Shown here: positions 1 to 36,483 of the stretch, piece after piece
Numbering within the stretch: position 1 is the first letter of the stretch
How the letters are laid out: every line of letters starts with the position of its first letter
Origin: Armatimonadota bacterium
Lineage (GTDB): Bacteria; Armatimonadota; JAAZEB01
Direction: 5' to 3'
DNA: 36,483 bases
Assembly: GCA_012512505.1 (NCBI GenBank)
Contig: JAAZEB010000096.1
Location: 1-36,483, forward strand
The notes under the pieces: generated by a model
What the model was told of the DNA's origin: nothing
What the model saw: the letters and a program-made list of their open reading frames with translations, nothing else
Databases searched by the model: none
Position numbers and translations under genes: made by a program

Positions 1-140
1 GAAGCCCGATGGCTCGGGCACTCCGGCCATCCCTCCTGGAGGAGTACCATCTCCCCGGCGTCTCGCCGGCCGGCGAGACGCCGGCGATCCGACCACGTAC
101 TTGGTGTAGAGGGGTCTCCGACCCCTATTTCGCCGCCCCT
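1..140 (+). repeat. Composite dispersed intergenic repeat (type A then type B)
   Basis: The first 28 bases match the 3' half of the 80-bp unit tandemly repeated at 25821-26061, including the hairpin GCCCGA-tggc-TCGGGC. They are followed by a second element built on GCCGGCG-NNN-CGCCGGC (69-85), whose right flank (86-100) is identical to the copy at 26125-26139. Positions 55-84 form a perfect 30-bp palindrome. The element is cut by the window edge. It reads open in frame with the downstream radical SAM gene, but that is a GC-rich by-product, not coding sequence. Confidence 0.75.
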
Positions 141-197
141 CGGCGTGGTGCAGGGGGGGGAGCCGCCAGAGCACGCTGGCGGAACGAGAGGTTGCCG

Positions 198-1439
198 ATG
201 TATGCCTGCCATCCGGAGAAAGTGTACCTGACCGAATGGACCCTGGAGGACCCGCGCGCGGCCGAACGCGCCCGGCGCCTCGCCGCGGCGATGGGCCATC
301 CCCAGCCGGAGGTGGTGACCGCCGCGGAGCTGGCGGCGGCGATGCACGAGCGCGGCTGGCGTGATCTGGAGGGCCGACGCACCGGCGCGGTGCGCCGCCC
401 GGGTGCCCCGGACGTGATCCTCAACGCCTTCCTCTGGGACAAGGAGCGCGTAGCGGCGATCACACGCGCGCACCCCGAGCTGCTCGCCTACCTCCTCTGC
501 GGCCACGGCGCCTGGAGCCTCCGCGATGGGCCGGCGTTCCGGCGCGAGCAGGGGTGCGTGTGCCAGCGCGCCTGGGAGATCCACTCCGCCTTCGGCTGCC
601 TGCACGCCTGTGATTACTGCCACGTCGGCAGCTTCCTCAACATCATGACCAACCTGGAGGCGCTGGTCGAACGCCTGGAGCCCCTGATCGCCGCCAACCC
701 GTGGCTGCGCCTGTACAAGTACGACAACCTCACCGACACGATCTGCCTGGAGCCGGAATACGGCGCCTCGCGGGTGATGGTGGAGTTCTTCGCCCGCCAG
801 CCGGATCGCTACTTGATGCTCTACACCAAGAGCGACAACGTGGACCACCTGTTGGGGCTGGACCACCGCGGGCACACAATCGTCAACTGGTCACTCTCCG
901 GGCCCACCAGCGCCCGGCTGATCGAGAAGGGCACGCCCTCGATGGAGGCGCGGATCGCCGCCATGCGGAAGTGCCAGGAGGCCGGCTACACCGTGCGCGC
1001 GCGCATTTCGCCGATCTGCCCGGTGGCCGACTGGCGTACCGAGGCCACCACGTTGGTGGAAACTCTGTTCGCCGCGGCACGCCCGGACCTGATCACCATC
1101 GATGTGCTCGGCTGGATGAACGCCCGGCAGATGCTGGAGGCCATGGACACGTCGCTGTTTGAGCCGCGCTTCCGCGCCTATCTGGAGGAACTCGCCCCGC
1201 AGCCGCCCCCGCCGCACCGCAAACACCTCTTCTCCCACGCCTGGCGCGTAGAGATCCTGCGCCACTACCTGGCCGAGATCCGGCGCGTCAGCCCACGCAC
1301 CCCCGTCTCCATCTGTATGGAGACCACGGAGATGTGGGCCGAGCTGGGCCCAGAGCTGGGGATGGAGCCAGAGCAGTACGCCTGCTGCTGTGGCCCGAGC
1401 AGCGTGCCCGGCCATCCCCTGCTGTCAGCCGCCGACTAG
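198..1439 (+). CDS. Spore photoproduct lyase-like radical SAM protein
   Basis: 413-residue cytosolic protein. It carries the radical SAM cluster motif CX3CX2C at C134, C138 and C141 (GCLHACDYC), expected to bind a 4Fe-4S cluster and cleave S-adenosylmethionine. The following LYKYDNLTD, LYTKSDNVD and VNWSLS segments resemble the SPL/COG1533 family, which includes the enzyme repairing UV-induced thymine dimers. The C-terminus has an extra CCCG cysteine cluster. An upstream ATG at position 9 is in frame, but it lies in a dispersed repeat; the ATG at 198 has an AGAGG ribosome site and begins with recognisable protein (MYACHPEKVY). It stands alone, with a pseudopilin gene converging on it. Family membership is fairly sure; true photolyase activity is unproven because many SPL-like proteins act on unknown substrates. 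Confidence 0.75.
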   Translation: MYACHPEKVYLTEWTLEDPRAAERARRLAAAMGHPQPEVVTAAELAAAMHERGWRDLEGRRTGAVRRPGAPDVILNAFLWDKERVAAITRAHPELLAYLLCGHGAWSLRDGPAFRREQGCVCQRAWEIHSAFGCLHACDYCHVGSFLNIMTNLEALVERLEPLIAANPWLRLYKYDNLTDTICLEPEYGASRVMVEFFARQPDRYLMLYTKSDNVDHLLGLDHRGHTIVNWSLSGPTSARLIEKGTPSMEARIAAMRKCQEAGYTVRARISPICPVADWRTEATTLVETLFAAARPDLITIDVLGWMNARQMLEAMDTSLFEPRFRAYLEELAPQPPPPHRKHLFSHAWRVEILRHYLAEIRRVSPRTPVSICMETTEMWAELGPELGMEPEQYACCCGPSSVPGHPLLSAAD

Positions 1440-1621
1440 TACAACAACCGCAGATAGCTCAGGGCCTTCTCACTCAGCGGGTCACGCCCCGGCGAGGGCG
1501 GCCGGATCGCCGGCCTCTGGCCGGCACCCCCGTGATTCGCCAACGGGCAGATGAGCAGGCAAGGCATCCCAAGCACCACCGCGTGCAGGAACGCGGCGGT
1601 GCGCCCGGCGGCGGGTGGGCG

Positions 1622-2413
1622 CTACCGCCAGAGGCGGACGAACCACTGGTTGTCCTGCGGCGTCGGCTCCCAGAAGTACTTGCGCGGCGCCTGCCGTTTG
1701 ACGTGGCCGTCACAGAAAAGGTAATTGTTCATCCCGTTGTGCCACGCCTCGTGTGCCAGCCAGCCGTTGTTCCAGCGCTGGTTCGGGTAGATGTCGTACC
1801 CCTTCACGCTGTCCCAATAGCCGCAGCGCCCCACGTAGCCATAGCCGGGGTAGAGACGCACGATGTTCGGGATCCCCTCGAAGAGGAGGATCGTCTCAGA
1901 CGGCGCCGGGATCAGCGCCAGCGGCAGCGTGCCGATCACCTGGTTGGCCGCCGGCCAGGGGAGCACGTCCGGCGGGTTGCGCAGCGCCGAGTTCATCCCG
2001 TAGGTGCGCGGCTGGAACTGCGACTCCCAGCCCATCTTCCACGAAGGGCAAACCCACACGCTCTGCAAGCCGGCGCCCTGGTTCCGCAGGTACGGCTCCA
2101 GGCCGCCCCCGTGGTCCTGGTGCCAGTAGTGCCGGTCGCCCACCAACCCGCCGGGGGAAGGCAGGTAACCATCGTAATCCTCGGCGTAGAGAAGAAAGGC
2201 CAGGCCGAACTGGCGCAGGTTCGACTGGCAGCCGGTGGCGCGGGCGGTTTCGCGGGCGCGGTGGAGCACGGGCAGCAGCAGGGCGGCAAGGATGGCGATC
2301 ACGGCGATCACCACCAACACTTCCACCAGGGTGAACCCTGCCCGGTTCGGGGCCGGCGCACCCGGGGCGTTGCGCGGGCGGCGGTGGCCCGCGAGACGCG
2401 TGCGGAGCAGCAT
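1622..2413 (-). CDS. Type II secretion/pilin-like pseudopilin (DUF1559-type)
   Basis: About 263 residues. The N-terminus has a basic leader and the prepilin peptidase site [23 protein letters not shown], a hydrophobic helix for inner-membrane insertion and pilus assembly. This is followed by [19 protein letters not shown] and a late FCDGHVK motif (the H-x-G region), typical of the DUF1559/'prepilin-type cleavage and methylation' proteins abundant in Armatimonadota and Planctomycetota. It is expected to be exported and cleaved after Gly. The start at 2413 has GGGAAA six bases upstream; an in-frame ATG at 2458 would give a 41-residue leader and cannot be excluded. A strong promoter lies at 2540-2569. 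No secretion machinery is adjacent, so the role (surface display or minor pilin) is unknown. Confidence 0.85.
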
Positions 2414-2539
2414 GGCGGCTTTCCCGGCGGCGCGAGCGGGGGTCGGCCGAACTGGCATCCACTCTGGAGACGACCGGGCGCGTCAGTGGGGGCGACGACC
2501 CCTGGCCGTGCCCCCCGGTTTGCCCCGGTTGCCGGGCTG

Positions 2540-2569
2540 AGTATAGCACGGCCCACCGGCGCAGGTCAA
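2540..2569 (-). promoter_or_regulatory. SigA-type promoter of the pseudopilin gene
   Basis: On the minus strand TTGACC (2569-2564), an 18-base spacer and TATACT (2545-2540), preceded by TGC as an extended -10. Predicted start is near 2533, giving a leader of 75 or 120 bases depending on the start codon used. Confidence 0.7.
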
Positions 2570-2684
2570 GCGCCGAAATCCGGCGAATTCCCTTGCGTCA
2601 TGCGGGATTGTGGTGAAGGAGTACCACGCGCGGTCGTCCAATAGGGGAGCGTTGAGTTAGCGGTGAAAGGAGGGGAGCAAAGCG

Positions 2685-2957
2685 ATGAACAAGTCGGAGT
2701 TGGTTGCCGCGGTGGCGGACAGGGCCGATCTGAAGCGCCGCGATGCCGCTGCCGCCGTCGATGCCGTGGTGGATGTGATCACGGAGAAGCTGGGCCAGGG
2801 CGAGGAGGTATCCATCATCGGCTTCGGCACCTTTGGCGTCAAGGAGCGAGCCGAGCGGACCGGCCGCAACCCGCGCACCGGCGAGACGATTACGATCGCC
2901 GCCGGCAAGTCGCCCGTTTTCAAAGCCGGGAAGGCCCTCAAAGACGCCCTCGGCTAG
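2685..2957 (+). CDS. hup: HU family DNA-binding protein
   Basis: 90-residue nucleoid protein, the usual HU length. MNKSELV opens the helical dimerisation domain; IIGFGTFGVKERAERTGRNPRTGE is the conserved turn plus beta-arm that inserts in the DNA minor groove, and the C-terminal VFKAGKALKDAL closes the fold. HU dimers bend and compact DNA and assist replication and recombination. The ribosome site is very strong (AAAGGAGGGG at 2664-2673). It is a single-gene unit: a good terminator follows directly. An upstream promoter was not clear. Identification as HU rather than IHF rests on the overall sequence and solitary context. Confidence 0.95.
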   Translation: MNKSELVAAVADRADLKRRDAAAAVDAVVDVITEKLGQGEEVSIIGFGTFGVKERAERTGRNPRTGETITIAAGKSPVFKAGKALKDALG

Positions 2958-2968
2958 TTTGGCACGGC

Positions 2969-3008
2969 AGCGCCTGAAGGCGCCGCAGCCTTCAGGCGCT
3001 GTTTCTTT
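2969..3008 (+). terminator. Rho-independent terminator of the HU gene
   Basis: A perfect 12-bp stem, AGCGCCTGAAGG (2969-2980) with CCTTCAGGCGCT (2989-3000), an 8-base loop and a T-rich tail (gtttcttt). It starts 11 bases after the HU stop codon. It is the clearest intrinsic terminator in the window. Confidence 0.9.
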
Positions 3009-3109
3009 CCCCCCCCCGCCCCCGTTTCCCGCTTGCCGGCGCGCGGCGAGTTCACCGCGCCGGCGAACGCTTGTGCCAGCGGCAGCCGGACAGGGCCTTT
3101 CCTCGACGG

Positions 3110-3138
3110 TTGCATTCTGGGCGTCGGTGTGCTATCAT
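3110..3138 (+). promoter_or_regulatory. Promoter of the RsbW-like gene
   Basis: TTGCAT (3110-3115), 17-base spacer, TATCAT (3133-3138) with TGC before the -10. The transcript would have a roughly 240-base leader before the start at 3384. That leader contains a small hairpin GGATAC-gcgg-GTATCC (3303-3318). Apart from this and the terminator, the 426-base gap 2958-3383 holds nothing recognisable. Confidence 0.6.
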
Positions 3139-3383
3139 AGCATCGTGATTGCATGGCGGGAAGCCCGACCGTGTGCGTGGTTGGTCCGAACTAGTTATTA
3201 CCCAGCACTAGACGAGAAAAAGGGGTCTGGCGTCCAGAAGCGGCGTGGTAGTCTCGGCCGCGGCCGGGAAATCGCAACGCGAACGGCAGGACCCCGCCCG
3301 TGGGATACGCGGGTATCCAACTAAGGGGACAAACGGCACGGTGGGGCTTTCCCGTTCCCGAGGGAGGCCGGAGGCGAGGTGGG

Positions 3384-3827
3384 ATGGGAGCAGCGCAGGG
3401 AGGCGCCAGATCACCAGAGGTCATTGAGCTCACGGTTCCTTCCGACGCACGCTTCCTGGAGCTGGTTTACGCCTGTACCGAGCAGATCTGCAAGCAGACC
3501 GGCCGGCTCACCGCCGAAGAAACCTTCAAAATCGCCTGGGGCGTCCATGAAGCCTGCGTGAACGTCATCGAGCACGCCCACCAGTTCCAGGCCTGCAAAC
3601 CGCTCCGTATTCAGGCGCTTGCCTGCCCCGACTGCCTCGAGTTCCGCATCTACGACTCCGGCCCCGGCTTTGACCTGGCACGCATCCCCGAGCCAGACCC
3701 CTCTCAGGTGTTCGAGCGCGGGCGCGGCCTGTTCGGCATGCGCCAGTGCATGGATCTGGTGGAGTACCGCCAGGGAGCGCACGGCAACTGCCTGCGCCTG
3801 GTGCGCCGCATCGGCGCCTTCGCCTGA
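3384..3827 (+). CDS. RsbW-type anti-sigma factor / serine kinase
   Basis: 147-residue histidine-kinase-like ATPase of the RsbW/SpoIIAB type. Such proteins bind a sigma factor or other partner and phosphorylate a STAS antagonist on serine. All ATP motifs are intact: N box EACVN (E56, N60), G1 DSGPGF (91-96) and G2 GRGLFGM (113-119). The start at 3384 was chosen because GGAGGCGAGG precedes it; an earlier ATG at 3300 has no ribosome site. A STAS protein is encoded 3.6 kb away (7440-7799), a possible partner by inference only. It converges on the FAD oxidoreductase gene with just one base between stop codons, leaving no room for a terminator. Confidence 0.85.
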   Translation: MGAAQGGARSPEVIELTVPSDARFLELVYACTEQICKQTGRLTAEETFKIAWGVHEACVNVIEHAHQFQACKPLRIQALACPDCLEFRIYDSGPGFDLARIPEPDPSQVFERGRGLFGMRQCMDLVEYRQGAHGNCLRLVRRIGAFA

Positions 3828-3828
3828 A

Positions 3829-5601
3829 TCAACCTTCCCGCGCCAGACGTTCGGCGAGACGCAACGCCCCCTCGCCACGGGTGAGCCCCGCCGCGTCCAG
3901 CGGCAGCCGCGGCGGCGGCAGGTCGGGCCGGTCGGTGACGAGCGGTTGGTCCGGCTCGAAGCGCAGGTGGTCGTCGGCGCCCGGCCACACCCCCGTCGCC
4001 GCCAGCCACTGCACGGCGGCAAACGCCGGATGCGACAACGGCACGTCCTCGTACCAGTAGAGCGGCATACCACACTGCACCAGCAGCCGCTGCAGGCGCC
4101 GCAGCGCCGCCTCATCCTCGGCCACCTGGCGGGGCAACAGCCCGGTGTTGAGACAGAACGCGGCCACTGCCCCGGCCGCCTCGCCGATGGCCCACTCCGC
4201 CGGATGCACGCGGTAGGCGCCGTTGGTGATGTGGGTGGTGCCCAGGTTCTTTGCCGCCGGCAGCAGGTTCTCCAGGCGCACCGGCACCAGCGCGCCCAGC
4301 GGCACCTGGAAGGGGCGTGTCGCCGCGCCTACCTGCGGCTGGTTGCCGGCGCAGGCGTGGATGTCGATGCTGTAGAGGCCAATCCCTACCGAGTCGGGGA
4401 AGAAGACCGCGCGTGCCCCCGGGTTGTCGCGGGCAGCGATGTCGCTTTCCACGATGGTGCGCCGCGCCAGGATTCGCCGCGATTCGCGGATGTAAGGGTA
4501 TTTGCTGAGGCCATCCTCCGTGCCCATCACGTCGGCGCGCAGGCGGAACTCGGGATAGCCGTAGCCGCCATCGTCGCGGGGCACCTCCGTCTGCAGGTAG
4601 TAGAGGAAGCCCAGGCTCAGCAGCCGCGCCTGGCGGAACAGCTCCGCGCGCCCGGCCGCGTCGCGGATGGCAACGTTGCCGCCGGCGAAGTCGTTGGCCG
4701 TCCAGTTGATCATCGCGATGTCGTTGGGGAAGCGCGGATCGTCGAAGTTCGCCCGGTCAATGAGCCGGCGGTAGGTCCAGAACGGCCCGAAGCTGCCGGG
4801 CGCGGTGTGGAACATGCCGTAGCGCACCTGCCCCTTGGAAGGACCGTAGTCCACAACGAGGGTGTACGGCTGCGAGTCGCGGAACTGCTCGTAGCCTTCC
4901 GGTTTGGCGATGGTGTGGTTGGCGCCGGGGCACCACTCGATGGCGAAGGGGAAGGTGAAGCTCTGGGCCCACTCCGGGTTGCCCACCTCCGGCGCGTGCT
5001 CTTCGCCGGTCTGGGAGCACGCCTCCGATCCGACGACGTGCTCCGCGCCGGTCAGCGGCAGCAGATCGCCCAGTTCGGTGGCATCGAGGAAGTAGCGGGC
5101 GCGGATGCACGTCTCCCGGCCGTCACTCCCACGCACCCAGACCGCGGTGACGCGGTCCCCCTCCAGCTCCGCGGCAACCGGCACGTGCTCGCGCAGCAGG
5201 CGCAGGCGGCCGGCCGCCTCCTCGGGGGCCAGCATCGCCTCCAGGACGGCCAGGCCGGCGCGCGGCTCGAAGCAGAGTCGGCTCACCCAACCGTTGCCGG
5301 GGTTCAGGTGAGGGTTGGCCGCCGCCGCTGGCGTGAGCTGATAGTGGGTGCGGTAGTAGTCGCGGATGCCGTTGCGCAGCTCGTAGTAGCTGGCGGTGCC
5401 GCCAAACTCCTCGATGTAGCGGTGCTCGTCCAACGCCGAGACGCCCTGGGCGGTGAGCTGCCCACCGATCCAGTCGGTCTCCTCGGTGAGCACGACGGTG
5501 TGCCCCAACCGGGCGGCGCGCAGGGCCGCGGCGCAGCCTCCGGTGCCCCCGCCAATCACCGCCACCTCTGCCTCCAACACGGCCGCTGTGTCGTGTGCCA
5601 T
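3829..5601 (-). CDS. FAD-dependent oxidoreductase (FAD_oxidored type)
   Basis: 590-residue flavoprotein. The N-terminus has the dinucleotide-binding loop VIGGGTGGCAAA (GGGTGG at 17-22), then ETDWIGGQLTAQG, typical of the family of FAD oxidoreductases found in Armatimonadota, Planctomycetota and Bacteroidota. YFLDATELGDLLPLTG and the C-terminal PAAKNLGTTHITNGAYRVHPAEWAIGEAAG complete the FAD fold. The C-terminal 80 residues (LAATGVWPGADDHLRFEPDQPL) resemble an S-layer-homology-like tail, which is unusual if the protein is cytosolic. The start at 5601 has GGAGGAACAG just upstream; the in-frame ORF upstream is a repeat. Substrate is unknown; sugar-polymer or xanthan-type oxidation is a guess. 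It is divergent from the URO-D-like gene. Confidence 0.8.
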   Translation of the reverse strand: MAHDTAAVLEAEVAVIGGGTGGCAAALRAARLGHTVVLTEETDWIGGQLTAQGVSALDEHRYIEEFGGTASYYELRNGIRDYYRTHYQLTPAAAANPHLNPGNGWVSRLCFEPRAGLAVLEAMLAPEEAAGRLRLLREHVPVAAELEGDRVTAVWVRGSDGRETCIRARYFLDATELGDLLPLTGAEHVVGSEACSQTGEEHAPEVGNPEWAQSFTFPFAIEWCPGANHTIAKPEGYEQFRDSQPYTLVVDYGPSKGQVRYGMFHTAPGSFGPFWTYRRLIDRANFDDPRFPNDIAMINWTANDFAGGNVAIRDAAGRAELFRQARLLSLGFLYYLQTEVPRDDGGYGYPEFRLRADVMGTEDGLSKYPYIRESRRILARRTIVESDIAARDNPGARAVFFPDSVGIGLYSIDIHACAGNQPQVGAATRPFQVPLGALVPVRLENLLPAAKNLGTTHITNGAYRVHPAEWAIGEAAGAVAAFCLNTGLLPRQVAEDEAALRRLQRLLVQCGMPLYWYEDVPLSHPAFAAVQWLAATGVWPGADDHLRFEPDQPLVTDRPDLPPPRLPLDAAGLTRGEGALRLAERLAREG

Positions 5602-5696
5602 CTGTTCCTCCGCGCCAAAGAAGCCTGCCACTCCCTTTCGACGGCGGTTGAGGCACAACCTTGCCTCCATAGGAGTTCGGGAATCCGAGTGGGGTC

Positions 5697-5780
5697 GGAG
5701 CGCCGGCGTCCCGCCGGCATCCCTCCTCCTCCAGGGGCGGCCGGCACTGCGACTGCGGCCGCCAGGTGGCACTCCTGATT
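5697..5780 (-). repeat. Dispersed type B repeat, inverted copy
   Basis: Contains GCCGGCG-tcc-CGCCGGC (5702-5718), a perfect 7-bp hairpin whose reverse complement is the GCCGGCG-gga-CGCCGGC core at 26108-26124. It lies between the divergent FAD oxidoreductase and URO-D-like genes, upstream of the URO-D promoter. Confidence 0.6.
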
Positions 5781-5808
5781 CTTGAGCTGCCACGCCCGAC
5801 GCTCCCTC

Positions 5809-5838
5809 TTGACGCGCCTGTACCCCCGATGCTAGAAT
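5809..5838 (+). promoter_or_regulatory. Promoter of the URO-D-like gene
   Basis: TTGACG (5809-5814), 18-base spacer, TAGAAT (5833-5838), with TGC directly before the -10. Predicted transcription start is near 5845, about 25 bases before the ATG. Confidence 0.75.
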
Positions 5839-5869
5839 GAACGTGTTCTGGAGAGAGCGAGGTAGCGGT

Positions 5870-7003
5870 ATGAGTGCAGCCACGAGTCGCGAGCGTGTGT
5901 TCGCTGCCCTGTCACTCGACGGCACCGACGACTTCCCGGTGCTTTTGCCGTATCTCGGCATCCTCCTGCGTGATCACTGGGCCGAGATCACCAACCTTCC
6001 GTGGTGGGTGGAACTGGCGGGCGACATTGAGTCGCGCTTCCAGGTGGCCCGCGATCTGCTTGAGGCGACCGCCATCGACTGGACGCCTGGCGAGATGTGC
6101 GCCGGCCGCGCCTGGCGCGAGGAGCACCGGGTGGGGCATGAGGGGGGGCGCGTCTTCTTGCAGAACCGGGTCAGTGGCGAGCGCCGTGAGGTGCACCCGG
6201 AACCGCCCGGCGGCACGCAGTCGTTCGCAAAAACCCCCCTGATCACCAGCATCGCTGACGTGGACCGCCTGCTGCCGATCACCCCGCACACGCAGTTGGT
6301 GGCTGAAGGCTACCTCGACTACGCCCGGCGCGCCGTCGCTGCCCTGGGCTCCGACCACTTCATCTTCGCCTCGGTGGGCGCTCCCTTCTGGTGCGCGTTC
6401 AACTACCTCACCTTCGAGGGCCTGATGACCGCCGTGGTAGAGAACTCGGACTTGCTGGGCTACTTGCTCGAGCGCCTGACCGCGCAGCAGATCGAAAGCG
6501 TGCGTGCTTACGCCGCCGCCGGCATCCATGGCGTCTGGGTGGAAGATTGCTACTCGTCGGCCGACTTGATCTCCGCCGAACAGTTTCGGCGCTTCGCGCT
6601 TCCCTACGTGGCGCGCGTCATCGCGGAGATCAAGGCCCTGGGGATGCACGCGGTCTACTACTTCTGCGGCGACGTGCACGACCGCCTGACCGACCTGGTG
6701 GCGGCTGGCCCCTCAGCCCTGTCGCTGGAGGAGAGCAAGAAGGGCTTCCGGATCGACCTGGCGGAGGTGGCCGAGATCGTCCGGGGCCGGTGCGCGCTGC
6801 TGGGTAATCTGGACGCGGTAGGCGTGCTGGAGCAAGGCGACAGCGAGACGCTGCGGCGTGCCCTGGCCCAACAGGCGGCGGTGGGGCGAAAGTGGCCACG
6901 CTTTGCCTTCTCGCTGGGAAGCCCGGTCACGGCGCTCACCCCACTGTCGCGAGTGCAAGAGTACGTGCGCACCGCCAGGGAGCTGGCAAGCAGCGCCGCG
7001 TGA
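5870..7003 (+). CDS. Uroporphyrinogen decarboxylase-like protein
   Basis: 377-residue TIM-barrel protein of the URO-D superfamily, recognised from the opening SRERVFAALSLDG, the barrel core IHGVWVEDCYSSADLISAEQFRRFALPY, and AVYYFCGDVHDRLTDLV followed by CALLGNLDAVGVLEQG. Genuine HemE converts uroporphyrinogen III to coproporphyrinogen; this protein lacks the usual HemE N-terminal PVWxMRQAGR motif, so it more likely belongs to the broad methyltransferase/unknown-substrate branch common in Armatimonadota. The start at 5870 is set by the promoter at 5809-5838 and a GAGAG/GAGG ribosome site; the ATG at 5837 overlaps the -10 box and cannot be used. It is a monocistronic unit as far as can be seen, with a 436-base gap following. 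Confidence 0.75.
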   Translation: MSAATSRERVFAALSLDGTDDFPVLLPYLGILLRDHWAEITNLPWWVELAGDIESRFQVARDLLEATAIDWTPGEMCAGRAWREEHRVGHEGGRVFLQNRVSGERREVHPEPPGGTQSFAKTPLITSIADVDRLLPITPHTQLVAEGYLDYARRAVAALGSDHFIFASVGAPFWCAFNYLTFEGLMTAVVENSDLLGYLLERLTAQQIESVRAYAAAGIHGVWVEDCYSSADLISAEQFRRFALPYVARVIAEIKALGMHAVYYFCGDVHDRLTDLVAAGPSALSLEESKKGFRIDLAEVAEIVRGRCALLGNLDAVGVLEQGDSETLRRALAQQAAVGRKWPRFAFSLGSPVTALTPLSRVQEYVRTARELASSAA

Positions 7004-7083
7004 GGAGCGGCACCCTTCGGCCTGCACCCGCTCCCCCGACAGACGCCGGAACACCACCAGACGTTTCGCTTTGCCGCGCAGTG

Positions 7084-7092
7084 TGGTAGAAT
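7084..7092 (+). promoter_or_regulatory. Extended -10 promoter for the STAS-gcv operon
   Basis: TGG-TAGAAT (7084-7092), matching the -10 style of other promoters in the window; the -35 is poor (TTTCGC at 7064-7069). It would give a leader of about 340 bases before the STAS gene. The leader (7100-7439) was read for a glycine riboswitch and none was convincing. Nothing else was found in the gap 7004-7439. Confidence 0.45.
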
Positions 7093-7439
7093 GAGCGTGT
7101 GCGTGTCGCCGCAGAGGCCGAGGTTGCACCCCAGGGGCCACTTCACGCCGTCCGTGTCAACGATCCCCCGGGGTTTCCTGGCTGCGGCACCCATCCCTAT
7201 TTCTCCCGCCGGCACGCTAGGCTCCCGTGGGGGTCGTGCCCGACTGCGGCGGGTTCTTGGGGGTGGTAGCGGTGTGGATCGGGTTGAGCCGGCCGGAGAG
7301 CGGCGTCGGTGACGAGTGGGCCAGTTGTCACGCGCGTCGCCCGGTGTCCGCGGCGCAGCGGGTGTGGTGGTTCGCCGACGGGCCCTTAAGCTGGCCGCCG
7401 TTCCTGAGACGGCCTGGTGGAGAGGGGAGACCAGGAGCC

Positions 7440-7799
7440 ATGAACCTTACGGTGGATGTCAGCCACGTCGAGAACGTGACGGTAGTGGATCTGGTGGGCG
7501 AGCTGGATGCCTTCACGTCACTCGATCTGCGGGAGGCGGTGGTGCGCCTCATCGAGGAGGGCGCGCGCGATATCATCATCAACCTGGAGCGGGTGGAGTT
7601 CATCGACAGCGTGGGCCTGGGCACCCTGGTGGGGTGCCTGAAGCGCTCGGCGGAGCACGGTGGGAGCATCAATCTGGTGTGCGCCAACCCGCAGATTCAG
7701 AAGGTGTTTGACATCACCGGCCTCTCCAAGATCTTCGCCATCTACAAGACGCGCGAGGAAGCCATCCAGCGCCTGGCTCCCCTGGCTGCTGGCAGTTGA
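7440..7799 (+). CDS. STAS-domain anti-anti-sigma factor (RsbV/SpoIIAA-like)
   Basis: 119 residues, the usual size for a single STAS domain. The key segment FIDSVGLGTLVGCLKR holds the DSxGLG loop, with S57 in the position phosphorylated by RsbW-type kinases. In partner switching the unphosphorylated form traps the kinase and frees its target. The ribosome site is GAGAGGGGAGACC-AGGAG before ATG 7440; upstream in-frame sequence lacks protein character. Its TGA overlaps the first ATG of gcvT, so the two are translationally coupled, an odd pairing for a stress regulator and a central metabolic enzyme. Candidate kinases are encoded at 3384-3827 and, in degenerate form, 18074-18484; pairing is inference. 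Confidence 0.9.
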   Translation: MNLTVDVSHVENVTVVDLVGELDAFTSLDLREAVVRLIEEGARDIIINLERVEFIDSVGLGTLVGCLKRSAEHGGSINLVCANPQIQKVFDITGLSKIFAIYKTREEAIQRLAPLAAGS

Positions 7800-8884
7800 T
7801 GATGCGCACGGTGTTGAACGGGGAGCACCGCCGACTGGGTGCCACCCTGGTGGAGTTCGCCGGCTGGGAGATGCCCCTCTCCTATACGGGGATCGTAGCG
7901 GAGGCGCTCGCGGTGCGCCAGGCCGCCGGCCTCTTCGACGTGAGCCATATGGGCGTGATCGAGGTCCGCGGCGCGTCTGCCCGGCTCGATCTGGAGCGCC
8001 TGGTCACCCGCGCCCTGCATGACCTCCCGGAGGGGCGGGCACGCTACGCGCTCTTGCTCAACTCCCGCGGTGGCATCCTGGATGACCTGTTCGTCTACTC
8101 CCTGGCCCCCGACTGCCTCTGGGTGGTGGCCAATGCCGCCAACGCCGAGCGGGACTGCCGGTGGATCGCCGAGCGGGTGAACGAGGGCGTGCAGGTAACC
8201 TGGCGCCTCGGGGAGATCGCCATCCTGGCGCTGCAGGGGCCGCGGGCCGTGGCGGTGGCGACCGCGGCCACTGGGCTGGAGTTCGCGCCGCTGCGCCGGT
8301 TCGGCTTCCTCCGCTGGAGCCTGGAGGGGCAGGAGGTGCTGACCTCGCGCACCGGCTACACCGGGGAGGACGGCCTCGAGTTCTTCTGCCCGGTTGGCAT
8401 CGCCGAAACGCTGTGGCGGCGCCTCCTGGAAGCCGGCCACGGCGCAGGAGTGGTGCCGTGTGGCCTGGGCGCGCGCGACGTGCTGCGGATCGAGGCAGGC
8501 AATGTGCTCTACGGCCACGAAATCAACGAGGACACTGGCCCGGTGGAAGCCAACCTGATGTGGGCAGTGGATCTGGCGAAGGGCGACTTCATCGGCCGTG
8601 AGGCCGTGCTGAACGCCTGCGCCGTTCCCCCGGCCCGGTGCCTGGTAGGATTGGCGATGGAGGAACGGGCGATCCCCCGGCAGGGAGCGCCCGTCGGCAC
8701 CGACGACGCCCCGACCGGCGTCGTCACCAGCGGCACCTTCTCGCCGACGCTCAACCAGGCCATCGCCCTGGCTTACCTGCCACCGGCAGAGGCCGTGCCG
8801 GACCGCCCGGCCTGGATCGAGCTGCGCGGCCGGCGCCGGCAGGCGCGCGTCACCGCGCTCCCGTTCATCCGGCGCCACGGCTGA
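7799..8884 (+). CDS. gcvT: Glycine cleavage system T protein (aminomethyltransferase)
   Basis: 361 residues, normal length. GcvT transfers the aminomethyl intermediate from lipoyl-GcvH to tetrahydrofolate, giving 5,10-methylene-THF and ammonia. Family signatures are GWEMPLSYTGI, GLFDVSHMG, LLNSRGGILDD, SRTGYTGEDGLEFF and CGLGARDVLRIEAG. The ATG at 7799 overlaps the STAS stop codon (TGATG); a second ATG follows at 7802. The next gene, gcvH, follows after 164 bases that contain a 6-bp hairpin (8983-8999) but no convincing promoter. Cytosolic, part of the four-protein glycine decarboxylase complex encoded in order here. Confidence 0.97.
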   Translation: MMRTVLNGEHRRLGATLVEFAGWEMPLSYTGIVAEALAVRQAAGLFDVSHMGVIEVRGASARLDLERLVTRALHDLPEGRARYALLLNSRGGILDDLFVYSLAPDCLWVVANAANAERDCRWIAERVNEGVQVTWRLGEIAILALQGPRAVAVATAATGLEFAPLRRFGFLRWSLEGQEVLTSRTGYTGEDGLEFFCPVGIAETLWRRLLEAGHGAGVVPCGLGARDVLRIEAGNVLYGHEINEDTGPVEANLMWAVDLAKGDFIGREAVLNACAVPPARCLVGLAMEERAIPRQGAPVGTDDAPTGVVTSGTFSPTLNQAIALAYLPPAEAVPDRPAWIELRGRRRQARVTALPFIRRHG

Positions 8885-9048
8885 GCACACGGGGTCTGGG
8901 CGCCGGCCAGTGACGGGAGGCAGCGCGGGGGCTAATCGGGCCGCCGGCGAACACCCGCTTTGCCCCCTGCCGGGTCTCAAAGCGCCGCCGCTCGCGGCGG
9001 GGGTGGTCCGTCGCTGGCTTCCAGCATCTTGACCAGAAGGAGCAACAC

Positions 9049-9435
9049 ATGAACCTGCCAGCTGATGCTAAGTATTCGAAGTCGCACGAGTGGGTGCGCG
9101 TTGAAGGGGATCTGGCCACCGTCGGCATTACCGACTACGCGCAGGCGCAGTTGGGTGAAGTCGTCTACATCGAGCTGCCCCAAACCGGCCGCCTCGTTCA
9201 CCAGGACGAAAGCTTCGGCTCTGTCGAGTCGGTCAAGGCGGTCTCCGACCTGATCTCCCCGGTCAGCGGCGAGATCGTTGAGGTGAACGAGGAGTTGGTC
9301 GACTCGCCGGAGACGGTGAACGAGGATCCCTATACGGCCGGCTGGATGGTGATCATCCGCATGGATGAGCCGGGCGAGCTGAACGACCTGCTGTCGGCGG
9401 AAGAGTACCAGGCGTTCACAGAGGAGGAGGGGTAG
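9049..9435 (+). CDS. gcvH: Glycine cleavage system H protein
   Basis: 128-residue lipoyl carrier that shuttles the aminomethyl group between the P and T proteins and is reoxidised by L protein. The lipoylated lysine is K63 in SVESVKAVSDL; SHEWVRVEGDLATVGITDYAQ and NEDPYTAGWMVII are standard family segments. The ribosome site AAGGAG is well placed. gcvPA begins one base after the stop codon and uses the purine-rich end of gcvH as its ribosome site. LipM at the end of the operon is the likely octanoyl donor enzyme for K63. Confidence 0.98.
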   Translation: MNLPADAKYSKSHEWVRVEGDLATVGITDYAQAQLGEVVYIELPQTGRLVHQDESFGSVESVKAVSDLISPVSGEIVEVNEELVDSPETVNEDPYTAGWMVIIRMDEPGELNDLLSAEEYQAFTEEEG

Positions 9436-9439
9436 ACTG
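9425..9439 (+). promoter_or_regulatory. Ribosome site and CTG start codon of gcvPA
   Basis: AGGAGG at 9425-9430 lies inside the last codons of gcvH and six bases before CTG 9437-9439. Translation from this CTG gives an N-terminus matching the GcvPA family; the first in-frame ATG is 15 codons later and has no ribosome site. Confidence 0.75.
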
Positions 9440-10777
9440 GAACACCGATTCCTGCCCGGGACCGAGGCGGATCGGAACCAGATGCTGCACCGCATCGGCC
9501 TGGCTGACATCGAGGAGTTGTTCGCCGACGTGCCCTCGGAGGCGCGCGTGCGCGGGCCGCTGGCGCTGCCGCCGGTCCTCTCAGAGCCGGAGGTGCTGGC
9601 TTTATTAGGGGATCTGGCCGCGCGTAACGCCAGCGCCGCCCACTACGCCTGCTTCCTGGGCGCGGGCGTCTACGACCACCACATCCCCGCGGTGGTACCC
9701 ACTCTGGTGGGCCGGGCCGAGTTCCTCACCTCCTACACCCCTTATCAGGCAGAGATTAGCCAGGGGCTGCTCCAGTCGATCTATGAGTACCAGACGCTGG
9801 TGTGCCAGCTCACCGACATGGACGCGGCCAACGCCTCCATGTACGACGGCGCCACCGCGCTGGCGGAAGCGGCGGTCATGGCAGGGGCAGCCACCCGCCG
9901 CAACCGCTTCCTGTTGCCCCGCACCGTGCATCCCTTTTACCGCCGGGTGGTGACCACCTACCTCGCCCCGCTCGCGTACGAGGTCGTGGAGCTCCCCTGG
10001 GACGCGAGCGGTGGCGTTGATGGCGAGGCGCTGGCGCGTGAGCTGGACGAGCACACCGCCGCCCTGCTGTTCCAGCACCCCAACTTCTTCGGCTGCCTGG
10101 AAGACGCGGCGGCCCTCACGGAGGCGGCCCACCGCGTCGGCGCCCTAGCCGTGCCGATCGTGGACCCGATCAGCCTGGGCCTGCTGAAACCGCCCGGCGC
10201 CTACGGCGCCGACATCGTGGTGGCCGAGGGCCAGAGCCTTGGCAACCAGATGAGCTTCGGCGGCCCCCTGCTGGGCTTGATGGCCTGCCGCAAAGAGCTG
10301 CTGCGCAACCTCCCCGGCCGCCTGGTGGGCGCCACCACCGACCACGAGGGGCGCACCGGCTTCTGCCTGACGCTGCAGGCGCGCGAGCAGCACATCCGGC
10401 GCGAGAAAGCCTCCTCGAACATCTGCACTAACGAGGCGTTGAACGCCCTGGCCGCCACGGTCTACCTCTGCACGCTGGGCAAGCAGGGCCTGCGGCGCGT
10501 GGCAGAGCTGTGCCTGCAGAAAGCACACTATGCTTTCGACCGCCTCCGGGAGGTCGGCTTCACCGCGCCCTTCTCGCGGCCGTTCTTCAAGGAGTTCGCC
10601 CTCAAAGCCCCCGGGCCGGTAGGGGCGCTGAACGAGCGCCTGCTGGCCGCCGGCATCCTCGGCGGCCTCGACCTGGAGCGCCTCCTCCCGGAGCTGGCTG
10701 GCCACACCCTCCTTTGCGTGACGGAGAAGCGCACCCGCGCGGAGATCGACCGACTGGTGGAGGTGGCCCGTGGTTGA
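9437..10777 (+). CDS. gcvPA: Glycine dehydrogenase (decarboxylating) subunit 1
   Basis: 446 residues. GcvPA pairs with GcvPB to form the P protein, which decarboxylates glycine with pyridoxal phosphate and loads GcvH. Recognised from [49 protein letters not shown] and [21 protein letters not shown]-type segments. The start is placed at a CTG codon (9437): translation from it yields [17 protein letters not shown], aligning with the K/R-HRYLP-TE start of known GcvPA proteins, and AGGAGG sits six bases upstream. An ATG start at 9482 would remove 15 conserved residues. The 3' end overlaps gcvPB by eight bases. Confidence 0.95.
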
Positions 10778-12236
10778 GCCGCTGATCTTTGAGCTGAGCC
10801 GGCCGGGGCGGGTGGCGTTCTCGCTGCCCGAGTGCGACGTGCCGGAGCGCCCGGTGGCCGAGCTGCTGCCTTCCGACCAACTGCGCGACGAGCTGCCGCT
10901 GCCGGAGGTTTCGGCGCCACAGGTGGTGCGCCACTTCACCCGCCTCTCGCGCATGAACTACGGCGTCGATCTGGGCTTCTACCCGCTCGGCTCCTGCACG
11001 ATGAAGTACAACCCGAAGGTGAACGAGGCGGCGGCGGCGCTGCCCGGCTTCGCCCAGGCCCACCCGCTGGCCGGCGAGGCACTCAGCCAGGGGGCGCTGC
11101 GCCTGCTCTACGAGCTGCAGGCGATGCTAGCGGAGATCGGCGGCATGGACGCCGTCACCCTGCAGCCGGTGGCCGGCGCCCAGGGCGAGCTCACCGGCCT
11201 GCTGATGATCCGCGCCTACCACCAGCACCGCGGGGATACCGCCCGCACGCGCATCCTGGTGCCCGACTCCTCCCACGGCACCAACCCGGCCACCGCCGCG
11301 CGCTGGGGCGACACCATCACCAGCATCCCCTCCAACGCCCGCGGGCGCGTGGATCTGGCCCAGCTCCGGGCGCAGATGGATGAGCGCGTCGCCGGCCTGA
11401 TGCTCACCAACCCGAACACCCTGGGCCTCTTCGAGGATGAGGTGCTGGAGATCACGCGTACCGTTCACGATGGCGGCGGCCTCGTCTATCTCGACGGCGC
11501 CAACATGAACGCCATCCTCGGCATCGTCCGGCCCGGCGACCTCGGCTTCGACGTGATGCATTTCAACCTGCACAAGACGTTTAGCACCCCCCATGGCGGG
11601 GGCGGCCCCGGAGCCGCCGCCGTCGCCGCCAAGGCCCACCTGGAGCCGTTCCTGCCGGTGCCGCGCGTGGTCGAGCGAAACGGAACCTACGCCCTCTCCG
11701 AGGACGCCCCCCATAGCATCGGGCGCTTGCACTCGTTCTACGGCAACTTCGCCAACCTGTTGCGCGCCTACACCTACCTGCGCTCGCTTGGCCCCGACGG
11801 CCTGCGCCGCGTCGCCGAGGGCGCCGTCCTGAACGCCAACTACCTCCTGGCGCTCGTCAAGGAGGAGTATGAGGTGCCGTTTGGTGACCGCTGCATGCAC
11901 GAGTTCGTGGCCTCAGCCGAGCGGCAGGCGGCACGGGGCGTGCGCGCCCTGGATATCGCCAAGCGCCTGATCGACCACGGGTTCCATCCGCCCACGATGT
12001 ACTTCCCGCTGATCGTCCGCGAGGCGCTGATGATCGAGCCGACGGAGACGGAAAGCATGGAGACGCTGGAGGCGTTCGCCGAGGCGTTGTGCGCGATCGC
12101 GCGCGAGGCGCGTGAAGACCCGGAGCAGGTACGCGAGGCCCCCCACCGCGGCCCGATCGTTGCCCGCCCCGTGCGCCGCCTAGATGAGGTCTCCGCCGCT
12201 CGCCATCCCAACCTGCGCTGGACACCCCAATCATGA
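10770..12236 (+). CDS. gcvPB: Glycine dehydrogenase (decarboxylating) subunit 2
   Basis: 488 residues, the PLP-carrying subunit of the split P protein. The Schiff-base lysine is K269 in [58 protein letters not shown] and [12 protein letters not shown] are hallmark segments. Start is GTG at 10770, overlapping the gcvPA end by eight bases; it ends with an ATGA overlap into lipM. Split P proteins are usual in Firmicutes, Thermotogota, archaea and Armatimonadota, while many proteobacteria have a fused P protein. Confidence 0.97.
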
Positions 12237-13024
12237 GCAACGTGGTCTTGCCCGGCCTGCGCCTGGTCCGCTCGGCGGCGGCGGACGGCTTCACCAACAT
12301 GGCGGTGGATGAGGCGATCCTGCAGGCCCACGCCCAGGGGCAGGTGCCGCCGACGCTGCGCCTCTACGCCTGGCAGCCACCGGCGATCTCCACCGGCTAC
12401 TTCCAGCCGGTGCGGCGCGATGTCAACCTGGAGGCGTGCGCCCGCGCCGGGGTGGACGTGGTGCGCCGGCTCACCGGCGGCCGGGCGGTGCTGCACGCCG
12501 ACGAGGTGACCTACAGCATCGTGATCTCCGAGGCGCTGCTGCCGGAAGCGGGTGTGTTGGAGGCATACCGGATCCTTTCCAACGGCCTGATCGCCGGGCT
12601 GCGGCAGCTTGGGGTGGAGGCCCGGCTGGCGCCCGGACAGCGCGCGCTGCGCGGCCCCACCGGCGCCGATTGCTTTGCCGCCGCCGCCCGCTGCGACCTG
12701 GTGGTGGCCGGCGAGAAGATCTGTGGCAGCGCGCAGGTACGCCGGCTAGGCGTCATCCTCCAGCACGGGGCCTTGCCGCTGAAGCTGGCCGACCCCTCGC
12801 CGTTCTGGAACGAGCCGGGCGCGCCCCCGCACGCGACGGACCTGGCGCGCGCCCTGGGCCGGCACCCCTCCTGGGAGGAGGTAGCCGACGCCCTCGAAGC
12901 CGGCTTCGGCGAGGCGCTGGGAGCACCCCTGACGCGCGGCGAACTGACGCCGGCGGAACGCGCCCTGGCCGAGCAACTGCGCCGCGAGAAGTACGCCACC
13001 GAGGCCTGGAACCTGAGGCGGTGA
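12233..13024 (+). CDS. lipM: Octanoyltransferase LipM (lipoate synthesis)
   Basis: 263 residues of the BPL/LplA/LipB cofactor-transferase fold. [11 protein letters not shown] is the substrate-binding signature. The segment with C147 (ADCF) followed by [12 protein letters not shown] (K162) and VILQHG matches LipM, where this cysteine is the acyl nucleophile that moves octanoate from acyl-carrier protein to GcvH. LplA ligases share the lysine motif but not this Cys context, so LipM is preferred; a lipoate ligase is the alternative. Position as last gene of the gcv operon, with ATGA overlap to gcvPB, fits local modification of GcvH. No lipA is visible in the window. Confidence 0.85.
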
Positions 13025-13054
13025 CCTGCTCTCAATGAGCAGGGTTCGGTCACC
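13020..13054. terminator. Hairpin between the convergent gcv operon and GH38 gene
   Basis: Inner stem CTGCTC-tcaat-GAGCAG (13026-13042) inside an outer GGTGACC/GGTCACC pairing (13020-13026 and 13048-13054) with a bulge. It spans both stop codons and could end transcripts from both sides, but no T run follows, so it may be Rho-assisted or protective of mRNA ends. Confidence 0.5.
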
Positions 13055-16000
13055 ACACCCTTACCGTCACCACCCCCCGCGGCGGCAGCGGCACCGCGAA
13101 CCGGTCGCGCTCCACCGGCAGCGCCTCGCCCTGGTCCTCCTCGACGATGGAAGTAAGCGCCACCCCGCGGATCGGGCCAAGGCCGAAGCACACCTGTGCC
13201 GTCGTTGGCGCGGCAGTCACGTTCCACAGGCGGAGGATCCAGCCGCGGTCATCCTCGGCGCGCTTGCACGCCAATAGCGTCACGCCATCCCCCTCCAGGC
13301 GGAGGAAGCCGGCCACCGGCGGCAGTGTGGGCGCCTTCCCGCCCTCGGTGAAGATCGTCTCCAGCGGCAGGGCCACTTCGCGCCCGAAGCGGGCCGCGTC
13401 CGCGTCGGCGACCTCGCCCCGGCAGGAGGTGAAGGCGTAGCGGAAGAGGAGGCTGCCGCACTGCGAGACGCTAAAGTTGGTGCCAAAGTTGTTGGCACAG
13501 AGGTTCGAGTAGATCCAGCCTTGCCGCAGCGCTTCTGGCGTGAGCGGCGGGTGAGCGGCGCGCTCGCCTACCACGCAGCGGTGCGCTGGCGAGACATAGC
13601 CGGGCCACAGCCCACCCAAGCTCACCATCGGCGCGTCGCGGCTGCACCAGACAACGCTCCGCTCGTCGTTCCCGGCACGCACCCAGCTCTGCACGGCGAG
13701 GGTGTCGGAGTAGGAGCCGGGCAGGAAGTCGTGGATCGGTGTCATCACGCTCAGTGCACCCTCGTAGCGGAAGCGCGCGTCTTCCACCCGGAACGGGAAC
13801 GCCAGGTGCGCGTCCAATAGCGGCGTGGGATCCTTCAGAACGCGCACGGCAAAGTCGATCCGCTTCAGCCCCCGGTAGAGGGTCACCGTCTGCCGGATGC
13901 CCGGATGGCCATGCGCCGACCCAGTGCGGTGAACCGAGGCGCACACGGCGCCGGACGCGCCCTGCTCCACCCGCGCCGGCCCGGGCCGGAACTCATCCCC
14001 GAGCGGTCCGCGCACCAGCAGGTCGCCGAAAGCATGCGGCGCCTCTGGATCAAGCAGCTCCCAGCCCAGCTCCTTGTCCAGGATGCTCAGGAACCGACCG
14101 CTCTCGCCGCACAGCCGCACCCGGTAGAACTCGTTCTCCAGCTCCATCACGGCGGGTGTCCGGCGAACGACCGGGCCGGGGGATGGCGTCGGGGGTGCCT
14201 CGCGCGGCGCCAGGCGGTAGGTGCGGTAGCCGCACGCCGGCACGTCGGTCGCCACGAAGCGCAGGTCGCGCCGCAGGCCGGTGGGGATCTCGAAGAGGCC
14301 GTAGCGACGGCTGCCGTGGCCCAGGCCGGCGCGCTGCGGGGCGTAGGGCACCGTCTCGTCCGGCGCGGTGACCTCCACCAACTGGTAAGGCACCACCTCG
14401 CCCGTCGCCACCTCAATCAGGTCGAACTGGCCGGCCACCAGGTCGGCGGGCGGGTGGGCGTGCCAGCGGTCACCCAGCAGCACGCCGCGTAAGTAGCTGC
14501 CTTCCTTGTCGTCAACGGGCACCAGGGTGCTGCCGCAGTTGTCGAACTCGCGCATCGGGGTGGAGACGGGGCCGGTGCGGGCGTAGGGCAGCGGGTTGAA
14601 GACGACCAGGTGAAAGCCATCGCCCTCCAGGCACACGCGGTCGGCAAGGCGGGCCATCGCCTGGTTCAGTACGTCGTGGGTGAGGGCGGCGGCGCGGTGG
14701 GCGTGGACGCTCTTCTCCAGTTCCGCCGCGGCCGCCGTCGGCCCGCAGGGAAAGTGGTGGCCCCAGGTGTGCTCGTCGTACCAAAGCACGTCCTCATAGG
14801 CGGCGAAGAGGCGCTCGGCCGGGTAGGTCGCGCCGGTAGCGGCCGTGGCCACGGCGGCCAGCGTCTCGGCGGCCTGCAAGCCGGCATGCGTTGCCCGGCT
14901 CACGGCGGTGCCCGCGGCGGTGGAGGTGGCGCCAATCGGGTAATCCTGGCCGGGCAGCTCCCCGCGGAAGACGGGGAGGTCGTCGGGGATTTCCCGGGCG
15001 AAGTCGGCGTAGAAGCGAGCGTTGGTGCTGCAGATGAGGCGTGGGTAGGTCCAGCGCTCGTTCCACTCCCTGGCGGTGTGGGCGTAGCCTTCCACGTAGG
15101 GGGCGTTGTCGCGGGCGCCGCCGGCCACCGGCCAGCGGATAGCGCTGAAGGGATAGCCACGCTCGGCCAACTCGGCTAGCCGCTCCGCCAGGCCGGGCAG
15201 CGCCGGCCGAACATCGCCGCCGACGCCGAAGTTATCGTAGAGGAGCACGCGCTTGCCGCTGGGCGCCTCCCACCAGAAGGCACCGGGCTGGCCCTGGGGG
15301 AAGAGGCGCGCGTCGTCCCAGAACGACGGCAACTGCTGGTCGGCGCTGCCCCAGGAGTAGTAGCGCGGCAGCGCCGGGCAGAAGAGGCGGATGCCGGCCT
15401 CGGTGAGGATCTGGCACAGGCCCCAGCTCATCCCGGGCACGTCGTTGTGTTCGGCGGTGAGGATCGGGATGCCATGCGCGCGGCGAATCCGAGAGGCGTG
15501 GTAGAGCGCCCGGACGAGCGACTCGGAGCCGCAGATCTCAGTGGTCAGGTTGCCGAACAGCGCTGTCAACTCGACGTGGCCGGAGCGCAGCAGCGCCAGC
15601 ATCCGCGCGCGGCGCTCGGCCGGCGCGTGGCGCAAGAAGTGGTCGAGCGACCACGCCTGCTCCACCACCACGCGAAACTGCGCGTCGTCGGGGAAGTGGC
15701 GCGTCGCCGCGGCCATCTCGATCACGCTGCCGAGGAACTCGTCGTGCTGGCGCAGCACGTGGGAGGCCAGGTCGGTGTAGCCCACGTCATGGTGCGAGCG
15801 CTGCACCAGGTGAACGCGCCAACGCCTCGGCGGCTGCCAGAGTACCTCCCGGCGGTCGCACACCTCGGCGCTAGCCAGGAGGGTGAACATCACCCGCGCC
15901 GGCTGCTCCAGGGCCTCGAAGTACAGGTCATGCGTCGACTCGCCGGGCGGCAGGGGGGCCAGGGAGCACTCCTCCCACGCGCCGCCAGGCAGCTCCACCC

Positions 16001-16124
16001 GCACCCGGGCGCTGATGGCCGGGCCGCCGTTGGCAACCGTCAGCAACACGCGCTGACGCAGGTGCTCTTCCGGCCCGGTGAGGAAGATGGTCGGGCAAAC
16101 ACGGCGAATCGAGAGGGAGCTCAT
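13050..16124 (-). CDS. Glycoside hydrolase family 38-like protein (alpha-mannosidase type)
   Basis: 1024 residues. After an N-terminal beta domain (about 1-100), the GH38-type catalytic barrel starts at HLVQRSHHDVGYTD; the H-x-D pair (about 111-113) is the zinc-binding signature of alpha-mannosidases. Further conserved patches are ELTALFGNLTTE, TAEHNDVPGMSWG, LLYDNFGVGGD and LWYDEHTWGHHFPCG (second His-rich site). The C-terminal half is the usual large beta-sandwich region. No signal peptide is visible, so it is probably cytosolic and acts on imported or degraded glycans. The start at 16124 has AAAGGA nine bases upstream; the longer ORF is not supported. HHDVGYTD rather than HNDPGW suggests a divergent subgroup with uncertain sugar specificity. 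Confidence 0.8.
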   Translation of the reverse strand: MSSLSIRRVCPTIFLTGPEEHLRQRVLLTVANGGPAISARVRVELPGGAWEECSLAPLPPGESTHDLYFEALEQPARVMFTLLASAEVCDRREVLWQPPRRWRVHLVQRSHHDVGYTDLASHVLRQHDEFLGSVIEMAAATRHFPDDAQFRVVVEQAWSLDHFLRHAPAERRARMLALLRSGHVELTALFGNLTTEICGSESLVRALYHASRIRRAHGIPILTAEHNDVPGMSWGLCQILTEAGIRLFCPALPRYYSWGSADQQLPSFWDDARLFPQGQPGAFWWEAPSGKRVLLYDNFGVGGDVRPALPGLAERLAELAERGYPFSAIRWPVAGGARDNAPYVEGYAHTAREWNERWTYPRLICSTNARFYADFAREIPDDLPVFRGELPGQDYPIGATSTAAGTAVSRATHAGLQAAETLAAVATAATGATYPAERLFAAYEDVLWYDEHTWGHHFPCGPTAAAAELEKSVHAHRAAALTHDVLNQAMARLADRVCLEGDGFHLVVFNPLPYARTGPVSTPMREFDNCGSTLVPVDDKEGSYLRGVLLGDRWHAHPPADLVAGQFDLIEVATGEVVPYQLVEVTAPDETVPYAPQRAGLGHGSRRYGLFEIPTGLRRDLRFVATDVPACGYRTYRLAPREAPPTPSPGPVVRRTPAVMELENEFYRVRLCGESGRFLSILDKELGWELLDPEAPHAFGDLLVRGPLGDEFRPGPARVEQGASGAVCASVHRTGSAHGHPGIRQTVTLYRGLKRIDFAVRVLKDPTPLLDAHLAFPFRVEDARFRYEGALSVMTPIHDFLPGSYSDTLAVQSWVRAGNDERSVVWCSRDAPMVSLGGLWPGYVSPAHRCVVGERAAHPPLTPEALRQGWIYSNLCANNFGTNFSVSQCGSLLFRYAFTSCRGEVADADAARFGREVALPLETIFTEGGKAPTLPPVAGFLRLEGDGVTLLACKRAEDDRGWILRLWNVTAAPTTAQVCFGLGPIRGVALTSIVEEDQGEALPVERDRFAVPLPPRGVVTVRVW

Positions 16125-16256
16125 CTGGGGCGGTCCTTTCCCCCATCGGCGTGGTCGAGCTCCGCGCCGCAGGCAGGCACCAGGCACCCAGCAGCGGCAG
16201 GGAGCCGGAAGGTCGCGGGTAGCCCGGAGGTTGCCAGAGGCGGGAAGTCCGACGGA

Positions 16257-16440
16257 CGGGTAGCCCTAGAGGACTACCCTGTCCAGGGGACAAGCCGACT
16301 GAACCTGGTCAGCGCCCTTCAGGGTGTTTGTCCCCATCGCCAGGGGCGTCGTTTACGGCGCCCCGCAAAGACGCCCCGTTGAGGCTCCCCGCACCCGGGA
16401 TGGGCGTCGTTTACGGCACCCAGCAAAAGGCGCCCCGCGC
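16257..16440 (-). repeat. Inverted and direct repeats between clpS and the GH38 gene
   Basis: Several small structures fill this part of the 315-base gap 16125-16439: GGGTAG/CTACCC (16258-16263 and 16274-16279), TGTCC-agg-GGACA (16280-16292), and a direct repeat GGGCGTCGTTTACGGC at 16344-16359 and 16402-16417. The first direct copy is also an 8-bp inverted repeat GGGGCGTC/GACGCCCC (16343-16350 and 16370-16377). No gene or good terminator with T run was seen; function unknown. Confidence 0.55.
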
Positions 16441-16805
16441 TACATCTCTTCCACGGCCACCCGCAGGCCGATGCTGCTGATCACCGCGGCGGCGCGGTCG
16501 CACTCCTCGCGGTCGCCATGGTGGACGAGCGAGCGGCCGCGATGGTGGATCTCCCACGTCTCCAGCTCCGCCTCGGAGCGTGGGCAGCGGGTGGCCACCT
16601 GCAGGATGTGGATCACCTCATCGAAGGTGTTGAAGTCGTTGTTGAAGACAATCACCACGTGGTCGCCGGATCCGGTGCCGGGCCCGTCCTCGGTTGGCGT
16701 CGGCCGCTCAACCGGACGCGGCAGCGTGTAGGTAGCCTCCGGCACCCGGACAGCCGTGCCGCCGGCTTCACCACGACCTGCGTGGATCTGTGCTTCCACT
16801 GGCAT
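16440..16805 (-). CDS. clpS: ClpS-like adaptor for the Clp protease
   Basis: 121 residues. ClpS binds the N-domain of ClpA/ClpC and delivers N-degron substrates. The core starts near residue 49 with HVVIVFNNDFNTFDEVIHIL and continues to EIHHRGRSLVHHG, matching the ClpS fold including the His in the residue-binding pocket. The canonical NDD pocket appears as NND (D replaced by N), and there is a 48-residue Pro/Gly-rich N-terminal extension. GGAGGGG six bases before ATG 16805 fixes the start. No clpA or clpC is adjacent. The substitution may alter which N-terminal residues are bound; that is inference. Confidence 0.85.
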   Translation of the reverse strand: MPVEAQIHAGRGEAGGTAVRVPEATYTLPRPVERPTPTEDGPGTGSGDHVVIVFNNDFNTFDEVIHILQVATRCPRSEAELETWEIHHRGRSLVHHGDREECDRAAAVISSIGLRVAVEEM

Positions 16806-16976
16806 CGATTCCCCTCCGGCTCAGGTGGCAGCGTTCCGTCGGTGGCAACGCGGACCCGGGTGGCGGACGTGAGGGGGCGTCTTCGGCGCCAAGGGGCCGC
16901 GGCCCATCCTGGTGTTCGCCACCCGTTGGCAAGCATCCGCACCGATCTAGAAAGCCATCGGATCCCTGGTCTGGAT

Positions 16977-16982
16977 AGTATA
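16977..16982 (-). promoter_or_regulatory. Possible -10 box upstream of clpS
   Basis: TATACT on the minus strand, within a locally AT-richer patch, 172 bases upstream of the clpS start. No good -35 was found at 17-18 bases (GCAATG or CAATGG). The rest of the gap 16806-17131 shows nothing recognisable. Confidence 0.35.
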
Positions 16983-17131
16983 CCCGTTTTGGGCCCGGAC
17001 CATTGCGTGGGAATAGGGGAAAGGGACGCCGAACAACCCCCGGGTGGCGAAGTGGGGGTACCCGTAGCCGGTCGGGCAGACGGCGCCCTGCGCCAGCCGC
17101 CCATCCACACGGGGGCGTGGGACATCAGGAA

Positions 17132-17329
17132 TCAGCAGGCCGGAGAACCCTCAAAGCCACGGGCGGCGTTCTCGATGCCATCCAGCATCTCGCGGCAGCG
17201 GTCGAGCAGGCGCTCTGCCTCATGGGAGGGGTTGGCCGCCGGGCGGGAGCGAAGGCCACGCCGCGCCAGCAGGAGCGCCAAGCCCCCCAGCCCGACCGCC
17301 GCCAACAGCACGTAGAGGATCGTCCGCAT
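17132..17329 (-). CDS. Small single-span membrane protein
   Basis: 65 residues: MRTILYVLLAAVGLGGLALLLARR forms one transmembrane helix with positive residues after it (N-out/C-in or a signal-anchor), followed by a charged helix SHEAERLLDRCREMLDGI. Not a recognised family. GAGGGGAA lies about ten bases before the ATG. It starts 41 bases after the stop of the response regulator on the same strand, so probably co-transcribed. Too short for confident assignment. Confidence 0.5.
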   Translation of the reverse strand: MRTILYVLLAAVGLGGLALLLARRGLRSRPAANPSHEAERLLDRCREMLDGIENAARGFEGSPAC

Positions 17330-17370
17330 GCCCGTCTGTTCCCCTCACCGCCGGCCAGGCCCGCGGTGGG

Positions 17371-17784
17371 CTATTGATCGCCGCCGAGGTTGTAGCGCTT
17401 GTCGGGCGTTTCGTTCAGCGCCTGGAAGATCCGCTTCACGAAGGCGAGCAGCTCCATCGGGTTGAACGGCTTGGTCAGGTAGGCATCGACGCCGGAGGAC
17501 CAGCCGCGGAAGATGTCGGCGTCCTGGGCCTTGGCCGTGAGCATGATGAAGGGGATGTCGCGCGTTTCCGGATCGGCGCGGATGGTGCGCAGCACCTCGA
17601 AGCCGTCCATATACGGCATCATGACGTCGCACACGATCAGATCGGGGTTGACATCCTTCACCTTGCCGACGGCCTCTTTGCCATCGAACGCGGTCGCCAC
17701 CTCGTAGCCGGCGCGCTCCAGGTTCACCTGCACCAGTCGAACGATGTGCCGCTCATCGTCCACTACCAGTATCTTCTTTGCCAT
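17371..17784 (-). CDS. Single-domain response regulator (CheY-like receiver)
   Basis: 137 residues, only a receiver domain. All phosphorylation residues are present: D9, D10, phospho-acceptor D53 (CDVMMPYMDG), T83 and K105 (LTKPF). No output domain, so it signals by protein contact, perhaps with the neighbouring RsbW-like/STAS modules or another partner. The start at 17784 has GAGGAGG about 12 bases upstream. It is driven by its own strong promoter at 18048-18077. No histidine kinase is adjacent. Confidence 0.93.
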   Translation of the reverse strand: MAKKILVVDDERHIVRLVQVNLERAGYEVATAFDGKEAVGKVKDVNPDLIVCDVMMPYMDGFEVLRTIRADPETRDIPFIMLTAKAQDADIFRGWSSGVDAYLTKPFNPMELLAFVKRIFQALNETPDKRYNLGGDQ

Positions 17785-17857
17785 GGGCGTGTTGAGCCTC
17801 CTCGTGCGCAGGACCGCGGGCCTGCCTGCCGATGGCGCAGACCGTCCGCGTGGTGCT

Positions 17858-17905
17858 TTGCACGTGCTTTTGCCGTCGAACGGCCGATCCCCCGCTTGCA
17901 CGTGC
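17858..17905 (-). promoter_or_regulatory. Duplicated palindromic site upstream of the response regulator
   Basis: TTGCACGTGC occurs twice, at 17858-17867 and 17896-17905, 38 bases apart; each contains the 8-bp palindrome GCACGTGC. Both lie in the roughly 260-base leader of the response regulator transcript. Could be an operator; function unknown. The rest of 17785-18047 shows nothing else. Confidence 0.35.
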
Positions 17906-18047
17906 GATCCGGGAGCGGGTGGATGGGCGCTGCGCTGGGCGGAATGCACGCATCCCGCCGGAATGCACGCCAGCAGCCGGGCCAGGGCGACGTGTGGATC
18001 AGCTACCGTGAGCTACTGGCGGCAGCGCGAAGTCTGCCACCTGTGCC

Positions 18048-18077
18048 ATTATACACGAACGCTGAAAGCTGTGTCAA
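18048..18077 (-). promoter_or_regulatory. Consensus SigA promoter for the response regulator
   Basis: TTGACA (18077-18072), 18-base spacer, TATAAT (18053-18048) on the minus strand: both boxes are perfect consensus. The -35 overlaps the stop codon (18074-18076) of the upstream RsbW-like gene, so transcription of the response regulator is separate from, and possibly interfered with by, the chaperonin operon. Confidence 0.85.
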
Positions 18078-18484
18078 GGCAAGGGGCCCTGGCGCTTCTT
18101 GAGCAGGCGCAGCACCGGGCCGTGCGGAGTCTGGGTGAGGGTCACGTCATCCACCAGGCGGCGCAGCAGGAAGGTGGGAAACTCGTCGTCCAGCAGGTGC
18201 GCCAGGGCAGCGGCGGTGGGTTCGCCCCGCCCGCCCATTTCGGCGACGACACTGTCGCCCTCCAGCCAGAAGCGGACGGTCACCGCCTGGCCCTCGGCGT
18301 GCGCGGCGTGCGCGGCGGTCACCAGGCGGTTGCACACTTCCGAAACAGCGATCTGCAAGTCTTCCAACTGCAGTGGCGCCAGGCCGGCGCGCGCGCCCAC
18401 CACCTCCACCACGCGCCGGGCCACGGCCACGTACTCCGGTGCCGCCGTGAACTCCACCGCGATTGACTCGGCCTGTGCCATCAT
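18074..18484 (-). CDS. Degenerate RsbW-like (HATPase) protein
   Basis: 136 residues with the RsbW layout: start EFTAAPEYVAVARRVVEVV, then LEDLQIAVSEVCNRLVTAAH where the N box should be, and VLRLLKK at the end. The ATP motifs are eroded: the N box spacing is E49-N52 instead of E+4, the G1 DxGxGF reads EMGGRGE, and the G2 GxGLFLIR lid reads EFPTFLLRR. It is therefore probably a binding-only relative that cannot phosphorylate; this is inference. Its ATG overlaps the chaperonin stop (ATGA), so translation is coupled to the chaperonin. Partner could be the STAS protein at 7440-7799 or an unseen sigma factor. Confidence 0.7.
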   Translation of the reverse strand: MMAQAESIAVEFTAAPEYVAVARRVVEVVGARAGLAPLQLEDLQIAVSEVCNRLVTAAHAAHAEGQAVTVRFWLEGDSVVAEMGGRGEPTAAALAHLLDDEFPTFLLRRLVDDVTLTQTPHGPVLRLLKKRQGPLP

Positions 18485-20040
18485 TCCCCTGCCGTCTCGG
18501 GCTCCGGGCGCTTCTTGATGATCGTGTCGATGCGCAGGATCGCCTCCGCCACCTCGAAGGCAGTGCGCAGCGCCTGCTGCTTTACCGGGAAGGGGTCCAC
18601 CACGCCGGCTTCGCCCATCTCCCGCACCTCGCCGCTGTCGCAGTCGATGCCCAGCGAGGGGCAGCCCCGGGCCGCCTGGGCGGCGGTCACGTCTTCCACC
18701 TTCTCCAGCGGGTTGAACCCGGCGTTGGTGACGATCTGCATCAGCGGCCGCTTCAGCGCCTCGGCAACGCAGTCGGCGCCATAGGCGGCCATGCCCCGCA
18801 GCTCCTCGCGCAGCGCCTGCACGGCCCGGGCCGCGGCGATCTCCACCGAGCCGCCCCCCGGCACCGCGCCGCCTACCACCACCGCCTGCAGCGCCGCCGC
18901 CGCGTCGCGCGCGATCCGCTCGCGCTCGTCGCGCACCTCCCGGGTAGACGCCCCCACCAGGATCGTCGCCACCGGCTTGCCGGTGCCGCCGACGACGAAC
19001 AGGCAACCACGCCGCTCGTCGGCCCGCACTTCCGCGGCGAACCCCAGCACCGCCGCCAGCTCCTGCGGGCTGCGCTTCAGCGCCGTGCGCTTCACCGGAC
19101 GGGCACCGCAGTGCTCGGCGATGCTGCTCAGGTCGCTCCCGGCTACCCGGCGCACGGCCAGGGCACCGGCCTCGGTCAGCAACTCCTCGGCCACCGGGTC
19201 AATGGCGCGCTCCACCACCACGCAGCGCACGCCCGCTTGCAGCGTGGTTCGCAGGCCCTGGCGGAACTCCTCTTGCACCTGCAGGAAGCGGTTGAAGCCG
19301 GCCTCGGTCGCCAGGGCTTCCTCGCTCAGCGCCTCCGGCTCCAGGGCATCGTCGATCACCAGCACGCGGGCATCGGTCAGGTGCGCCGGCATCTGGCGGT
19401 TCATCCGCTCCTTGCGGATCACCACGCCTTGGATCACCGCGCTCTCGGCGCCTTCCTGGGCCACCACGCGCTCGGCCAGCCGATAGTGAGGGTCGAGGAG
19501 TGTCTCCCGGCCGATGAGGCGAGCCGCTTGGACCACCAGGTCGGCGATATCGGCGTGCTCGCGGCCGGCGACGTAGGCGGCCTGACGCAGCAGGGTGTCG
19601 TCCAGGCTTTCCGGGCGCCGGGCCAGCGTCGTGATCACTTCCAGGGCGCGGGTGATGCCGGCGCGCATTCCCTCCAGGATCCGGGTGACGGGCACCCCAC
19701 GCGAGACGTGGTGAACGGCGGCCTGGATGAGGGCGTTGGCGAGGAGGGTCGTTGTGGTGGTGCCGTCGCCCACCTCCCGCTCCTGGGCTTTGGCGGCATG
19801 AATCAGCAGGCGCGCCGCCGGGTGGGAGACCTCAATCTTGTCGAGGATGGTGCTGCCGTCGTTGGTGATGGTGACATCGCCCAGGGTGTCGATCAGCATG
19901 CAGTTGAGGCCCTTGGGGCCCAGCGTGCCCTCGACGGCGGAGGCGACGGCGCGGATGGCGTTGGCGTTGGTGAGCAGCGCCGACAGACGCTCTTCCCCCT
20001 CCGGCGGCCGGGCGCCGCCGCTGCCGCGTGGCTCTGCCAT
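18481..20040 (-). CDS. Archaeal-type (group II-like, 'group III') chaperonin
   Basis: 519 residues. The sequence follows the thermosome/CCT plan, not GroEL: TLGPKG (39-44), DTLGDVTITNDGSTIL (51-66), VSHPAARLLIHAAKAQEREVGDGTTTT (catalytic GDGTT at 91-95), and VGGAVPGGGSVEIAAARAV for the second ATP segment. The middle, from MPAHLTDARVLVIDD to LQAGVRCVVVE, contains the acidic stretch expected for the built-in helical lid that replaces GroES. Bacterial archaeal-like chaperonins (group III) are known from Carboxydothermus and a few other lineages. AGGAG precedes the start at 20040. It sits in an operon with hrcA upstream and a degenerate RsbW downstream. No groES is adjacent, as expected for a lid-containing type. 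Confidence 0.9.
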   Translation of the reverse strand: MAEPRGSGGARPPEGEERLSALLTNANAIRAVASAVEGTLGPKGLNCMLIDTLGDVTITNDGSTILDKIEVSHPAARLLIHAAKAQEREVGDGTTTTTLLANALIQAAVHHVSRGVPVTRILEGMRAGITRALEVITTLARRPESLDDTLLRQAAYVAGREHADIADLVVQAARLIGRETLLDPHYRLAERVVAQEGAESAVIQGVVIRKERMNRQMPAHLTDARVLVIDDALEPEALSEEALATEAGFNRFLQVQEEFRQGLRTTLQAGVRCVVVERAIDPVAEELLTEAGALAVRRVAGSDLSSIAEHCGARPVKRTALKRSPQELAAVLGFAAEVRADERRGCLFVVGGTGKPVATILVGASTREVRDERERIARDAAAALQAVVVGGAVPGGGSVEIAAARAVQALREELRGMAAYGADCVAEALKRPLMQIVTNAGFNPLEKVEDVTAAQAARGCPSLGIDCDSGEVREMGEAGVVDPFPVKQQALRTAFEVAEAILRIDTIIKKRPEPETAGE

Positions 20041-20070
20041 GCGCTCTCCTGTTCCGGCGCAGTGCTGTCC

Positions 20071-20106
20071 GTTCGTGGCGCGGCGCTTCCTGGCCGCGCC
20101 ACGAAC
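20071..20106 (-). promoter_or_regulatory. Perfect 14-bp-stem hairpin between hrcA and the chaperonin gene
   Basis: GTTCGTGGCGCGGC (20071-20084) pairs with GCCGCGCCACGAAC (20093-20106) around an 8-base loop. It begins 8 bases after the hrcA stop and ends about 20 bases before the chaperonin ribosome site. There is no T run on either strand, so it is not a simple terminator; a processing or stability element, or a HrcA operator of non-CIRCE sequence, are options. Confidence 0.7.
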
Positions 20107-20114
20107 CGGGGAAC

Positions 20115-21203
20115 CTACAGGCTCAGCTTGGTGAGCACCTCGCCCAGCGATTGGGCCATGAACTGCACCGCCGGCAACGCCCGGTCGTAGTCCATCCGCG
20201 TTGGCCCCAGCACGCCCACCGAGCCGACGTAGCGGCCGAGCACCGTGTAGCGCGCGGCGATCAGCGAGCACGGCTGCATGCGGGGGTCGCCGCTCTCGCT
20301 GCCGATGATCACCCGGGCGCCCTCGTTGTACACTTCACGCAGCAGCGAGAAGAGCTGACGCCGCTCCTCCAGCACTCCCATCAGCCCGCGGACGACATTG
20401 GCGTTTTCAAACTCCGGCTGGCGCAGCACCTCGGCGGTGCCCTCCACCACCACCTCGCCACTCTCCTCGGCGCGGATCCGCGTCAGCAGGTCGAGCACCG
20501 TGCCACAGACCGCCCGGTAGACGGTGTCTCCCTCCGCCGAGAGCAGGTCGTGGCCGGCAGGCGTCACGCTGACGGCCTGGGCCACCGTGCGGCCTTGCAA
20601 CGCCGAGACCACCAGGCGCTCGATCCCGCTCAGGTCCACCGTCATCAGGTCCACGCCGGCCTGCACGACGGCGTGCTCCACGCGGCCGGTGGCCAGGGCG
20701 ACAACGACGAGCAGGCGGTCGCGGTCGAGGGTGGCGAGATGCACCTGGCGCACGATATCCTGCTCCACCTGCGGGGGAGTTGCCATGGAGACGTAGTGGG
20801 TGAGCGCGGAGAGCATGCGGCAGGTTTGATGCAGCACGCGCTCCACCTCGGCGGTTGCCTTTTCAAGCTGCGCGCGCAGCCGGCGGCGGTGCATCGCGTC
20901 GAGGGGGCAGGGGGTGAGGAGCCAATCGACGTAGAAGCGGTAGCCTTTCTCGGAGGGCACGCGGCCGGCCGAGGTGTGTGGCTGTTGCAGATAGCCCATC
21001 TCGGCCATCTCGGCCATCTCGTTGCGCAGCGTGGCAGAGCGTACCCCAAAATCGTAGCGATCGACGAGCGCCCCAGAGCCGACCGGCTCAGCCGTCTCGA
21101 CGTAGTCGCGCACCACCGCCTGTAGGATGCGCTGCTTACGCTCCTCCAGCTCGATTCCCGGGGCGCGGGGTACCTCAGTAGGTGATGAGACTGTGTACCG
21201 CAT
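20115..21203 (-). CDS. hrcA: Heat-inducible transcription repressor HrcA
   Basis: 362 residues. HrcA represses chaperone genes by binding CIRCE and needs chaperonin activity to fold. The N-terminal winged helix is clear: LEERKQRILQAVVRDYVETAEPVGSGALVDRYDFGVRSATLRNEMAEMAEMGYLQQPHTSAGRVPSEKGYRFYVD; the rest is the GAF-like dimer domain ending GVLGPTRMDYDRALPAVQFMAQSL. The start at 21203 lies 29 bases inside apt; AAGG is close before it and no better codon is seen. No CIRCE sequence (TTAGCACTC-N9-GAGTGCTAA) was found in the window, so its target here is unclear, and it may regulate other chaperone loci elsewhere. Confidence 0.95.
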   Translation of the reverse strand: MRYTVSSPTEVPRAPGIELEERKQRILQAVVRDYVETAEPVGSGALVDRYDFGVRSATLRNEMAEMAEMGYLQQPHTSAGRVPSEKGYRFYVDWLLTPCPLDAMHRRRLRAQLEKATAEVERVLHQTCRMLSALTHYVSMATPPQVEQDIVRQVHLATLDRDRLLVVVALATGRVEHAVVQAGVDLMTVDLSGIERLVVSALQGRTVAQAVSVTPAGHDLLSAEGDTVYRAVCGTVLDLLTRIRAEESGEVVVEGTAEVLRQPEFENANVVRGLMGVLEERRQLFSLLREVYNEGARVIIGSESGDPRMQPCSLIAARYTVLGRYVGSVGVLGPTRMDYDRALPAVQFMAQSLGEVLTKLSL

Positions 21204-21696
21204 AGCCTTGTAGACTCTCGCGACCCTGCAGGGCAGCCAGTTCGATCACGAAGAGCAGGGAGATGATCTCCCCACCCAGTTGCTCCACCAGGTCTACCGC
21301 GGCGCCAGCCGTGCCCCCGGTGGCGATCAGGTCGTCGACGATCACGACACGGTCGCCAGGCCGGATGGCATCGCGGTGCATCTCCACGGTATTGGTGCCA
21401 TACTCCAGGGCGTACTCCGCCTGCACCACCTCCGAGGGCAGCTTCCCCAGCTTGCGCACGGGAACAAAGCCGGCCCCCAGAGCCAGCGACAGCGGCACCC
21501 CAAACATGAACCCGCGCGACTCAATGCCGACCACCACGTCCACCCGCTCGTCGCGGCAGTAGTTCACCAGGTGGTCCACGACCGCGCGCAGCGCCACGGG
21601 ATCACGCAGGATCGGCGTGATGTCGCGGAAGAGGATGCCCTCCTTGGGGAAGTCGGCCACGGTGCGCACCAGCGACTTGATCTCATCGAGCGTCAT
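21175..21696 (-). CDS. apt: Adenine phosphoribosyltransferase
   Basis: 173 residues, normal length. Apt converts adenine and PRPP to AMP. DFPKEGILFRDITPIL and GIESRGFMFG are family signatures and VVIVDDLIATGGTA (117-130) is the PRPP loop. Start and mtnA stop overlap as ATGA. It directly consumes the adenine released by MtnP from methylthioadenosine, so the three genes form a salvage unit. The 3' end overlaps hrcA. Confidence 0.97.
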   Translation of the reverse strand: MTLDEIKSLVRTVADFPKEGILFRDITPILRDPVALRAVVDHLVNYCRDERVDVVVGIESRGFMFGVPLSLALGAGFVPVRKLGKLPSEVVQAEYALEYGTNTVEMHRDAIRPGDRVVIVDDLIATGGTAGAAVDLVEQLGGEIISLLFVIELAALQGRESLQGYAVHSLITY

Positions 21697-22769
21697 GCCT
21701 GCTGTTCCTCTCTACGGCTCTGCCGCGCCACCGCTTCCGCCAGGGCGGGCCCATAGGGCGCGCGCAGCACGCCCACTTCGGTGATAAGCCCGGTCACCAA
21801 CTCGGCGGGCGTCACGTCGAAGGCCGGGTTGAGCACCGGCACCCCCGCGGGAGAGACGCGAATCCCATCAATGTGCGTCATCTCCTCGCCGGCGCGCTCC
21901 TCAATCGGCACCTGGTCGCCCGAGGACATTGTCAGGTCCACGGTCGAGAGCGGCGCCGCCACGTAGAACGGGAGGCCGTGCGCCCGGCAGGCGAGCGCCA
22001 CGCCGTAGGTGCCAATCTTGTTGACCACATCGCCGTTGGCGGCCACCCGGTCGGCGCCGACCACGGCACACTGGATGAGACCCCGACGCATCAGCGAGGG
22101 GGCCATGTTGTCGGCGATCAGCGTCACGTCGATGCCGTCGCGGGCCAGCTCCCACGCCGTCAGCTTCATCCCCTGCAAGCGCGGGCGGGTTTCATCGGCG
22201 AAGACGCGCACGCGCTTTCCCTGGGCCACCGCGGCGCGGATCACTCCCAGCGCCGTGCCGAACGCCACCGTCGCCAGCGCACCGGCGTTGCAGTGGGTCA
22301 GCACGGTATCCCCGTCGTTGATCAGTGCCGCGCCGAAGCGACCCATCGCCTGGTTGACAGCCACATCTTCCGCGAGGATCGCCACCGCTTCCGCTACTGC
22401 TCGATTCGCCGCGCCGGCCGCCGATCCCTCTCGCCAGGGATCAGCGACAGCCACGACTCGGTCGATGCCCCAGAAGAGGTTCACCGCCGTGGGGCGGGTG
22501 CCGGCCAGGACGCGCGCCGCCTCGTTCAGGTGGGCGCGGAACTCGTCCGGCGGCAGCGCGGCGCCCTCCAGCGCCGCCAGGGCCACCCCCAGGGCGGCGG
22601 CCGCACCGATGGCCGGTGCCCCCCGCACCTCCATCACGCGAATCGCCTCGGCAACGGCGCGATAGTCGCGATATTCCTTGATCACCAGTTCATGCGGCAG
22701 GCGGGTCTGGTCGATGAGGCGCACCACCCCATCGGCCCAATCCACCGTGCGCATCTCCGCCGTGCTCAT
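21693..22769 (-). CDS. mtnA: S-methyl-5-thioribose-1-phosphate isomerase
   Basis: 358 residues. MtnA isomerises methylthioribose-1-phosphate to the ribulose form in methionine salvage. Catalytic C160 (THCNAGALAT) and D240 (VGADR) are at the same numbering as in well-studied bacterial MtnA; VRGAPAIGAAAALG and NKIGTYGVAL are also typical. eIF2B-like relatives exist, but both catalytic residues argue for MtnA. The start at 22769 overlaps the mtnP stop as ATGA; a longer ORF start at 22802 is not supported. No mtnBCD genes are visible, so the pathway downstream is not local. Confidence 0.96.
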   Translation of the reverse strand: MSTAEMRTVDWADGVVRLIDQTRLPHELVIKEYRDYRAVAEAIRVMEVRGAPAIGAAAALGVALAALEGAALPPDEFRAHLNEAARVLAGTRPTAVNLFWGIDRVVAVADPWREGSAAGAANRAVAEAVAILAEDVAVNQAMGRFGAALINDGDTVLTHCNAGALATVAFGTALGVIRAAVAQGKRVRVFADETRPRLQGMKLTAWELARDGIDVTLIADNMAPSLMRRGLIQCAVVGADRVAANGDVVNKIGTYGVALACRAHGLPFYVAAPLSTVDLTMSSGDQVPIEERAGEEMTHIDGIRVSPAGVPVLNPAFDVTPAELVTGLITEVGVLRAPYGPALAEAVARQSRREEQQA

Positions 22770-23569
22770 TCGATCCTCGCCGTCGCCAACGCGCGCTGAC
22801 ACTCGCAGTCACCCTGATCCGGCAGCGCCGCGATCATCCCCAGAATTAGCTCCTTGACGCGCTCGTTGTTGCGCTTGAAGACGGCCAGCATCTGCTCGAC
22901 GGTGACCGGCTCAATCCCGGGCAGGCCCACCAGCCCCGCGTCGTAGTCGGTGATGAGGGAGATGTTGACATAGCACATCTCCAACTCCCGGGCCAGGACA
23001 CACTCGGGGTACTGGGTCATGTTGACGACGTGCCAGCCCATCTGGGAGAACCAGCGGCTCTCGGCGGCGGTGGAGAAGCGCGGCCCCTGGATCACGACGA
23101 CCGTGCCGGAGCGGTGGATCCGCACGCCCTGCGCCTCGCCCACCTGAGCGGCCAGGGCACGCAACTGCGAGCAGTAGGGCGCGGCGGTGCTGATGTGCGT
23201 CACCACCGGGCCGTCGTAGTAAGTGTCCGCGCGGCCGTAGGTGCGGTCCACAAACTGGTCACACACCACGAAGTCGCCGGGATGAACATCGGCCTGCAGG
23301 CTGCCGGCGGCGGTGGGGGCGATGATGCGGGTGACGCCCAGCGACTTCATCGCCCACAGGTTGGCGCGGTAAGGGATCCGGTGTGGCGGGAGCGAGTGTT
23401 CCTTGCCGTGCCGGGGCAGGAACGCCACGCGCCGGCCAGAGACTTCCGCCAGCGCGATGCGGTCGCTCGGGGCACCGTAGGGCGTCTCGATCTTCACCTC
23501 CTCCACCTTGTCGAGGAAGGCGTAGAACCCGGACCCACCAAACACACCAATCTCGGCTTGCTTCTCCAT
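22766..23569 (-). CDS. mtnP: S-methyl-5'-thioadenosine phosphorylase
   Basis: 267 residues, trimeric PNP-family enzyme that phosphorolyses methylthioadenosine (from polyamine synthesis and other SAM-dependent reactions) to adenine and methylthioribose-1-phosphate. IGVFGGSGFYAFLD, LPRHGKEHSLPPHRIPYRAN, VVNMTQYPECVLARELEMCY and LITDYDAG support MTAP; NMT with TDYD favours 6-amino purine use. GGGAGG before ATG 23569 and a strong promoter at 23612-23641 make it the first gene of the mtnP-mtnA-apt-hrcA-chaperonin-RsbW operon. Confidence 0.96.
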   Translation of the reverse strand: MEKQAEIGVFGGSGFYAFLDKVEEVKIETPYGAPSDRIALAEVSGRRVAFLPRHGKEHSLPPHRIPYRANLWAMKSLGVTRIIAPTAAGSLQADVHPGDFVVCDQFVDRTYGRADTYYDGPVVTHISTAAPYCSQLRALAAQVGEAQGVRIHRSGTVVVIQGPRFSTAAESRWFSQMGWHVVNMTQYPECVLARELEMCYVNISLITDYDAGLVGLPGIEPVTVEQMLAVFKRNNERVKELILGMIAALPDQGDCECQRALATARIE

Positions 23570-23611
23570 GGTACCTCCCGCCGCAGGGCCTTGCCCATGC
23601 CGCCATGCTCA

Positions 23612-23641
23612 ATGATAACAGACGCTTTCCGCCTTTGTCAA
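23612..23641 (-). promoter_or_regulatory. SigA promoter of the mtnP-hrcA-chaperonin operon
   Basis: On the minus strand TTGACA (23641-23636), 18-base spacer, TATCAT (23617-23612), with TGT as extended -10. Transcription would begin about 35 bases before the mtnP start. No CIRCE palindrome overlaps it. Confidence 0.8.
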
Positions 23642-23774
23642 ACCGGGCCGACAGCCGGCAGCCGCCGGTTCTCCCGGGGCAGGAGCCGCGCGGCAGGGTG
23701 CCTAATGGTAACGGTGGAATCCCGCCGGGCCGCGCGCGGCGCAAGGCGACGGCGAGGCGTTAGGAAGGCCCCCC

Positions 23775-25709
23775 ATGTCCGGGATCTCGCTGCGTGCCAT
23801 CATCCTCGGTCTGGCTGCTGTAGTCGCCGTCTGCTTTATCGTGGCCTACGCCGAGTTGGTCACGATGCACATCCAGATCGGCTTCCTGCAGTTGCCGCCG
23901 GTGGTGGTGGCGCTCCTCTTCTTCATGGTCGTGCTCTCGCGCTACGCCGGCAAGGCGCGCGAGCGCCTGCGCCTCAATGCGCAGGAGATGATGACGATCT
24001 ACAGCATGATGCTGGTAGCCGCGATGATCACCTCGCGCGGCCTAATGGAGAAGCTGATCGCCCTGCTGGTGGCGCCCAACTATTACGCCAACGACGCCAA
24101 CCGCTCGCAGAAGCTGTTCTTCCCTTACATCAAGAAGTGGATGGTGCCATGGGACCCGGAGGGCGAACCGCAGCAGTGGCTCACCCTGCGCTTCTACGAG
24201 GGTCTGCGCCAGGGCGAGACGATCCCCTGGCAGCCGTGGGTTCTGCCGCTGGCGGCGTGGGCGATCCTGGTGCTGGCGATCTTCTTTGGCTTCCTCTGCC
24301 TGGCAGCGCTGTTGCGTCGCCAGTGGGTGGACAACGAGCGGCTCTCCTTCCCGCTGGCGCAGCTCCCGCTGGAGATGGCGCGCAGTGGCGACACCTTCCT
24401 GCGCAACCGCCTCACCTGGTTCGGGTTTGCCATCCCCACGATCCTCTTTAGCCTCAACGGTCTGCACCAGATCGTGCCGACGGTGCCCAGCGTCAACCTG
24501 AACCTCAGCCTGAACCAGTGGTTCCCAAACCCGCCCTACTCGGCGATGTACTACACGCCGATCTACATCTCCTTCGCCGCCATCGGCTTCTTCTACTTCC
24601 TGCCCACCGATCTGCTCTTCTCGCTGTGGTTCTTCTTCGCCCTCACGCGGGTGCAAGATGTGTTTGCCGCCATGTTCAACGCGCCGCTGGAGGCAATGCC
24701 GCTCTACCCCACCCGCATCTACGTCGGCTACCAGGTGCTGGGCGCTTACGTGGTGCTGGCCGGCTACTTCCTTTACGTGGCGCGGCCGCACCTGCGGCAG
24801 GTATGGCGCGCCGCCATGGGGCGGGGCAAAGCGGACGACTCTCGGGAGCTGCTTCCTTACGGGGTGGCGTTTTGGGGGCTGACCGCCAGCGTGCTGGTCT
24901 CCGCCGCCTGGTTCATGATGGCCGGGGTTTGCTGGTGGTTCGCGCTGGTAGAGATCCTGGTCTACTTCTTCGTGGTGGCGCTGGTGATGGCGCGCAGCGT
25001 GGCCGAGTGCGGGATGTTGATGACGGAGACCTCCTTCCGCCCGATCGACATGCACTCGGTGTTCGCGGCACGGCACACCCTGGGCGGCAGCAACCTGACG
25101 GCACTAGGCTTCATCGACGCGGCGTTCCTGCGCGACCAGCGCGGCTTGATCCTCACCGGCTTCCTCGATGGCCTGCGCCTGGGTGATGGCGTCGGCCTGC
25201 GGCGGCGCGCGTTCCTGCCGGTCTTCGCCGGGGCGATTGCCCTGGCACTGCTGGTGGCGGGCTTCCTCCACCTGTGGATCCCCTACCACCGGGGCGGCAT
25301 CAACCTCTACTATTACGTTTACTCCGGCAACCCGCTGTGGGCGTTCCAAAACCACGCCCCGGCGGTGGAGAACCCGGTCAACTTCGACTGGCGGGCGCCG
25401 GTCTTCACGATGGTCGGCGTGGCGGTGGCCTTGGTGCTGGTGGTGATGCGTGCCACCTTCTTCTGGTGGCCGCTGCACCCGATGGGCTACGCCCTGAGCG
25501 CATCCTGGACGCTGATCGTCTTCTGGTTCCCCTGCTTCGTGGCCTGGGTGATCAAGGCGGTGATCTCCCGCTATGGCGGTATGAAATACTACCTGATCGC
25601 CCGCCCCTTCTTCCTCGGGATGATCCTGGCCGAGTTTAGCATGGCGGTGTTGTGGACGCTGCTGTCGGCTACCTTCGGCATCTCCCCGCCTGCCTTCCCC
25701 TGGCCGTAG
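23775..25709 (+). CDS. Large polytopic membrane protein (DUF6785/DUF6784-like, OPT-related)
   Basis: 644 residues with about 12 hydrophobic segments (for example 8-26, 41-57, 157-178, 222-240, 270-290, 330-345, 370-400, 480-497, 545-562, 580-606). WVDNERLSFPLAQLPLEM is the typical signature of the DUF6785 family; the C-terminal HPMGYALSASWTLIVFWFPCFVAWVIKAVISRYGGMKYY matches DUF6784, with the GG-Y turn shared with oligopeptide-transporter relatives. Likely an inner-membrane transporter of unknown substrate, common in Armatimonadota and Planctomycetota. TAGGAAGG precedes ATG 23775. Divergent from the mtnP operon; no clear promoter of its own was found. Confidence 0.75.
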   Translation: MSGISLRAIILGLAAVVAVCFIVAYAELVTMHIQIGFLQLPPVVVALLFFMVVLSRYAGKARERLRLNAQEMMTIYSMMLVAAMITSRGLMEKLIALLVAPNYYANDANRSQKLFFPYIKKWMVPWDPEGEPQQWLTLRFYEGLRQGETIPWQPWVLPLAAWAILVLAIFFGFLCLAALLRRQWVDNERLSFPLAQLPLEMARSGDTFLRNRLTWFGFAIPTILFSLNGLHQIVPTVPSVNLNLSLNQWFPNPPYSAMYYTPIYISFAAIGFFYFLPTDLLFSLWFFFALTRVQDVFAAMFNAPLEAMPLYPTRIYVGYQVLGAYVVLAGYFLYVARPHLRQVWRAAMGRGKADDSRELLPYGVAFWGLTASVLVSAAWFMMAGVCWWFALVEILVYFFVVALVMARSVAECGMLMTETSFRPIDMHSVFAARHTLGGSNLTALGFIDAAFLRDQRGLILTGFLDGLRLGDGVGLRRRAFLPVFAGAIALALLVAGFLHLWIPYHRGGINLYYYVYSGNPLWAFQNHAPAVENPVNFDWRAPVFTMVGVAVALVLVVMRATFFWWPLHPMGYALSASWTLIVFWFPCFVAWVIKAVISRYGGMKYYLIARPFFLGMILAEFSMAVLWTLLSATFGISPPAFPWP

Positions 25710-25716
25710 GGGCGCC

Positions 25717-25762
25717 CGGCCAGAACCCGGGCCAAAACGGAGGCCGGGCCTGGCTCTGGCCG
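25717..25762 (+). other. Hairpin after the DUF6785-like gene
   Basis: CGGCCAGA (25717-25724) pairs with TCTGGCCG (25755-25762), with additional CCCGGGCC/GGCCGGGCC pairing inside. No T run follows. It begins eight bases after the stop codon, a possible transcript-end structure. Confidence 0.4.
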
Positions 25763-25820
25763 CGATCTCCATGGCACGCCTCGCCAATCCAAACGTTAGG
25801 CGGGTGGCAAGAGGCCAGCT

Positions 25821-26074
25821 CCTGGGAGAGTCGCGGAGCGCCGCGGCAACGCGGCTTCCTACAGTGTGAAGCCCGATGGCTCGGGCACTCCGGCCAGTTG
25901 CCTGGAAAAGTAGCGGAGCGCCGCGGCAACGCGGCTTCCTACAGTGTGAAGCCCGATTGCTCGGGCACTCCGGCCAGTTGCCTGGGAGAGTAACGGAGTG
26001 CTGCAGCAATGCGGCTTCCTAACAGTGTGAAGCCCGATGGCTCGGGCACTCCGGTCAGTTGCCTGGGAGAGTAA
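25821..26074 (+). repeat. 80-bp tandem repeat array (three units plus partial)
   Basis: Units at 25821-25900, 25901-25980 and 25981-26061 (81 bases), then the first 13-14 bases of a fourth. Each unit holds two short hairpins: GCCGC-ggcaac-GCGGC (degenerate in unit 3, where it reads GCTGC/TGCGGC) and GCCCGA-tggc-TCGGGC. Units 1 and 2 are nearly identical; unit 3 has several transitions. Partial single copies occur at 1-28 and 30151-30203. The array contains no open reading frame of protein character. Confidence 0.9.
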
Positions 26075-26103
26075 CACCCCCTCGGCGTCGGCGACGTCAC
26101 TAT

Positions 26104-26165
26104 GATGGCCGGCGGGACGCCGGCGATCCGACCACGTACCCGGCGTCGGACGCCTCCTACGCCGG
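26104..26165 (+). repeat. Dispersed type B repeat following the tandem array
   Basis: GCCGGCG-gga-CGCCGGC (26108-26124), then 15 bases identical to 86-100 in the first repeat locus, then a second imperfect inverted pair. The A-then-B order equals that at 1-100, so the two elements form one composite. The gap 25710-26222 contains these repeats and no gene. Confidence 0.65.
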
Positions 26166-26222
26166 GGGCCGGCCGGGGCGATGGTTGTGGTGCCAGGGGA
26201 TATGCCGGAACGGGAGTTGCCA

Positions 26223-26981
26223 GTGAGCGCGAGCATCAACCCAGAGCACATCATCACCCTTCAGGGGCAGCAGTACTGCACCTATCGGGGAGTGCTGGAG
26301 TGTGCCCACAGCCTGGGCCTGGAGGGGATCCGCACGCGCATCCTGCAGGTGCCCGGCCCCGACAACGACCACGTCGCCATCGTCGAGGCGGAAGTGCGGC
26401 TGAAGGACGGCCGGGTCTTTGTGGACGTGGCGGATGCCTCGCCGAAGAACGTTCACGCGCGGCTGGCTACGGCGCTGATTCGCCTGGCCTCCACGCGCGC
26501 CAAGGGGCGGGCGCTGCGCGACGCGGTCAACATCGGTGAGGTGCTGGCCGAGGAGCTCCCGGACGTGGAGGCCGAGCAGCCGCTGCCAGCGGCCCCTTCC
26601 CGCACGCCGGCACGCGCCGCGGCAGCCCCCGCGCGCGCCATGGCCCGCGCCAGCGAGAGTGACACGCGTGAAAGCGCGCCATCCCCGGCCCCCCGCGCCG
26701 CGGCCCATACCAGCGAGAGTGACGCGCGGGAGAGCGTGCCGCCCGCGCGCACGTCCCCTCCGGTGGTCAACCCGCCCCTCCAGGCGGAACCGGAGCCCGC
26801 GGCGCCCCACCCGGTTGCCCCGGCGGTAGAGGCGCCGCCCGCCGAGCACGTTTGCAGCAGCCCGGACTGCGGCCGGTCCGTCACCCAGGGGCAGTACAAC
26901 TTCAGCATCCAGAAGTTTGGCCAGCCGCTCTGCCCTGCCTGCCAACGTAGGCAGCAGAGCCGGGAGAAAGCGACCGCATGA
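26223..26981 (+). CDS. Uncharacterised protein with ssDNA-annealing-like N-domain and C-terminal zinc motif
   Basis: 252 residues from GTG 26223, chosen because GGGAG lies about six bases upstream and the protein homology begins there; ATGs at 26202 and 26181 are possible. N-domain (about 10-112): ITLQGQQYCTYRGVLECAH, then DVADASPKNVHARLATALIRLASTRAKGRALRDAVNIGE. This TRAKxRALRDA helix recalls a family of phage and bacterial proteins that may be distant Rad52/ERF-like annealing proteins; I infer this only from pattern. A 90-residue Ala/Pro-rich linker contains SESDTRES and SESDARES, a local duplication. The C-terminus (C211, C216, C237, C240; CGRSVTQGQYNFS and FGQPLCPACQ) is a probable zinc ribbon often attached to such domains. 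The next gene overlaps by ATGA. Confidence 0.6.
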   Translation: MSASINPEHIITLQGQQYCTYRGVLECAHSLGLEGIRTRILQVPGPDNDHVAIVEAEVRLKDGRVFVDVADASPKNVHARLATALIRLASTRAKGRALRDAVNIGEVLAEELPDVEAEQPLPAAPSRTPARAAAAPARAMARASESDTRESAPSPAPRAAAHTSESDARESVPPARTSPPVVNPPLQAEPEPAAPHPVAPAVEAPPAEHVCSSPDCGRSVTQGQYNFSIQKFGQPLCPACQRRQQSREKATA

Positions 26982-27478
26982 AGGCGTCCAGCGAGTTTCA
27001 ACGGCGCAATCAGCGGCGCACCTGGACGGTGATCCTCTTCCTGGTGGCACTGCTACTGGTGGCGCTGCTCTCCATCAGCTACTTCGCGGTGATGATGGCC
27101 ACCGAGGGGGGCGCCAGCTTCATGGCTCAGGCGCAGCGCCTGAAGGAGTGCGGCCACCAGCGCATGCTGCCGCTGGCCGCGGCCGCCGAGCGCTACCGCC
27201 GGGGCGAGGGGAAATACCCGGAGCGCATTGAGGACGTGTTCCCGGTCTACCTGGCGGAGGAGCAGATGCTCTACTGCCCGCTCGACACGGCGGGGCCCGA
27301 CGCCAAGCGCAGCAGCTTCACCTACCAGCCGCCCGAGCCCGACAAGCCAAACGTGCCGCTGCTGGAATGCCCCCACCACGACCCGTTGGTGCTGCTGGTG
27401 CGCCCGCAAGGCCGGATGGAGCCGGGCCACACCCTCTGGGTGCTGCACACCAAAGCGCGCGCCCGGTCCACTCAATAA
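26978..27478 (+). CDS. Membrane-anchored secreted protein, pseudopilin-C-domain-like
   Basis: 166 residues. Basic N-terminus, one transmembrane helix (about 16-40, ILFLVALLLVALLSISYFAVMMA), then an outside domain: AAAERYRRGEGKYPERIEDVFPVYL, YCPLDTAGPD, FTYQPPEPD and LLECPHH. The G-x-YP...YL...P-D...Y-P order recalls the C-domain of type II pseudopilins, but the GFTLxE cleavage site is absent, so it would stay anchored. Translationally coupled to the zinc-motif protein before it, though a mechanistic link is unknown. It converges on the phosphoribosyltransferase gene. Confidence 0.6.
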   Translation: MKASSEFQRRNQRRTWTVILFLVALLLVALLSISYFAVMMATEGGASFMAQAQRLKECGHQRMLPLAAAAERYRRGEGKYPERIEDVFPVYLAEEQMLYCPLDTAGPDAKRSSFTYQPPEPDKPNVPLLECPHHDPLVLLVRPQGRMEPGHTLWVLHTKARARSTQ

Positions 27479-27494
27479 AGCCGATGGCCCCCAG

Positions 27495-27519
27495 CGGGGC
27501 GTCCGACGGCTGCGCCCCG
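27495..27519. terminator. Hairpin between convergent genes
   Basis: CGGGGCG (27495-27501) pairs with CGCCCCG (27513-27519) over an 11-base loop, placed in the 68-base gap between two convergent stop codons. No T run; may serve both strands weakly. Confidence 0.35.
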
Positions 27520-27546
27520 GTGCGTCCGCGCCGTCGCCAACGGATC

Positions 27547-28203
27547 CTAGCCCGCCGCCATTGGGGTCTGCTGGTGCGCGCGCTCGAGCAGCGCCACGAC
27601 CTCCTCATCCGACACCTGGTCGAAGCGCTGGTACCATTGCCCCACCGCGAAGAACGGCTCTGGCATCTCCAGGACGATGATGCGGTCGGCCTCCGGCTGC
27701 AGGCGGGCAACGCTGGCGGGGGGAGCCACCGGCACGGCCAGCACCAGTGCCGCCGGCTGCTGCTGCCGCAGGCTGCGCAGGCTGGCCAGCACCGTGCTGC
27801 CGGTGGCGATCCCATCATCCACCACGATCGCTGTCTTGCCCGCCACGTTTAGCGGCGGCCGGTCGCCGCGGTAGGCCTTTAACCGCCGCTCGATCTCCTG
27901 CACCTGCTCCCGCGCCGCGCGCTCGAGGTACTCCTCGCTCACCCCGGGATACCTCGTCGCCATCGGGTCCACCACCCGGGTGCCATCGGCGGCCACGGCG
28001 CCAATCGCCAACTCGGGGTTGCCCGGCGCCGGCAGCTTCCGCGACACCACAACGTCGAGCGGTATTCCCAACTCGCGGGCAACCTCGTAGGCAACAACCA
28101 CGCCGCCGCGAGGCACGCCGAGGACTATCGCGTCCCGGCCTCGGTACTCCTTCAGCTCCCGCGCCAGGAGCTTCCCCGCCTCGACACGATCCTCGTAGAC
28201 CAT
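27547..28203 (-). CDS. Putative phosphoribosyltransferase (COG1926 type)
   Basis: 218 residues. VLGVPRGGVVVAYEVARELGIPLDVVVSRKLPAPGNPELAIGAVA is the start typical of COG1926 phosphoribosyltransferases; KTAIVVDDGIATGSTVLAS is the PRPP-binding loop. These proteins are often predicted, not tested; base specificity is unknown, and some are associated with erythromycin-esterase-like or stress loci. GGGAGGG before ATG 28203. Third gene of the rho-queD-PRT group, 77 bases after queD. Confidence 0.8.
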   Translation of the reverse strand: MVYEDRVEAGKLLARELKEYRGRDAIVLGVPRGGVVVAYEVARELGIPLDVVVSRKLPAPGNPELAIGAVAADGTRVVDPMATRYPGVSEEYLERAAREQVQEIERRLKAYRGDRPPLNVAGKTAIVVDDGIATGSTVLASLRSLRQQQPAALVLAVPVAPPASVARLQPEADRIIVLEMPEPFFAVGQWYQRFDQVSDEEVVALLERAHQQTPMAAG

Positions 28204-28280
28204 GGCACGGCCCTCCCTCGCCGCTCTTCCCGCGCCTCCCCCAGGGTCAAACACTACCGGTTGGGTTCCCGCCGCGGGGG

Positions 28281-28649
28281 TCACCCCTCGCTGTAGCGCG
28301 CCCAGCAGCCGGGCGACTCCCAAACGGTGACCGACTGCAGCCGCGCCGGCGCGGGCAGTTCGGGAGCCAGCCGCTGGTAGATGTAGCGCGCGATCACCTC
28401 CGAGCTGGCGTTCTCTTGCTGGAAAGGCGGCAGTTCATTCAGGAAGGCATGGTCCAGCTCGTCGATCACCGCCTTCAGCAGCCGCTTGAGGATCGTGAAG
28501 TCCAGGGCCAGCCCGGTCGCATCCAGCTCCGCCGCGGCGGCCACCGCCTCCACCTCAAAGCGGTGACCATGCAGCCGCTCGCATTTGCCCTGGTAGCCCC
28601 GCAGGCAGTGCGCGGCATCAAAGTGAAGGCGCGCGCCAATCTCAAACAT
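28281..28649 (-). CDS. queD: QueD / 6-pyruvoyl-tetrahydropterin synthase-like enzyme
   Basis: 122 residues. QueD makes 6-carboxy-tetrahydropterin from dihydroneopterin triphosphate in queuosine tRNA-base synthesis. Zinc ligands H14, H27 and H29 and catalytic C23 are visible (HFDAAHC, CERLHGH), as are LDHAFLNE and ENASSEVIARYIY, and VTVWESPGCWARY near the end. C23 and the ExP motif favour QueD over PTPS-II. The RBS is AGAGGA about 11 bases upstream. No other queuosine genes (queC, queE, queF) are in view. It follows rho by 72 bases containing two small hairpins (AACAG/CTGTT and GTTGC/GCAAC). Confidence 0.88.
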   Translation of the reverse strand: MFEIGARLHFDAAHCLRGYQGKCERLHGHRFEVEAVAAAAELDATGLALDFTILKRLLKAVIDELDHAFLNELPPFQQENASSEVIARYIYQRLAPELPAPARLQSVTVWESPGCWARYSEG

Positions 28650-28721
28650 CGGTCAGTAATCCTCTCCCAGTTGCCAGCGAGCAACAGCACCCGCACTGTT
28701 CTGTTGATGGATCCTCACCAC

Positions 28722-29861
28722 TTACGCCCGGCCCAGCGGGCCGCGGCGAACCCGCTCCAGCAGCTCCGCGTTGGACGACGTTGTCTGCAGCAGGTTCAGC
28801 AGGCGCTCGGTGCGCCGCTCCGGCTCTGGCGCGAAGTCAAGTAGGTAGCGGCGCAGCTTGTTGACGGCCTCCAGTTCCTCGGCGGGCACCAGCAGCTCCT
28901 CACGCCGAGTGCCGGAGGCGGCCACGTCGATCGCCGGATAAAGCCGGCGCTCGGCCACGCGCCGCTCCAGGCGCACTTCCCAGTTGCCGGTGCCCTTGAA
29001 CTCCTCGAAGATCAGCTCGTCCAGGCGGCTGCCGGTTTCTACCAGGACCGTCGCCAGAATCGTCAGGCTCCCTCCGCCCTCGATGGCGCGGGCATCGCCC
29101 AGGAACTGGCGCGGCATCGTCAGGGCGGCGGCGTCCATGCCCCCCGAGAGTGAGCGGCCGGTGCCCCGCGCCCCCAGGTTGGAGGCCCGGGCGAGGCGGG
29201 TGAGGCTATCCAGCAAAATGAAAACGTGACGGCCGCGCTCGACGAGGCGCTCGGCGCGCGCCATCACCAGGCGGGCCAGGTGCAGGTGGCTGCGCGGCTC
29301 CGCGTCGAAGCTGGAGGCGAACACCTGCCCGAAGCCCTCGCGCCGGAAGTCGGTCACCTCCTCCGGACGCTCGTCAATGAGCAGCAGCAGCAGGGTGATG
29401 TCGGGCGCGGTGCGAGCGACGCTGCGGGCGATCTGCTGCAGGATGCGTGTTTTGCCCGCTTTCGGGGGCGCCACGATCAGGCCACGTTGACCACGACCGA
29501 GGGGGGCCAGCAGGTCGATGGCCCGGCCGGTCAGGTCGCTCGCGCCGCTCTCTAGGCGCAGGCGCACCTCCGGCGACACCGCGGTGAGGCTATCGAACAG
29601 CGGGCGCACCGCCGCGCGCTCCGCCGGCTCGCCTTCCACCGTCTCAACCGCCAGCAGCGACGGGTGGCGCTCCTTGCCCGCGGGCGGCCGCACCGTTCCG
29701 GCGACGCGATCCCCGGTGCGCAGCCCGAAGGCACGAATCTGTGACTGCGCCACGTAGACATCCCGTGGCGAAGCCTCGAGGCCAGGGCGCACGCGGAGGA
29801 ATCCGGTGCCGTTCTCCAACACCTCCAGGATGCCTTCCCCTGTGTTCGTCTGCGGGTCCAT
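28722..29861 (-). CDS. rho: Transcription termination factor Rho (short form without N-terminal helical domain)
   Basis: 379 residues. Rho is a hexameric RNA helicase that ends transcription. The RNA-binding OB fold starts at once: GEGILEVLENGTGFLR, DVYVAQSQIRAFGLRTGD. Walker A is APPKAGKT (131-138), followed by LLLIDERPEEVTDFRR, LLDSLTRLARASN, SLSGGMDAAALTMP and the R-loop EEFKGTGNWEVRLERR. E. coli Rho has about 45 extra N-terminal residues (helical Rho_N domain) before the OB fold; these are missing here. The start at 29861 has GGAG six bases upstream. The 50 upstream in-frame codons do not look like Rho_N. A promoter lies at 30100-30128. Confidence 0.95.
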   Translation of the reverse strand: MDPQTNTGEGILEVLENGTGFLRVRPGLEASPRDVYVAQSQIRAFGLRTGDRVAGTVRPPAGKERHPSLLAVETVEGEPAERAAVRPLFDSLTAVSPEVRLRLESGASDLTGRAIDLLAPLGRGQRGLIVAPPKAGKTRILQQIARSVARTAPDITLLLLLIDERPEEVTDFRREGFGQVFASSFDAEPRSHLHLARLVMARAERLVERGRHVFILLDSLTRLARASNLGARGTGRSLSGGMDAAALTMPRQFLGDARAIEGGGSLTILATVLVETGSRLDELIFEEFKGTGNWEVRLERRVAERRLYPAIDVAASGTRREELLVPAEELEAVNKLRRYLLDFAPEPERRTERLLNLLQTTSSNAELLERVRRGPLGRA

Positions 29862-30099
29862 GCTTTCTCCAGTTACTTCCACGCGGCGGGTGAGCGGGCC
29901 GGCACGCCTCACGAAGACGAACCGGGCGCGAGCGACGCCGGCGCCACCGATCCTTACCCCGCGCGGCACGGTATCTCGCATTGCTCCGCAACGCCGGGAC
30001 ATCGTGACCAATCCTCCATCCCCGGCAGGGCGCGGCGCCGGTCGGGAAGCGAGAGGGCGGACACCGGGGGGCGGTGGGCAAGCGGGCGCTGCCGGAGAC

Positions 30100-30128
30100 A
30101 GTATAGCACATCCCGCCCACCAGCGGAA
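30100..30128 (-). promoter_or_regulatory. Promoter of rho
   Basis: TATACT (30105-30100) with TGC before it; -35 TTCCGC (30128-30123) at 17 bases is weak. Transcription from here would give a leader of about 230 bases before rho. A dispersed type A repeat (30151-30203) lies directly upstream of the -35. The gap 29862-30227 holds only these features. Confidence 0.5.
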
Positions 30129-30150
30129 GGCATCGCGCGGATTTCGCCGT

Positions 30151-30203
30151 GGAGCGCCGCAGCCATGCGGCCAGGATGCCCGATGGCTCGGGCGCTCCGG
30201 CCT
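30151..30203 (+). repeat. Dispersed type A repeat, single copy
   Basis: Matches the body of the 80-bp unit of 25821-26061: GGAGCGCCGC, a GCGGCC arm, then GCCCGATGGCTCGGGC and CTCCGGCC. It lies between the start of rho's promoter and the end of the next minus-strand gene. Confidence 0.8.
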
Positions 30204-30227
30204 CTATCCGTGGGCGTCGGATGGGCG

Positions 30228-30830
30228 CTACGGCTCGGGTTCGGCGTTGGGCGAGGAGGAATCCAGGCGTTCGCGGCGGCCCAACAGCGCCAGCGTCACC
30301 GCGCCCAGGGCGGTGAGGCACAGGAAAACGAACAGCGCCCAGCCCAGGACCGGGAACAGGGAGGCCCCGAAGAGGATCGCCAGCCCCCAGGTGGCGGCGG
30401 TGAGCCGACTGGGGGTGCGGCCGCCCAACTCCAGGAGGGTGTGGCCCACCAGCGCGCCGATGGCCGGCAGTCCGAGGACAATGCCAAGCAGCAGCGCGGC
30501 GGCAATCAGCACCGCCAGCAGGCCCCCACCCCCGCCCCGATCTGCCAGCACGGCCAGCAGCGCGCCTCCCAGGAGGAGGGTGATCACTCCTGCCAGGAAG
30601 CAGACCCCACTGCGCTGCACCAGCGCGCGGCGGGCGGCCGCGACCGGGCCGGGCAGCAGCGCCAGCACCAGCAGCTCCAACATCACCAGGGAGGGAAGCG
30701 CCACCAACAGCAAAAGGATCCCGGCGACAACGCCTTCGGGCCGCGGGCTGGTGCCCGGCCCCGCCATGGCCGCCGCCGGTAGGGCCAGCATCAGCAGCAG
30801 CACCCGGCGCGTGAGGGTCAGAACGTGCAT
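30228..30830 (-). CDS. Exported/polytopic membrane protein, function unknown
   Basis: 200 residues with a signal-like N-terminus (LTLTRRVLLLMLALPAAAMA) and about four further hydrophobic segments (34-63, 75-93, 101-124, 145-180). Repeated ALLP/GLP patterns and a Gly-rich turn resemble the transmembrane C-domain seen in polymer-forming or DUF8173-type proteins, an uncertain similarity. No catalytic motif. The start lies 12 bases after the anti-sigma stop, so it is likely the third gene of the sigma operon and possibly its target or sensor. Confidence 0.55.
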   Translation of the reverse strand: MHVLTLTRRVLLLMLALPAAAMAGPGTSPRPEGVVAGILLLLVALPSLVMLELLVLALLPGPVAAARRALVQRSGVCFLAGVITLLLGGALLAVLADRGGGGGLLAVLIAAALLLGIVLGLPAIGALVGHTLLELGGRTPSRLTAATWGLAILFGASLFPVLGWALFVFLCLTALGAVTLALLGRRERLDSSSPNAEPEP

Positions 30831-30842
30831 CAGTGGGTCTCT

Positions 30843-31412
30843 CTACCGCGCGGGATGACGCGGCGCGCCGGAGAGGGGCAAGCGCGCCAGCAGCACCAGC
30901 GCCACGGCTGCGACCAGGGCCGTCACCACGGCAGCGTCGGCTGGCAGCCTGCCGGACGGCACCCAGTCGAGCGCCGCAAGCGCCTCCAGGCGGGCCAGGG
31001 CCGCGGCCACGGGGCGTTGCGCCGTCTCCACGGCTCGTGACCACCAGTAGCCCAGAGGCGCCCGGCTCAGCCAGCCGGCGGCCGGGAGAAGGAGCAGCGC
31101 GACGGTGGCATACAGCCCCGCCAGGCAGGCCAACTCCCAACGAGAGAGGCGGAGACGAGCGCGGCTCGACGGCGCCGGGGCGGGCAGCGCCCGCACGGAC
31201 GCCATCACCGCCCGGGTAAACTCCGGCCCCGGGTCGTGGCGCGGCAGGGAGGCGAAAGCCGCGTCGAGGTCCGCGCGCGCCGCCTCCGCGCGGGCACACT
31301 CCGGGCAGTGGCGCAGGTGGGTACGCGCGGCCGCGGCCGCCGCCCCCTCCAGGCGCCCGTCCAGGTAGTCCTCGAGAGTCTCTCGCCGGTTGCAGTGCAT
31401 CTCCGCGCTCAT
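30843..31412 (-). CDS. Zinc-binding anti-sigma factor (ZAS type), membrane-anchored
   Basis: 189 residues. The N-terminal zf-HC2 motif H32-x3-C36-x2-C39 (THLRHCPEC) binds zinc and is expected to hold the ECF sigma factor. Two hydrophobic spans follow (about 94-116, 160-180), placing it in the inner membrane. The start ATG overlaps the sigma stop as ATGA, fixing stoichiometric expression. In the family, signals cause release of the sigma factor by proteolysis or redox change; the local signal is unknown. Confidence 0.85.
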   Translation of the reverse strand: MSAEMHCNRRETLEDYLDGRLEGAAAAAARTHLRHCPECARAEAARADLDAAFASLPRHDPGPEFTRAVMASVRALPAPAPSSRARLRLSRWELACLAGLYATVALLLLPAAGWLSRAPLGYWWSRAVETAQRPVAAALARLEALAALDWVPSGRLPADAAVVTALVAAVALVLLARLPLSGAPRHPAR

Positions 31413-31975
31413 GGGGCGGCAACCCCCTCCAGAGCCTGCCGCAACAGCGCTCGGCCCCGGTGCAGGAAGGTGCGCACCGTGTTCAGCGGCACCTGCATCA
31501 CCACGGCGATCCCCTCGTAGCTCAGCTCTTCCATATGGTATAACAAAATGGCAACCCGGTAGCGTTCGGGGAGGGCCAGGATCGCGTCGTGGATCTCCTG
31601 GCGTTCCTCGCGCCGCAGCCAGTGCCGCTCCGGCTCGGCCGACAGATCCGGCAGCGGCAGCTCGTAAGCATCCTCGCCCTCGCCGATGATTAGCGGCACC
31701 GTCGGGAGGCGCTTCCGCCGCAGCGCTGAGGCGCAATGGTTGGTGGCGACGCGGTAGAGCCAGGGCGAGAAGCGCTGGGTGGCATCAAACGTATGCAGGC
31801 CCTGGTAAGCGCGCACGAACACCTCCTGCGCCAGGTCCTCGGCATCCTCGCGGTTGCCCACCAGGCGCAGGATGAGGTTGAAGATGCGCGCGCGATAGCG
31901 GTCGACCAGGAGCGCGTAGGCGCCCAGGTCACCCTCTCGGCACCGCTCCACCAGATACTCGTCCGTCGGGCTCAT
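31409..31975 (-). CDS. ECF RNA polymerase sigma factor
   Basis: 188 residues of sigma-70 family group 4. Region 2 is YLVERCREGDLGAYALLVDRYRARIFNLILRLVGNREDAEDLAQEVFVRAYQGL; region 4 is ILALPERYRVAILLYHMEELSYEGIAVVMQVPLNTVRTFLHRGRALLRQAL with the helix-turn-helix. A SigW-like promoter (32033-32061) precedes it, implying autoregulation. It is followed by a zinc anti-sigma factor and a membrane protein in one operon. Start 31975 has only a weak ribosome site (GAGA). Confidence 0.93.
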   Translation of the reverse strand: MSPTDEYLVERCREGDLGAYALLVDRYRARIFNLILRLVGNREDAEDLAQEVFVRAYQGLHTFDATQRFSPWLYRVATNHCASALRRKRLPTVPLIIGEGEDAYELPLPDLSAEPERHWLRREERQEIHDAILALPERYRVAILLYHMEELSYEGIAVVMQVPLNTVRTFLHRGRALLRQALEGVAAP

Positions 31976-32032
31976 GGGTGGTCTCGCCCGGGCGCCGCCG
32001 CGCCCTCCCCTCGCCGCTGCAACCTACCCTCT

Positions 32033-32061
32033 GTTACGCCGGCGCCGCCGGAGGAGTTTCA
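32033..32061 (-). promoter_or_regulatory. SigW/ECF-type autoregulatory promoter
   Basis: On the minus strand TGAAAC (32061-32056), 17-base spacer, CGTAAC (32038-32033). This matches the TGAAAC-N16/17-CGTA promoters used by Bacillus SigW-like ECF factors. It is about 58 bases upstream of the sigma gene start. Confidence 0.65.
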
Positions 32062-32077
32062 CCCTGTCCGGCGCGGC

Positions 32078-33226
32078 CTACGGCAGGAACTCCGCCATCA
32101 CGTCGTTGGCGAAGAGGAGCCCCTGGTGCGTCAGCGAAAGGCGCGCGTCGTCGGCGCGCAGGAGGCCGGCAGCTACCAGGCGGCGGATCTGCTCTCCATA
32201 GACCGCCTCCGGGGGCACGCCGAAGCGCTCGCGGAAGCGGGCGTGCTCCATCCCCTCCAGCAGGCGCAGGCCCACCATCATCGTCTCGCCCATCTCCAGG
32301 GCCCCCTCGATGCGTTCCGCTGTTTCCACCGGGCGCTCTCCCCGGGCCACTGCCTCCAGGTAGCGCGACAGCGAGCGCACGTTCGCCGCGCGCACCCCGC
32401 CCAGGTAGCTCACCGCCGACGGACCAAAGCCAAGGTAAGGCTCGTTCCGCCAGTAGATCTGGTTGTGCCGGCTGCGTTGGCCCGGCCGGGCAAAGTTAGA
32501 GACCTCGTAGTGCTCGTAGCCGGCGGCCGTCAGCACGGCGATCCCCGCCTCGAACATCGCTACGTCGGTCTCCTCAGTGGGCAGGGAGAGCCGACCCTCG
32601 CGCTGCCAGGTCGCGAACGGAGTGTCCGGCTCCACAATCAGGCTGTAGGCGGAGAGGTGCTCCGGCTGCAGCGCCACGGCGCGGCGCAAGGTGTCGTGCC
32701 AACTGGCGAGCGTCTGCCCTGGAAGGCCAAACATCAGGTCAAGGCTCAGGCTATCGAACCCGGTCGCGCGCAGCAGCGACACGGCGGCCTCCGCCTCCGC
32801 GGCGGTGTGGATCCGGCCGAGGGCGCGCAGCTCCGCGTCGTTAAAGCTCTGCACGCCGAGGCTGACGCGGTTGACGCCAAGCTCGCGGAACGCCCGCGCC
32901 TTCTCGCGGTCCAGCGTGCCCGGGTTGCTTTCGAGGGTGATCTCGGCCTGGGGGGCAACGCGGAAGCACGCCCGCGCCGTCTCCAGGATGCGCCCCAACT
33001 GCGCCGGGCTCAGCAGCGAGGGCGTGCCGCCGCCGAGGAAGATCGTGGGGGCATCCAGGGGGCCAAGCGAGGCGTGCGCCCGCGCGGCGATTTCCATCTC
33101 GCGGCAGACAGCATCGACGAACGCCTCTTCGAGGCCGCGCCCATCGGCCATCGGCAGCGAGTAGAAGTCGCAGTAATGGCACTTCCGCACGCAGAACGGT
33201 ACGTGAATGTAGAGGCCCACCTCCAT
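32078..33226 (-). CDS. hemW: Radical SAM heme chaperone HemW
   Basis: 382 residues. HemW is a heme-binding radical SAM protein that delivers heme, formerly named coproporphyrinogen oxidase-like. The cluster motif is CX3CX2C at C12, C16 and C19 (FCVRKCHYC). The HNQIYW motif typical of HemW (not HemN) is present (SRHNQIYWRNEPYLGFG), as are LGGGTPSLL and LGVQSF. The start is 33226: the -10 box TATAAT (33238-33233) ends only six bases before this ATG, so the mRNA would be leaderless. The upstream in-frame codons lie in the promoter. Confidence 0.93.
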   Translation of the reverse strand: MEVGLYIHVPFCVRKCHYCDFYSLPMADGRGLEEAFVDAVCREMEIAARAHASLGPLDAPTIFLGGGTPSLLSPAQLGRILETARACFRVAPQAEITLESNPGTLDREKARAFRELGVNRVSLGVQSFNDAELRALGRIHTAAEAEAAVSLLRATGFDSLSLDLMFGLPGQTLASWHDTLRRAVALQPEHLSAYSLIVEPDTPFATWQREGRLSLPTEETDVAMFEAGIAVLTAAGYEHYEVSNFARPGQRSRHNQIYWRNEPYLGFGPSAVSYLGGVRAANVRSLSRYLEAVARGERPVETAERIEGALEMGETMMVGLRLLEGMEHARFRERFGVPPEAVYGEQIRRLVAAGLLRADDARLSLTHQGLLFANDVMAEFLP

Positions 33227-33232
33227 GCCGCC

Positions 33233-33238
33233 ATTATA
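33233..33238 (-). promoter_or_regulatory. Promoter of hemW placing the start at +1
   Basis: TATAAT with TGC before it (extended -10); -35 weak. The distance from the -10 to the ATG is six bases, so transcription would begin at or next to the start codon. The 18 codons upstream in frame would overlap this box and are discounted. Confidence 0.65.
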
Positions 33239-33316
33239 GCACAGAGCGGAGCCGTTCCGGGAACCTTGGGGGTGGGCCATCAGCGCCGGCTGGGGCCTGG
33301 CACGGCGCTGAACCGC

Positions 33317-34420
33317 TCACGCCGGGATCGTCTCCGGGCGGGCGTAGCGGCCGAAGAGGGCGCCCCACTCGGTGGCGAGAATCTGCCGGACACGGCGCTT
33401 GCCGATGAACGGATACCAGTAGCCGTCGTGGTAAGCGCGTGAGGCAAGGAAGGACCAGGGCACCAGCCAGGTACGCAGCAGCAAGTGCTCCAGCGGCTTC
33501 AGTGGGCCATGGTAGATCAGCTTCTGGCCGCGGCTGGCAAACGTCTCCCGCTGGTGGTTGAAGTGCCAGTTCACTTCGCTGATGTCCGCGCCGACGACCT
33601 CGATCTCCTTGGGATCGCCCACCCCCAGGCCGTCCTCGTGCGCCAGGCGAATGAAGTCGAACCGCATCGGGTCGAAGCCCATTAGCTTGGCCTCGATGGC
33701 GTCAATCGCCACCTGGTCGGCGCTGGCGAGGATCGTGTTCTTCACGTGGGGCACCATGGCACGCGGCCCGGGGCCATCGCCGGCGATGGTGCCATCCATC
33801 ACCGCGAACAGGCCGGGGTGGATCTCCTGCTGGATCGCCAGCAGGTCTACCAGCGTTTCGTGAATGACGGCGTGCGTCCAGTGGCGGTTCTCCCGCAGCA
33901 GGCCGCCGAAAGCGTTCTTCATCGCCCCGGTAATGCCGGTGAAGACGTGCGTTTTCGTCGTCGGCAGGTGGATTGCGTTGCGGCCGATGAACAGCCCCGG
34001 GATCAGGATGCCATCGGGGAAGACCTGGTGCAGCACCCGCATTCGCGCCCGCGGCTGGTAGTTGACCCACTCCACCCCGGGCTCGTAGAGGTAGGTGAAT
34101 TCCAGCCCGTGCTTCTCGACCACCGGGCTGAGGTGGTTGCGGCGCGCGCCCACCTTCGGATCGACCACCACGGTGCGGTTTTGGGCCGGGATCAGGTTCT
34201 GGTAGCCCGCCTCCTTCAGCTTGCGGATCACGCCGTCGAACTGCCAGGGCGTGGTGGAGCAGCCGGGGTAGTAGTGGTGCCAGGAGATGTTAATCTTCAG
34301 CAGGGTATCGTTTGCCACCGGAAGGTGCTGCCGCATCCCCGCCAGCTCCATCAGCCGGCCGTAGTCTTCCACCACCGTCTCCGGCGTGGTCTGCAGCACC
34401 GCTACCGTCGCTCTTGCCAT
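33317..34420 (-). CDS. DUF362 domain protein
   Basis: 367 residues. LLKINISWHHYYPGCSTTPWQFDGVIRKLKEAG opens the DUF362 fold, and PTTKTHVFTGITGAMKNAFGGLLRENRHWTH and FAVMDGTIAGDGPGPRAM are its hallmarks. DUF362 proteins are widespread, often linked to iron-sulfur or anaerobic metabolism, but this one lacks the ferredoxin-type cysteine motif, so only the core domain is present. The start at 34420 has GGAGG eight bases upstream. It follows the methyltransferase after a 215-base gap with a possible short stem-loop; no clear promoter was seen. Role unknown. Confidence 0.75.
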   Translation of the reverse strand: MARATVAVLQTTPETVVEDYGRLMELAGMRQHLPVANDTLLKINISWHHYYPGCSTTPWQFDGVIRKLKEAGYQNLIPAQNRTVVVDPKVGARRNHLSPVVEKHGLEFTYLYEPGVEWVNYQPRARMRVLHQVFPDGILIPGLFIGRNAIHLPTTKTHVFTGITGAMKNAFGGLLRENRHWTHAVIHETLVDLLAIQQEIHPGLFAVMDGTIAGDGPGPRAMVPHVKNTILASADQVAIDAIEAKLMGFDPMRFDFIRLAHEDGLGVGDPKEIEVVGADISEVNWHFNHQRETFASRGQKLIYHGPLKPLEHLLLRTWLVPWSFLASRAYHDGYWYPFIGKRRVRQILATEWGALFGRYARPETIPA

Positions 34421-34635
34421 CGCGGGACCTCCAAGGGCATCTATGCAATACTTGGGAACCACACCAACAGCGTGCCGCGCGCGGGACCCTCCCCGCCGCG
34501 GAAAAGCTCACCCAACCAAGGGGCCATGTTACCAAGGGCGCACCGCGTTTGGTCCACCACCACCCCAAGGCCACCCCGGTCCATAGACCCCAAACGCAGA
34601 ACGGGGTTCCCCCCACGCCGACCGGGGCAACCGGA

Positions 34636-35388
34636 TCAGGGCGAGCCCGGTCGCTCCGCCGGCCGGGCCACACAGAGGAGCGAGGTGCCGATGGGCAGGT
34701 TGGCGGTGCCAAGGAATGCGGCCTCCAGGCGCAGATAGCCGAGGAACGCCGCGTTCAGCGGGCCGGCCACCATCCCCAGGTCTGCCTTGGGCGCCCGCCC
34801 GCGCCCCCAGCGGCGCCGCAGGCTGCGGATCGCCAGGGCCGGCAGGAAGAACGCGGCGTAGCCGTAGGTCAGTCGGGTCACCGTCAGCCCGGCGGCCTCC
34901 ACGTGCTGCCGCAGCAGCCGGGCCGTGTAGCGCCGCCGATGCGCCAGCGCCACGTCGTGGTCGCTCCACAACAGCGGGTGAGCCGGCACGCTGAGCACCA
35001 CGCTGCCGCCGGGGGCACACACCCGGCCCATCTCCCGCAAGGCCGCCACCGGGTCGTCCAGGTGCTCGACCACGTCCAGGGCGGTGACCACGGCGAAGGT
35101 GCCATCGGCAAACGCCAGGCGCTGTGCGTCGCAGGCACACACCCGCCGGCAGCCGCGCTGAGCAGTGTAGGCCAACGCCGCGGCGGCCAGGTCTACGCCG
35201 ACCGGCTTCCCGAAGCGCGCCAGCGCCGCCAGGGTTGCCCCCGTTCCGCACCCCACGTCCAGAATGAGGGCCTCGCCGCCAGGGCGCGCCACCTGCCGTA
35301 GCAGGGCCTGCACCAGCAGGCGTTTGCCGGCAAACCACCAGTTGCGGTCCTCCACAGCCCGCATACGGTGGTATTCTTGTTCGTTCAT
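34636..35388 (-). CDS. Class I SAM-dependent methyltransferase
   Basis: 250 residues from ATG 35388 (MNEQEYHRM). Motif I is ILDVGCGTG, then ALDVVEHLDDPVAAL and GGSVVLSVPAHPLLWSDHDVALAHRRRYTARLL, typical of the methyltransferase_11/UbiE-like group often acting on lipid or polysaccharide intermediates. Two more in-frame ATGs lie at 35394 and 35400, the last inside the -10 box. The promoter at 35399-35428 makes the transcript leaderless or carry at most a few bases, with 35394 as a possible start. Substrate unknown. Confidence 0.85.
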   Translation of the reverse strand: MNEQEYHRMRAVEDRNWWFAGKRLLVQALLRQVARPGGEALILDVGCGTGATLAALARFGKPVGVDLAAAALAYTAQRGCRRVCACDAQRLAFADGTFAVVTALDVVEHLDDPVAALREMGRVCAPGGSVVLSVPAHPLLWSDHDVALAHRRRYTARLLRQHVEAAGLTVTRLTYGYAAFFLPALAIRSLRRRWGRGRAPKADLGMVAGPLNAAFLGYLRLEAAFLGTANLPIGTSLLCVARPAERPGSP

Positions 35389-35398
35389 CGCCATCACC

Positions 35399-35428
35399 AT
35401 TATACCCTGAGCGGCCTCCCAGCGTCAA
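35399..35428 (-). promoter_or_regulatory. Strong promoter of the methyltransferase (near-leaderless)
   Basis: On the minus strand TTGACG (35428-35423), 18-base spacer, TATAAT (35404-35399). The predicted start near 35392 falls between two in-frame ATGs (35394 and 35388), leaving no room for a ribosome site. Confidence 0.8.
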
Positions 35429-35515
35429 AGCGGCGTGATTCGGCGCGTGGGGAGAGCAGGGCCGGGGGAAAAGGTCTGCCTGGGGATCGGGGGGTGGAGG
35501 GCGAACGCGAAGGCG

Positions 35516-36214
35516 CTACTCGCCGGTACGGAAGCGGTAGCCGACGCCCGGCTCGGTGAGGATGTAGCGGGGGCGAGAGGTGTCCGCCTCGATCTTGTGC
35601 CGAAGCTGGCTGATGAAGACGCGCAGGTACTCCGGCTGCGCGCCGTAACGGTTGCCCCACACCGCCTTGAGCAGCATGTTGTGCGTCAGCACCCGGTCGG
35701 CGTTGTCGACGAGGTACTTCAGCAGCGCGTACTCGGTGGGGGTCAGCCGCACCTCCTCCCCACGTAAGGTGACGACGCGGCGATGGAAATCGATGTGCAA
35801 CTCCCCGGTGGTAAAGGTGGCGCCAGGGGGAGCATCTCCTTCGGCCTGGATGCCGGCACGCCGCAGCGCGGAGCGGATTCGCGCCAGCACCTCTTCCAGG
35901 CCAAACGGTTTGGTCACGTAGTCATCGGCGCCCAGGTCCAGCGCCTGCACCTTGGCCTGCTCCTCTCCACGGGCGGAGAGGATGATGATCGGCACCTGCG
36001 ACCATTCGCGGATGCGGCGGGTGAACTCCAGGCCGTCCAGGACCGGCATCAGCAGGTCGAGGAGGATCACGTCGGGCGGGCAGGCGGCGGCGAGGTCGAG
36101 GCCCTCCTCGCCGTTGGCAGCCGTGGTCACGTCGTAGCCGCGGGCGGTGAGGTTGCGGCGCAGGGCACGCCGCATCTGTTCCTCGTCGTCCACTACGAGC
36201 ACGCGCTTCTTCAT
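35516..36214 (-). CDS. OmpR/KdpE-family response regulator
   Basis: 232 residues: receiver domain (D10, phospho-acceptor D53 in LLDLLMP, K102) and a winged-helix output with LTPTEYALLKYLVDNADRVLTHNMLLKAVWG and YLRVFISQLRHKIEADTSRPRYILTEPGVGYRF. The C-terminal segment is strongly KdpE-like, which would regulate a high-affinity K+ pump, but no kdp genes or sensor kinase are present, so assignment stops at family level. Start 36214 has AGGA upstream; promoter at 36313-36342. An insertion sequence lies directly upstream. Confidence 0.9.
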   Translation of the reverse strand: MKKRVLVVDDEEQMRRALRRNLTARGYDVTTAANGEEGLDLAAACPPDVILLDLLMPVLDGLEFTRRIREWSQVPIIILSARGEEQAKVQALDLGADDYVTKPFGLEEVLARIRSALRRAGIQAEGDAPPGATFTTGELHIDFHRRVVTLRGEEVRLTPTEYALLKYLVDNADRVLTHNMLLKAVWGNRYGAQPEYLRVFISQLRHKIEADTSRPRYILTEPGVGYRFRTGE

Positions 36215-36312
36215 CAGCCGGATCCTGATTCGCGGGCAGGCCCGCTCGGCGAGCACCGGTCAGCGTGGGGGGGCGCCAGGCGCAGACGGCCGGCTCTATG
36301 CCAGCCGGGCGG

Positions 36313-36342
36313 ATTCTACCACACGCGTGCCACCCCTGTCAA
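36313..36342 (-). promoter_or_regulatory. SigA promoter of the KdpE-like gene
   Basis: On the minus strand TTGACA (36342-36337), 18-base spacer, TAGAAT (36318-36313), preceded by TGG as extended -10. About 17 bases separate the -35 from the apparent end of the insertion sequence. Confidence 0.75.
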
Positions 36343-36358
36343 ACAAATGAAAACGCCC

Positions 36359-36483
36359 GTGTCACTGCTCAGTGAAAAGTTCCATGGTTGTTGCTCAGTG
36401 ACTTTTTCCATACCCTATGGGTATGGAGAGCATCACCTTGAGCAAGGAACAACAGCGCAGGCTGGAGATTATCCACCGCGTGC
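36359..36483 (+). mobile_element. Left end of an insertion sequence (ISNCY-like)
   Basis: Begins with TGTCACTGCTCAGTG; contains two imperfect 21-bp direct repeats (36365-36385 and 36391-36411, sharing TGCTCAGTGA and TTCCAT), likely transposase binding sites, then a 19-base palindrome over the transposase start. The element runs past the window. Confidence 0.7.
36423..36483 (+). CDS. Transposase, 5' end only (ISNCY-type)
   Basis: Twenty codons are visible, starting MESITLSKEQQRRLEII and continuing HRV, which resembles the opening of ISNCY-type transposases (ITL...E..R.E.I..L..G...). The remainder lies outside the window, so the family and DDE motif cannot be verified. The ATG is within the right arm of CCATACCC-tat-GGGTATGG (36408-36426). 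Confidence 0.6.
   Translation, partial: MESITLSKEQQRRLEIIHRV

Follow-up and report, generated by a model that had tools for sequence, protein, structure and literature searches.

The window, the whole 36,483-nucleotide stretch of an Armatimonadota contig that was analysed (source genome G000), carries on its reverse strand hrcA, a chaperonin gene and a gene for a 136-residue protein, here called X (Table 1). The start-codon region of X (ATGATG) forms an ATGA overlap with the TGA stop codon of the chaperonin gene, so that synthesis of X is probably coupled to that of the chaperonin in G000 and in a second genome, G001, which shares the order hrcA-chaperonin-X; the coupling to the chaperonin gene proposed in a first-pass annotation of this DNA is thereby supported as a translational overlap, but is weaker than proposed. 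We infer that the chaperonin belongs to Group III from its thermosome-like sequence in a bacterium and from the literature (PMC5220055, PMC5635000), in which the usual place of Group III chaperonin genes is the dnaK operon; a literature search returned nothing on point for a Group III chaperonin with hrcA, or for an Armatimonadetes chaperonin with a sigma factor. At the other end of X, a perfect sigma-70 consensus promoter has the X stop codon inside its -35 box, and G001 has its counterpart in the same arrangement (L038 8453-8482, + strand). Most simply, this promoter drives the downstream response regulator gene, and X is the last gene of its operon. Control of the operon by HrcA through CIRCE was rejected, because no CIRCE site was found within three mismatches anywhere in the window. 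The two groES loci of the genome (contigs C183 and C247; L148 and L149) are each preceded by a perfect CIRCE, and these are the only two perfect CIRCE sites that it contains.

Table 1. Features of the window discussed in the text
Feature	Positions	Strand	Evidence
Window RsbW, N, G1 and G2 boxes intact; Tyr at Arg23 and Lys at Asp42 positions	3300-3827	+	Alignment
Single-domain response regulator, probably on its own transcript	17371-17784	-	PF00072 101.5 bits; promoter
Perfect sigma-70 consensus promoter, TTGACA-N18-TATAAT; X stop codon inside -35 box	18048-18077	-	Sequence; conserved in G001
X, 136 aa, RsbW fold, ATP site eroded	18074-18484	-	ORF; PF13581; AF2 and Foldseek
X: G2 / end of ATP lid, DEFPTF, glycines absent	18170-18187	-	Alignments
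X: G1 region, GGRGE, DxGxG aspartate absent	18221-18235	-	Alignments
X: N box, E49 V C N R53, with Arg at the canonical Asn site	18326-18340	-	Alignments
Chaperonin, putatively Group III (thermosome-like); stop overlaps X start (ATGA)	18481-20040	-	PF00118 380 bits; TIGR02339 309 bits (below cut-off of 671)
hrcA, upstream of chaperonin	20115-21203	-	TIGR00331 283.5 bits, above cut-off

X has the RsbW fold. It matches PF13581 (HATPase_c_2) with 58.1 bits (cut-off 27.4) and the NCBIfam RsbW models below their cut-off; by sequence it matches the RsbW structure 6m36 (E 1.9e-7); and its AF2 model (mean pLDDT 87.8) finds Bacillus subtilis RsbW 6m37 as the top Foldseek match (E 1.3e-9), followed by Mycobacterium tuberculosis UsfX (8ih8, 8jzt). 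The identification of X as an RsbW relative in the first-pass annotation thus holds, as does its observation that the G1 aspartate and the G2 glycines are missing: the alignments give VAEMGGRGEP for G1, with no Asp, and LLDDEFPTF for G2, with no glycines. Its description of the N box as abnormal also stands, but not the altered spacing that it proposed. For numbering, X was set against a full-length B. subtilis RsbW sequence that we take to be correct and whose first part was confirmed by the 6m36 alignment. The two align with no indel from residue 7 to past the N box, their numbering coincides to residue 53, and residues 48-54 read SEVCNRL in X and SEACTNA in B. subtilis, with no gap between, placing Arg53 of X on the canonical Asn site (N53 of B. 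subtilis RsbW) and Asn52 one residue early. The N box of X is therefore substituted rather than displaced, and a shifted N box was ruled out.

Orthologues of X number three, counting that of G000, and come from three genera (G000, G001 and G002) of one Armatimonadota family; the G000 protein is 59-60% identical to that of G001 and 61% to that of G002. Among 291 Armatimonadota genomes searched with a profile, three had a high-scoring X, all in this family, and a fourth, G238, had a weaker relative adjoining an argininosuccinate lyase-like gene. EVCNRL, the loss of DxGxG and the loss of the G2 glycines are common to all three orthologues, none of which has the combination of N-box Asn, G1 DxGxG and G2 glycines of a kinase. 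An isolated mutation in G000 was rejected because both other orthologues share the losses; the comparison of orthologues that the first-pass annotation had suggested thus found the motifs consistently lost and no orthologue with intact boxes. It is reasonable, on these alignments, to suppose that X has lost kinase activity. UsfX, to go by the title of a 2008 report by Malik et al., is said to bind and hydrolyse nucleotides, so motif loss is no proof that nucleotide binding is gone in X.

Pairwise NG86 dN/dS of X is about 0.42 (G000-G001), 0.41 (G000-G002) and 0.60 (G001-G002), with dN of 0.32-0.41 and dS of 0.69-0.83, the latter probably underestimated in this GC-rich DNA. First, second and third codon positions differ by 26, 23 and 47% (G000-G001), 29, 26 and 45% (G000-G002) and 35, 25 and 46% (G001-G002), and 61 residues are invariant across the three orthologues. 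Between G000 and G001, X is about 60% identical, whereas the chaperonin is 72-73% and the response regulator 93% identical. These values fit a fast-changing protein that is probably under moderate purifying selection.

The association with the chaperonin is narrower than the overlap might suggest. Of 61 genomes searched with the chaperonin, 14 gave a match at E <= 1e-30, and X lies beside the chaperonin in two of these, G000 and G001, and only there. Neighbourhoods were inspected in 11 of the other 12. No RsbW-like gene was found by the chaperonin (blastp with X) in 11 of the 12 genomes outside X's family, the neighbourhood in G010 ending at a contig edge; the twelfth, G041, has no X match anywhere at E <= 0.001. 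Several Armatimonadota relatives resemble the X locus in having the chaperonin behind hrcA, several of them with a grpE-like gene after it, whereas an RsbW-like gene 3' of the chaperonin was seen only in X's family. Conserved co-occurrence of the kind expected of a chaperonin co-factor was not found. In G002, a scar of the chaperonin C terminus (L039 7315-7450, - strand), fused to an unrelated frame, keeps the ATGA overlap with an intact X; the similarity to the chaperonin C terminus covers roughly the last 43 codons of the gene before X (alignment score 77, against 54 for the best shuffle, n = 2000), and neither a full-length chaperonin nor HrcA was found elsewhere in this genome, which is 80% complete. 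At this locus X has thus persisted beyond the chaperonin, and it is followed by a pseudopilin-like fragment (L039). The chaperonin frame of G001 is broken at an eight-G run (L038, about 6620-6640), which may reflect either misassembly or a genuine frameshift.

The face of RsbW that binds its partner is largely kept. In the solved complex of B. subtilis RsbW with RsbV, the RsbW residues that contact RsbV are Arg23, Asp42, Lys44/Ser48, Glu49 and Tyr118, the equivalents of R23, D42, S48 and E49 form hydrogen bonds with RsbV, and the RsbW dimer is formed via alpha1 and beta1 (PMC7340262). R23, S48 and E49 are retained in all three X orthologues and D42 in two (Glu in G001); position 44 is Gln, and Tyr118 aligns with Phe or Tyr. 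Stronger conservation of the N-terminal than of the C-terminal part of X was dropped as a sign of a partner face because sets of sigB-linked RsbW proteins show the same trend. R23 is missing in just two paralogues among 51 tabulated rows, and one of the two is the RsbW of the window, which the first-pass annotation had named, together with a STAS protein of the window, as possible partners of X. The boxes of that RsbW are intact as stated, but it has Tyr in place of R23, and neither gene is linked to X in both G001 and G002, each of which has at least five homologues of the STAS protein. An rsbV-rsbW-sigB operon on contig C122 of the same genome is a better candidate for the source of a partner.

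The RsbW of that operon is itself eroded, with Ser at the N-box Asn site. A search of 61 genomes for SigB-type sigma genes led to an alignment of 33 sigB-adjacent RsbW-like proteins (loci L107-L135, L021, L028, L035 and L037); the N-box Asn is absent from 15 of these sigB-linked Armatimonadota proteins (genomes G000, G001, G002, G003, G006, G012, G016, G017, G020, G027, G033, G042, G045, G051 and G055). Contig C224 of G000 further encodes a fusion of a STAS domain with an RsbW domain whose ATP motifs are eroded (L147 4994-5809, - strand). Erosion of the ATP site is not special to X. In a tree built from all columns, X falls within the eroded sigB-linked group (bootstraps of 85-94 along the path), whereas removal of the N, G1, lid and G2 columns takes it out of that group to a place beside non-sigB paralogues of G055 and G020; constraining X to group with the eroded proteins, with every sigB-linked row or with its own family's copies gave p-AU of 0.109, 0.555 and 0.22, and AU tests rejected none of the three. 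Because the trees disagree and all three placements stand, we claim neither an origin nor an independent loss of motifs for X.

By analogy, X appears closest to UsfX and RsbW1 in its motifs and to RsbW3 as an extra copy. M. tuberculosis UsfX (RsbW, Rv3287c) likewise combines the RsbW fold with an eroded N box, in which Arg replaces Asn (EVCTRL; EVCNRL in X), and it lacks DxGxG and the G2 glycines (VVVEASAACDT and VAPGSFSWHVL in a profile alignment). Binding of SigF and RsfB by UsfX has been demonstrated, and structures of UsfX-RsfB and SigF-anti-sigma complexes have been solved; the partners proposed for X are putative. In addition, usfX/rsbW1 is cotranscribed with sigF, whereas X follows a chaperonin gene and the SigB-type gene lies on C122. 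In M. smegmatis, RsbW1 is an anti-SigF factor that does not phosphorylate RsfB, kinase activity resides in the paralogue RsbW2, and RsbW3, which the authors grouped with kinase-lacking anti-sigma factors, is an antagonist that acts by binding RsbW1 (PMC7693655); unlike X in its hrcA-chaperonin operon, RsbW3 is encoded beside rsfA and belongs to the SigF regulon. B. subtilis RsbW (6m36/6m37) and SpoIIAB share with X the fold, the size and R23, D42, S48 and E49, but are ATP-dependent serine kinases with the N, G1 and G2 boxes, of which X has none. The sigB-linked RsbW proteins of Armatimonadota, many of which are likewise without features of the N, G1 and G2 boxes, differ from X in being encoded directly upstream of sigB and in carrying other N-box substitutions.

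On the best reading, X is a binder of sigma-B partner-switching proteins and was recruited into the chaperonin operon; that it is a UsfX-like protein with no functional ATP site, binding a STAS protein, a SigB-type sigma factor or both with no kinase activity, we hold at about an even chance. X would probably dimerise via beta1/alpha1, probably bind a STAS anti-anti-sigma factor and/or a SigB-type sigma factor through the face that includes R23, D42 and E49, and hold this partner within the sigma-B network represented by the C122 operon while phosphorylating nothing; the direction of any effect on sigma-B, like any link to proteostasis, would be putative. The maintained reading frame, the bias of change towards third codon positions and the persistence of X in G002 after its chaperonin argue for such a binder; its location outside any sigma operon, the Gln at position 44 and the infirm placement in the trees argue against it.

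The kept beta1/alpha1 region, and the fact that X is a single RsbW copy remote from sigB, would also suit a decoy role like that of RsbW3, in which X heterodimerises with the sigB-linked RsbW, disables it and so raises rather than lowers sigma-B activity; we regard this as unlikely, X lying neither in a sigma regulon nor beside an rsfA-like gene as RsbW3 does. Rather improbable is a sink that titrates unphosphorylated STAS proteins and dampens release of sigma-B while leaving the sigma factor untouched. The STAS-contact residues, the STAS homologues in G001 and G002 and the STAS-RsbW fusion in G000 speak for it, but RsbW-family proteins are expected to bind sigma factors through this face too, so the kept residues do not tell a sink apart from an anti-sigma factor.

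The first-pass annotation had suggested that X could be a chaperonin-linked sink or sensor. In such a role X would work with the Group III chaperonin as an adaptor or sensor and report its load to sigma-B. The ATGA overlap and the gene order common to G000 and G001 accord with this, but little else does: X is intact in G002 beside a chaperonin scar, the 11 other relatives inspected have no RsbW-like gene by the chaperonin, the window has no CIRCE while the two perfect sites of the genome precede groES, and eroded ATP sites recur in sigB-linked RsbW proteins. We consider it quite improbable. Decay of X as a passenger gene with no present function would explain its rapid change relative to its neighbours and its three lost motifs, but is very improbable for a protein that is full-length in three genera, with dN/dS of about 0.4-0.6, most change at third positions, 61 invariant residues and one common set of motif substitutions.

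Kinase-dead relatives of RsbW are already known from mycobacteria, and the preferred reading, a partner-switching binder, would make X a modest variant of them whose tie to the chaperonin looks loose. Eroded RsbW proteins appear to be widespread in Armatimonadota, sigB-linked copies included, which suggests that in this phylum sigma binding and kinase activity are commonly divided between proteins. In Bacillus, the chaperonin and sigma-B stress systems are regulated separately. It is improbable that a translationally tied, kinase-dead X lets expression of the chaperonin tune the sigma-B general stress response directly; were X nevertheless to tie synthesis of the chaperonin to sigma-B, these two systems would be connected by a hard-wired link between a folding operon and partner switching.
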